DNA from: Bryoerythrophyllum caledonicum
Lineage: Eukaryota > Streptophyta > Bryopsida > Pottiales > Pottiaceae
Reading direction: 5' to 3'
DNA length: 64,000 bases
Assembly (NCBI GenBank): GCA_963971425.1
Contig: OZ020522.1
Span: 5,430,168-5,494,167, forward strand
Positions 1-64,000 of this stretch are shown here, piece by piece; the first letter of the stretch is position 1, and every line of letters starts with the position of its first letter. Both the position numbers and the translations under genes were made by a program. The notes under the pieces were generated by a model that was not told the DNA's origin, searched no databases, and worked only from the letters and a program-made list of their open reading frames with translations.

Positions 1-2045
1 CTTGCTCTAGACAACATATCGGCAACAGAATTCTTTTTGCCCTCAATGTGAACTAGAACAGGATTCAAGGATTTGATATAGGCTATCCATCGCAGCATTG
101 CAATGTCTGGTGAAGAACAATTTGCTATCATCCCCAACAAAGGCAAGCAGTCAGTTTCCAATACTACCTCCGCTCCAATCAAGTAGTTTCTGTCTGCCTT
201 TAGAGCTGTAAGGGCACCCCATAGTTCTCTTTTCACTTGTGGGTAAGCCCTCTGTCGCTCTGTTAGAATCCTTGCTCCAAATCGGATAGCAAATCTCTTT
301 CCTTCTTTATCATCTTGTCCAACAGCCCACCCAATTGCAATCGGGCTTGTGTCAACAGTCACAATTACCGGTCTTCCACAAGTATAGTCCACTTGTTTTA
401 GAACCGATGGTGATTCCAAAACTCTCTTCAACTCTATCATAGCCTGGTCTTGCTCATATTGCCAAAGAAACTTGTTTATTTTGCGCAATAGCTTATACAG
501 AGGTTCTGAAATATGAGCAAAATGAGGGATCCAAATTTGGTAGAAGACACAGGCTCCTAAAAACCTCCTTACTTCAGTGACATTGCTACAGGCCTTCATT
601 CTTCCAATAGCATCCACCTTCTCAGGGTTAGGTTTTCTTCCATAAAAACCACACAAGTGTCCAACCACCAAAATCTCATCAACCCCAAACTTGGACTTCT
701 CAATGGAGAGGGTCAAATTAACCTCCTCAAGTCTGCTCAAGATTTTGGCCACATCCTTGATATGATTATTCACAAAGGCTCTGCAACCATCATCTTGGAC
801 TGTTAAGTCTTTGTCTTTCTGCTCACACCCTTTCATGGGAATGTCATCCACAAAAGGTATGGTTTTCTCAGGCACAAAGTCCCTTAGGATTTGATTCATA
901 GCGCTCTGCATATGTGCTACAGAATTGGTAGCACCTTGAGGCAGTGTACACATGCGCACTAACCCAAGTGGAGTCTTCATGGTTGTCAAATCTCTGCTTT
1001 CAGCAGCTAATTGAAATTGATCATAACCAGAATAAAGATCACCAATGGAATACATTGCGTGCCCCGCAAATGCTTCCGCTACTTCATCAACAATAGGCCC
1101 TGAGCCTTTGTTTCTGATGGTCACTCTATTTGCAGGCTGCATATCTTGAATGAACCTCAATGCTCCTGACTTCTTTGGCACTGTAAACCACCGATTTGAA
1201 TATGGAGCCATCGAAGGTTCAAGTATGCCCATACGCGTCTTCTCCTTGAGCAACTCTACTAGCTTCGGAAGTAGAGCTCTAGGCACAGGTATAGGCTTCA
1301 AATCCCATGGTACATGCGGTACCGTAAAAATAACCATAGGTGCCACAACACTTGGTTGTACACATCCAATCTCATCTGGCGAAGAAGCAAAGGCCTTCCC
1401 ATGCATAGAAAGCATGTCTTGGAATTTCTTCTTCTCCGGCTCAGTTAAGAAATCATCTCCTCCAATCTTCAAGTTTGCCAAGGTCTCTTTGGTGAACTTG
1501 TGCCCAATCCTTCTTGCTTCTCTCAAACTTGGCTCCTTCTCAGCTTGTCTTATATGATCATCGGTATCAAATGGTAGCTGAGTAGCCACCGGCTTCACCT
1601 TCTTGGCGACAGTCTTATATCTTGTCTGAACCGAAGCTTCTAATCTTTGTCCATCAATCTTGGAATCACACATCTCTGTTATTGCTGTAGAAATTCCGCG
1701 ATACATTGCAGTTGTATGAACATTGACAATGCAAGGAAAAGTCATCTCCTCATCCTTGTCTGCTTCTAGATCTTGCAAGGTTTGCAAGATATCATCTGGC
1801 ATACCATTTTCTTCGTAAATACCAGAAATGCTTTCATCTCCCTCTATCACCTTCATATTTTTAAGATTTTTCTCCATCTTTTTCACAAGCTTTCTATATA
1901 CAGGGTCCAAGTCTTTGACACCCGTAAATCTTTTAAAGCCACACGTCGTCACACTTAAAAATCCACACTTAACACTAGTATGTACATTGGGGAATCTACC
2001 AGTCTTAGTTCCCTTAGCACCCGTGGATCCCCACATCCCACGTGT
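1..2045 (-). pseudogene. gypsy pol fragment: reverse transcriptase and RNase H
   Basis: One minus-strand frame stays open from about 2045 to the window start. It reads a linker ending VKPVATQLP, then the RT fingers and palm, with the catalytic box as FVDDIPMKG where most gypsy elements have YxDD. The connection (GVDEILVVGHLCGF) and an RNase H-like domain with AIGWAVGQDD and TDCLPLL follow, ending near ADMLSRA. Integrase would lie beyond the window. The FVDDIP form recalls a gypsy lineage common in fungi and lower plants; that is a family impression, not a search result. The frame differs from the upstream protease frame. Confidence 0.8.
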
Positions 2046-3008
2046 GCCCTCTAGAAATCCGAGAAGTTTGTAGAAGTTGGTAGAGGGATCTCTCTGAGTT
2101 GAAGTCGATGCCTCTCATTGTCAGGCCTCACCGTTAAGAACTACACTGACCTCTTTCCATCAACACTTCGGATACGGGCATAATGAGACCCGTCATCCAA
2201 CACCTTGGTCTCCATTCGTGAAGCGGTGATAAATGGCTGGCCCAAAATAATTGGATAAGCACTAAGGTTCTGAACAAAGAAATTTTGTTCCACCTCGACA
2301 TTCCCAATCTTGGTAAGTACTGCTGGACAAGCTCCATGTAACCGAGTCCGTCCGCTGTTAGCTGCTCTCATGATCCAGCCATGGTCTGTATCAATTGGCC
2401 ATTTGCCCTTCTCATAGACACTTCGAGACATGATATTGATCTCAGAACCGTGGTCAACAAGGGCTAAAACATGGTCATCTACTCCTCCGAGTTTTATCTT
2501 TGTTTCGGTGGTGGCCCTAGCCCAAAATGGTAGATCAAACTCGATCTTTTTTTCATCTTCTCTCATGATGGAATGATCATACGAGCACTCAAAGGTTCTT
2601 GCTTCTTCTATTAGAACCCTTTCTTCTTGAACCTCCGGCTCACCCATCATAGCAAATACCTCCCCAATCTCGATTTCTTCATCTTTAGACATATGGGTGT
2701 CTAATGCTCTGATCATCACAGCTTCAGCTGTCATTTGTCTCTTCCTCTTGATAATATCGATGATCAATTCATGAAAATCTTTCTTGGCTATGCCAAGTGC
2801 TTCTCGCAAAGTGAATTCGATTTTGGCATCCAAAATCCTTTCTTCTAATACTCCCTTCAGATCAATGGAAGTCTCAATGTCTGACTGGAGCTTGTAGGCA
2901 GGCGCCTTTCCCTTGGCCCTACTAGAGTCTCTTTTCTCCTCTCCTCCTTTGTTGTCAGAGGACTGTTTGTTTGGTCCATCCTTCTCTTTGTCTCTATTAT
3001 TCTCCCAC
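2045..3008 (-). pseudogene. gypsy protease region
   Basis: Minus-strand frame that includes an ORF ending at 2141. It carries the retropepsin motif ALVDHGSEINIMS (D-x-G form) and later the hydrophobic stretch IILGQPFI typical of the second half of the protease fold. A TAG at about 2141 (V*FLTV, most simply CAG to TAG) and a frame change near 2045 separate it from RT. A TAG near 3008 (PKE*WENN) separates it from the acidic and basic linker that follows gag. Inferred role: polyprotein maturation. This copy is inactive. Confidence 0.7.
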
Positions 3009-3262
3009 TACTCCTTTGGTAACGGTACATCACTAGGACGCACAGTATCAGGGTCCGCTGGCTTTGAACGTGTAGGAACCCTCTTTCTCATTTCTTTTGC
3101 AGGTTCATTCTGTACTGAGGATCTCTTCTTTGATGCTGGCTCCTCACCATCATCAACGTCAAATCTTACACGCTTCTCTTCAACTGAAACATCATGGAGT
3201 TCATCACGATCCCTCCCATCATTCATAAATGCCCTAATGCTATTTGCATCAACTGGGTCTTC

Positions 3263-4510
3263 CTATCCAGTTGCTTTCCTAATGGCTTGAGCTCCTCTTT
3301 TCATCAACACTTGCGTCTGAGCAGATAAAGCGCCAATTGAGTGTTGCTCCACTTGAATGTTGTACGAATCAGTCTCATGCCTTTGCACGTAGCTAGATCG
3401 TGCCATCTTGTCTTCCATAAGCTTCTTCATTCCTCCTCTCCCATAATTGGTCCCCAATGGGGAACCAGTAGAAGCATCATGGATTTTCCCGTCTTTGTAG
3501 AAGACGAGAACATTCTTGAGTGCCTCTTCATAGGATTCACACCCTCTCAGACTATGATCAGTCTCTTCATCGCACCAAACACACCTCCTCGAATATTTCC
3601 TTGCACCTTCAGATGGTTGTGAAGAAGAAGCTCTTCTAGCCTTCTTCAATTCACTAAACTCCACCCTTAGTTCTCGAAAACCCTTGATAAGCTCTTCAAG
3701 GGCATTTCCATCAGCAGTCTTAGTGGCCTTCGAAGTAGACCCCGGATTTATCGATGGTGTTGGAGCAAAAGACACCTTCAAAGATTTTGGTGTCTGAATA
3801 GGTTCAGCATCAAATCTCCCTTCGACTCCTCTTGACCTCACTCGTTGTTGTTTGGCCAAAAGAATCACGGTCTCTTCTACCCTCCTCCAGTCATTGGTAA
3901 AGCCACCTTCTGTGGTCCGGTCTCCTAGGACTAGAAGAAGTCTGTCCTCCAATGCAACATCAGTTGCTTGGAGAAAAAGCTCTGCCTTCCTGGACTCAAG
4001 AAGGCGCCTCTCTGCCAAAGGTAATTGGATAAACTTCTTCTCGAAGTCTCTCAACAGCTCGTTGGGACCCATAGAGTTCCCTGGCCGTTGCTCCACCCAC
4101 TCAAGGAAAGATCTCTTTGTCATTCTCTCCAAATCTTCATCGAAATACTCATCCCGCAGTCGTTCAGCAAACTCCGCCCACGAGATGACCAGCTCGCAAA
4201 TCTCTTGCACCCGGTCACGAATCTCAGGTACAACCGCCATGCCAAAAGTCTGCATCATTTAATTGCCTTCAACTTGATGCACCTCCATCTCGCAAACATA
4301 GGTTCGCAAGAACTTAGAGATATTCTTGCCGTTGAACCTTCCAATCTTGGAAACAACAGCCTTCAGAGCCTTCGTGGCACCTTGACCACCTTGGTTTGCT
4401 CTATGTTGTTCCATAAACACGGCCAATGCCCCTACAATGTCCTCCATGGGAAATGGAACTCCACCGGTGCGTCTCCCACCGCCACCAGCAGCTCCTTCAG
4501 AGTCTCCCAT
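3263..4510 (-). pseudogene. gypsy gag
   Basis: Two minus-strand ORFs in the same frame, 4510-4259 and 4258-3263, are separated by a single TAA. The start is a Gly-rich leader (MGDSEGAAGGGG). A gag-like helical region follows (FNGKNISKFLRTYV; FLEWVEQRPG), then a long charged segment. Near the C-terminus is a CCHC-like knuckle, C-x2-C-x5-H-x4-C (CVWC...H...C). In this gypsy class gag packages the RNA. The stop at 4256-4258 may be a mutation or part of the element's original design; the other breaks favour mutation. Confidence 0.7.
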
Positions 4511-4539
4511 GGCAAAATCACACCAGTCGCCTCAAAGCT

Positions 4540-4559
4540 CTCTTAGTGGAAGCACCAAA
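4540..4559 (-). other. primer-binding site next to the LTR
   Basis: On the minus strand the LTR ends ...ACGACA and is followed at once by TTTGGTGCTTCCACTAAG. TGG plus about 15 bases is what pairs with a tRNA 3' end (CCA). Which tRNA it matches was not determined. Confidence 0.55.
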
Positions 4560-5880
4560 TGTCGTGTAGAGAGGGGAGCGCCTTGAGAATTCGCAGGGAA
4601 TCTGGCTGCGACTGGAGATTGTTTGCTCGGGAATCCAATCGTATCTTCAAATCTTCAGGTCTTCAGTCTTCAAACTCCTCCCCGTTGGCCTATCCTGTCG
4701 TGGCTCTAAAGGGTTAAGGGTGAAGGTGGGTGATAAGAAACCACGGCCTGGGACGGGTAAAACGGGACGGCCAGACCACAAGCTGAAACCGTCCGAAAGA
4801 TTGGCTCCTAAAATTCAAACCCACGGTGACCAGCAAACGTGCCTCACCGGTGGGAACGACATAAACACGACCGTGTGGGCAATTAACCCCACTTCGCCGC
4901 AATAGAGTTTACAAGAACAGAATTGAAATACAACTAGCCTCCAAAGCTGGCTTGGAATCACAAAAAAAGAAATCGGACCACAAACCACAACACACTTGTC
5001 TCCATCTTCTCTTCTCTTCAAGCCTCAAGTCTTCAATTCCTCCATCCTTCAACTCCAAAGTCTTCAAGTGTTCAAAAACACTAAGAAACTCAAAAGAAGT
5101 GTTCAAAAACACAATGGAAAAGTTTCACCAAGGCTGTAACCTTCAAACAAGTGACACAGATGACTCAAAACTTCAAATACTAAGTATAATAGCTCTCTGG
5201 AAAGCTAATTTAGACAACTAACACTCCTCCAAATTTCAAGTCAATCTAAACTACTGTCCGAAAGTTATGGACAATCAAAGTTCTGCCTACCCCTATTCAT
5301 TCAGATCTCTATAACTTCTTGCTCACAACTCCGAATTTCAATTGTGATATCTTTCTAGAAAGCTAAGATAGAGACGCATACACCCTCCAAATCTCAAATC
5401 AAATTGAGAACTACAAAAAAAGTTGTGGCTCCTCGAAACCTCTGCCTCTCAATGGATGGCCTCGGGTTTTCACAGAATTAAAACCTCAATAACTTTTTTT
5501 CTACAACTCCGAATTCAAAATTTAAAACGAGTATAGAAAGCTCTCAAAACAAAGAACAAGATCACAAATTTTCATTTCCATATCGTTCAAGCTCAACGAG
5601 TTACACACAGTCAAAGTTCTGCTCCAAACCCTTCCTCTCTCCCCACACACACACACACACACTAACTAAGGAATCTCTTTTTCCCCTTTTTTTTCACCTC
5701 AAGTGGACGTGGGCACTTCAGCCCATGTCACCCTACCCAAAGTACCCCACAAGGTACTTCATTACTTTCTTATCCTTTCCACTTTCAACCACATAAAATC
5801 CCCTAGTCTTTTATTTATTGGAAGACTAAAAACTTAGACCTTCCAACCAACAAGATAAGTAAAATAAAAAAATAACTATA
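4560..5880 (-). repeat. gypsy LTR (5' LTR of the minus-strand element)
   Basis: The inner edge at 4560 (TGTCG on the plus strand) is firm because it abuts the primer site. The outer edge, near 5880, is estimated from where similarity to the copy at 52407-53998 fades. Shared landmarks are the segments near 4680-4900 and 52650-52870, the repeated ctttctagaaagct, and the AT-rich end. It contains a (CA)n run near 5645. Confidence 0.65.
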
Positions 5881-5914
5881 TAAAAATAAAAATAAAACTT
5901 ATCGTAAGATAGCT

Positions 5915-6130
5915 GATGGTACGGACGTATGAAGGTGTTGATTCGCACAACCTGATCGCCAAGTCGTGGACTTGGTTGGCTGGAAATGTCGTGGTCAGTG
6001 GCCGCCTCCGGTCCGGGTTCGAACCCGATCGAGTCCGTCGAGTGGTTCGGCGGCCCACGGCTTGGCTCGCTAGTGAGGCAGGAAAAAATACCAGTCAACC
6101 CGCTACCTACCCCCCTGAGCAGTGACAAGA
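5915..6130. repeat. tRNA-like SINE candidate
   Basis: A GC-rich island with the perfect pol III B-box GGGTTCGAACCC near 6016-6027. This core is palindromic, so orientation is unclear. Plausible A-box sequences (tggtcagtgg) lie only about 24 bases upstream, shorter than in a tRNA. The short ORFs here are typical false reading frames of SINEs. No flanking duplication was found. Confidence 0.4.
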
Positions 6131-6260
6131 ACGGTGCAGCACCTACATGCTAACACTTGCCCAAATCCTCAAACCGTGGTTCTTACCACGACCAAACATT
6201 TTTACCCCAACTCCTTACTTATTAAAATCCACACATATAAAGACTAATACTTGTATGTAC

Positions 6261-6779
6261 ATGATGGAAGAATTTCCATCAGGACATCGCTTTAGATGCA
6301 CAGGTTTGCCAGAAGGAAATGTGGTTGTTAGTGAGATTAGAGAGGAGGTACCGGAGTCTTTGGTTTGCGAATATTTTGGAGCCAAAGCAAGTAAAATTGG
6401 ATGGAAATATTGTGCGAGGACAACAGTGGTTAAGCAAGAGGCTATATTGGCCTTATACCAGTGTGTGTACAATTCTAACAATATGACCAACAAAGAAATG
6501 AGCTTGCAATTTGCTCTTGGCTTGATTTTGATGTCATTAGGAAAAAGTGTAAATTGGTCTCAGTTTGCGGAGGAGAGAAAGAAGTATCGCATGGCCTTGC
6601 ATGCAAAGAAGCTTCAGACAAAACAACACAATGGGGTCAAGGCTGGAGGAGTGGCGGAAAATCTTATAAGGAAGCGTTGCCTTGCTTCACCTACAGACAT
6701 GGCTTCATTTCCTACTGAAGACCTCGCACTCCCCATTTGCCTGCCACCAAACCTTCAAGCTATTAATTTTAGAAGATGA
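6261..6779 (+). CDS. hypothetical ORF, no recognised domain
   Basis: An open frame begins at 6147, and the first plausible start is the MMEEFPSG methionine at 6261, giving about 172 residues. The middle is rich in hydrophobic and basic residues (QFALGLILMSLGKSVNWSQFAEERKKYR). I recognise no family and see no splice structure around it. It lies beside the SINE candidate in repeat-rich DNA and could be a transposon relic rather than a gene. Confidence 0.25.
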   Translation: MMEEFPSGHRFRCTGLPEGNVVVSEIREEVPESLVCEYFGAKASKIGWKYCARTTVVKQEAILALYQCVYNSNNMTNKEMSLQFALGLILMSLGKSVNWSQFAEERKKYRMALHAKKLQTKQHNGVKAGGVAENLIRKRCLASPTDMASFPTEDLALPICLPPNLQAINFRR

Positions 6780-9509
6780 CATGACAAAGATGCTCACAAA
6801 TAGTTTGCTCCTATCAACCAGAAAATCCCATATTAAAGTGATGCAAATATAAGAAATAGACTTTTTATATCATGAAGTAAAGAGGAAGAAGGATTACTAA
6901 AGACAATTGGTGCAAGTAATGGGTGATTTTATCACGTGTCCGTTTTAAAATATTGCATGCACTAAACAAACATCCTCTTCAGCGCACAATTACTAACCTA
7001 AGTTGCGTCACAAATGGTATTAAAGCTCATGAAACGTTGAGAAGCATTCTCCACCATACTTCTGCATCATTGTTCTCTCGAGAAGTTTCCCTGCCCAATG
7101 ATGACAAAGCCAAACATGATGATATAAGATATATTTTGCATCATGCCTTTGAGTTCAACAGACCCAAGTACAAGTTCACCAAACCCAACTACAACAGACT
7201 TCTCTTTACAAACCATAATTTTGGACTCTAAACATCATGAAATTAGTTTTAGAATACAAAACCTGAATACCAATAGACACTCCCCCCAATGGTATCCAAT
7301 ACATGTGTTATAAAATCATCATTACAATCTTACCTCAATATTCTTGGCAATGATGTATTTTCCAGCGAAAGACGCAGTGGCAATCATCCCTTCGTGGACA
7401 TACTTTCCATGGATTACAGAGGTGTAGGTCCTTTTTTTGTGCTTCTCCACCAGTATTCCAGACCTGTTTGTAAAGACAACACAGAGGAGTTATATCTTAT
7501 TATAAAAAATATTGAATTTTCTCGATACTCAGAAAAGCTCTGACATTCAAAACATCAATTAGGTTGGAAAGATGTAAAGACGAGCCCATCACTCTAAAGC
7601 AGAGTTCCTCAGACACCCTCTTTTCTCACGTCATAGTCGATCTCGACAAGTGTGTCTATTGGATACACTTTAAAGAGTAAACGTGCGAATGCTAACGTCC
7701 GAGCCTCCAAGAGTTGCAACCTTTATACATAAACATCATCAAGAGTCAGGCGATGAAGGGAGAGTAAGATACGTAATAACTCACGCGAGTTTGCTCTGAC
7801 TTCCCACGCAATTGAGGGAGGATATCAACATGTATACATCTGAAAATCAAACACTGGTCTTGAGAAGTGTCAGGATTCACAAACTCGGTTCTCAGCTCGA
7901 TGATCAAGGTTGTAGCAACCCGTAGCAAATCAACGCCAAATATCACAAAGCAGATCGCGCAGACCACCAAACCACCAAACCCTTCTCATTGCTCAAGCTC
8001 TTCACAAACAATTCATGGACACGAAACCCTAACCATGATTTCATGATTTCATTGCCACCTCCACCAGGGCTGGCCCATCTTCTTGCTCGTGCCCCACATT
8101 GGTGCAATTTATCCTGGAGTATGGCAGCTTGCCACTTGCCATGCAATCATCAACAAGACATGCCCACATCATCACAGTATATCACCACGCTGGATGACTT
8201 GCTTCATTCCCGCACTTTCATAACTAGCAAAAATTTTTACAAGTCCATTCAATCCTTTAAAAATATATTCAGGACTTTTACAACTCCCAACTCTACATAA
8301 AATACCAAAAATATTCTTTTCATAATTTTTTCAACTTGGGCGCCTTAACCTACATGTATATGACACACAATTTTCAGAAAATATCCAAAACACTCAAATC
8401 TCATTGATTTATTGCAATTGGTAAAAATGGCAATAAATGGATATTTCATCAATTGATTAAAGAATTGTTAACTTATATTTTTCATTTCCAATGCCACATA
8501 TTCATTGCTTGAACATAATTTAATCATTTATCAAAATTTCAAGTGTATTTGAATAAATATACTTGTCTAGAGAGTTCCTTTACATCAAAACTAGTATCTC
8601 GACAAATACCGGCCTTATGACAAAAGGGAATTTCCGGACAAGTAAAACTAATCAAACTTTGATATGTAAAATGAAGATGAGTGCCTAGTAAGATGCATAG
8701 TTAACTATGAATCATTCATCACAACCTAAAAGGCCAGAAGTAATCACTCTTATAGGACTTAAGTTCAAGGGGTCTCCTGAATAGTTTGTTGGACATTCCT
8801 TTTTGATACCCAAAGCCTGCTAGTATCCTCTTACGCCTATCGGCCACGTTGGATTTGGACCAACATGGCATCATCAACGATGCTCACCTTTGCATTTGCT
8901 CAAGTGCAATGGCCCGTGCGCCGTGAGGTCGATGACATCTTGGACGACCACCATGTTTTCACGGAGGTTACATGTGGTCTTAGTTACTAACATAAGACCA
9001 TAAAGTAGGGGGTGTCATGCACACTCACCCCACTCCACTTTCAAACAAACTCTCTTGTGTGAGTGATATCTAATTTAGTTCACTTGAGAGCAATCAAAAC
9101 TCACGTCTCTAGAGTCGTAGTTTGAAAATAAAGGCATAGAAGGAGAATGAATAAAATGAGTACCAACAATTGGGTGACGACAATTGAGTTGTTTGTTAAG
9201 TCACAAGAAGATCTTTATCAAGAAGATACAAGTCTTTTTGCATATAATTAGTCTAACATTTGTTTAATCTTAATAGCTATCAAATATGGAAGAGCTTGGT
9301 GTTCTCTAAACTCAAGTTGAAAGTAGTTTGTAGTCACTTTTGAGAATATAAAAGAAGAAATCGTGTTGTAATATGATCTTAGCCACTGTTTTCCTTTAGG
9401 AGATAATTGTAGAAATTTAGAACAATTAAGGATTGATTTCAAATATTCAAAATGGGAAAAGAGGTCAAAACTCTTAGTATCTTTGCCTCACTCTACAAAT
9501 GACTGGTAC
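6780..9509. other. AT-rich intergenic DNA, no gene seen
   Basis: Only short unrelated ORFs (6923-7231, 7289-7543, 7989-8300). Around 7960-8210 and 8810-8980 base composition rises and codon-like stretches appear, perhaps decayed exons or LTR remnants, but no domain could be read. No repeats with clear borders were found. Confidence 0.5.
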
Positions 9510-9790
9510 TGTTAGGAGAGGACAATATACAACACCACCATGTCCACATGAAAGAGAGCTCTGACCGGGTGAGGTCAGCTCTTATATACTTAAGAGGTGG
9601 TTAGGTGGCATTAATAGCCAATCAGCCACCTAATTCAGTAGTGGGCGATGTAATCAAGACTGCCATAATTAGGTAGGTAAGTTTACTTACCTACCCTAAT
9701 TAGGTAGGTAAGTCTCATAAATACCGCCTAACTACAGTGGACCCGGGAGTTTAAGTAAGAGTAGCTAGGCTATTTTAGGCTATCTCAACA
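9510..9790 (-). repeat. copia 3' LTR
   Basis: 281 bp, TG...CA borders, identical to 14395-14675. It contains an internal hairpin built on aggtaggtaag / cttacctacct. Preceded by the GGTAC duplication. Confidence 0.97.
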
Positions 9791-9799
9791 CTCCTCCTC
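9791..9799 (-). other. polypurine tract
   Basis: Minus-strand GAGGAGGAG lies directly before the 3' LTR, the expected place for plus-strand DNA priming. Confidence 0.7.
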
Positions 9800-9858
9800 G
9801 AATAAATGATTTTCTCGTTAAAAAACTGCGGTAAAAATGCAGAAAAAGAGTAAAATCT

Positions 9859-12057
9859 TTATTCGCTTGCTAACTCCGTGAGGGTCCGCATGCCAGCTGC
9901 TTTGATCAGCTTGCGGTGTTGATGTGCGGGTAGAGCCTTCGTAAGTACGTCCGCAATATTTTCTGCTGAAGCAATCTTCTTTGCTTGAATTTGCCGTGTT
10001 TCGATTAGATCTTGTGTGTAACTGAATAGATGAGGGCTGATATGCTTGACACGGTCGGCCTTAATAAATCCAGAAGAAACCTGTTCAATACAAGCTGCAT
10101 TGTCTTCAAATAAAGTGATCGGCTCCTCCTGGTGTGAAATACCGCTCATCTTGAAGATGGTGTAGTGCATTGTGCGGATCCAAACCGCTTCGCGGGATGC
10201 TTCGTGAAATGCGACTAACTCCGCGTGGTTGGTTGATGTGGCCGTGATCGTCTGTTTGGTTGATCGCCAGGATATCGGCGCTCCGTTCTTGATGAATACG
10301 TAGCCTGTCTGAGATTTGCCCGTGGCTGGATCCGTCTTGAATCCGGCGTCGGCATAGCCGGTGATGGCGCTGGACTTGGTTTTGTGGAAGTGGAGGCCGA
10401 GGTCTGTCGTCCCTTGCAGATACCGTAGGAGATGCTTAACTCCTCGCCAGTGTCTATCGGTTGGCTTTTGATTGTGGCGAGCAATCACGCTGACAGCGAA
10501 GGAGATATCGGGTCTGGTGTTGGTCGCCAAATAGAGTAGCGCTCCAACAACTGCTAAATACTTGGGCCGATCCACTTCCTCTTCCTCCTCTTCTGCTGGC
10601 CGATAAGGGTCCTCGTCGGTGCGACTTTTCCCGATCATTGGGGCGGACAGCGCGTTGGCGTCGGCCATGTTGAAGAGCAGCAAAAGCTTCTTCACGTAGG
10701 TCTGCTGATGTAGAAGGATGCTTCCATCTGGATAGTGTTGAATTTGCAGGCCAAGACAAAATGAAGTACGGCCTAGCACTTTCATCTCAAATTTGTTTGT
10801 GAGTAACTTTTCAACTCGTGCGCTAAGCGCTACGGTGCCTATTGAATTTAAATCATCCACATAAACTGCAAGAATTACAAAACCCGTCGTGTCTCTGAGG
10901 ACAAATATGCACGGAAGTGCGGGGTCATTTGTAAATCCCTGCGACAGTAGGTAGGTTTTGAGATGGTGATACCAAGCTCGGCCGGCTTGTTTCAAGCCAT
11001 AAAGTGCCTTTCTGATCTTGAGACCAGAATATTTTCCAGGGATAGGCTTGGTCTGATCGGGGAGAAATCCGGGAGGGGGCTGGATATGGATTTCGGCGTC
11101 TAGGTCGCCGTATAAGTATGCTGTCACCACGTCGAGCAAGCGGGTTTCTAAGGAAAGCTGGACGGCTAAGCTTAGAAGGTAGCGGAAGGATGTACTATCC
11201 ATAACGGGGGAGTAAGTTTGTTCGAAGTCTATGCCGGGTTTTTGGGTGAAACCCTGGGCGACTAATCTTACTGTAAATCTGATGACTTCCCCTAGGTCGT
11301 TTCGTTTGCGTGTAAATATTAGCTTGTGTCCAATTGGTTTATCTAGCAGATTGGTCACTAGTGGTCCGAAAACTCCTCGTTTTCTAAGGGAACTATATTC
11401 TGCTTCTATGGCTTTTTCCCACTGGGGCCATTCGTCACTCTTTTGGGCCTGTTTTAATGTAAGGGGATCTGAGTCCAGGGTCGCAAGACTTGACAAAAAC
11501 ATTTCTACGTCGTCCCAGGGCTGTTCTAGTTCGGTGTTTAATACTGTGGGTGCCCGGGAACGGGGTGTATGGTTTAGTTTCCGTTTCTTAACGGGTTCTG
11601 ATGCGGGATTTCCTGATCCGGGGACCGGGCTACGAACTATCCGGGGACCGGAGTAGAAGCCATCTGGGATCTTCTCGGCGAGGTTCTGGAGATTTAAAAT
11701 CTTTCTAACTTCTGAGTCGGTTAACGCCGTACGAGGATCTGGATTCAGGGTCAAGGTTTCTGGTGATCTAAAGTTTAGATTGCTATGTTTGGTTTTGGTT
11801 TGGGCACTCGGGAATCTAGTTTCTATGAACTTACAATTCTGGAACCGAGCTTTGTGAATATCATCTCTATTGATCAGTTTATATCTAATAACACTGGGGG
11901 AATCATAACCAAGGTAAATCCCTCGATTTCTATGAGGGGTGATGGTTTTCTGTTGGGGTTCGGGGGCTGGGATCCACACTTCGCAGCCAAAGGTGCGGAG
12001 GTGGGCTACGTTCGGTGTCCGACCGGACGCCATCTCGAGGGGTGACTGTGAGTAATA
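9859..12057 (-). pseudogene. copia pol 3' part: integrase C-terminus, RT, RNase H
   Basis: An open frame from about 12057 to the stop at 9859. It begins with the end of integrase (SPLEMASGRTPNVAHLRTFG), then RT with KLIFTRKRN, RLVAQGFTQK, the primer-grip region and the catalytic YVDDL box. RNase H follows with GYADAGF, HAELVA and FEDNAACIE, and the typical end IADVLTKALP. RT and RNase H catalytic residues look intact. It is out of frame by one base with the upstream gag-integrase ORF, the join being near 12055-12070. Confidence 0.92.
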
Positions 12058-14203
12058 GTGTGGGTCTTAGGCGCAGCAGGACGGCCGCGTGTAAGACGGC
12101 GTGACCCCAGAACTCAGGTGCTAAGCTAGCGTGTATTAGGAGGGGCCTAACGATCAGTTGGATCTTTTTGATATAGGCTTCTGCTAGTCCGTTTTGTGAG
12201 TGCTCGTAAGGGGCTGAATATGTGAGTGATATACCAGTTGCGGTGCAAAAATCCTCAAAAGCTTGTGATTTGAACTCTAAGGCGTTGTCCATCCTAAGAA
12301 AACAAATCTGATTATCGGGAAAATGGGTTCTAAACCGGATAATCATAGCTAGGGTTTTAGGAAAAACCATATTACGGGTTGTGAGCAGGGAAACCTCAGC
12401 ATGTCTACCCGATGCGTCGACCAAGACAAAGAAGTACTGGAACTGACCTGATTTTGGGTTGATCGGCCCACATATGTCACCGTGGAGCCGATGCAGCGGG
12501 GCGGGCATTTCTGTCGGGAGCGTCCATCGCGACGGCTGGCGGATGAGCTTGCCTTGTATACACGCCGCGCACTCCTCTACGCGCTCCGCGTCCCGTGTGC
12601 AGAGGTCGTGACCGACTAAGGTCGGGACCATTTTTCTCATCATGGTCGTCCCAGGGTGCCCCAGCCGGCGATGCCAAACATCAGCCTTCGTGCTGGTTGT
12701 CAAAAAGGACATCGGCACCCCTTTCAGGGGTAGGCATGGGGATCTACGTCCGCCATCCTCTTCCTCACTCTTACGAGCGGGGCTAGGTACAACGCCAACA
12801 AGGGGCAGCTCGTACAGGCCGGTGGCTCCCGCGTGTGCGGTGGCAAGGAGTCTCTCGCCTTGCCGTAGCTCGAGGACCTCATCATCAATTCCTACCGCGG
12901 TAGAAACGTGGATTTGATTGGCCCGTAAATCCCGATAGCTGATCAGACTCCGGGGGGCATCCGGGACATACATTGCCCTCTTGCAGGTGAGGGGGGCTCC
13001 CCCGGGCAAGACTATGTTTGCCCGGCCCTCGCGGAATTTAAAGGTCCGCTTGCCTGCCATGGTGATTATATCACAAGTTTGCCACGGCTCGTTCCTAGTT
13101 CTGAACTCAAAGAACGCCGGGTCTTGGAGAATGGTGTGAGTGGACGCACTCTCTAACAAAGCAACTCTCGCTTTGCTAGGTTGTGACCCAAACTGTACCA
13201 TATAGTTTTCTGGGTCGACATCGTTTAGCGTAAGGGAGGGGGCATCGAGAGTATGGGTTTCTCTCTTTCCTTCCCTTAAGGACTTTAACTCTCTATACAT
13301 GTCGACGATATATTGTGACGCTCGACAATCCTTAAGAAAGTGCCCTGGACGACCACACTTGTGACATGACCCTCGCGATCCACTCCCTGATGTACTTGTC
13401 GACTTATCGGGTCGATGTGTGTACCTCGGGTTCTTGTCTGATTGCTGTTGATCACGACGTGGGGGGCGCCAATCGCCTCGGGATCGTCGCCTGGGAGCCT
13501 CCGCGCTGTGGGTTTCTCGCCTGGGGTTTGTCGACTTCGACGGCGTCGTCGAGTTGGGCTGCTTGCGGCTCTCCTTTACTTCGCTTGTGTGAACCTCCTT
13601 CGCAGGTCGCGCCTCGGCGTTTTTAAGGAGCATCTGCTGCTGCTTTTCAGCTAAAAGCAAATATGACATAAGCTCCGAATGTTGTGTAAATCGCATGTTA
13701 CGGTACTGCTGAGCTAGAATAGCACATGCGGGGGGAAAAGTTGAGAGGGTCTTATCGATTAAGTCGACGTCGGTAACCGTGTCGCCGCAGAGGCGAAGCT
13801 GCGCGACGATGCGGTGTAGTTCAGAGTTGAACGCGATGAAATTCGGAAAATCCAGTACGCGCAGACTGAGCCAGTCGCTGCGGGCTTGGGGGAGGAAAAT
13901 CGTTTCCTCATGCTTGAAGCGCGCTTCCAATACTGACCAGAGTACCGCCGGATCTTCAACCTGTATGTATTGTTGACGCAGGGACGCATCGATGTGTTGC
14001 CGGATGATGAGAAGCGTCTGCCACTTGTAGGTGGCTGGTATCTCCGCCTCGGGCTCTGCCTCCAGCGTGACGATCAGCTCCTCCGCGCTCAAGTAGGTCT
14101 TCATATCGACGTACCAATTAAGGTAATTCGAGCCGTCTGCCTCAAGTGGGTCGAAGAAAAGTGGGGTGGTTCGTGTCTCTCTTGGTTTTATCACCGTCGC
14201 CAT
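12040..14203 (-). pseudogene. copia gag, protease and integrase (frameshifted end)
   Basis: The ORF starts MATVIKPRET at 14203 and ends out of frame at 11930. Gag covers about residues 1-250. A CCHC knuckle CHKCGRPGHFLKDC (C-x2-C-x4-H-x4-C) is near residue 278. The protease site reads LLESASTHTI, where relatives have D-S-A/G-T, so the catalytic Asp appears as Glu. Integrase has the H...H and CAACIQGK zinc site and catalytic residues in LHGDICGP, LRMDNALEF and NGLAEAYIKK. After LLRLRP the true frame moves by +1, which truncates integrase in this reading. Confidence 0.9.
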
Positions 14204-14379
14204 CGCGAGGTGGTGTGTGCCTATGGCTCTAGTGGGGGATTCCTAAAAAGCTGACGTCACTCCGGCCGCTCAATCTCTTGGTAATAAAGTCTTCTGTCTA
14301 AACAACTGTAGTGCAGATTCGGAGTGTGTCAGAAAAATGAACAGTGAAACGAATTGTGCTTTCTAGGAATATGAGCTAT

Positions 14380-14394
14380 ACAGTGCTGATAACG
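14380..14394 (-). other. copia primer-binding site candidate
   Basis: The minus strand just inside the 5' LTR reads CGTTATCAGCACTG. TTATCAGCAC next to the LTR recalls the TATCAG core of many plant copia primer sites (initiator-Met tRNA). Position fits; pairing was not tested. Confidence 0.5.
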
Positions 14395-14675
14395 TGTTAG
14401 GAGAGGACAATATACAACACCACCATGTCCACATGAAAGAGAGCTCTGACCGGGTGAGGTCAGCTCTTATATACTTAAGAGGTGGTTAGGTGGCATTAAT
14501 AGCCAATCAGCCACCTAATTCAGTAGTGGGCGATGTAATCAAGACTGCCATAATTAGGTAGGTAAGTTTACTTACCTACCCTAATTAGGTAGGTAAGTCT
14601 CATAAATACCGCCTAACTACAGTGGACCCGGGAGTTTAAGTAAGAGTAGCTAGGCTATTTTAGGCTATCTCAACA
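14395..14675 (-). repeat. copia 5' LTR
   Basis: 281 bp, identical to 9510-9790. The first GGTAC after 14675 is the target duplication. Confidence 0.97.
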
Positions 14676-14680
14676 GGTAC

Positions 14681-16901
14681 ATCCGCCACATGATAGATAT
14701 AAATCCATTTTAATCCCGTAATCAATTGTATTATTCACATTATCAAATCTACACTCGACGAGCCTCAATTGACTACGTATTATCAAGTCGAAAATTTCAA
14801 TGCAATCAATCTTGCATTAGCAATGTGGAAGGAATAGCTGTCCAAAGTTCTGATAAGTCACCTCTAACAGTTACAATATTGATCTTGAAAAACAAACGAA
14901 ATCAATCATTCTCGACACTGTTCAACAATGAACCCTTTTTCTCCTCGCGACTTCTAATGTACAACGAACCCATATTTTGGAATGTAAATAATTAATCACC
15001 ATGATCAATTGCAAATCAATGCCACTGTAGTTTTCATGTATGGTTCTAGCATTGAATTTGATAGAAAATGTGGGGGGTACAGGAAGAGAACATTTACATC
15101 AAATCCTAGAATGAAGGTCTTCTCATAGTGGTGATCTAATTAAACATTACAAAATTTTGCACAATAATATTGCCGTCAAAGTAATGAGCACAGAAAAAAA
15201 GGGGGGGAACAACACACACATGCACATTCTCCAGAACTGTGCAGCATTATGCATTCTCTTCCCCCTACCCGGCAATGCATTCTCTTCCTCCTACCTCCTT
15301 GTTGTAAAGTACAAGTCATAGTTGTGGTCGCCTTTACACACAAAACAACCGATTCTCACGTATCAACAATGCTTCATGAATATGGAATCTCAGAGCTCTG
15401 AGAGCATGTGCTAAGCTTGGGAGGTGTGCATTTCTGGCTGCAGCTATGGAGGGGAGCAACGTGAAAAAATCCATGTTGCAAATCCTGTCACAAATTCCTT
15501 GCACATCATTTTGTTCACCTTCAGCCATACTAGTTGGTTTTGATGAGTTTGAGAGATGTGAGGAAGCATTGCAGTACCTCACGGAGCTAAATCTTGATGC
15601 AACAATCGTCTATTGGTCCTCCACACTTCATCCTCAATTGAATTGTCATCTTCTCAATTCTTGCGCAAAGGTGGATAAGGCCTCCTTATTCTTCTCCTTC
15701 TCTGATAGTTTCCAACATGTAAATGGTGCAACTAGAAATTGTTTCAAGCTCCAATCCTACAGGAGAATAACTCTTTGCCTCGGTGGAAATCATCAGCACA
15801 AACTTCATACACGTTCAAAACTTTGAACTAATTTTTAACAAAACGTGGACTTTCAAATGCCCATGTCTCACTCAAATTTTGTCCAAATTGAACATATGAG
15901 GTGTTTTTCAACATTTACATTTTTTATTGATGCCACGAATCACCCCATATGTCCAACAGACAAAATTAGAGTGAGTTATGTTCATCAAAAGGCTGATGTT
16001 TTCACATTTCTCAGCAAACATCTAACAATATTTCTAAACCTTTTATTTTCCACACATGGTTAAATATGAGATGGTCTCTACAGCAAACATCAACAAGGAA
16101 GAAAAAAATTGTTTAAAATCTTACTGAAGTTGGAAAATAGTGTTTGAGTGGACATTTAGTGTACAATATTGTCCCTACACTAAATGCATACATGTTCCCT
16201 CTGGAAAATCCGCACAAAGCTTCCCAATGTGTGGATTTGTTTGCTTCAAACCCTACGAAGAAAAAACGAGGATCACCAATTCCGAACCGTCTGTAAGTCG
16301 CGGTTTGGTACATTCTCAACTCGTCTCTTAGGAGATTTGGTCAGGGTTCTCACAGAATAATACTCAAAAGAACTACATTAAAGATGGCTTCTAGTGCAAT
16401 GGTTCAAATAGTGTAGTTACTCTGGTACATTGTTTGTTAACAAGTTGGCAATTAGTGTTAGCTGCCATTGTCATGAATATTACCCCTAAATTGTCCACGT
16501 ATCCTAGTACAGTATTTGTAAAAAGGTTGACTATTGGTATTAGCCCCCAATCAACCGCCTACCCTAGCACAAAAAATTGTTAACAAGTTGATAAATAGTG
16601 TTAAGATTTGAGCTCTCGATGGCTCGTGGAATACTAACCAATTATTTCCACATCTTCAAGATATCATAATAAAACATCATCAATATTTTTAAGGTTTAAA
16701 CATACCAAATTTTTTGTACGTAAATTAATGTATATTACTTAATTTTCTTATAATAAACTTGCATTTTTCATTTTCTTGTATATTTGTATAATTAATGTAT
16801 ATCTCATGTATAGTTGATATATATCTAATATATATTTGATGTATATTTGATGTATGTGTGATTTATATTTCATGTATGTTTGATGTGTATTTGATATTGT
16901 G
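14681..16901. other. intergenic DNA with degenerate short repeats
   Basis: No supported gene. The ORF at 15446-15826 (plus) shows no domain. About 16430-16600 holds two degenerate copies of a segment with aacaagttg...ttagtgtta. About 16730-16890 is AT-rich with repeated tttgatgtata-like units. Short inverted pieces catttagtgta / tacactaaatg occur near 16155-16190 and again near 43620-43740. Confidence 0.5.
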
Positions 16902-16903
16902 TA

Positions 16904-17472
16904 CAGTGGGGTACCAATCAAAATGTCGTTTTTGAATTTGCAGTGAGAAAAATTTCAGTATTGCCAACTTTGAAAGCCTCCTAAGAGCTCAAAAATTTGT
17001 ATTTTACCACGAAAGTCTTACCAAAGAATTATCTTTAAGTTAATTACATGTATGCCAAATTTCAAGGCCAAAAGGCTCACCGAAAAAAGTTATTCAAAAT
17101 CTACCAACATTGGTAGCTGTGGACATTTTTTCACTGCTGCCAACTTTGATAGCCTCCCAAAGATTGAATTTTTTTTTATTTTTATGAAATTCTTGGAAAA
17201 GAAACCTCTTCATGTTAGTAACATATGATAAAAATTTCAAGGCCAAAAGATTAATACAAAAAAGAAATCCACAATCTACCAACATGTGTAGTTGTGGGAA
17301 ACAATGGGGGAAACCATTTCATTGCTACCAACTTTGACACCCTCCCAACGGTTGAGAAATTGTCTATTTACCATGAAATTTTTGGCACAACATGCTCTTC
17401 ATGATAACAAAATTCATGCCAAATTTCAAGGTCAAAAAATATATACAAAAAAAAACATTTACAATCTACCAA
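16904..17472 (+). repeat. left terminal inverted repeat of the Tc1-like element
   Basis: About 569 bp, inverted relative to 35186-35754 with high identity by eye. It is built of three imperfect direct repeats of about 180 bp, each starting CAACTTTGA (16965, 17141, 17329) and each ending near CTACCAAC.TG. Such repeats could be several transposase-binding sites. Confidence 0.85.
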
Positions 17473-18133
17473 TGTGTGTAGTTGTGAGATACCTTTTATT
17501 AAAGACATTGAAATTGTTAAAGTATGTCAGACAATCATGCTTCTTGATTGAAATTCTCCAGATGATGCAATCTCTAATCATAAATGATTCTTAAAAAAAT
17601 CAAGGATAGCCAAATTTAGTTGTGTGCACTTGTCACATCTCAGAGACTGCACTTGTTTAAAAATTGGAGACCATATATGTATGAAGAAGCTTTTTCCTCT
17701 CAATAAGAATGCTTGCATTTACAATAGAGCATTACAGGAGGTGGGATGTGGAATGATGAGAGAAGCAAGTGATGGGTGATTATTTTCTAAGCACAGGATT
17801 GAAACTTTGTGAACATGAGTGATTGAGTGCATGAAAGATGAGTTAACTGAGTAAGTCTAGGCTATGTGATAACCGAGTGGATGAGGCATGGGATGAGTGT
17901 CTGAGGATATATGGAGGTATGTGAGATTTTCTTTAAGAGTGAGTGAGGTTATAACTTACATGTGGTGACTGGTGAGGTCTGGTGAATGAGTGAAGGCTGT
18001 GAGGCAGGATGATGGTGAGTGATTGAGGATATGTGAGATTTTTTTCTGATGACTGAGTGAGGTTATAAATGTGCTCAGTGAGTGAGGCTGGATCATGGTG
18101 ATTAAGTGAAGGCTAGATCATGGTCACTGAGCG
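17473..18133 (+). repeat. Tc1-like 5' leader with GTGAG-rich minisatellite
   Basis: Between the inverted repeat and the transposase ATG. From about 17790 to 18130 it is a degenerate array of gagtgatgag / gtgagtgagg units, such as tgagtgaggttata, with no ORF. Confidence 0.55.
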
Positions 18134-18146
18134 ATGGCTATTTCAG
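18134..18146 (+). pseudogene. first codons of the Tc1-like transposase, cut off by the insertion
   Basis: ATG GCT ATT TCA G, then the Mutator-like element begins. The same GCTATTTCAG is repeated at 34188-34197, where the reading frame continues as GAT GAA ACT. This shows both the true start codon and the 10-bp target duplication. Confidence 0.85.
18137..18146 (+). repeat. 10-bp target duplication, left copy
   Basis: GCTATTTCAG, identical to 34188-34197 in direct orientation. Mutator-like elements make 9-10 bp duplications. Confidence 0.85.
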
Positions 18147-18212
18147 GGGGATTGCTATTTTGCGTGCCCAATTATGCGAGCTGCGAGTTGCGAGCGTAGG
18201 TTTGCGAGCATA
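18147..18212 (+). repeat. left TIR of the Mutator-like element
   Basis: Begins GGGGATT then GCTATTTTGCG. It contains four TGCGAG units (18174-18207). About 80% identical by eye to the inverted right end. Confidence 0.8.
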
Positions 18213-18364
18213 GAAATAAAATAATTGTGAACTTTTGGAGATAAAGTATAAGTAACCGAGCATTTATCAAGTTAGTAAAAAAAAAATTAAAAAAAAATGA
18301 AGAAAGTCATTAAAAACGGACGGAAAAAAAGTAAAGGTAAAAGTATAAGATAAAAGGGGAGGGC

Positions 18365-18560
18365 CCTATAGCCGTGGAAATGCGTGAATAGGATCAGTTA
18401 CTATGAACAAAGTTCTATAATAAGGTGTGGGGTTAAAATGGAGGTGACCTTTACTGCAACATAACTACTTTAAATACCCTATGGCCGTGGGGTTTAGGGT
18501 TCATTTAGAAAGACTGGTAGACCTATGGAAATAGCATAGGTTTAGGGTTATACAATGACG
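18365..18560 (+). repeat. left subterminal motif cluster
   Basis: CCTATAGCCGTGG at 18365-18377 and CCTATGGCCGTGG at 18478-18490, followed by two GTTTAGGGTT-type motifs (about 18491 and 18540). Matching motifs occur inverted in the right subterminal region. Repeated subterminal motifs are often transposase sites; the role here is inferred. Confidence 0.55.
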
Positions 18561-18650
18561 TTGAAGAGAAGTCTTAAGTGAGAAGAGATTAACCATAAAG
18601 TTTTGCACGCTCATGTCATACTTAGTAGCAGAGCTGATATGTTTCCACTC

Positions 18651-19716
18651 TTAACCCTTAAAGGGCAAAATCTCAGTCGGGGGGATTTCTCATTTTGGGC
18701 AGGTTCCTAAAACTCCAAAAAAAAACCTTTTTTTCTGAAATTTAAAATCTAGATTGCCCCTGATAAGAGCTTCGTGGAGATGTTTTTATTTTATATTTTG
18801 GATTTGTGGTTTGAAAGTTAGTACCACTTAGAGGGAAAAGGGGGGACTCCGGAGAACTTGAAATTTTTTGACAAAAGTTTCTATTGACATTGAGATGTTT
18901 CACACATAAAAAATATTTCCTTCTTTGGAAATTTGGAAAAAAAATTCTTCTCTTTAGTGAAAAACGGTTTAGGGTCCGACGTCAAACATTTTCACATATT
19001 GTCGATCAACGGGGGAAAAAAAATTCATCTTTTCTACATAAAACCTACAGATCTTATACTTCACTTTTTATTTTTTCAACAACAATATGTGGTGAAAACC
19101 TTCTTCTTGACCATTTGGATTATCATTTGAGTACATACGTAGTTCACAAAAAATTTAACGTGAAAAGGCAATTTTTGAACCTCCACTCCTTGCACACTTG
19201 TTTTGAATATGCTACACCCCTATTTTACCTAAAAAATGTCGCGTGTTGGGAAATAACATCATGCTTAAGACAACGGTAAAAGATTTAGACCTTGTACAAT
19301 GCAAAAATTTGATACAAAGTGAAGTCAAAGTTTGATAATCACCTCAACAAAGGGAAGAAAATTTACCAATGTTTTGACTTTAAACACTAAAATCTATCAA
19401 TCTGATGGATTGCAACCAAAATTTAATGGCATGTTTATATAGAAGTCTATTTTCATATCTTACGGTTGAAAGTCCAAAATTCTCTTTAAAATGTGATTTT
19501 CGTGACTTCATTTTTTGGCAGTGGCGGTTCTGGAGGCTGACATTAGTCGGGCAGACCCTAGCAGCTATTGTTGGGGGCCCCAACGGCTGTTGTTGGGGCC
19601 CCTTTAGCTGTTGTTGGGGTCCCAATCAGTGCGGATGGGGCCCCAACAATAGCTCTTAACCCCTAAAGGATACAAACTCCTCTTGGTTCAAGGATACAAA
19701 CTCCATTAGGGGTTAA
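18651..19716. mobile_element. piggyBac-like MITE (copy a)
   Basis: Starts TTAA-CCCTTAAAGG and ends TTAGGGG-TTAA, the target and terminal pattern of the piggyBac superfamily. Its body matches copies at 40575-41527 and, inverted, 41541-42390. Shared landmarks are the stretch near 18935-19080 and cctccactccttgcacac. No transposase ORF. A 61-bp mini unit with both ends, 19656-19716, sits at its right end, so the true border may be 19659. Confidence 0.65.
19560..19655. repeat. GC-rich palindromic repeat
   Basis: Four units centred on GGGGCCCC or a close variant, with tgttgttgg spacers. The outer parts (agctattgttggg and, at the far end, ccaacaatagct) are inverted copies, so the segment can fold as a hairpin. 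Confidence 0.55.
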
Positions 19717-20122
19717 CATAAAGAGTCCTGAAGTGGGATGGACTCTTACATATTGTTGTGGGTTTTGTAGTATGCAGTAGGGTCATAGATAGATGTATGG
19801 AGTTATTCTGATGAGGAGTTGTAGTGGACATGGAGTTAAAGGCGCTGTGCAATTTGGGGTATTAGTACAGTACCAGAATCAAAGTAGGTATTTAGGAATT
19901 AGTGAGTTTAAAAGACTCACGAGTAGAAGAGGAAGGTTGAAGGACTTGCAAAACTAGGTCACTGTACATGAGTAATCAGGAAAATGAAACTCAAAGAAGG
20001 TGGATTGGTGGATTGTGTGCGTTGGTCAGCATATTATGTGGTAACAGGACTTTGAAACCAGAAGATAGATTTAAAATGATAATGGCCAAACAAAAACAAC
20101 ATCAAATATGTTCTCAGAATTG

Positions 20123-23100
20123 CTAATCAACGGAAGTGTCTGTGGAAGGTGATCGGTTGAAAATCTCCACCTCGGCTTCATCATCAATAAAACAACAAAC
20201 ACGACGATCGTAAGTAGGAACAGACGAAGTCAAAGATGGAGATTGTGCAAGAGCTTGTACAGTTGCAGCTGCCGCATCCCAAGGCGCCATGACGAAGTCT
20301 CGGACTGGGGATAATTGTTGCTCAATCAACCTGTCCATGTCAACCAGAATAGAGTTTTAGACAGAATAAAGACCTGCAGAATTGGAGAGCAATGTAGAAT
20401 CAAACTTACTTACTCAATCTAGTTCTCTTTGAAACTCTCCGAATGGGGACGTCCACGTCAATAAGCGGACGACCCTGAGCAACAGAGGAAACACGAGCTA
20501 CTGGAGGACGCCCCTGAAGAAATGGCTTCAAAATGGCGTTGAAGATTGAAATGTCGTCGTCGAGTGCTACGATATGCCGGCCCGCTGATTTGCAAGCACG
20601 AATTCCATTCCCTGCAATGAAAACATAATAGTAAATGATGGAAGCAAAACATGAAGCTGGAATTAGAGACCACTGATGCATGTAGAATGATAAAGTTAAG
20701 AAATTACCGACAGAGGCGAAGGCATCCAAGACGAGGGAGCCAGGTTTTGTCAGCGCCTCAATGAACATCTCAATGAAGACTGCGTCTTTCTCACGGGGGC
20801 CCCTCCAAGGAACCGAGCCGTTCATCGACTGAGACTCCTTCGAAGTAAAATTGAACAACACATCCGAATCGCCAACTCCCATGCCCAATGCAGTGTGTTC
20901 ATCATTAACAGCAATATGAAAGTGATCAGCACCAAGCTTGTCATGAATGTAGAGTTGAACCTTGAAGCGCTTGCTCTGAAATTAAGAGAACATATAGAAT
21001 GGGTTAAAATGCACGACCCAAGTTAAGAAGTTTAGAGGAAAAATTTAACAAGGTATACCTGAACACCAGGAGAGAAGAACGACGACAAGGGGAGGTCGTT
21101 AATGCCCCACCACTCACGAATTGGTTGAAAGCTATAAGCAGCCGCGAATGACAAAACATCAGCTTTTATGTTCGGGACGTCTGGAACAAACAGAAGAACA
21201 GCCCCCTGAGCTTGAAGAAAATGCTCAGCAAACTCGAAAAGCGTCTCCGTGTCCTCGACGGCATACTCATTCCAGAGTGGGATGTGGCCTGAGTTCTCGG
21301 AGACGGTTGGAACCATCATGCCGTCCTTAAGGTCTCCGATAATCAAATCGAAGCCGCTATGCGGACAATGCGCTGAAAGAGACATTGTACCACTCTCTTT
21401 CTTGACCTGAAATGGATGATCAGTAATATTTGAACATAAGTTCAGAGCAGAGATAACCAGACAAAAATAAGCGATCTCTCAAGAGGAAATAGAAGTGGAA
21501 TGAAAACAAAGAAGAAGATTACAAATGAAAATGAAATAGAAAATGACTGCCGATATCGGCAGTGCGTCTTCAAATCCATGGAATGCATACTCAGTTCCAA
21601 GAAAATGACTGCCAACATCGGCATTCAGTGGTGCATGTAAGAAAGAAAAATAAAAAGCCGCAATATTCAATACATTGGCAGCACATGTGGCAAGATTGAC
21701 CAGTTTCAATATAGGATAAGCTGCTATAAAAAAATTGTAATGCCGTCATCCACATGTAAACCTCAACAACAACAATGTAACAAGATTACAAATTAATCAA
21801 TAATCCCGAAAAAAAATTGCATGAAGAATATAAAACAAGTCAACAGTAAGAAATATGAGATTGATAAATGGTTTCAAGAAAAAGAAAACAGTACCTCCAG
21901 GGCAAAATCGTTAAGTCCTTCAAGACTCGGATGAACGTTTGGAAGAGCCTCCATAATCTTTCTGATACTAGAGTTAGCAACGAAAACACGAGATTGAACT
22001 GAGTTGGCTGGCTTGGTTTGGGACTTCCTTGAAGCCGCACGCCTCTTGAGGTTTTCAGAGATTATTGAGACGTGGCTGGATTGGCCAACTTCAAGATCAA
22101 CAGCCTGTGCCTCAGGGCAGGATGCAGAGATGAACGGATTAACTTCCGCTGCAAGGTCTGGGACAAGGACACGAAAATCCATATCGTAAGTTGCTGATAA
22201 CATCTAAAGGAGAAATCGACCAGATTGTGATCGAACTGACTCTGATCTGGTTCTCAATTAATTAATGTAGATTGTATGAAGTTACAAGTTTTTGCAGGTT
22301 CTAAATTTTTTCCATACCTATCCAATGACACTATTCATGCTTCAAAATTCCTCATACATGATATATGATAATCACGATCAAAGTTTAAATACACTGTAAG
22401 GGTATGCTGAAATCTGCCCAAAACTGCAATATGTACTCATTCACTCTCAAAACCTGCCGAAAGTCAATTAGATCGCAGTTACTCGAAAGATTCACCAGAA
22501 ATTAAGATTTTACTGTTTTCCGATGTTTGTTTTTCGTACCTGTAAAAGAGGTAGTAAAGCATGATCCCGACGTTTGAATTTTGAATCCAATACTTTATTA
22601 CACGCCTTTTTAATTGTTGAAAATGGGCATCTGTATTTCTATTTCAGCATACCTCCATGTGAAAAATTGAGCATTTCATTACGTTCTATAGGTCCTACTA
22701 GTGTATAAATTATATGGACATATTCCATACTCACATGGGAACAAAAATTTAAAGAGCCTAATGTCAAATGTCCTTTCAAAAATGGTAATTTTGGGCCCTA
22801 AAACAGTAGTTCTCCATTCTACAACTAGGAAAAAATCTTTTTTTTCAACTTTGAACAATATGATCTTACAAATGATGAGGAATTTGAATCTAAGATTCAG
22901 TTTAGGGTATACATGTACAAGTTACGTACTAGATCTTGCGGTTACATACTTCAGAAATTGTCCAAAAATAAAATTTTATCTTGCATCAAAAGAGGGTAGT
23001 ATTGAGGGCTTTTGGATGACTTGAGGCCACTCACCTATAGGGGTTAACATAGACTCCTCCGGTGTCGGCAGGCTGGATTCGGCGACGGCGGCCTCCCCCA

Positions 23101-26100
23101 ACTTTTTCGCATTCTCTTCCACCAGAGCTGCCTTCAGTTTAGTTAGTACCGCAATTTCTGCTTCAGCAGCCTTTTTCTTTGCCTCTTCTTCGGCTTTCCT
23201 CTTTGAGACCCGTGGCTTCTTTGTTGTGGCTTCAGCAACCGGCGGTAGAACAACCGCTTCCGAGCCAGTCAAAGTTGGCTGAATCCCGTTACGAAGTGAG
23301 ATCTCGAACGATGGTGGACAATTCACTGGGCAGTCTAAATACCAGCCGCAAGTTGTAAAATGCTCTTGACCCCACCTCTTTGCAATCTCGTCGGTTATCA
23401 TGCAATTGTCACTTCTTCTATCGAGGTATCCAGGAAAGAAAGCAGGAGTTTTTAATACTGCATTCTGTGGGAGAAGCACAAAGTGATAGTACCTATAAAG
23501 AACTCTAGCAACCGCCTCGGCAAGTCCCTCCTGGTCCTCCGGTTGTTTATTCTTATGAGTTTTGTTGGCCTCGAAATCTTGAACAAAAGCCAGATCCCAG
23601 AGTTGAATCCGCATCTCCTCAACGTAATCTGCAAGACACTTGACAACGCATTGGCCTGGAGGGTGATAGTCGATGGTGACATTAAGATCAGACAGGGAGG
23701 CAGTGAAGAGGTCTTCAACTTCAGTGGCAATCTGGCAACAAGCAAGGAGAATTTTCAGGATACTGTACCAATGTAAATTGACTAACAGGTGCATAAATAA
23801 AACTTACCTGTGCCCACCAAGTCGCCTTGTGCAGCCACTCAGGGAAGGAATGGTCGGTAAACTTTGATCGAGGAAAGCGGACGGCTGCCCGAAGAGATGC
23901 TGGCATATTCCATCGCTGCAACCACTTGAGCTTCGTTGCTGCATCCATAGCCGAAGTGGCTAAGTACCAGAGCTTTTCCTGGGTCATTTCAGAGTCATCT
24001 TCGTGGTTCTCGTAGTGCTTTCGAACCTCCTCAAGGAACTGTGGAGAGTGCTTCGGATCAGCTATTGGAAGTTGCTTCAATACTTCTGACCGTCTGTCCT
24101 TCCTAATCTTCGCAACGGCTCTCCCAATGTCCTCATGAAGCGTGGTTGTGTTCCACTCACTCGATTGTTCAGGAAACTTTTCCTTAAACTTCCTGGTGGC
24201 GTGGGCAACTGCATCGCCTAACTCTTGCTGAAAAAAAACTATATTAGCAATTGTGGACCTAAATTAAAATTCAGAACTCATGGCAAGGAAAAACATTATG
24301 ATCACAACAAAATCGAAGACGCAGTGAGAAGAGCCAGCCTGGGTGCAAAAAAATCATAAATAGAACCGAATTTAAATTCCGCAATCGGCACAAACACTTA
24401 TGGAGGGCCACCTCACAGACTAAAGGAAATGATCAAGAGCAAACCTGGTAGAGAACAGTTATGAGTGCATCGACTGTCAATGTGTACCAGGTTTGGTGGT
24501 TAGAAGACTTTTGTTTCTTGTCCGCGTTCGCAAGGTCTTCCGTCGATACCAAACCCTCGAAAAACTTCAATGGCTGGCCTGCGATGTTTTGCATGCGATA
24601 CAACTTGTGCACAAGGTTTAGTTTAACGTGTCCTGTTTGATTTCGCCTGCAGTTCAATAAAATTTGAATTAGAGACCGTGTAAGAAAGAACAGATATTAC
24701 ATATGAGTTAAGAGGTTTACCAATTCACTTGGTGGAGCGCAGATTGAACCCGCCCAACTTGCCCTTGGACTTCTAGAATGATTGACTCAACGGCATAATG
24801 CCAAGCTGGGTCGCTCCCATGATCCCTATTAATTATGGGCAACCAAGCCGCTAGCCTGTGATTTCCATCCCAAACAAAAAACATTTTCCCAGAAAATTGC
24901 TTCCATACCTCCTCTCTCATTAACTCAATCTCGAAGTCACTGTTTGCCTTAAGCCACAACAGGCTCCAGCTACCTTTAATAGCATCAGAGACATCCTGCG
25001 TTTTGCCATCATTATCATGAATTGAAACGTAGAAAACTCCCTGGCCATCCATGTAGCCAGTGCTTACAAACTGAGCTCCAAGAGCCATGACATCATTCTT
25101 CAAATATGGCCTAACCGCAGCAAGAGGCAACATTCTGCACAAAGGAATATTAAGCTTTGACTTATTCCGGGGTTTGAATCGCCGTTCGTCAAGAATTAGA
25201 TTGGTATTGACTGACTCCATGACGACTAACTTGTCCATCTCCCTTCCAAGCTCCTCTGCTGTCATTTGTGCGGGAGGCAAACGAGTGAGCTCCTCGTTAT
25301 CCATGTTATCAGGGTCCACCAAAACAATCCTAGTTTCGACCTCGTCGGCCTCAGCACCTGCGGCCATAAAGAAAGTCAGTGAACCCCGACAATATAGCAG
25401 CTCAAACCCTGAAATGCAGCACAACAGAAATGATCTAATTACCAGCCATGAATGTATGAGGTTCCGTCTGATGAGATGATGCTACAGAAGCCCCGCCACT
25501 AGCTGCCGGTTCTTTGTCCACCGATTCTAAAATTCAAAACCACAACATCAAGATAATGATCGTAGCACAAATCATCCATAGCGATATTGCTTGAAGGACC
25601 ACTAAACATCGAAAGAACAGCAAACACATAGAGCCCCCTAGCCTTGCCATTATCCATGAATAAAAGAAATTTAACAAAAAAAATAAAATTCAGAAAACGC
25701 GGCGAAGCATATCGCGGAAGAGCTGCCGACAGCGGCAGCCCTCCCGTGAGGGTGCCGCCATCGGAGCTGGTGCTCCACGACAGGTGTGAATCCGATTTAT
25801 ATGTACAGTGAGGTTTCGAAAATTTGGTTCACGAGTGAGCAAACGGCAGGGATCGCAAGAAAGTTGAATCAACACCGTCAATGTTCCTTCGGTAGATACA
25901 TGTCGGGTCTCGATGCAGAGCAGCTAGAGGTTTCAGAGGCTCAGTCCATGAACCTATCGATCCTAAATCAGTCTCTATCAAAAGCACAAATAAACTCCAT
26001 CTTCCGGTCGTGAGCTGGAATCAATTGAGGCAATTCACTCCAAACAAATTTTAACTGGCGCCAAGGAATTAGTACTCCATCACAAATAGCAACTGGTTTC

Positions 26101-28832
26101 AGAAACAAAAATTCAGTAACTCTAGACTTCGTGCATCTTTTTCGAATCCGCAAGATGCTTGAATCCCAACTTTATTCACACATCAGATTAGCACACCAAG
26201 CGGTCTCAACCAGACCAAAGATCCAGTCTCTTCCTAGGCTGGTCATGTTGAGCGAACTGTGGTCGAGCCCCAATCGTGATTAATGACAACGGCCATCAAA
26301 CCCTTCGTGCAAACGACATACATTTCAGATTCTGTAAGTCGGCAGACGCTTCGTTCAGGGTGCACAATCAGTATTGAGCAACCTAGGGCTCGGGAGCGTA
26401 TCCGGAATTACCCCCCCCAGAATAAGATGTCGGTGACCCTACCAGAGCATCAGCTACTAATCGAAATAAATTCTCCACCTCACCACACTCAAACGGCGCT
26501 CGCGGTGCACCATCTGTAGCTCCCAATGGGCTTGTCAAGGCGGCAGATCCTATAAAGTGGATCGCGGAGGCGCCGCTCTCCGGAGCAGGTGCTCCAAGGA
26601 GGTGCTGCCGCTGTCGGCAGCACCTCCTTGGAGCACCAGCTCCGGAGAGCGGCGCCTCTCTGGAGGTGCTGCCGCTGTCGGCAGCACCTTCGGGGAGCAC
26701 CAGCTCCGGAGAGCGGCGCCTCTCTGGAGGTGCTGCCGCTGTCGGCAGCACCTTCGGGGAGCACCAGCTCCGGAGAGCGGCGCCTCTCTGGAGGTGCTGC
26801 CGCTGTCGGCAGCACCTTCGGGGAGCACCAGCTCCGGAGAGCGGCGCCTCCGTGGAGGTGCTGCCGACAGCGGCAGGCCTTTGGGAGGCGTCGCTCTCCG
26901 GAGCTGGTGCTCGTTTCGAAAAAAAAATTCTTTGAAGAGTTTTTGCAATTTGCAGAGTGCAATCAGGATCCTAAAAGCCTAGGAGCCAGAATTGAATATT
27001 TGGAAGAAGGATGAAACGAACCAGCAAGGCTTGTGTCTCTGATGTTCTCCGACTCTCCATTCCCATCATCCATACTATGCAAATCGCCTTCACCTGCAAG
27101 ATTGCACACGTTTCATGTTAACGAAGCCATTTCAGAAATGTAAAATGGAAAAATATTTCATGCCCAGAATGTTGCAGAGCTCCACCGAAACGCAGAGCTC
27201 GTGAGGTCAGCTCCTCTGCGAAGCACCTGGTTCGAAAAATCAAAAACCTAGAACTCCTTTCAAACGACTATCGAACAGACTCCAAGAACCCCCGATAGTA
27301 AATGGCAGTGATCTCCTGGAAGGTTACATCACACCTGTGCAAGGCACCGAGGCGCCCACAAACAGACTAATCCTCATTCTTGTCGAAGAACCACTGCTAT
27401 TAACTCTTTCACTAACAAGATCAAGCACATGCAAACCTCCAAGAAAGAAGCACAACGCTCCGCAAAAGTAGCACCTCGTTGTGCAAGGAAATGATTGTGC
27501 GAGGTATTGGGAGCGACCGCGTTGGTTCTTCGAGGAGAAGGAAATCGATCCCGCTAGTCCACCGTCACAGAGCCGCAATCCCTGCTGCGAAACTATTTTT
27601 GAAACTCTATAGCGGCTCACTGAAGATGGCAATTAACGGCCGAAGAAGTAGGTCGCCAAAGAACCAGGTCGCCAAAGAACCAGGTCGCCGAAGAAAAAGC
27701 TAGTCGCCGCGTTTGCTAGGCTACGACACGCAGTTGCCCTGAGACAATACCATCAACACTCAATCTTCGAGCTGGACAAAAAAATAGAGGCCACCAGATC
27801 AGGTCAACTAAAACAGGGATGCCGGCTCTTCATTCACTTCTTTCCTAGAAACTACATACGAACGAAGGTCAGCGCCTTCGCAGGGGTACTGCCGATAGCG
27901 GCAGCCCTCCGGTGAAAGTGCCGCCAGCGAAAACAGCCGCTCCTTCGCACGGAGCTGGGCCGCTTCATTGAGGTGACTCTAGGGTTAGCGCTTCTGGCCA
28001 GTAACTCCTTACCTCATGTTTTAACTTCTCACCTTCATAACGCAATCCCAAACTACAAGGTAGTGGTTCAAACCCTAGAATCATCAATTAGTAATAGTAT
28101 AGAAGGAAAAAACAGACCTGAAATCCCGACCTCTCGATTGTCATTTGATTCTGCTTTTCCTTCATTCATACTTTGTGAGTCCTCTTCGCCTGCACGGTTT
28201 AAGTTCAAATCATTCTTATTCGCCTAAGAGCTAAATATTTCTAAACTATGCCAACTGAATCTGTGAATTACCTATTAATCAATTAGCAATGCTAAGACAA
28301 TGTTTTCAAGTTTCATGATTGCTGAAATGTTTATTAAAAGAGTTTTTTAGAGGCTGTTCTATAGTTTCAAAATTCTGATTCGACTTGATCTAGACGGGTC
28401 AAGAAACATACTGTGCAAAGTAGAAGATGTTCAATCGAACCACCGGTACTAACCTTTGTCCACCCTGGCATTCATTACCCGTTTTCTTCGACATTCTCCA
28501 TCATCCTCCTCACTACTCCTGGCGCTTTCGCTGCCTCTGACAGTCTCTGGTTGTCTCCGTCCTACCTCGCTTTCGCCAACTTCATGCAGATGAACCTCAC
28601 CAGCTCCATCCGTCTCGTCTTCAACTAATCTTGAGTTATCGAACTGAAGCACTCGTGTGATATCCCCAACATCTACAAATCTTGCAGAACTTCTCATCTC
28701 CCTCATCAGCCTTGATCGATTTAGTTGCTTTCGGCTCGAAAAGAAAAAAGACTGCTTCCTCCGCTTCTTCTGCATTGTCCTTGAATTGGAGAATACTGCC
28801 CCCAGGTAGTTATACCTTTTCATGGCGGTCAT
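20123..28832 (-). CDS. ParB/Srx-like domain fused to a degenerate DNA methyltransferase, 13 exons
   Basis: Exons by splice signals: 28832-28454, 28189-28118, 27093-27022, 25526-25443, 25357-24721, 24646-24445, 24227-23808, 23731-23035, 22193-21895, 21406-21059, 20975-20708, 20611-20410, 20330-20123. Phases agree at every junction, giving 3888 bp and about 1295 residues. The ATG at 28832 is the first after an in-frame TAG. A charged, SR-like N-terminus comes first. A ParB/sulfiredoxin-like domain spans about 270-410, with FVWDGNHRL at 364-371. A basic NLS-like KKPRVSKRK is near 793, then a coiled coil (802-835). The C-terminal methyltransferase fold is in beta order: motif IV position FDLIIGDLKDG (about 979), then motif X/I TKPGSLVLDAFASVGNG (about 1147) and AGRHIVALDDD. 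The catalytic D/N-P-P-Y/W is absent, so methylation activity is doubtful. It diverges from the transposase gene. Confidence 0.8.
21546..21563. repeat. perfect 18-bp palindrome ACTGCCGATATCGGCAGT
   Basis: Lies in an intron of the ParB-methyltransferase gene. An imperfect second copy (actgccaacatcggcatt, 21608-21625) follows 62 bp on, with the same preceding aaatg. Best-preserved member of a palindrome family found only between 21.5 and 31.8 kb. Confidence 0.85.
22680..23047. mobile_element. piggyBac-like MITE (copy d) at the end of exon 8
   Basis: The right end reads CCTATAGGGGTTAA (TTAA at 23044-23047). The left end is a diverged match to the family start (tctataggtcctactagtgt). The last 13 coding bases of exon 8 (23047-23035) and the splice donor ATAG|GTGAGT come from this terminal repeat. 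It is deleted relative to the 1-kb family members. Confidence 0.6.
25722..25739. repeat. palindrome GCTGCCG-acag-CGGCAGC
   Basis: Seven-base arms around four bases, in intron 4 of the ParB-methyltransferase gene. Followed by gccctcccgtgagggtgccgcc, similar to the sequence after the copy at 27888. Confidence 0.8.
26560..26915. repeat. tandem array of 64-bp palindromic units
   Basis: Units start TCCGGAGAGCGGCGCC at 26641, 26705, 26769 and 26833, spaced exactly 64 bp. Each contains GGTGCTGCCG-ctgt-CGGCAGCACC. The first unit is the centre of a larger palindrome of roughly 45-bp arms (26567-26663) with one mismatch. GC-rich, in intron 3 of the ParB-methyltransferase gene. The ORFs in all frames here are by-products of the repeat. 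Confidence 0.9.
27888..27905. repeat. palindrome CTGCCG-atag-CGGCAG
   Basis: Core 27889-27904, in intron 2 of the same gene, inside a GC-rich patch (27860-27965) that shares the flank gcagccctcc with the copy at 25722. Confidence 0.8.
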
Positions 28833-29378
28833 ATAAATCGACTAGTTCAAAATTCACGTAGGGTCCATTAGTGGGTTCTTGATTCTAGAAGATCATATCC
28901 CTGGCACAATCCACCATCACATATCCACCAAATATGGCACGCATTCATTTTCATACTTCTGAGATTTTTTATAAGAAAATGATTAAATATTTGCCGCCAT
29001 TTTTAAAAGTTGTGGTTTGTTGCACTCGCATCAGGGTTTTGGAATGATGGCCACAATGTTTATGATTGTAATTTGCCCTGCCTGACAGAAATTGTTCTCC
29101 TGCTGGCAACCAATATAGAATACGACAACCGTTGGATTATACTTTTCTAGCACTGAATCTTTACATGTCAGAGATCTTCGCTCTTAAAATTCGGCGGCAT
29201 ATCCCAACCACTCTACTCTTCAGTAGTTACTACCAGATCTTCTCAGAACATACGCAATAATTATCAGAATTCCATCTTCTCACTGGCGCTTCCTAAAGAC
29301 CGAGACCTCTCAGAAATTTATCATTAGCCTTACTATTCACTCTTCTTTTGCGTTACATCTCCTAGTTAGATTCATCTC
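28833..29378. promoter_or_regulatory. shared divergent promoter region
   Basis: 546 bp between the ATGs of the ParB-methyltransferase gene (minus) and the transposase gene (plus). No ORF. AT-rich with several TATA-like stretches. No palindrome of the CTGCCG family was seen here. A common control of both genes is inferred from the layout. Confidence 0.45.
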
Positions 29379-32300
29379 ATGGCGTCGTCCCAGAATTCGA
29401 ACTTTGGATCTGTTCTTATTCGAGCTGATGGTCAAGCTATTCCCATCTCCTTTCCAGTACTTGAGGATGGTTTCGCTACTGTTTCTGGAAGTCGTTTAGC
29501 AGCTCGGTTTTGCTTCGTAGAGCACAGTCTTCATGTTGACATGGATGTTCTTGACCCCGTCTCAAACGACCTAACTCATACTGTAGCTCAGATGCCATGC
29601 TCCACAGATAGTCCAAAGACATGATTATTAGTTTCCGGTACCTATAGAGTCTATGGGACTAGAGACTATACCAATGACATTTCATTATCCAATCTAACCC
29701 CTGGTCATTGTTCAACAACGAAGGATGTTACTCCTCTTCTTCGGAAGGTGAAACTTGAGCCGCTAGATGAAACCGTTGTCCAGCTCAGTGACGACTCAGA
29801 TAGCGACTGCATCCCAATAAGTTCCCTACCGAGCGTTCCTCGACCGAAGGTTGTCGTCAGTGTTCCTGAGTCCAGTTCCCCTCTCAGTGATCGTCGTAGC
29901 AATTGTAGACCTCCTCTCCCTCCTAAAGATAGTATTGTGCATTGCCTTTGTCTTCTTAGCACCCGTCGAGGTTCAAAGTCTGTACTGTCAAAGCTTGATT
30001 ACAAGTCAATTCCTGTTCGAAAGGTTGATTTTCTTCCTCCCGAGTTTGATGGAGATGTTATCTTCGAACTTCCGCCTTTGGGAAAGTACCCCTCATCGAC
30101 AAAGGCAGGTCATCTCCAAGGAATGGACAAGCGTGATGACGGTCACGCTTGGACCCGAACTGCCACTACACATATCAAATCCGAGTTTAATCTCACCTTT
30201 CGAATGTCTTCCTGTCTAGGCGACCTCAAGTGTGCCAATGAATCATGTGATTATCTTAAGCGTCCAAACAGGATGTCATCCGTGAATGAAACTGAGTGGG
30301 AGGGCAATTCTGCATCTCCATTTGTTCCTGGTCGTGACCCACCTCATAATTCCACTGTTGTTTGTGCTATGTGTCAAGTTCCGCCCACTTGTTCTGGATG
30401 TTGCCTAGCAAAGATATACTACATTCTTGGCGAAAGCCATATGACTCGTGCTTGCATCCATTTGGGTTCACACGGTCACGTTGTGAAGAAAGGAAACTAC
30501 CGGGACTCGTCAGCAAAGCTTCGTTCCCTCATTAGCGACCAAGTGGAGCGAACTCCGGCTGCAACAAATTCTTCTATTGTTCTAGAGGCTAGCAAGGAGT
30601 ACCTTGGGGAGCTACTGCTATGCCCAGATGGTGTTCCACAGAAGACTCTGGCATTTGAAGAGCTTGTCCCCGTCTTGGACAAGTTTAAAGAGATGTCTTC
30701 ACCTAGCATTCGGAATGAGGTTACAACGTTCCGTTACCTTCGCCGTTTTGGTGTAATGGATAGCATCACCAAACTTAGAGGTTCCAGCAACTGGGCCTTC
30801 ATCCAGGAGAATCGTTTCCCGGGCCAAGGGACGGATTCTGATAAGGCCTTCATCTTCAAAATGGCTGAATTGGGTCCGGGAAGTGGAGTTGACTTAGTTA
30901 AGCGAATGCAACCCGGGGGTGATTTGCAGGATTCTTGGATGATGTTCGACCATGTCAAACGCGTGAAATCATGGACCACAATGGCTTGCCATGTTTACGA
31001 CTCCACTTACTGTAAAGTCATGACTATAGCAGTCTGCGATATGCAATCTGAAGATGTTGCAGCCCAGCAAGTGTTCTGGCGCAATCTTAACGCAGTCAGC
31101 AGCAGACACGACTTGCCCGATCCGAATTTCAAAGGATTCATGGCTGATAGCGCTCAGGCTAACTGGAATGCTGTTCGAATTATATACGGTAGCGGCGACC
31201 CAAGCGTTCCCATGGAGTCCCGAGAAAGAACCTGTCTTTTTCATTGGGCTCAGTCTCTAGAAAAGCATACAAAGGCAGATATTCGAACTGACCTTCAGGA
31301 TCAGCACCGAACGCTTTGTAAGCAATACAAGAATTCCATTTCTTTGGAGGTGGCAGAGTGCAGGTACTTGGCAATAAGGGCCTGGTGGTTGTCCTCCGGA
31401 GCGGCAACTGATGAAGCCCTTCCACGACTGGAGCTCTGGCTAGCTTTTTGGCATTTCCGATATCGGCAGTGGGGAGGATTCATGGAGCTCGTAAGTTTAT
31501 CTGTAACTCTTTCTCTAAATTGCATCTATTTTTGTCATTTGTCATCCTCATACATGATGCATGTTCCGCTCACTTAAAATACTTCAATTATCTGAAGTTC
31601 AGTTTCCTTTCTTGAGTACTGCCGATGTCGGCTATGCCTCCAACCCTGCCCGACGTCACATTAATCTTGGCTTCTTTGTGACGGGATTAGTTTTTCCTTT
31701 GCCGATATCGGCAGTACCTATGAGGTGTCTCAGTTCAGTTCTCTGTCAATAAATCTAACGAAAACGCCCATCAAGATTGCCGTGTTCGGCACTGCTGCGA
31801 GTAATCCATTCTTCACGTAATCACCTTTTCCAGTAGCGTCATGCTCTTGTATCATGTGCCCTTCTGTTCTTGCGATTCAATCTAACAGTACTGGATCTTA
31901 TTTTTCTGTAGAACCTCAGTGAAGCTGAACTATCGGAGATGCCATCCTGTAATCTGGCCGAGTCCGTTCATAACAAGTGGTTGCAACAGTCAGGAAAAAG
32001 AGGCAATGATTTGTACGTTGCTTCAGTAGACGACATGGTTCGTGCTTTCATGCAGGTTGTTGCGTACTACCAATTCCTGAAGGGGGAGAAGCCAGGTACG
32101 GGTCCAGGAAAGGAAGAACTGCGGCTCCGTACTGCCCACCGCACTGCCCAACGTTCAGGAAATGCCAAGGTCCTTCATTCAGCCCTTGCCAACATGCCTG
32201 GTGCGGACGAATTCTGTATCCGCACTCCTCACCTTGAAGGAGAAGAGGAGTTTGTATCCTTGAAGAGAAAAGCTGACCTTCCTCCTGGATCTGAATTTGA

Positions 32301-33357
32301 TTCACATCGCCCGGATAAGATAAGCGTCTCCCGCCCTAGGGGTAAGGCACGTCGCCTTGATCAAGTGATTGTCGACCTCACAGCAGAAGATCCTCCTGTG
32401 TCTGTAAATCGATCTCCGGAAGCTCCTCAAGTATGTCTTTCATCTCCGCTACCATCATCCCGGACTCGACATGTCAAAGCTGTGCAGGAGACAATATGTG
32501 ATGAGAATGAATGGCACATTGCCAGACTTCCCAAGACATCTGCTAGAAAATGTTTCGCTCTACAAGCCGGTACGAGAAAGAAGTGTGTGGCCACGATTGT
32601 GCAGAACAACCGAGCGACAGCTGCCCCTACATACAGTGGTCTGATGGACAATTTCAGGAAGACGAGATTGGAGAGACATCGGTTCTTCTTCTGTAGCGAC
32701 GACATTCGACGTTGTGTTATGGGCACAAGACGCAAGTGGGTTCAAAGTATGCCTCCCCCCCCGACGTTCTGGCCAATTCAGATGGGCACTAACCTGAGTA
32801 AAACGGAGATACTTGCCTTGGAAAATGCAGGGTTCTGTCTCGCTGAGCGTGAGGTTTTATCTCCTCGCAAGCTGTTTGGTGAAGGTGTCTCCGTGAACCT
32901 GAAAGATTATGTTGCGCCTCTAAACCCTACAGAGCATCCAACCAAGCGGTACGGGAAGAACATTCGAAGAAACGACGCTGCTCCTACTACTCGACATCAT
33001 AATAGCTGCGCCTCAGCTCTTTCTATAATTGGAAAAATTTGCTCGATTTTGATGGTTCCGCCCCCAGCGTTGGGTTGCATTGTGACTTTGGAATCTCGAA
33101 ACATTTCCACAATTTCCCGATATTTCGTAACAATTGGCCAGTTTCCAAGCTGCGACTGCCTGTCTTTTACAGAGATGTCCAAGAAATCACTCGGCAAACG
33201 CGGTTCCTGGACTTACTGTAAGCACCTCTATTACATCTTTAACATTGTGTGTGGTTTAGACCCGGAGGTAGATCTGTTTATTCACGCCCCTAGTTTCAGC
33301 TGGAATGAGATAAAGCGAATTGTTCAGATTGTGCTCCTTAAATACTACGGTGCATAG
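29379..33357 (+). CDS. MULE-type transposase with C-terminal SWIM zinc finger; one in-frame TGA
   Basis: Exon 1 is 29379-31490 and exon 2 is 31912-33357 (donor CTC|GTAAGT, acceptor TGTAG|AAC, phase 0). ATG at 29379 has a good context (CTCATGGCG). One TGA at 29622-29624 breaks the frame, which continues open directly after it. Exon 1 carries a Cys/His-rich region (CANESC...CAMCQ...CIHLGSHGH), possibly WRKY/GCM1-like. The MULE core follows: FDHVKR (D near 523), VCDMQSED, FMADSAQANW (D near 588) and ERTCLFHW (the C-x2-H mark). Exon 2 has a SUMO-interaction-like VIVDLTAED and a SWIM finger CDC...YCKH (33149-33224). About 1185 codons. Expected role: cut-and-paste transposition in the nucleus. Confidence 0.8.
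31615..31793. repeat. three CTGCCG palindromes in the transposase intron
   Basis: ctGCCGATGTCGGC at 31619-31632, TGCCGATATCGGCA at 31700-31713 (perfect 14 bp), and ttGCCGTGTTCGGCa at 31778-31792. A partial copy (CCGATATCGGCAGT, 31457-31470) is within the coding part of exon 1. Confidence 0.75.
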
Positions 33358-34121
33358 CTGGCATTCGTACTTTTTGGATCTTGTACTGAGTCACTCCTTC
33401 CATTTGAAAGGCGGTGAGACTAAAAGGGCCACCTCCACAGTTTGTACATCTTGTCCCTTAACCTTGACCCTAAACTCTAAACCTTCTATTGACCCTCCTC
33501 AGTCTCTGTTTATTCTATTCCAAGCTCACCCTTACCTCTTAAAACTCCCTATATCTCTCAAATGAAGTGGATTTGTTGGCTATTATCCTAAACCAAATTA
33601 TCATGTCAATCTCTTGAATGAACCACTTCCTACTGGACTCCCATGAGACCTTGACGCCGTTTAGTCTAAGCCTATATCTTTCGTTTTCCATGACTATCTA
33701 ATCCTAAACTGTCGTTGTGGCTCTACAGGCCTATGAAGCTCTTGCTTTTACCCTTACTATCTGTACATCTAATTCGTACTTTCTAAACCTCCCCTAAAAT
33801 TAAACTACGATGAGTCGACGACCCTAAACCCTACCTCTTACACTATCATTTGTTCTGCCCCGAACCGCTCCAGAGCTTTACATCCTTGGGTATCCTATCT
33901 GCGCTTCATTGTAGAACAATAGATCCACGGCCATAGGCCCATTCAAAAAGAAATTTAAGCCAAATTGTCAACTTTACAACCCGTTGCGTACAATACGTAC
34001 ACTATACTCCACGGTAATAGGTCCATAAATCTATTGGTTTCAACAATAGTTACAAAACAAAACCCATTATACTTTCACTTCTTATTGCATTTTTTAACTT
34101 CTAAACAACATATTTGCCCTC
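33358..34121 (-). repeat. right subterminal region of the Mutator-like element
   Basis: No ORF of note. Minus-strand motifs match the left end: CCTATGGCCGTGG (33925-33937) and CCTATTACCGTGG (34009-34021), plus several TTTAGGGT / GTTTAGG units between 33455 and 33840 that resemble the plant telomere repeat but are not in tandem. Confidence 0.5.
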
Positions 34122-34187
34122 AAGGCTCGCAACCGTAGGCTCGCAGCTCGCAGCTCGCAAAATTGGGCTCGCAAAATAGCTTGGTCC
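34122..34187 (-). repeat. right TIR of the Mutator-like element
   Basis: Read inward on the minus strand: GGACCAA then GCTATTTTGCG, with the same TGCGAGC units as the left end. It ends at 34187 against the target duplication. Confidence 0.8.
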
Positions 34188-34197
34188 GCTATTTCAG
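34188..34197 (+). repeat. 10-bp target duplication, right copy
   Basis: GCTATTTCAG, equal to 18137-18146, and in frame with the Tc1-like transposase (A-I-S). Confidence 0.85.
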
Positions 34198-35192
34198 ATG
34201 AAACTCGTGCTCGCATAGTAGGTTTGAGTGAGGCAGGGAAGACAAGAGTTGACATTGTAGCTGTTGTTAGAGTCCATGTTAGAACAGTTCATAGGGTAGT
34301 GAAGAAATTTCGAGAAGATGGAACCTATAAGTGCAAACCTTGTGGTGGAAGTCATGCTAAAAAGCTTAGTGATAGAGATGTACGTGCTATTATACGTGTC
34401 TCAAAAACTCATCGTCCCTAGACAGTCTCTGAGATCACTAATATATGTTCTACTCAAGTGTCTAGATCGACTTTTCGAAGGGCCTTACATGAGAGTGGCA
34501 TTTTCAGTCGAATTGTTGTTAAAAACCATTTTTTGACACATCGTCACATGTCTAAACGATTGGCATTTGCTCAAAAGTATTGTGGGTGGACTATAAAAGA
34601 TTGGGAGAGAGTTGTTTGGACAGATGAGTCTACCTTTGAAGTTGGAAAAAATTCTAAACAAGTTCATGTTTGGAGAAATGCATATGAGCGCTATTCATCA
34701 AGTTGTATAGTTCCAACTTTTAAGAGTGGGAGAACTTCTTTGATGATTTGGGGTGCATTTGCTAGAGGGCAAAAGTCACAACTTGTTTTTATGCCCAAAA
34801 ATAGACGTTCTACGAAGGATTTTGTTGAAGTGGTCTACAATGTTGAATTGCTTCATTTTATGAGTAGAGTGCCACAGGGATTGCTCATGGAAGATGGCGC
34901 ACCTGTCCATCGTAGCAAAGTATGTGAAGAATGGAGACAAACACACCTTTTGGAGAAGCTCGATTGGCCTGCAAATTCTCCCGATCTCAATCCAATTGAG
35001 AACCTTTGGAAGATTTTGAAAGATGCTGTGCAACATCGCCCAATATGTCCAAAAAATTTAGATGACTAGAAGGTAGTTATTGAAAGAGAGTGGAGGTTAA
35101 TCAATGGTACAAAGCTCCTTCAACTATGTCATTCTATGCCCTCTAGGTTACAAACAGTGATTGAAGCAAATGGAGGACATACACGTTGGTAG
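34188..35192 (+). pseudogene. Tc1-like transposase (DD34E), two nonsense codons
   Basis: With the ATG at 18134 this makes about 335 codons. A helix-turn-helix N-terminus (ISDETRARIVGL...) comes first. The catalytic core follows with WTDESTFEVG (D1), MEDGAPVH (D2) and SPDLNPIENLW (E); 34 residues separate D2 and E. It ends GGHTRW*. In-frame TAG codons are at 34419-34421 and 35067-35069. Both fit TGG (Trp) to TAG by one G-to-A change, and relatives have Trp at the second type of position. Plant mariner-like elements are usually DD39D, so a DD34E Tc1-type gene is less expected. Confidence 0.88.
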
Positions 35193-35754
35193 ATTGTAAA
35201 TATTTTTCTTGTATATATTTTTTGACCTTGAAATTTGGCATGAATGTTGTAATCATGAAGAGCATGTTGTGCCAAAAATTTCATGGTAAATAGACAATTT
35301 CTCAACCGTTGGGAGGGTGTCAAAGTTGGTAGCAATGAAATGGTTTCCCCCATTGTTTCCCACAACTACACATGTTGGTAGATTGTGGATTTCTTTTTTG
35401 TATTAATCTTTTGGCCTTGAAATTTTTATCATATGTTACTAACATGAAGAGGTTTCTTTTCCAAGAATTTTATAAAAATAAAAAAATAATTCAATCTTTG
35501 GGAGGCTGTCAAAGTTGGCAGCAGTGAAAAAATGTCCACAGCTACCAATGTTGGTAGATTTTGAATAACTTTTTTTGGTGAGTCTTTTGGCCTTGAAATT
35601 TGGCATACATGTAATTAACTTAAAGATGATTCTTTGGTAAGACTTTCGTGGTAAAATACAAATTTTTGAGCTCTCAGGAGGCTTTCAAAGTTGGCAATAC
35701 TGAAATTTTTCTCACTACGAATTCAAAAACGACATTTTGATTGGTACCCCACTG
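35186..35754 (-). repeat. right terminal inverted repeat of the Tc1-like element
   Basis: Inverted copy of 16904-17472 with the same three 180-bp subrepeats. Its inner edge overlaps the last transposase codon and stop. It ends CCCCACTG-TA at 35756. Confidence 0.85.
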
Positions 35755-35970
35755 TACAGTGGGGTACAGTTTGCTTACGAATTCTGGCCGCAGTGCAGGA
35801 CAGTGAAAAAACTGGGAAACTTTGGAATGCAATAACTTGCTAAAAAATTGACGGATTTTGGAATTTCAAATTGCGTTGGAATGCTAGTGAAGTCTACTTT
35901 AATATTACAAAAAGTATATACATAAAAACTTGAAAAATGAATAAGCATTTGTATTTTCCTTATACACTAT

Positions 35971-36758
35971 CTACCACCTAGTGCTTCCACCTCTAGCTGA
36001 GATCACTGCTTTAATACGATTGGGCATAGTTGAAATGAGGCATTTCAATTGCTCTAAAGGAACCTCATCCCATACTTTCTGAATGCATTCTATCAATTCT
36101 TGCTTATTTTGTGGCATGCTATGGTAACGAAGCCAATCTTTGAGTATCTTCCAAATGTTCTCAATTGGATTTAGATCAGGTGAGTTTGAAGGCCACTTCA
36201 ACTTCTTCATGCCATAAGCTAGTCTCCAATTCTCTGCCAACTTACTTCGATGAACAGGAGCTCCATCTTCCATGAGAGTGAGGTCATGAGGATCATCGTG
36301 CATGAAATAAAACCCGCTCAAAGTGCTTTCATACACATTTTTCACAAAATGTGCAGCAGTTCTTTCTCCTTGAGGCATAATGACTAACGGGCATTTGTCG
36401 AAAACAGTAAACGCACCCCACGTCATCACAGATGTCCTTCCAAATTTGAAGGTAGGCGCCAAACATTCTGTCATATAGTTTTCGTAAGGTTTGCGCCATA
36501 CTCGAATTTGACGAGAATTCTTTCCAAGTTCAAATGACGATTCATCTGTCCAAATGACCTTGTACCAATCTTGTTCTGTCCAATGCTTATATTTGCGAGC
36601 AAATGCTAACCTAGTTGCTTTCTGCACTAGATTGAGGTATGGCTTCTTTGAAGCAATGCAATTTCCAAAGCCCAGATTCCGAACATATTTTCGCATGGTA
36701 TTGTGATGCACCTGATATTTTGCAGCAAGACTAGTGAGATGTTGGCGTCGATCTTGTT
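35971..36758 (-). pseudogene. Tc1-like transposase, N-terminally truncated (left arm and centre)
   Basis: The minus-strand frame runs from the centre leftward. It has part of the DNA-binding domain (RQHLTSLAAKYQVHHNTMRKYVRNL), then WTDESSFELG (D1), MEDGAPVH (D2) and NPIENIW (E, DD34E), ending GGSTRW* at 35971. No stop is seen in the remaining part. Everything before the helix-turn-helix is missing because the inverted arm starts there. Confidence 0.88.
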
Positions 36759-37260
36759 GACAGAATGTTTGGCGCCTACCTTCAAATTTGGAAGGACATC
36801 TGTGATGACATGGGGTGCGTTTACTGGTTTCGACAAATGCCCGTTAGTCATTATGCCTCAAGGAGAAAGAACTGCTGCACATTTTGTGAAAAATGTGTAT
36901 GAAAGCACTTTGAGCGGGTTTTATTTCATGCACGATAATCCTCATGACCTCACTCTCATGGAAGATGGAGCTCCTGTTCATCGAAGTAAGTTGGCAGAGA
37001 ATTGGAGACTAGCTTATGGCATGAAGAAGTTGAAGTGGCCTTCAAACTCACCTGATCTAAATCCAATTGAGAACATTTGGAAGATACTCAAAGATTGGCT
37101 TCGTTACCATAGCATGCCACAAAATAAGCAAGAATTGATAGAATGCATTCAGAAAGTATGGGATGAGGTTCCTTTAGAGCAATTGAAATGCCTCATTTCA
37201 ACTATGCCCAATCGTATTAAAGCAGTGATCTCAGCTAGAGGTGGAAGCACTAGGTGGTAG
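36759..37260 (+). pseudogene. Tc1-like transposase C-terminal half (right arm)
   Basis: Inverted duplicate of the left-arm coding region from the segment before LAPTFKFGRTSV to GGSTRW*. It differs at only a few residues (GF for VF, DN for DD). It carries D2 and E but lacks D1. Confidence 0.88.
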
Positions 37261-37476
37261 ATAGTGTATAAGGAAAATACAAATGCTTATTCATTTTTCA
37301 AGTTTTTATGTATATACTTTTTGTAATATTAAAGTAGACTTCACTAGCATTCCAACGCAATTTGAAATTCCAAAATCCGTCAATTTTTTAGCAAGTTATT
37401 GCATTCCAAAGTTTCCCAGTTTTTTCACTGTCCTGCACTGCGGCCAGAATTCGTAAGCAAACTGTACCCCACTGTA

Positions 37477-38348
37477 CATTATCTACTAGCTGTTGTGCAT
37501 GATCTAGTACATTGAAGGATTCTCTAGTATATTTTGAAGACCTTTAGCGTTGAAGGCTCCAATTGCTCCTTGATTTTCTTCTCATGTTCAACTTTAGCTA
37601 AAGCTGACTTGCAATGGAAATTGAATCCAAGAAATTAGAGCTCATTTTTGTCCCAACTTTGCTACCATCACAAAAGACTCTCCAAGTAATAAAAGTCATG
37701 TTTGCATTGCAATTTTATGCAAATGATGCAATGGCTCATTGTCAAGCTCAATGCACATACACATGCTACAAATCTTTTTAATCTCATTTTTAACCTACTA
37801 TTGCACAAAGAAGAGAGACTTTGAGAAAAACACCAATAGATCAATTTGCCATTGCTTGCTTTTTATTCAGACTTCCATCCTCAACAACTCATGTATTTCT
37901 TCAAGTGAGTTGAACCTCTAACCTAATGACACTACTATATGGTTCAATTCATGATCTCTCTACAACAAGTTGAGTATTTAAATTCTTCATGTTGCCATGA
38001 TTCTACCTTAAATGGTTTGTTTTGTAACTCAATCCACCAAACCCCAAAATAAATCAAAAAGTCAAAAGACAATACACAATAGTATTTAGAGATAAACACT
38101 ATGACATAACATGCAATGGCTGCTCAAATGTTTGTTGCAAATATATAACAAAAATGCATCTAAAGATGTAATACTACTTTACAATTTGTAGTAGCACACA
38201 AACCCCACAAGCGCATTATTCTATGTCAATGTATATTATTGAAGAATTACATAAAAACTTAAAAGTCACAAAAAGAACAAGATCTTTATCAAGACAAACC
38301 ACATTTTCCAACATATTGACAAGGTTGTCAATTGGGTGTTGGGCCACC
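37477..38348. other. AT-rich spacer, 3' side of the kinase gene
   Basis: No ORF beyond 60 codons with meaning and no bordered repeat. The last part probably holds the kinase 3' UTR and polyadenylation site, not precisely placed. Confidence 0.5.
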
Positions 38349-39503
38349 CTAATTGTTAGCTCCAGTCTCATCTTCATGTAACATCTCTAGTCTCATCGCT
38401 ATTCTACCTTTGATATATTCTGAGCTTGAATTAGCTTCAAGTATCCCGAATATATCCTCAATTGAAGGTCTCACACCACAATCATGTTGCCAACACCGTT
38501 GTAGTAGTTGTCGTGCCCATCCATCCACAAATCCCGGCACACAAGGTTGCCTCCCTTCAATGACAATATCCATTGTCACGCCTTCATCTTGGAAAGGTTG
38601 CTTCCCTATCAAGATCTCGTAAAAAATCATCCCTAGGCTGTAAATGTCTGCACCTCTAGAAAACAACTCGGGCTTATCTTGCCAATTTCCATCCTTACAA
38701 GCTCGCAATATCTCAGGCGCTCTCCAGTATCCCGTCCCTACTACTCCAATGGAGCATTCGTAATCAGCAACAACACAATATGTATTTCTAGATCTTGTGC
38801 GGACAAGTACATTCGAGGCCTTCATGTCTCGATGAACAATACTATACCTATGTAACTTATCCAATCCAAGTGCAACATCCAACATATACTCTTCAGCTTC
38901 CACCCTTGAAAAAGGACCACTGCCACCATGGCCTTTTTCCAACATTTTGCGGTCAATGAGACTCCGCAAATCTTCATCTTCCTTTTGAATGAGGAATGCA
39001 AACCTCCCATCTTCCAACAAAATAGCACGGCTAACATCACTCTCAATTTTCTTTTCTGAAGATTTTCCAAGCCTGTAACGGTTTTGAGCCACTAATTTAA
39101 TTTGGAATAATCCCAAGGGCCATTGGCATTGCAAATCTCGTAAGGAAATCCCCTCCTTGAATACCTTCAATACCGACTCCATTCCATTCTCCATCATGTA
39201 CTCATTTGCCTCGATATTCCACGACCGGAGATGGACATGGTAGATTTCCGCCTGCGCACCCTCCGCAAACTTCTCACCCACCTTAAATTCTTCAAAATCA
39301 TCAGATGTCACAAAGAAAAATCCCCATTCTGGATGCGATTGCCAAGCCCTGAACACTTCTTCATTGTCATGCTTTATCGCTCCAACCTCTTCCACGGAAA
39401 GGACTTCCATTGGTTGCGTCAACGTGCTCCAATGGAGCCTGGAACGCTCAATCCGTTCCTCAACACTAGTCCTTGACGTTGCTTTGCTTGCACATGCACC
39501 CAT
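38349..39503 (-). CDS. protein kinase with N-terminal acylation signal
   Basis: Single-exon ORF of 384 residues. It starts MGACASK, a strong N-myristoylation signal (Gly2) with Cys4 for palmitoylation, so membrane attachment is likely. The kinase domain covers about 70-360: GEKFAEGAQAEIY (76-88) in place of a full glycine loop, Lys113 in VLKVFK, HRDMKASN (214-221), DYE at 237-239 where most kinases have DFG, WRAPEIL (250-256), and a closing CWQHDCGVRP. HRD and Lys are present, so activity is plausible despite DYE. The type resembles uncharacterised bryophyte and lycophyte kinases. Substrate unknown. Confidence 0.85.
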   Translation of the reverse strand: MGACASKATSRTSVEERIERSRLHWSTLTQPMEVLSVEEVGAIKHDNEEVFRAWQSHPEWGFFFVTSDDFEEFKVGEKFAEGAQAEIYHVHLRSWNIEANEYMMENGMESVLKVFKEGISLRDLQCQWPLGLFQIKLVAQNRYRLGKSSEKKIESDVSRAILLEDGRFAFLIQKEDEDLRSLIDRKMLEKGHGGSGPFSRVEAEEYMLDVALGLDKLHRYSIVHRDMKASNVLVRTRSRNTYCVVADYECSIGVVGTGYWRAPEILRACKDGNWQDKPELFSRGADIYSLGMIFYEILIGKQPFQDEGVTMDIVIEGRQPCVPGFVDGWARQLLQRCWQHDCGVRPSIEDIFGILEANSSSEYIKGRIAMRLEMLHEDETGANN

Positions 39504-40574
39504 TGCTCATCCACACCCAAGAGCTCAATCTTAAGTACCAAAGCAGTCGTGTCCAAACTCCAAATTCTTCCCAAACCCAACCCTTCACTCTTGTCCTAGA
39601 ACACCACTCCAATGGACGAGGTGCGTATTTCCAGATCCAGTCCTCATACAAAACAGGAAAGCGAACCCTCCACTTTGTCCAAGATCCGATTACACCAAGC
39701 TTCCCAAACCAACGCCCCCACGCAATCACACGCGGCACCGCATCCCACCAAACCATGACTCTGCATCCACCACTCAACCCAAAGTTCCCAGATGCGACAC
39801 ACACTTGAGCGCGTCAGGCACCAACACCCAAGGCCACAAGCTGGACGTCCACCCAAACGGCCTCAAGCTGCCACGGATCGCAACTCCGAACCCAAGCAAC
39901 GGAACCTGACAATGCGAGGTACAACAAGAACGCTCACAGATGTTGCGCGACGAGTCCTTGTGACCAGCGTCCACCCACAAGCAATGCGAGCTTCCTCCGA
40001 GGAATCAGTCTGGCAACGCCGCTGCGACCTCCGTCGGAATGATCAGTCTAGAAACGCCACCAAGCCACAGATGAGAACGCGAGCTCCCCGCGGCTGATCG
40101 ATGAGTCGGGAAACGCTGGGGTTAAAGAGACGGAGTCCAGCACAGGCAGCCATCCTTCACATGAATACAGCGTTCAGGTATTCGGTCTGACAACTTGAGC
40201 GCCCGAGTATCAGCCGGTTATTCCAGGGCATCGCACTAGTATTACATAGATGTCAATGCAGAACTCGAGAGATGCGCTGCGTAAACCAGTGCGGTGTGGA
40301 TTCCGTGTGCGAGGAAGTCAAACGCGTGAGGCCGACTAGAGTGCCAACTGTAGCTTTGGTGGTATGTAATCGCGGTCCCACACACGAAGAAGGGTTGACT
40401 TCGTCAAGCCACCTACAGGTTTCATTCCTTTCTTTTTTCCTTTCAGATTCGATTGAGGGTACTAATTCATCTGTTTATTAATGTTCTTATTTACGGAACC
40501 AAATTTTGACAGTTTCGTCGTTATTTTCAGAACCGAACTACAGCACCAAGAGTTCAAAAGAGCTTGTAGGTGTC
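39504..40574. other. kinase upstream region
   Basis: Presumed kinase promoter and 5' UTR, then GC-richer DNA (39780-40400) without an ORF that shows a domain. No bordered repeat found. Confidence 0.45.
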
Positions 40575-41527
40575 TTAACCCCTAAAGGACCAAGTGTCCA
40601 AAACGGGCTTTTTGGAAATTCGGTCAGGTTCCTATGCTGTCAATTTCAAACATTCATCTTTGAAATTCTTACCATAGAAGGGCATTACCAAGACCTTAGT
40701 GGGAAAACAATTTTTTTCTAAATTGGACATTTGATGAAAAAGTTATAGGGTTTTTAATTTCAAATGGGGAGCGCGGGCACCTCGGGCACCTCCAAAAACT
40801 TTTGATAGGACACTCTATTGAAAGTGAGATTTTCAGTACTTGCAAGTAATATTATTTCCCTTCATGTTGTCAAAAAAAAAATCTTGTCTTTAGTGAAAAA
40901 TAGCATACCAACCCAAGTCAAACATTTTCACACATTGTCACTCATTGTCGGGCAAGGTACCAAAAAAACTTCTTCTTTTCCACATAAAACCTAGAGATCT
41001 TCATATTTTTCACTTTTTATTTTTTCCACAACAATATGTAATGTAAACCTTCTTATTAACCATTCGGATTATCAATCGAAAACATATTAAGTTCAAAAAA
41101 AAATAAAGTGTGAATTAACAAATTTCGAGCCTCCACTCCTTGCACACTTGTTTTGAATATGCTACACTCTGTCTCTACCTCTAAAAATTGGTGTGTGAGG
41201 AGCTAACATCATGCTTAACAAGATGGTAATAGATTTAGACCTTGTGTAGTGAAATTTTTTGACACCAACTGAAGTCAAAGTCTGCTGATCCACTAAACGC
41301 AGGGAAGAAAATGAACCATATGCTTGACTTCAAACACTATAATCTTTCAATTAGTACGGTCAAAGTTTATGAAATTTTGTACATGTATTACTTAATAAGC
41401 CTTTATTGAGATCCTACAGTTAGAACTAAAAATCAAAGTTTTTGTTACCTTCTTTAATCATTGCACTAGAATCCATTAATTTTGAAGTGTTTTTGGTGTA
41501 AAACTGCCTTGGTACCTTAGGGGTTAA
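40575..41527. mobile_element. piggyBac-like MITE (copy b)
   Basis: Borders TTAA-CCCCTAAAGG (40575-40588) and CCTTAGGGG-TTAA (41515-41527): TTAA target and 10-bp inverted ends starting CCC, as in piggyBac. About 950 bp, no transposase. Internally close to copy a (18651-19716). Confidence 0.75.
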
Positions 41528-41540
41528 GTACAATCTTGTG

Positions 41541-42390
41541 TTGACCCCTAAATTCCCTTGACAATTTCACAGCAAAAACACTTCAAAATTGTTAATTCTA
41601 GTGCAATGAGTAAGGAAGGAAACAAAAGATTTTGTTTCAAAATTTGACTGTAGGATCTCATTTAAAACTTAATAATTAACATTCTCACAAGATTTCATCA
41701 ACTTTGACCACATGAATGGAAAGATTTTAGTGTTTGAAGTAGATGAAGTGGTTCATTTCTATCCCTACGTTGAGTGGATGAGCAGACTTTGACTTCACTC
41801 TTTGTCAAAGTTTTGCACTACACAAGGCCTAAATTTTATACCATCATGTTGATCATGATATAAACTCCTTTTACACCATTCTTTAAGAGGTAGATGAGGG
41901 GTGTAGCATATTTTTAAAAACTGTGCAAGGAGTGGAGGTTCTAAAAGTGTCAAGTCCCTTTTAACTTTTTTTGGAACAAATCATGTTTTTGGAATGATAA
42001 TTGGAATGGTCAATAAGAAGGTTTCGACCACGCCTTGTACTACAACAAAAATAAAGTGAAAAATATGAAGAAAAGAAGAGGTTTTATGTGGAAATGAAGA
42101 GGTTTTTTTGTTCCTTGCTTGACAATGTGTGGCTTTGTGAAAATGTTTGACTTGGGATAAAATGCATTTTTCCACTAAAGACAAGAAACATTTTATGACA
42201 ATACGAATGGAAATAATATAACTTGCAGGTATTGAAAATCTCAAATTTACTAGAGTGTCCTAGCAAATATTTTGGGAGTTGCCCATTGATATGCCTACAC
42301 TTGACAATGTTTTCTTTAAAATGGTATGACATTTTTTCTATAAGTCCAATGAGAATTAAAATTATACCCCCACGCTTGTCTTGTCTTGTT
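41541..42390. mobile_element. piggyBac-like MITE (copy c), inverted next to copy b
   Basis: Starts TTGA-CCCCTAAA, a decayed border, and reads as the inverse of copy b with about three-quarters identity. The far border near 42390 is uncertain. Only 13 bp separates b and c, making a long imperfect palindrome. Confidence 0.65.
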
Positions 42391-42399
42391 GCATCTCTG

Positions 42400-44827
42400 A
42401 ACAAAATGTGAAGACTTGCAAATTAAAATTGCAACCATGGAAACATGCCGGAGATTTGCAAGAGCCCACCTCGGGACTTTTTTCATTGAATGTTTAAAAG
42501 CAACTCGACCACGGCATTGGGCCCCGACAAAAATTGCAACTATGGCGTGGCACGTAGAGACAACCACCCCACCGCAACCAGCAGGTACTCCATCCCGCTC
42601 TGGATTGCTCCTACGGGTTGTTGTTGTCATGGGTTAAATTCTACTACACCCTATACACTTTTGGCAAAAATGGAGAATTTGATCAAAATTTGAAAAAAAA
42701 CATTTTTACATTTTCGTTGATTGGTGGTAGAAGTCAACTTGATTCTACATGTAGACATAATTTTTTCGTTGTTTGATCCCTTGTACAAGGAATTTTTTAG
42801 AAATGCTGAATTTGAAAGGAGGGACACTGTGACACTAAAATATCCTAATTTTGAGTTTACAGTTAATTCAACAACGAACTAATTAAACAAAAATTAGACC
42901 TACATGTACAATCTTGTTTAATCTTCCAATCAACAAAAGTGCAAAGAAAATTATTTTTGAATTTTAAAAGAATTCTTTGTTTTTAAGTGATTTTAGTGAA
43001 TAAAACCAAATATTGATTACAAATGGAAAATTGCCCTTGGACCCTAGGATCCATTCGTAATGTCAATCATTCCTCTATTTCCAATAATGTAATTTTCTAC
43101 ATTTATGTACCCTTAAAATAAATAAGTAGTGTTTTTTTAATCAAATTTATGACTATTTAACATACTTTTTGAATATTTTATGACTTTTTCATGTATATTT
43201 CAATATTTAATGCATTTTATTGCATATATAATGAATATCTAATGAACATTTAATGTATGTTTTTATACCTATTGTGTATTTATTGTGTATCTATCGAATA
43301 TTTTTCTTTTCTTTTCTTTTCCAATATTCCTTTATTTTCTCACTTTCCTTCTAAATCCAAGTTCTTATTTTCCAATCTTGTACTTGCAGATTCATTTCCC
43401 TCCATATGTACTTTCTACTTTATCCAATTTTTGAGATTTTCCTTTTGTTCCATAACTACGTTCTATTTTTTCCAATCTTTCTCTTGCAAATGGTTATTTT
43501 TCTAAATGCACTCAAAATCTTCTTTACATTGATGCTCGAAACGTACACATAATCATTTTCTAGGTTTCATACACTAAGTATCAACAAATAAAAACCTTAT
43601 GTTCCACTATTTACTAGATTTAACATTTAGTGTAGTAGTTGACATTTAGTGTATACTAGTTTTTTCACTACACTAATTGTAAAACTTACAATTAGTGTAT
43701 GGATTCGTATTTGGTGTCCACTATACTAAATGCCATCTTTAGTGTACTGCCTCATCGAAGGGTTTATTTATCCTTTTCCCTGGCTCTTCGACTACTTCGG
43801 CAGCAGCAATCTCTGTTTTGATTCAGCAGTAGTATAATCCTTTACAGCAAAACAGGAGTAAAATATTTAGTGTAATTAGAATCTGGAGTCTCATTAATAA
43901 AATGAGCTCTGTCCTGTCACAGAAGCACAAGCAACAGCACATACACCCGCACATACAACAGCACATACAACAGCACATAGGCAGCTTACTTCACCATGTA
44001 TCATTCCAATTTTCCATGGAGGTGTGATTTTCCCTTCAACTTTAAGCTCATTCCTAAAATATTGTCACGAGAGATGCAACACAGTTCAACTACGACATTT
44101 GACGGGACGGGGTTCCTTCACCAGGCAGTTCAACATGTTCAACATGTTCAACATGCACCCCTCATTCTTCGCTTCAGCACATAAACAAGAGAGGAGCGAT
44201 TGGACGGCACCTTGCGAACCCTCCGGCACCTGCAGAGGACGCTCTGAAAAGGCCGTCTCAGTCGTCTTGTGCTGAACTCCCACAACGCATCACGATGTGG
44301 GCCTCATCTCGCTGTCACGGTTAAGAAGCCACGCGTCTCTCCATTCTCTGGTAGATCCAGAGTCTCCAGCTGCAAAATAACGCGATTAGGACCTTCCAAT
44401 TCTCCTTCCCTCCAAATGTACGGAAAAAACACACCGAGGCTGACATACGTATATCAGACATTCAAGTTAGCATTCAAGTTAGCAACACGAAACCGCCATA
44501 TCAAAATTGTCATCATCTTATAACGTGACTCGACTCCATCTAGATTAACTCTTCAGAACAATAGATCGTATATCCCTCTGCTACGAGCCAGAGCAAGTAC
44601 CACTGAAGGTGCTGAACACACCAGTCTGATGGTAAAAACCAGCTGTCAGGTTTCCTCCTATTAGAAGCCTCCGTGAAGCAAGAGAAAAAACAACGAAGTA
44701 CATTACGTATGCACTGATGCCGCCAGAAGTATTGACATTTGGCCAATGATACTGTGACCCAAAAACTAGGACATTTACAAGGGTGACCAAACTTCATTAG
44801 CCACTAACTACAGCCAAGCAAGCAGGT
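42400..44827. other. AT-rich intergenic DNA
   Basis: No supported gene. It includes an AT-rich tract with repeated taatg / tgtat units (43140-43310), a hairpin cactaattgtaa-aac-ttacaattagtg near 43674-43700, and a 9-bp repeat near 44127. The part before 44827 probably holds the 3' UTR of the next gene. Confidence 0.5.
44127..44156 (+). repeat. 9-bp tandem repeat (gttcaacat, three copies)
   Basis: Three exact units in a row in non-coding DNA. Confidence 0.8.
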
Positions 44828-47800
44828 TCAAGAGTCTTCATGAGAGGTGTTGTTGAGCCACGAGCGGAGAGAGTGCTGGCCTACAACGTTCCTCCTTCGA
44901 ACAGGTCCCATGCTTTGCGTTAACTCAGAATGGAGCGATGGTCTGTACATAGACGTCGGTCGAGAGGGTCGTCGAAGCGTGTAGGGCTGGGCGTTCCTTC
45001 GACGCACGTTTGTTACGTTCGTTACTTGAGTAGAGTCGCCATTAGCAGACGTAGAAGGCCCGGGAAGGAACTGATTCCAAGCCAATCTCATGGAGTCTCT
45101 GCATATCCAACTGCCGCAGGTAAGGACTACAAGCTAAAACATCGATCAACAATGCAGAGAGTGTTCCACTGACGAGTTAACTATGTTAACTAGCTTACAC
45201 TTCTTAATGTAGGAATTGTAATAAGCAGTAACCATCTATCTAGAATCAGCTGATGTCTGATAGCTTGAAAAAATGACAATTACAATAATACACGGAAGAG
45301 AAGCCTTACCTGTGATGGCCGTGCATGCATCCGGGACAAAACCATGGCGGTGGGGCCGGAGGATCCATACAGAAGTTATGAATTGCTCGATTTCCACAGG
45401 TAGCACATCTCATCAACAAAGATTCAGAATCGCTATTTCCGCATTGAATACAAACATGGCCCTGCATGGATACACACACTTAGAGTTATGTGAACGGTCT
45501 TGATAAAATAAGAAAGAATAGCTACCCTAAGATCATTATATCGTTTGCAACTGAAAAATAAAATGAAATAAAACTATTAAAGATACTGTGATTGTCAGTT
45601 CACATCTCGTGCAGACAGCGAGGGGGAAAATCCGGAGGATCAACCTTGCCAAAAAAAACCTTACACCTAAACTGACGGCCTCATCCTCCCACTGATCAAA
45701 CTTACCAATACCACGGTTGTCTGGCTTCGTGTTGATGATCCTATGTCTTTCAGGCTCACGACCACCACAGTTTCATCAAGTTTCCCAGACGAACTCATAT
45801 CTTGTCTTGTGATGAAGTCGATTGATCTTTTACAAAGTGGGCAACTTGGTCCTTGTACCTGCCAAACCCGATTAATCAGAAAAATTTGAACAGATTGGCC
45901 CTGCCGAAGACAAGGCACTAGTCTGGTAACTCATGTTAATCAACAGGGATCAAGAACGTAATATAGAAGTAAAATTATGGTTGATTTGAGTTACAATGTG
46001 GGAAGACATACTTTAACCTGGTCACGTCCCCTTTGGATGGCCCACTTGAATATGCACTGGAAGCAAAATTTGTGACCACACTCCAACAGCCCTTGAGATG
46101 GAGACTTCACTTCCACTAAACAAATAGCACAAGCAACCTCCCTCCCAAGTTGTGAAGGTTGTGAGCCCTGTAAATTCCTGTCCCTACCAGTTTCAACATT
46201 GGTGCCTTCTGTGACTTGAGCGCTTGTGGCCTGAGGAACTCGTGAACCAGTCTCTCTCACATCGTCCTCAACGTCGTCAGCTATATTTATCACAGTCAAC
46301 TCTCTGTCTCGTGCGACAGAAGACGGCAGTCGGCCTCTTCCTGTGAGGCTGTCAAGCGAATTTCTGACAGGTCCCTGCTCCTGCGTACCAATGCCCCGCT
46401 CTAGTACTGAACTTGCTGACTTTCTGCGTTTTGCATCATGCTCCTGCACTTCACAAGAGTTCTGTAAAGCTGCACCTGCTGATTTTCTGCGTCTTGTGAT
46501 GTAGCTCTGCTCCAAACCACCACCACGAGTTCTTCTCTGATAAGATTCTCCAAATCTTCCAGAGCTTGATGCAGGACCGCTGGGATTCTCTCTGACCAAA
46601 TTTTCTTGCTCAACATTGAGGGGATCTATAAGATCTTCCACACTGGATCGTTTTATCAATCTGCGTAACCTTCTGCCTACAGTGTGGCCAGCTTCTACAT
46701 CAGCAGCCCCTGCCTGCCTTGACGTCTCCAACACTGCATCTTGACCTTGCTGATCCAGGTTAATCTGCCGACACGTTATCATACATTCAGTCACACTTGA
46801 TCATAGCTAACATTCAGGAAGCTCGAGAGTTCAAGTCAAAGATAAAAAGCCCTGAGAGATAATTCATGATTTGTAAGAAAAATCCGCTAGTAAAGACAAA
46901 ATATTATCCAGAACGTTTCGCACCTCTTCGTCAATAGTGTTCCAGAAACTGGCGCCGTGATCACCGAGATGTTGATTGGCAGCTCCATTAGATGGTTCAG
47001 CATCTTCTGTCACCAGAGGTGGCAGAGTCTCTTTCCATTTCAATGGCCCCACATCTTCCCCACTGCACATCACATAGTCTGTTGGTTGAAATCTGGTTAC
47101 GAACCTCTACCCTGAAATACACTCAAAACTCAGGGAACATCGCACGTGAGTTTCGTCAACAAAACCATCCAACAGAACCATTTCACTTAAAAAATCCCGT
47201 CAGATTTGCACTCTCCTTGCTCTTTAGTAGGCAAGATAATGAACTACTCAAGCGCCTCAGGGGAAGGGAAGGTCAGACTAGAGTGCGCGTCCATATTCTT
47301 ATTAACGAAGTCAGATATGCATGCACTGATAAATTCGACACCATGAGCACTTCTTCCTACTCTGCTGACAAGGAAAGAATTTTCTACGGTATTTGAGCGT
47401 CGTAAAACTGTGTCTGATGTTCCGAGTGCTTCATCAAATGACAATCACATCCAGGTCCAAAGTCAGCGTGGAGACTGCTCATACCTGCGAAGTTTGTATG
47501 GACCTTCTGAGAGTCTTGTTCCTGCCCGTAGACTGTCCTCAAACCATTGATGATTGACTACCACCTTGTGCAACTTCATCGCCTTGTCGAACTTTTTCCC
47601 GTGGCATCTCCGGCAGACCTACAGCTCGTTGAACAATACACATCACAAACAATTAGTACAATAATACCGTCATAAAATCCACTTCCAATATGTGACTGCC
47701 ACCTTCGTGAAAATTGGTATGAGAAATACCAGATGTGTGTTGGCCTTAGAGAATATTCCTGTGAAGGCAGCTCCAGTTTTGTTGATTAGCTTCACAAGAT

Positions 47801-49678
47801 TTTGTTTCTCAGCACCTTCATAGCCACTCATAGATGCAATCACGTGTTCCATACCATCCACAGGACCATCCGGCCATGATTCGTCTTTAGTAAACATTAG
47901 AGTATCATCTTCTCTCTCAACAGCAGACATTACAGGTCCATCTTCTCTTTCGACAACCGACACTACAGAATTATCTTCTCTCTCGCTGGTCCTTCCCAAC
48001 AATTCAGGCTGCTCCTCTTCTTCCAATCTTTCTAGACATTCTTCTCTAATCCCAGGAAGTGGAGACCTGGATATGGAAGCATCATCAGGGTGGCCTAGGT
48101 TTAGAATTGGATCATCTCCAACATCACCAGAAGCCGCGCCTCTCACCACCTCACAGGGATTCGATTCGTCTTCAATGGACCGGCCATCGACTGTCTCAGA
48201 AGACATGATAGGGTTATAATCCTGCGTTTCCCTCTGTCCACTAGGTGCTTCACATGGAATATCATCCAGCATATCGTTGAGAGGTGTACATCCTTCTCCA
48301 GCAATAGACGACTGTGGACGTATGCCGTCTTGTAGGACTCCATCGGCAGTACTGTTGGCGAATGCCTCTCCGGTGCAATTCTCTGCACGAATTTGCTGAG
48401 ATTCATTCAACTCCACATAATTGCTATTCTCAATACGAATAGCTATTCCCTCTCTTTCAAAAGGTCGAATACCTAGAGCTGCACAATCATAGGCATCCAG
48501 ACCTAGAGAGTCGGAATCTTCCGGCTCAGTTCTGAAGTTTCCAACTCTAGGCTTCTCCAAAAGCGTGGGGCTGCCCGAGGGTTTAGAAGCAAAGAGAGAT
48601 TCCTGTGGTGCGTCCACTACAGGAGGATGTGAGACCGAAACTATGTTTGAAGGACTCGCACACCAGACAGAATCATTCTTCAACGAGAATATCTGTGGTT
48701 CGCTAGCACCGCAATCCTCAACCGGGCATCGAAGCTCTCCCCTAGTCTCAACATCTATCTGCTCCTCTTTCAATGACGCATCTGAATCTTGTTGCAAGGC
48801 CAACCCCGGGGCGTCCCTTGAGGTTTGGCTCGCAAAATTCTGCTTCATGGCGACCGTAAGCAAACACTCCAAGGCCGCATAGTAGAATTGGTCTCCATCG
48901 GTGAGCTCCACGGCTTCACCTTTCTGAAGCTGAAATAGCTCAGAAGCCGGCGTCTCCTATACCACGTGCAGAAAATTACATCAAGGAAAGGACAACCTCG
49001 GCCATAACTTCGCCCTCCTACTGCCTTGGCAAGCTCTCATATATACATGCTCCAAAGATTTCGACCGAACAAATCTAGACCACAACTTCCGGCAAAGACG
49101 TTCCTTCGAAATGCATGATTCAATGAATTTCGCAATGACTTCGAACCGATATTAAACCGCAAATGTCAACTGCAAGATAGCAAACCACAGTAACTCAAGT
49201 ACATGCGCTCAGAAAATCCAATAATCATTAGAGCCTCACCTCCGTGCCATGGAAGTTTCTCGCGTGACAAACCACGAAAAGCAGTGGATTCATCCCGTGA
49301 CACTCCAGCACCAGCCCCGCCGGATTCAGCTTAAAACAAGCCTGCCGTCTGCTACACAGAAGCAACGCCTTCGTAGACGCTGGAAAGCTCCCGCGCCCTA
49401 TCCATGTCGCGCCCTCATTCAACACCTACACAAACACAACCACTCAGTTACACTCTCCACCGCTCAAACCTCGTTCCGTCAACAAAACTACAATCCTCAA
49501 CCCTAACTACACAGACTTCGATCAAATTCTCCACAAAAACTCCCGACAAAGAATCGCAACCTAATCCAAAGCTCCTCGCACGTCTCCATTCCCTACTTAC
49601 CAGAGGATTTCCTTCAGGAGGCTTCAAGCAGGCCGAGAACGACGGCTGCCGTTCACATTCACACATGGAGAGCCGCAT
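44828..49678 (-). CDS. FHA-BRCT-RING-PHD nuclear protein, At1g67180-like
   Basis: Exons: 49678-49601, 49425-49240, 48956-47730, 47618-47485, 47062-46924, 46764-46012, 45858-about 45706, a short exon near 45557-45533 (CKRYNDLR), 45461-45310, 45110-44828. FHA: EGATWIGRG, GMNPLL and GEAVELTDGDQFY across exons 1-3. BRCT: GYEGAEKQNLVKLINKTGA joined to NHQWFEDSLRAG across exons 3-4. RING: CAICL...CGHKFCFQCIFKW...CPLC across exons 6-7. PHD: CIQC...CATC...HNFC...WFCPGC in exon 9. FHA and BRCT bind phosphoproteins and RING is an E3 ligase module, so a DNA-damage or chromatin ubiquitin ligase is likely. The join between exons 7 and 8 did not resolve cleanly in phase. The Arabidopsis link is from memory of domain content. 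Confidence 0.85.
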
Positions 49679-50181
49679 GCAACAAGCCACAACTCCGACC
49701 CCTTCTTCGCAAATGCGCCAGCCTCTTCACACCATCGCCGAGCCCACCGCTGCAATCCGCCACCAAACCCTAGCAACAAAATTTGATACCAGTAAACTTT
49801 CCTTCAGTCCTCAAACTCCCTCGACCCTAATCTCGCCAAATCGAGTGAAACTATGCGATCAACAGCAATTCCAGGAAGGAGATGGGGCGTGCAATCGAGC
49901 GTGGCGCTCACAATTCAAACTCTGTTCCGTGATCCAGCTTTCGAGGTTGTGGCAAGATGAGAGCATTTTTATAATGGCGACCAATTTGAATGTGGTCGGG
50001 GAGAATAAAGAGTCGAAACGGCGGCAATGAATGATAATGAGATGAGTTTTGTCTCAGGATATCAGAATTAATTTTTCTTCTTCTTCTATTTTAGATCAGA
50101 TATACTTGACAGGCTATGAGTTCTAGGAGAGGATGGAGTGGACATCTGCGGTCATGATTTCACCTGGAGTGGGGTTAGACA

Positions 50182-50265
50182 GTCAGCATGGCCGAGTGGT
50201 CTAAGGCGCCAGACTCAAGTTCTGGTCTTCGTAAGGGGGCGTGGGTTCGAACCCCACTGCTGACA
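50182..50265 (+). tRNA. tRNA-Leu (anticodon CAA)
   Basis: 84 nt. Acceptor GTCAGCA pairs with TGCTGAC, discriminator A. Anticodon stem CCAGA/TCTGG with loop CTCAAGT, anticodon CAA at 50216-50218. A long variable arm, as in class II tRNAs. T-arm GTGGG-TTCGAAC-CCCAC. The B box is GGTTCGAAC. A TTTT at 50277-50280 can end pol III transcription. No intron. Confidence 0.95.
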
Positions 50266-50406
50266 CGTGTCGACAATTTTAATGAAACTCATCCATGCAT
50301 TTTTTAACTGATTTGTAGGATCTTTAAGTTAACTACTATAATAGAACACTCTAAATTTTTTATAAGCTTTGACCGTGCGGGTTGAAAGATACATGCATTT
50401 GAAGTA

Positions 50407-51227
50407 AGGTTGGATGACCTATAACCAGCACGAACCCCATAACGAACAAGCTAACGTCAAAATACCTTAAACCGACACTTTAGTGATTCTGTGTTTCAAA
50501 AGTTGAGATTTAATTGCAAAAAAAATATGCTTGGGTAGAGAAATAAGGTTCTGATTTGTGAGAGAATTTTTTTTTGAAAACAACGTTGTAGATTGTGAGA
50601 AAAAAGAAAGAAAGTGGGTTTCCTCCAATCAACCCTAAAGCAACTAGGTTTAGTGACAAAACCAAACCTTAAAAGCACATTAAACCGTCACCTCTATCCC
50701 ACCAAACCGCCAGCTCCATCCAGCTCCATCCTTGCATTCATTGGTGGGCTTGGAATAGACTTGGAATATTTCTGACAGAAATTATGACAAAAAACGAGAG
50801 GAAAGAAATCCGGTTCTGACGAGGTCTGCAGTGTCGCTTCAAGGTTGAGTGTCGGTTTAAGGTATTTTGACGTTAAAGTGTACCAAATCCACCACAGACC
50901 CACCCCATATCCGAAATTATAGGAAGTCAGATATGATTGGGTGTCAGTTCATGATTGGTTCAAAGCTGCCGGTTTTTAATCAATGCAGAAGTGGTTATTG
51001 GTACAACTTAGTGTGGAAATAGAGAGTTTTGTATGTCGAGGAATGGATCACGGCTTACTATCCACTTTGAAAATTTGTAGCAATTTCAATATGAAGAAAT
51101 AAATGGTTACGACAATTGCAATATTCATGAAATCCTATTTTGAATTCCCAAAAAATGTCTTACCACATATACAAATGCTATAAATAGGTCAGCAAGCTTA
51201 AGTTGGTGGTTATAGGTCATCCAACCT
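50407..51227. mobile_element. MITE with TA duplication
   Basis: A perfect 23-bp inverted repeat (50405-50427 and 51207-51229, including the TA). Inner inverted repeat aacgtcaaaataccttaaac (about 50452-50471) and its reverse (about 50854-50873). About 820 bp, non-coding. The TA target suggests mariner or Stowaway-like mobilisation. Confidence 0.75.
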
Positions 51228-51229
51228 TA

Positions 51230-51719
51230 TGTGATGTAGGTTTTTTCTTCCCAGTGTGGACACAGTTAGAGTATTTTCACTCAAAGTAATGACATATTTT
51301 TCTACTACGCATGGCATAAATTTTATGAAACTATGTTTCACAAATCACTATGTGTTAGGTCATTGCATGCTAAAATTCACAAGTAATAGAGGGGCTTATA
51401 ATGAGGAAAAGGGCTTTTTCTTATGCTACCACTTAGTTTGCAAGTTCTACATGCTTCTACAAATTTTTATCTTCTTTTCACTTCCATTTTCATCTACGCC
51501 TACTTTTTCTTCTCTATCACCTCCTCTATCACCTAATTATGTCTCTTTTCTATTTGCATTAAATACATTTCAATACACGTTGGAAGCGGCTTTATATTAA
51601 GGTTCAAAAGAAGTAGAAAAATGATAGTACAAGCAAATGAAACACACACGATATTACAAATAATGCTTCAAGTAAAATGTTGTCTTCTTTCAAAGGCCTT
51701 TATTTATACTACCACTTAC
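51230..51719. other. AT-rich spacer
   Basis: One ORF of 114 codons (51256-51600) without any recognised domain and with low-complexity Ser/Phe/Leu content; not counted as a gene. Confidence 0.4.
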
Positions 51720-52281
51720 GGGCGGTTTACACTATAGACCAAGAGCCGTGACCAAGGAAAATGGATTAATTCCATGGTCACACTTCATAAAAATGTAATT
51801 TTTAAGGCCTTTGGGCCTCTCACTAAGTGTAAACCGAACTTGGACCGAGAGAAATGACCATGTACAGAAAGTGGGCGTGCTCTTTTTTTTAATGAATGCC
51901 TAAAAAGGGCAATATTGCCTAAAATAACAAAGAAAATAAAACAAGCCAAAAAGACAAAAAGGGTGGCCGCCATTGTATCTACAGTAACGTTGGGCCCCCT
52001 CCTCAAAACAAAAAAAAACAATTTAAGAATAATAAAACAGCATTTCATAGTCTCCTCGTTTCAGCAATGAGATAATCATTTTAGCCTCTCTCACCGAAAA
52101 ATCCGGGGGCAACATTATCCAACATTATCCATTAGGCCTATTTCTGGGCCTTTTGAGGACCTCAATTCTTTTGGTTACTTTTCTTTTTTCCTCGTAGTGT
52201 AAACCGGGACGAGTTGATGGAACCAATCACAGATTTTAGAGGGTCATGGGACGAGATCTTGATCCGTAGCGTAAACCGCCC
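51720..52281. mobile_element. MITE, hAT-like
   Basis: Ends GGGCGGTTTACaCTA (51720-51734) and TAGCGTAAACCGCCC (52267-52281), one mismatch. The motif gtgtaaaccg recurs inside (51827-51836, 52197-52206). 562 bp with no transposase. No clear target duplication, so the superfamily is tentative. Confidence 0.65.
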
Positions 52282-52406
52282 CTTGGTGACGTCTCATGCA
52301 TCTTGTAAGTGGGTGATATTTAGCCAATCACACAATGAGCAAGAGTTATAAGACAAAATATTGAGTTCAAAGTTGTGAGGACCTTGAAGAAGATTTTAAT
52401 GATCGT

Positions 52407-53998
52407 TGTCGAGTAGAGAGGAGCGCGCTTTGAGAATATGTGAGGTATCTAGCTGCGGCTCTTTATAGTTTGCTATGAAGTTCTGTCAAAATCCTTTAGT
52501 CTTTAGTCTTCAATCTTCAGTCCTCGGTCTTCAGTCCTCAGTCTTCAGTCCTCAGTCATTAGTCATCAGTCCTCAGTCTTCAGTCTTCAGTCTTCACTCT
52601 TCAGTCCTCAGTCTTCAGTCCTCAGTCTTCAGACTTTGGTCTTTAAACTCCTATCCGTTGGCCTATCATGTGGTGGTTCTAAAGGGTAAAGGGTAAGAGT
52701 GGGTGATAAGAAACTACGGCTTCGGACATGTAAAGCGGGATGGCCAAACCACGAGCTAACCGCCCGAAAGATTGGCTTATAAACTTCAAATTTACAGAGA
52801 GCAACAATTGTGCCTCGCCGGTAGGAACAACGTAAAAAATTGACCATGCGGATGATCAACCCCACTTCCTTGCCACAAACCTCAAAAAATGGAGCTAGTA
52901 GTGAATAATCACATAACCCACAACAGTGTTTACGATGCAAAAAATGAAAATAACAAGCCTTCAAAACCGGCCAGGAATAACAATAATAAAACAACAAGTC
53001 TCCAAAATTGGTTGGAAATAACAAAGCCACAAGCCACAACAGACAAGTCTTCAATCTTCAATCTTCAAGTCTTCAAATCTTCAACTCTTCAAGTCGTCTA
53101 AGTCTTTAAGAATTGAAAAGAAACCCAACTCGGCATTCATCTTAACCACATTCTACACAAAATAAGAAGGCGTAGACCCTCTTTTGCTTCTCAACTCATA
53201 ATATTTGCAAAAAAAAATCCAAATTGACAAATTGATAGCTTTCTAGAAAGCTAATAGAATTTCCTCTTTTTTCTGAAAATTTCACTTCAAACAAATTTCC
53301 AAGAAACACTGATAGTTCTACAAAATCACGGATTTCAAAAGAAAGAGGCAGTAAACCTACCTCTAATCAAGAACCTGTGATTTAGCAACACAACTCCAAT
53401 TGATTTAAGTAATAAGTTTTTGGAAAGCTAAAGAGTATTTCTACGATGCCTAAAATTTTCAAAAAAAGATCCAAAAACTACAAACTTTGGTGGTCGCCCA
53501 AATCTCTGCTCCTCCTCGTTCGGTGGTAGGAGATCATCCTCCACTCACACGCTTGTAACTTTTTGTTCATAATTTTAAATCAAGCAAAAAAAATCTCAAT
53601 GGAAGCCTATCTTAAAGACAAAGAAACCCTCAAATTTTATTCCTAAATATTTCCTTCAACAAGAGTTATGTCCGATCAAACTCACGGCTTTCTACACCCA
53701 CACACTTCAGTTCAAAAGCGCACAAACTTCTTTTCCTCTCAAAAATTCGACTAGGAAGAAAGAAAAGATGTCTACCTATCATGTAGGCCTCCAAAGTGAA
53801 TGAAATCAACCTATGTACATTTCACATGGGCTTCAAAACACCCATTGGCCCAAGGAAAACTCTTAAAGGTAAGTACTTATTTATCCTTTAAGGCCAACAA
53901 ACCTCTAGAGTTTTAACTAGGAGGTAAATTATCCTCTATCTACCATCTTTTAATTTTTAACATTAAAATGAAACACAAAAATAATTATATCTAGTACA
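52407..53998 (-). repeat. diverged LTR of the gypsy family at the window start
   Basis: Collinear with 4560-5880: TGTCGaGTAGAGAGG start, the segment GTTGGCCTATC...GGTGATAAGAAAC, and ctttctagaaagct. Nothing like a primer site or gag lies before 52407, so it is a solo LTR or a remnant. The right border is estimated (ends ...ctagtaca). Confidence 0.7.
52490..52640 (+). repeat. TCAGTC-type microsatellite within the LTR
   Basis: Irregular array of tcttcagtcctcag units, expanded here compared with three units at the matching place in the other LTR (4648-4675). Confidence 0.85.
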
Positions 53999-56430
53999 AA
54001 GCTTCAATCAAAATGAAGCAAAGGTAAAAAAACTAAAGTCAAAGAAGAGTGCTACTCCATCTGCAAGAACTTGAGGATGCGCTTCATAATGATTGCGATG
54101 TAATTTGCACGTTGTGTCTTTGTCAAAGGATTTACTCGCCCATCTAACCAACGATGGTGGCTATCGCTTACCTCGATTGGTCTACGTAGGCAAAAATAAT
54201 GGTCTTCGTTCAGGCCCTCAAAACCTCCTTCAAATGTCATTTCACGGGTGTCCGGTTGGACACATCCAGTTTGAAGTAAGATTACTAAAACACAAGTGTA
54301 TTTTTGGAGATTCCCATGCCAACGCCCCTCAACACGAGGTTGTTTCAGCGGACGAGCAGATTCAGCTTCATGTTGTGGGTGGATTGACAATGGTGTGGAA
54401 ATTGTCGGCTGAGATAGTTGAATTGGCAACTGAAACTCTAATTCTACTTCCGGTTCAGGCTCTAGATCTTATGACTCCATAAAAACCCTCCAGTTTGACA
54501 TTTTACAGTTCGAACTTCAAATCTAAATACAAATTCTAAAAATGTAAAGGAATACTTCGAATTGGTGAATATTATTTATGACTTTTGTATTTTAAACAAT
54601 TCCGTGAGCAACAAACGTCACCTTGAAGCTTCTGGAAGCGTCGCCAATAAATTTTGTCCTCCTTATCAATCATATTTCTAAAATATAAACAAGTATATGT
54701 TTTACACACTATAGATATTTACATCAGGACACCGTATATATAGTGAGGATGAGGGGATGACTTTAGAGGATTTGTTTTAGCCACCAAAATTGAACCTAGT
54801 ACAAGTTTGCATGCGAATGTTGTAGGAAATTTCTATGTAGAAGTGGGTGTAATTGGAGAAAATTTGTTTTTGCCAATGAACGAGGCCGTGGTAGAATTTC
54901 CATCAACAGCCTAGTCAATTGACAATGGATCATTCATCAATGGATATCTATAATGAATTTGAAATGAACGAGGATGGTGGTTATCATATGGAAGAGGAAT
55001 ATGATTAGGATTTTTCAATTAAAACTCACTTGTTTTAAGATGGAAAAAATTGCAAATCAAATAAAAAATTTGTGGAGGAGAGCATATCATTTATCCTACG
55101 ACATTCTATCTTTGAAGAGTGAATGCAAGGAAAGTGATGGCAATCCACTTATATATGCTATTTGCACTTACAGGGATAATAGCAAGGATCATTTTAATGT
55201 GAAATTTATGGATTGGGCTAAGGTTGAATGAGTCCACAATGAGCACCACAATGCCTCTTTTGTCAACCTTAACCTTAATCAAACTTGGTACCTCTGTCAA
55301 GTGACTCTTGTATTACAAAAAGAAACTCTTAAGTTTCCTCCTGCATACACGAAATTCAACATAGGCCAAACAAAATGAGACAATTTGTGTGATGAACCGT
55401 CACCTTTGCTAAATTATACATTTGCGGTCTTTTATCCATCTATATGTGTTGTTGTAGGTCTGCAACTTCCTTAGGATGAAATTGACCATTTTTCTAAATA
55501 TGATTTATTATCTCAAGAAAAGACATTCAATGAGCGCCTTGTACATGTCATAGACATATGGTTGGAATTGTTGCTTTTGTGATTGAAACTAAAAACTGTA
55601 ATTTCATGAAAACTTATTTTTTCTTTCTCTGTAGACTTTTATTTTTATTTTTAAAGACATATTGAAAAATAATACAAATCTTTTTTTAAAAATATAGATC
55701 ATTTATTAATTATATCAATTACATATCAACTTGTAAAAGACCAAGGCATTTTTTAAGAATCTCTACTTGGCTAATTATAAACTATCAAAATGAGTATTTT
55801 GATAATGTAACCATAGGATCTTCATCTTACGTCATATGAGATGATGTTTTAAAAATTTTGTGAATTTTGATCGCATGAACTAAAAAAAACTTACAATCAA
55901 AGTAAAAAAGCTTATCTCCCTAGGGGACACTTGGTCCTTTACACATTAAATTGATATAAAATATTACGTTAATTTAATATAAGTAATATTAGTATATCAT
56001 AATTAAGTAATCGTATAGAATAATTATAATATATAAATAAATCAATAATATTATTTGTACCATATCACACAATTTGATATTTACAGGTACAAGTATTTTT
56101 CTTTGAAGCACAATTGTATTGCTATCATAAAATAATTGTACTTCCTAGAACTTCAAAAATCTTCTAAGGACATATAAGACTGAATTTAAATTGAAAGTAT
56201 AAGTGTTATTGTAAACTTCTATAATAAGTATATTTTATAAAAATCATGTGATATAAATATACATAGAATTATAATGTACACCTTTGGTGAAATCCTAATG
56301 AACTTTAAGCATTTTTTATATTTAATATAAACCACAATACATATAAATAATTGAAAGAGAAAAATGAAAATGTTATACGAATATAGTTTTTTTGGTGAGT
56401 GATGTATTGGGTTTTCCATTTGTAGATAAG
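53999..56430. other. AT-rich DNA with short orphan ORFs
   Basis: Overlapping ORFs on both strands at 54052-54482 and an ORF at 54974-55231 (plus), whose frame can be followed past a TGA to about 55380. None shows a domain I recognise. 55600-56400 is very AT-rich and empty. Confidence 0.4.
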
Positions 56431-56439
56431 TTTATTTTT

Positions 56440-56756
56440 AAAAAAATCCAACTGCACTAGCCCAGGCAGGTGCGGAGCTGCAAGCGCATGAAGAGGCAGA
56501 ATTTTTTGAAGAAATAATGGCGGATGTTCGAGATTGCAGCCCGACTTTGGCGTCTCCTGGAGAAGAGGCTGCGATGTCAATCGATGGCGTGAGGCGTGTG
56601 AAAATGGCGTTTGATACGGAGGTTTAGACAGCGATTGAAGAAGTTGTAGCCCAAACGCAGAAAAGAACAATTATTGGTCATCTTCCAATGGGTGGAATTT
56701 CTCACAAGAAGATGGAGGATTCGGCACCGATGACCTTACGATCCACCTAGGATAAC
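56440..56756 (+). pseudogene. possible retroelement gag or ORF1 fragment
   Basis: The plus frame reads AHEEAEFFEEIMADV...CSPTLASPGEE, a TAG, then EEVVAQTQKRTIIGHLPMGGISHKK. This looks like the N-terminal part of a LINE ORF1 (gag-like), but the match is from memory and weak. GC-richer than its surroundings. The rest of the ORF is missing. Confidence 0.35.
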
Positions 56757-57180
56757 TCCAACTCCACAAGTTGCGACCAAAAACATTGTAGTTGGCCCAA
56801 CAAATTAGGTGCATAAATATTCATAACACCCATTTTCAACTCTTCCAACGCTAACGTAATGTACTTTGCTTCTTTTTCAATAATAACTCCATGACTTGTT
56901 ATAAAATGGGCCAACTACAATCCAACAATTATTGTTATACTTGCCAAGTACCTTTTCTCTACCGCCCAATATAGGACACTATTCAAAAAGTTTGTACCTC
57001 CACAATATTCTAGTTGTTGTGTTTTGGACATATTGTCTTCTAAAGATAAATGATATTCTTGCAATAACATGATACCAATTTTGGGAATTTTTTTATCCAC
57101 GTTATCCATGAGCTCATTCCTCTTCTTCATGCTAAGAATTCTACGTTCTAGGGTTTGAATATTTTGTGTGGCAAAGGCAA
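56757..57180 (-). pseudogene. LINE endonuclease relic
   Basis: The minus frame reads MKKRNELMDNVDKKIPKIGIMLLQEYHLS...QLEYCGGTNF, where LLQEYHL fits the QE motif of apurinic-type LINE endonucleases. After about 56915 stops interrupt it, with IFMH-like remains further on. Opposite in orientation to the fragment at 56440, so a separate insertion. Confidence 0.45.
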
Positions 57181-57937
57181 ACTATTTTACGATCATAAAA
57201 TATAAGAGGAAGGTGAGGAAGTATTGACTCTCTTGAAAGCTCTATCAGCTGCCCTAAACTTCTTGCTTTGAGGTTGCAAAGAAGATATTTTAGCACTACA
57301 CGGATCATCTCTAATCAATTTTGGTGGTATCTCCTCCAAGGCTCCAAGGTTCTTAAAATTTTCCCTTACTTTCCTCTTAAATCAATCAAGTCTTGAAGCG
57401 CAAGGCCATACACTTCACCACTCAAAAAGAAATGGCAAAGAATGGTGAGGCCACGCACATACCTTGTAGAAACAAAACAATGTTGTGCACAACCGCATCG
57501 TGCCAAGATAACATCGTGCTACTTAGGTGAGAGTGCACGGTTAGAGACAAATCCGGAGGAATGGTGACAAAACCACCACCATTACCTCTTTTAAACAATA
57601 ATACAACACACTTACACACTATCAGTATTCTAGACTTAGGAAAAAGAAATATATGACTCATGACTCTGTACACCAAGGTATCCATACATGATAGTAAGTG
57701 GTTTGCTTGTATCCCTTTACCTGCCCCCTTCCCCTGTGCTGAAGCCCCTTTCACACCGACAAACCACACAGCTACATCAAACTCAATGAAAACCTCTCAA
57801 GACCATAGCATCAATGTGATCCATATGAAAAGACACTAAAAGGCTCTATAAACAAAGGGTAGGCCGGGTACAAGAAGAGCCCCATTTATAATTGCTTCTA
57901 ACACATTTTTAATGCTAGACTTTGAATACTTAGACCC

Positions 57938-59546
57938 TCAAGGTGCTAAACACTCTGGACATGACCATTGACCTTCTAGTACCTCCAAAAGAGGCGGAGT
58001 TAAGCATTCTGAATACCACCCTGTAGAACATAAGTCACATATAACCATTGTGGCTGCCCGTTTGGCACCACCACATAACCGACAACGCAATCCAACAGAG
58101 ATGTGAGAGAGATTAAGGTGTACCGTTCCATCAATGTGTGGTAAGTAGCAAGGCGCATTATTGCGCGTGTGATCCTTCCACATTTTACGATCACAACCCT
58201 CCAACAATAACACACCAGAGTCCTTCATCTCACGAACTTGCAAAATTACTCGTCACGCTGTCACATCCAAGGTGGTGGGCGTTGTTTGCTGCAAATACAC
58301 GTAGTCTCCAGGCAAGAAACGCCTCACTTGCGATCGATAGCCACCTCTCCGTATTGTAGCATAGCGCAATATATCCCGATGTTGAGCAATGGAGAGATTC
58401 TCCAATTGGCATAGACATCAACCTCTTGAATAAATTTGCACGTTGCTCACACACTTGAGCCCACATATCCGGATTGTCCATGTTAGCCAACACAGTGTCA
58501 ACATCTGCTTGAACGGCCTATAGTAAAACCAAGTGTCTTCCAAACAATAGATAGTAAGGTGAAAAAGACGCCAAGGATGCTTGTTTGTTGAATCAATAGT
58601 CCATAGCTATCCACGGTAACTGCAAATTCCAATCCCGGTGATGTCCCTTCTATAAGCTGTACTTCATGAGCCCCCTCTTGACGGTTTGCACCATACGCTC
58701 CGCCAATCCATTTGCTTCGGGGTGATCCATCAAAGTAGTGCGATGATCAATCATCGCTTGCTCACACAAGAATTCTCTTTATTAGTTTGTGAGTACCTCC
58801 AGTGGAACTCCAATGCAATGCACAACACGATCAAGGAAAGAGTAAGCAGCCCCTCACCGAACTTGTCAGGCAAGACCACCAACTCTATCCATTTTCAGAA
58901 ATGTTCAGTAATCACTAACACATACTCATTGTGTCGAGGTGTCTGGCAATGGTCCTACAAAATCCAAGCTCTACCTATATCCTAAGCCCATAATTGGCAA
59001 TGGTTGCAATTATGGCATTAGAGCAATAAAAGACGCTTGCACCTGATCACACATCATATACCAAACAACCAACGATTGGACTTGCGACTGCATTTCTAAC
59101 CACTAATGGTAGATCTATAGCAAACTATAGGTCCATTGTAGTCCAAAATATCCAAGATTCTCATGTGCATGCTTGATCAACTTCACCCTCTCCTTTGGAT
59201 CCGACACCACCTTCTTCGTATCATCCAGCCACACCCTAACAACGTAGGTCCTCTCCCACAAGAATCGTTTGGTTCGTAGTAAAACCCGATCTCTCTCCTT
59301 AGCGGACCACGTTGGCTCCGCCTCTCCATTCATTAGAAACTGCATTACATTCATGTCTTTGAAGATGACTCTAGCGCCTCCAAACTCCTCACCTCCATTC
59401 TCATCTACCGTGGCCATAGTAGCTTCCTTAGTCGTATCCCCATGCATTGCCAATACTCCTAAAAATGCCAAACAATGCCAACCAGACAACGGATCAACCT
59501 TACCTTCAACGTTGTTGGAGTTTAGAGTTGCTCGTAGTAATTTCAA
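57938..59546 (-). pseudogene. Ty3/gypsy integrase with C-terminal PHD finger, decayed
   Basis: Read leftward: a tether region, then an H-x3-H-type zinc site (IKHAHENLGYFGLQ), then integrase pieces DFVGPLPDTS, GAAYSFLDRVVHCIGVP and HPEANGLAERMVQTVKRGL (catalytic Glu). A linker (VCEQRANLFKRLM, LQVREMKDSGVLLLEG) comes next. At the C-terminus (58100-57945) is a PHD-like module CRLCGG...CDLCSTGWYSECLTPPL...WSCPEC. Several stops and frame changes break it. In the PHD the usual His of G-W-H is Tyr. A PHD could guide integration to marked histones; that is inference. Confidence 0.75.
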
Positions 59547-59639
59547 TGGTGTAAATAGTTATGCATTGAAATAGACATAGATGGGAAAGTAAAAGGAAAG
59601 AAAACAGAGAGAAGGGAATAGACATGTGGCATGGTCAAA

Positions 59640-59935
59640 GAGGTAGGACCATTCCATGTGTTGTGCATGGGATAAGCAAGGACACATGGGTGGTTGCATG
59701 AAGTCTATGCATTATGTGTCCCATGCATTAGTGGGCAAGTGACACGTGGATGGACACATGATGTTAAACCGTCATATGTCCAATGTGTTGACAAAAGCTT
59801 GCCACCAAGTTCTATTATAAGTAAACGCCTTCAAAAGGAGACAACATCTCACTTGAAACATTATTTGTACTTCTTTGTATCATTCTTTGCTTGAACAAGT
59901 ATCTCTCTACATATTTTAATTTCAATAGGTTATGG
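59640..59935 (+). repeat. copia 5' LTR remnant
   Basis: AT-rich promoter-like block before a copia leader: a TATA-like ctattataagtaaac at 59812-59826, then the repeated cacatg(g) and tgcatt words upstream. Borders are not certain; the left end meets the gypsy relic near 59580. Confidence 0.35.
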
Positions 59936-60179
59936 GCCCACTCATGCGAGTTGCAACTATAGAATTCTGTTGCAATTCCTAGTTAAAAGAGGTCTTTAGA
60001 GATTTTGAATGCTTGATGAGTATGAGGGCTGATTTTGAGTTGGGGAGGTGCAGGAGGGCTTATTTGGAGCATTGGAGGAGCACAATGGCTATGATTAGAG
60101 CATGTGAGGCAATTTGAGAAGGCACAAGTGTTGCACGAGCGGCGGTTGTGGACATTCAAGCTTTTGACCCTTGTAAGTG

Positions 60180-60630
60180 TTCGTTCATAGTGTATGTGTT
60201 TGTTTGCTGTCTAAAAGTGCTGTTTTGAGTGATTGAAGTGTATAGTTAGACAGTGGAGTCTACGTGAAGCTCATTGAGATTATTGAACTCTATATTTGCA
60301 TGTATGAGCAAAAAATGAGCTGATTTGGTCCAATAAAGTGCAATTGTGTACATTTGAGTCTACACAAACTTCATATGAGTGTTTGAGTTGTATCTTTGTA
60401 CATTTAAGCTTAGAAGTGACTCATTTGATTGCACGTGCACTTTACAGCCTTGAAAATGTTGATTTAAGTATGTAAGGTGCCTACTTGTCTATTAAAGCCT
60501 TAAAAAGAGTTGATTTGAGTGTTTGACGTGCATACATGTACCTTGGAGTTTAGAAGGGTTCAATTGATTGATTGAGGTGCATTAGTGTACATTAGAAGTA
60601 TGAAAGGGCTGATCTTGGTCATTTGAGTAT
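60180..60630 (+). repeat. degenerate 60-bp repeats in the copia leader
   Basis: Seven or so loose units of the form gatttgagtgtttgaggtgca...tgtacatt, placed between the LTR and the gag ATG. No ORF. Confidence 0.5.
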
Positions 60631-60634
60631 CAAC

Positions 60635-61695
60635 ATGGCCAAATTTGAGAATGAGAGTGCTAGGATCATCGACAAGTTCAAGGGGAATAATTTTAACATT
60701 TGGAAGTTCAAGATGGAGATGGTGTTGAAATCCATGGACCTTTGAGAGATGGAGGAACCTCTATCATTTGACGATGACCCAAAGGTAATGAAAGACTACG
60801 ATCAGCGTGTGAAGAAGGCCATGTCTTTCATTGGGCTCAATTTGGTGGACAATCGACTTGCCCACATCAAGAGTTGCAAAGGACTGGCGGAACTATGGAT
60901 GACTTTGAGCAACATCGACGAAACCAAGCGTTTGTCTAACATCATCTCCATTCGTTGCAAGTTTTTCACAATCAAGATGCAAGAAGGTGATGATTTGTTG
61001 ACCCACATCAACCAAGTGAAGGCACTTGTGGATCAACTCAATTGCTTAGAGGTCGCCGTAAGAGATGAAGATGTGGTGCTGACGTTGCTCGGGAGTTTGC
61101 CGTCGTCATTTGACAAATTGATTACCGCCTTGGAGTCGTTGCGTTTGAAAGACCTCACCATGGAATTTGTCATTACACAGATGATACATGAAGTGTCCAA
61201 GCGCAAGGAGAAGAAGGCGCATGGCAATGATGCGATCTTGGTATCAAGGCAAAACAAGGACGGAAGCTCATCCTCACGCGGCAAGCCAAAGGTGAATTAC
61301 AACTGTAGCAAACCAGCCATTCTGCACAAAATTGCCTCAAGCCGAAGAAAAGAGAGCGTGACAACGCAAACCAAGCAAAGGAGAATGCTAACCATGCCAA
61401 GGAGGACAATGACTACGCATTTGCAACTCAAGATTGGCTTCATTCCAAGTCCATTTGTAAGTAGATTTTGGATTCGGGCGCCACAAAACACATGACACCT
61501 CATAGGGCAACATTTGATACGTATGAGGTAATTCCATCATACAATATGCATTTGGGTGATGATAGTGTTGTAGATGCCGTTGGAGTTGGTGCCATTATTG
61601 TTGAAATGCTTGTGAGGGGGCGTTCGAAGAGGATGGCAATTAAGGACGTCCTCTTGATGCCCAAGTTGCAAGCAAACTTGCTCTCGCTAAGCAAG
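60635..61695 (+). pseudogene. copia gag and protease fragment
   Basis: Gag starts MAKFENESARII at 60635 and reads FKGNNFNIWKFKMEMVL, the usual copia gag start. A TGA at 60743 (Trp position) breaks it, then the frame is open to about 61330 with UBN2-type features (RLSNIISIRCKFF, LLGSLPSSFDKL). The knuckle NYNCSKPA is followed by a one-base frame change (SAQNCLKPKK). A TAG at 61468 precedes the protease motif ILDSGATKHMT, and the copy ends near LLSLSKL at 61695. Integrase and RT are absent. Confidence 0.8.
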
Positions 61696-61977
61696 CTGGC
61701 GCTCCTCGGCCACGGTGATGTTCAGTTGTTGGAGCTTGGCTTCCAAAAGAGGCGCGATGCTGAAGTGGACGGGTTGGATCATGGCGAAGTAGTGGCTCAT
61801 GATCTTGAAGCTGGCGAAGGCGAAGGCAGCTCCCTCGGGCATGCAGGCGCCCGTGGAGCGGAGGCCGAGGAGGTCGTGCCATTGCGCGAGGTGCAGCTCT
61901 GCCATGATGCCCACTGTAAGGGGCACCGGGGTCGTCTTGAAATCGTTGCAGAAGATGGAGTTGAGCAGGTTTGTCTA
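61696..61977 (-). pseudogene. GC-rich inserted coding-like segment
   Basis: 282 bp of high GC between the copia fragment and a MITE. Only the minus strand gives a protein-like frame with GC-rich third positions: NSIFCNDFKTTPVPL, then AELHLAQWHDLLGLRSTG, FKIMSHYFAMIQPV and LLEAKLQQLNITVAEE. No family recognised. Probably part of an exon from elsewhere. Confidence 0.4.
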
Positions 61978-62240
61978 TTAACCTCTAAAGTTCCTTGACA
62001 ATTTCTGTCCAAAACTGCCATAGTCAAACATGGCCGCAATAATCACATATTTTAGAAGAATTCTCAACTTTTAACCGTAAGATCTAAAACTAAACTCATG
62101 TATAATAATCCTGTAAAATTTTAGTTGCAATCCACCGCACGGATGTGAAGATTATAGTGTTTGAAGTGCAAGAAGTAGTTATTTTTCCCTCTAGCCCGAC
62201 AAAGTCAGCTCACTTTGACTAAGCATATCTTTTAGTATTT
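61978..62240 (-). mobile_element. piggyBac-like MITE fragment (copy e)
   Basis: Starts TTAA-CCTCTAAAG and continues with sequence like copy c (cttgacaattt, gtaagatct, tgtttgaagt, ttgact near 62220). The other end is missing or too diverged. Confidence 0.5.
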
Positions 62241-62923
62241 ATAGTACATTGCGTTGGAAACCATTACCAATGTAAAGAATATGATGTTAGCTAAGTGTGT
62301 GCAAAATTTGAGGTCATTTCGAGGGGTACATCATGCTCAAATAAATACTTTAAACACGCAATTAAGCAATTATGCACTTGGCCATTTAAAAGTGCACTTG
62401 GGTACAACGGCAGCCATTGCGAACAAAAGTGGCAAAATTTAAATTAAAAAAAAAAAATCAAAGAAAAAAAAATTTCCAAAGGAAAAAAAATTGAGCTTCT
62501 GCAACAATATTACGTACAATCATGGTTGTTCATATTGGAAGCGATTTTTTGCCATTTTCAACTAATTTGTAGTGGCCCCTCGTTAATACTAGATAAATGT
62601 GTATTTAATATAGTTTCACAATATTTCAAAGATAGATTTGAAGGATTGTAGTATTCAAACAGGTGTAATCACAAAACAACATACTTTATGCAAGGGTTGG
62701 CAATCGATTAAACGATATTCTACGTAGTACATAATGCATACAATGGTGGAAACTAAATATAGATGCTTCTACAAATGGACTTAGCACCAATAGTAAACAC
62801 ATCTTTACTCTAAAGGATTAATGACATAACGTCTTACATCACCCTTAGAATATACTACTCTTACACATACACTATATATCAATTACCATACACAACTAGT
62901 ATACTCTCAAAAAGGCAGACTAT
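62241..62923. other. AT-rich spacer
   Basis: Nothing supported. A poly-A-rich tract at 62440-62490. Confidence 0.4.
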
Positions 62924-63994
62924 CTACTCCATAGAATTTAGGGCTGCTTGCAAACGGTCGTCATCGATAGCTTTGGTTTGCATTGCAATATATCGTAGTA
63001 TGTGAGCCTTTGCCGATTGAAGAATGCGAATCCTACTTTCAATCTGCACTCCAAATACATTGCGCTTTCTCCACCCGCTGGCCCTTGATATGGTTCTTTC
63101 CGGTGTGACTACCCATGAAAAAATGCATGCATCTTTTTCTACCCAACTATCGCTCTCCCCAGATGGCTCCCAGATTGAGTCCGTGCAATTTGCATACCGC
63201 TGTGCAGAAGACCCATGTCCATCAACAACCCCCCTTTGAATGCTGGGCCAATACCAACAAACCTTTATCTTAAGTCTCCATCGGTTCTTTCCTTCCTCAA
63301 TCACTTTCCCCACATAGAATGGTACATCGCCTTCTATTTCTGCTCAATCAACACTCAAGGCTACAAATTGTCCACAAAAGATATCAGATTGTGGATTAAA
63401 TGGTGGAAATGGATCGTGATTACCTTCATACATTGCTCCTTCTTCGGCTCTTTCCTCAACATTGTTCCGCTCTGTTCGTTGTGCCCTGCGCAGTGCTTGA
63501 TTAGAGGGTCTTCCTCTACGAAGACCAAAGTATCCTCGAGCCTCGCCATTTGGAAGCATCGCCACTACCTGCTCTACGACATCTATCTCGTGATTTTCTT
63601 CACTTGCACCATCCATTACATCCAAAGATGCACTCTCCGTAGGTCTGGTGTTGGAGAACTCTGAAGGCCAAAATGGTGAGGAACGATGCTCATTGCTACG
63701 ATCTTTGTGTGGAAATTGACCCAAATAGAGTTTCAATCTTTCTGCCTCTACTTTTGTCTCACGATTCTTGTCCTCATGCTGCAATCTTTGGATGCACCTT
63801 TTTTTAAATACAATGAAGTCATCCAACGCCTCCAACTCCCGTTCATCCGCTGCAAATACTTCCACAAACGTTGGTCGCTCATCCCTACTTGGCAACGACC
63901 TCAAAGTTTTCGTCCCTGCCTCCGGTCCCCATGGATCCTTGCAATAATGCTTGTGTTGAACTCGAACCTCACGAGTGCCTTCTCGATTGTCCAT
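62924..63994 (-). pseudogene. unrecognised ORF with one in-frame TGA
   Basis: One minus frame from ATG 63994 to the stop at 62924, about 356 codons, broken only by TGA at 63344-63346 (ALSVD*AEIE, most simply Trp). The N-terminal half is highly charged (VFAADERELEALDD; KNRETKVEAERLKLYL). The C-terminal half has DVPFYVGKVIEEGKNRWRLKIKVCWYWPS, which looks like a small beta domain of the BAH or Tudor sort, but I do not claim it. Similar unknown proteins in moss and lycophyte repeats come to mind. Upstream is cut by the window end. Confidence 0.5.
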
Positions 63995-64000
63995 ATAGAA

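Follow-up and report, generated by a model that had tools for sequence, protein, structure and literature searches.

The question raised by this locus is whether a 16-kb segment of Bryoerythrophyllum caledonicum DNA constitutes a single transposon that carries, beside its transposase gene, a gene for a ParB-like and methyltransferase-like protein and, if so, what that protein might do for the element. We examined the segment within a window (by which we mean the whole stretch of DNA that was analysed, 64,000 nt in length), where the element occupies 16,041 bp, from position 18147 to 34187. Its features are collected in Table 1. In all, 15 loci were read: the window copy, 10 taken by best left-end match (c1 to c10) and 4 (B, D, E and F) picked from more diverged matches to the ParB exon or the left end.

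Table 1. Features of the element and its insertion site, in window coordinates
Feature	Position	Strand	Remarks
Target-site duplication, left copy	18137-18146		10 bp, perfect, GCTATTTCAG
Left end	18147-18223	+	GGGGATT, then terminal inverted repeat 18154-18223
Accessory gene	20123-25367	-	Hand-made model; 9 exons, GT-AG junctions; predicted product 1,096 aa
Degenerate beta-class N6/N4 DNA-methyltransferase domain	20410-21406 (exons 6-8)	-	From profile matches
Palindrome	21549-21560		ACTGCCGATATCGGCAGT; in the accessory-gene intron that separates exon 5 from exon 6; a looser copy lies at 21608
ParB/Srx-like N-terminal domain	24721-25367 (exon 1)	-	From sequence motif and alignments
Divergent intergenic region	25368-29378		4 kb; 7 palindromes, at 25725, 26607, 26671, 26735, 26799, 26863 and 27891
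64-bp tandem array	26598-26866		Within the intergenic region
Transposase gene	29379-33357	+	Exons 29379-31490 and 31912-33357; SWIM-type CxC...CxH near C-terminus
Transposase intron	31491-31911	+	Palindromes at 31621, 31701 and 31779
Right end	34111-34187	-	Terminal inverted repeat 34111-34180, plus GGACCAA (read inward)
Target-site duplication, right copy	34188-34197		10 bp, perfect, GCTATTTCAG

The sequence-only reading of this DNA had described inverted ends of about 66 bp, a perfect 10-bp direct duplication and 2 divergent multi-exon genes in the interior, and each of these was borne out. We observed that the inverted repeat extends over 70 nt with 83% identity, and that its alignment score of 48 compares with a best score of 28 among 500 random window pairs. 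The repeat begins 7 bp inside the ends of the element, the outermost 7 bp being unequal on the 2 sides. The left GGGGATT was identical in 10 further copies, which had been chosen by left-end match, and the terminal 18 bp of the right end were identical in the window copy, c3, c4, c6, c8, c9 and c10. These outer bases, being shared among copies, are therefore part of the element. In the subfamily represented by D (L050/L051), the 2 end types are swapped relative to the genes.

The host site is a Tc1-like transposase gene, into which the element inserted a few codons past the ATG; when the flanks were joined and a single copy of the duplication was kept, the Tc1-like frame was restored (MAISDETRARIVGLSEAG...), save for one TAG downstream. 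At 16942-17477 and 35181-35716 lie the inverted repeats of the Tc1-like host element, 537 bp long and 97.6% identical to each other. Two more Tc1-like transposase pieces, on opposite strands and alike over part of their length, were seen at 35971-37257.

In searches of the 437-Mb genome, 40 of 325 candidates for the left 114 bp were scored matches (5 of them at 100%, including the window copy), as were 150 of 1,768 for the ParB exon. Both ends, together with a 10-bp duplication proper to the locus, were found in 8 of the 15 loci. The duplication was exact in 6 of these (window copy, GCTATTTCAG; c3, CTCTGGAGTC; c4, AACCATACCC; c6, CTCCATTTCG; c10, GGTCTTCATC; D, GTCAGGTTCC) and had one mismatch in c8 and c9. 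The right end was not found in the stretches read for c1, c2, c5, c7, B, E and F; c1, c2, c5 and c7, with no right end in 20 kb, look interrupted, nested or deleted, and exon calls for these 4 copies, cut at a false right end, were left out. The full nine-exon accessory gene and the transposase exons were present in the window copy, c4, c6, c8 and c9. Copy c4 is 99.1% identical to the window element, with both genes open and no stop, and c6, c8 and c9 have 1 or 2 stops per gene, as read in the columns of the window copy with inserted bases relative to that copy dropped. The D element is 12,353 bp in length; tblastn picked up all of its accessory exons except exon 5, with protein identities of 38-65%, and its transposase exons are at 51-69%. 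Gene order, exon order and orientation were the same in the 5 full copies and also in D and E, at 33-80% protein identity. The sole transposase found at B runs in the opposite direction and may belong to another element, and at F no transposase was found within 18 kb.

The unit of both genes between shared ends is real, the window element belonging to a numerous family, and the proof that had been proposed for it, namely several loci with both genes between the same ends and with different duplications, was obtained. Copies with the same ends and no methyltransferase gene had been named as contrary evidence; the one copy seen that approaches this description is c2, which retains its left end and lacks, by internal deletion, the part with the ParB exons.

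The designation Mutator-like was upheld in part. In its favour are the length of the duplication (10 bp in 8 of the 15 loci, within the 8-11 bp characteristic of MULEs), the long terminal inverted repeats (those of the window copy and, in D, 69 nt at 90%), a CxC...CxH of SWIM type and what may be a DDE triad. The C-terminal CxC...CxH was invariant in 18 of 18 aligned sequences, the SWIM profile itself matching weakly and in 3 of the 18; the candidate DDE residues (D459, D508 and a glutamate encoded past the intron) were conserved in at least 90%. Relatives of the transposase numbered 126 at E <= 0.01 (at least 120 among the matches listed). On the other side, Pfam MULE/Mutator models gave no match to E=0.1 in 47 + 18 family members, nor any up to E=1 with the window protein, and we therefore call the element MULE-like rather than a proven MULE. 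The window copy of the transposase gene has an in-frame TGA (29622-29624), which was absent from all 7 copies having that stretch (c3, c4, c5, c6, c8, c9 and c10). The sole relative from the genome-contig search, a 4.1-kb contig filed as uncultured cyanobacterium (L001:1-4101), encodes a member of this transposase family, with an intron-like gap in its gene, and the transposase only; it is probably eukaryotic contamination of that assembly.

In the predicted product of the accessory gene, about 540 aa separate the ParB-like and methyltransferase domains. The join between exons 4 and 5 of our model is a chosen acceptor, and exon 4 might instead run to its own stop codon. The E subfamily, however, has the 2 halves in a single unbroken frame that no intron interrupts, and B, D and F have them in one frame with a single stop each; the fusion of ParB and methyltransferase parts is therefore a trait of the family and, judged by these reading frames, is real. 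We found 39 relatives of exon 1 in public assemblies (E <= 0.1, 347 candidates), one of which continues into exon 2 past the same intron position. The whole 1,096-aa product used as query gave no match, probably because the collection searched holds single-exon frames. The viral contigs scanned gave no relative.

Of the 2 domain names given by the sequence-only reading, ParB is sustained chiefly by a motif: D167, G168, N169, R171 and L172 were invariant in the 40 aligned exons, so that the GxxR nucleotide-pocket motif is present, as DGNxRL, in 40 of 40. Profile matches were weak and were to DndB, in 2 of the 40 sequences with a best E of 0.0059; DndB is described as a ParB-superfamily protein (PMC10853773, PMC12704722). 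For the ParB part there was no Pfam ParBc match, no ParB-type model in NCBIfam and no significant match in the PDB.

The methyltransferase name stands for the fold and is doubtful for the activity. The spliced protein matched N6_N4_Mtase (PF01555) with E=3.8e-5 and 24.2 bits, below the 26.7 cut-off, the unspliced exon frame having given E 0.01, and RsrI and DpnA were among the matching solved structures (E 0.003-0.016). Comparison by hhalign with 11 phage enzymes gave 95-97% over the motif-I part (96.7% over 63 columns), the profile alignments with methyltransferases spanning this C-terminal part only; the position of motif IV is our reading of FDLII.D. At that position the presumed catalytic motif reads DLIIGDLKDGM in the window copy, B, E and F and DLILADIPDGM in D, whereas in 11 of 11 phage enzymes the motif keeps D and P and ends in Y or F. 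The aromatic residue is gone in all 5 subfamilies, the proline in all except D, and [DNS][PIL]P[YFW] is absent throughout the 1,096 aa. Motif I is altered as well, reading FAS[VI] in all 5 subfamilies as against G.G in the 11 phage enzymes, with serine replacing the first glycine. The altered presumed catalytic motif makes methylation by the accessory protein doubtful. Moreover, since identical altered residues recur in diverged copies under selection, the comparison suggests that the methyltransferase fold is a conserved non-enzyme rather than a decaying enzyme. The phage sample comprised 18 fetched loci, from which 6 proteins were Pfam-scanned, 11 were aligned and 1 more was read; the ParB part was absent from all the enzymes so treated. 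Our alignment A1, compared with phage methyltransferases, gave no match, as expected.

The selection just mentioned was estimated by comparing the window copy with c6, c8 and c9, respectively. The accessory gene gave dN/dS ratios of 0.27, 0.33 and 0.25, the transposase ratios of 0.23, 0.29 and 0.20. Within the accessory gene, the ParB half (exons 1-4) gave 0.21-0.29, and likewise with c5, and the methyltransferase half (exons 5-9) gave 0.32-0.40. Between the window copy and c4 there are too few changes for the ratios to carry weight (5 and 4 for the accessory gene, with a ratio of 0.36; 4 and 1 for its methyltransferase half, with a ratio of 1.22; 7 and 1 for the transposase, with a ratio of 2.11). 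By these ratios the accessory gene is under purifying selection, as is the transposase.

The non-coding parts of the element contain a short palindrome, GCCG-N4-CGGC. All 11 sites in the window fall within the element, and none of the 11 overlaps an exon. Outside the 64-bp array there are 6 sites, where shuffling predicts 0.03 (and gave no more than 2 in any of 300 shuffles). When 2,304 half-site patterns were ranked for the window copy, D, E and F, GCCG-N4-CGGC came first in the window copy (tied with the shifted form TGCC-N6-GGCA), D and E; in F the shifted form ranked first and GCCG-N4-CGGC sixth, other patterns of the array also outranking it. Eight complete copies (window copy, c3, c4, c6, c8, c9, c10 and D) contained 45 sites in 114,881 bp inside, versus 0 in the 84,919 bp outside, made up of flanking and window sequence, the count leaving out c1, c2, c5, c7, B, E and F; the 8 copies are related, and their sites are therefore not independent. 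Single copies had 3 to 11 exact sites, with 3-4 in each of c3 (which has an assembly gap), c5, c6, c8, c9 and c10. No detected exon was overlapped by any of 30 sites in 6 further copies or by any of 75 in B, D, E and F, which with the window copy makes 11 loci checked. The 4.1 kb of L001 held no site. In the window element, a 52-nt direct repeat (25712-25763 and 27878-27929), 81% alike and with one palindrome in each part, lies in the intergenic region.

In the stretches read we counted 7 sites in B, 11 in E and 53 in F. At F (L054/L055), the region at about 8.5-17.3 kb after reversal, upstream of the ParB gene, is a tandem array that repeats roughly every 127 bp and contains 49 palindromes. 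The right ends of B, E and F were not found, and some of these sites, above all those of the F array, may therefore fall outside the element. At 7.9-8.1 kb of the joined D stretch there is a perfect palindrome with 88-bp arms around one GCCG-N4-CGGC core. The core and its 4-bp spacing were constant in the 5 subfamilies, in which arms and array units vary. The bases next to the core were mostly CTGCCG..CGGCAG in the window copy, the same in 7 of 7 sites in B, GTGCCG..CGGCAC in 4 of 4 in D, and mixed in E. A co-variation of site and protein would rest mainly on D, the sites of the window copy and B being nearly the same. Within the loci read, we have shown GCCG-N4-CGGC to be element-specific, to lie in introns and in the intergenic region and to be present in the 5 subfamilies. 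An element-specific short motif repeated in non-coding parts is a trait of the VANC type, and it was found within the loci read.

From the observed features (a two-gene unit with its copies, a fused accessory protein, both genes under selection, an altered motif and a palindrome) we infer a function. A twofold-symmetric site, VANC-like repeats and an available ParB-like protein lead us to propose a ParB/parS-like, VANC-like system, that is, a MULE-like family whose accessory protein binds the palindromes and counteracts silencing, a proposal that, drawn from sequence comparison, seems to us evenly balanced between being right and wrong. The accessory protein would bind GCCG-N4-CGGC as a dimer through its ParB part and might load as a clamp and spread along the element, and host silencing would be excluded from the occupied element or reversed there; the methyltransferase fold would serve as a reader of DNA or DNA methylation, or as a scaffold, and not as an enzyme. 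Bacterial ParB is reported to load at parS and to spread with CTP (PMC7053999, PMC8367383). A fuller version, possible in our view yet on the doubtful side, holds that a phage-type ParB-methyltransferase was recruited as an NTP-dependent clamp with a dead methyltransferase, which loads at the palindromes, spreads and shields the element, protein and site changing together between subfamilies.

Several other explanations bear on the same observations. That the second gene is a host gene captured by chance, a Pack-MULE-like passenger, is very improbable. Gene capture is common in plant MULEs, and c2 does lack the ParB half, but the identical gene order, exon order and orientation in the window copy, c4, c6, c8, c9, D and E, together with selection on the accessory gene, speak against a passenger, and we rejected this reading on the conservation of the anatomy across diverged subfamilies. 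The transposase is also a candidate reader of the palindromes, and it is conceivable, although rather unlikely, that these are transposase sites, or hairpin-forming repeats spread by tandem duplication, with no relation to the ParB protein. Such an origin would suit the palindromes inside the transposase intron of the window copy, D and E, the long-armed palindrome of D and the long array of F; it accords less well with a core and spacing kept in 5 subfamilies while arms and array units changed, and with sites that, in the window copy, D and E, occur both scattered and in arrays.

We consider it unlikely that the accessory protein works as a DNA methyltransferase (N6-adenine or N4-cytosine) and marks the element's own DNA, as the authors of the Ectocarpus study suggested for theirs (PMC12477816). 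The match to beta-class profiles and the purifying selection on the domain with respect to c6, c8 and c9 would agree with an enzyme, but the loss of the catalytic-motif aromatic in the window copy, B, D, E and F, of the proline in all except D, and of the first glycine of motif I in all 5 would not. Equally concerned with enzymatic function is the idea, which we hold to be quite improbable, that transposition or repair of excision sites is aided by an NTP-regulated nickase or NTPase activity of the ParB part; nicking endonuclease activity is described for the bacterial ParB-methylase Bce_0392 (PMC5512222), yet on this account the conserved palindromes are left without a role.

The sequence-only reading knew of no such gene pair in a plant transposon; the partnership has a precedent, accessory genes of the ParB-methyltransferase kind being already in print for algal transposons (PMC12477816). 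In the account given there of Sola1-1_Ec32 from Ectocarpus, with which green and red algal transposons are cited, the accessory gene lies, as here, on the strand opposite to the transposase; its product has 1,104 aa (1,096 aa here), both proteins having ParB-like and N4/N6 DNA-methyltransferase domains, and the element is likewise large, at 21.5 kb. It differs in having a Sola transposase where ours is MULE-like, the accessory proteins being likened by description, and the part of the account available to us mentions neither a binding site nor an altered catalytic motif (PMC12477816). At the level of titles and openings of abstracts, the papers listed gave no other such gene in a Mutator-like element, nor a binding site, which is not proof of absence. 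What is new relative to the earlier work is the different type of transposase, the presumed catalytic motif without an aromatic in 5 of 5 subfamilies and the element-specific palindrome. Should the methyltransferase be dead, the earlier suggestion of self-modification would have to be revised for this branch.

To our knowledge, there are few systems in which it is understood in detail how transposons escape silencing. VANDAL21 is a MULE-type element, and VANC, the anti-silencing protein of the Arabidopsis VANDALs, has, so far as we know, neither a ParB nor a methyltransferase domain. An extra protein is found in both systems; long inverted ends mark the elements studied here. As in our elements, the VANDAL21 motif is described as short, with copies in introns and upstream regions that increase by tandem duplication and differ between subfamilies; the VANC motif, YAGTATTAY, is non-palindromic, in contrast to the palindrome described above (PMC5735166).

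The ParB-methyltransferase fusions reported from phages and bacteria (Bce_0392, PMC5512222; PMC12704722) resemble the accessory protein in joining a ParB-type fold to an N6_N4 methyltransferase and in their association with mobile DNA. Our gene differs from them in being eukaryotic and having introns, in the approximately 540 aa between its domains and in its altered active site. With ParABS our system shares palindromic sites and the invariant R of the GxxR motif, the site itself being different and Pfam ParBc giving no match. A candidate protein and a candidate site occur together in diverged pairs, so that recognition and co-evolution are directly testable; if the ParB part does spread like the bacterial clamp, a prokaryotic principle of DNA segregation would be at work in nuclear chromatin.
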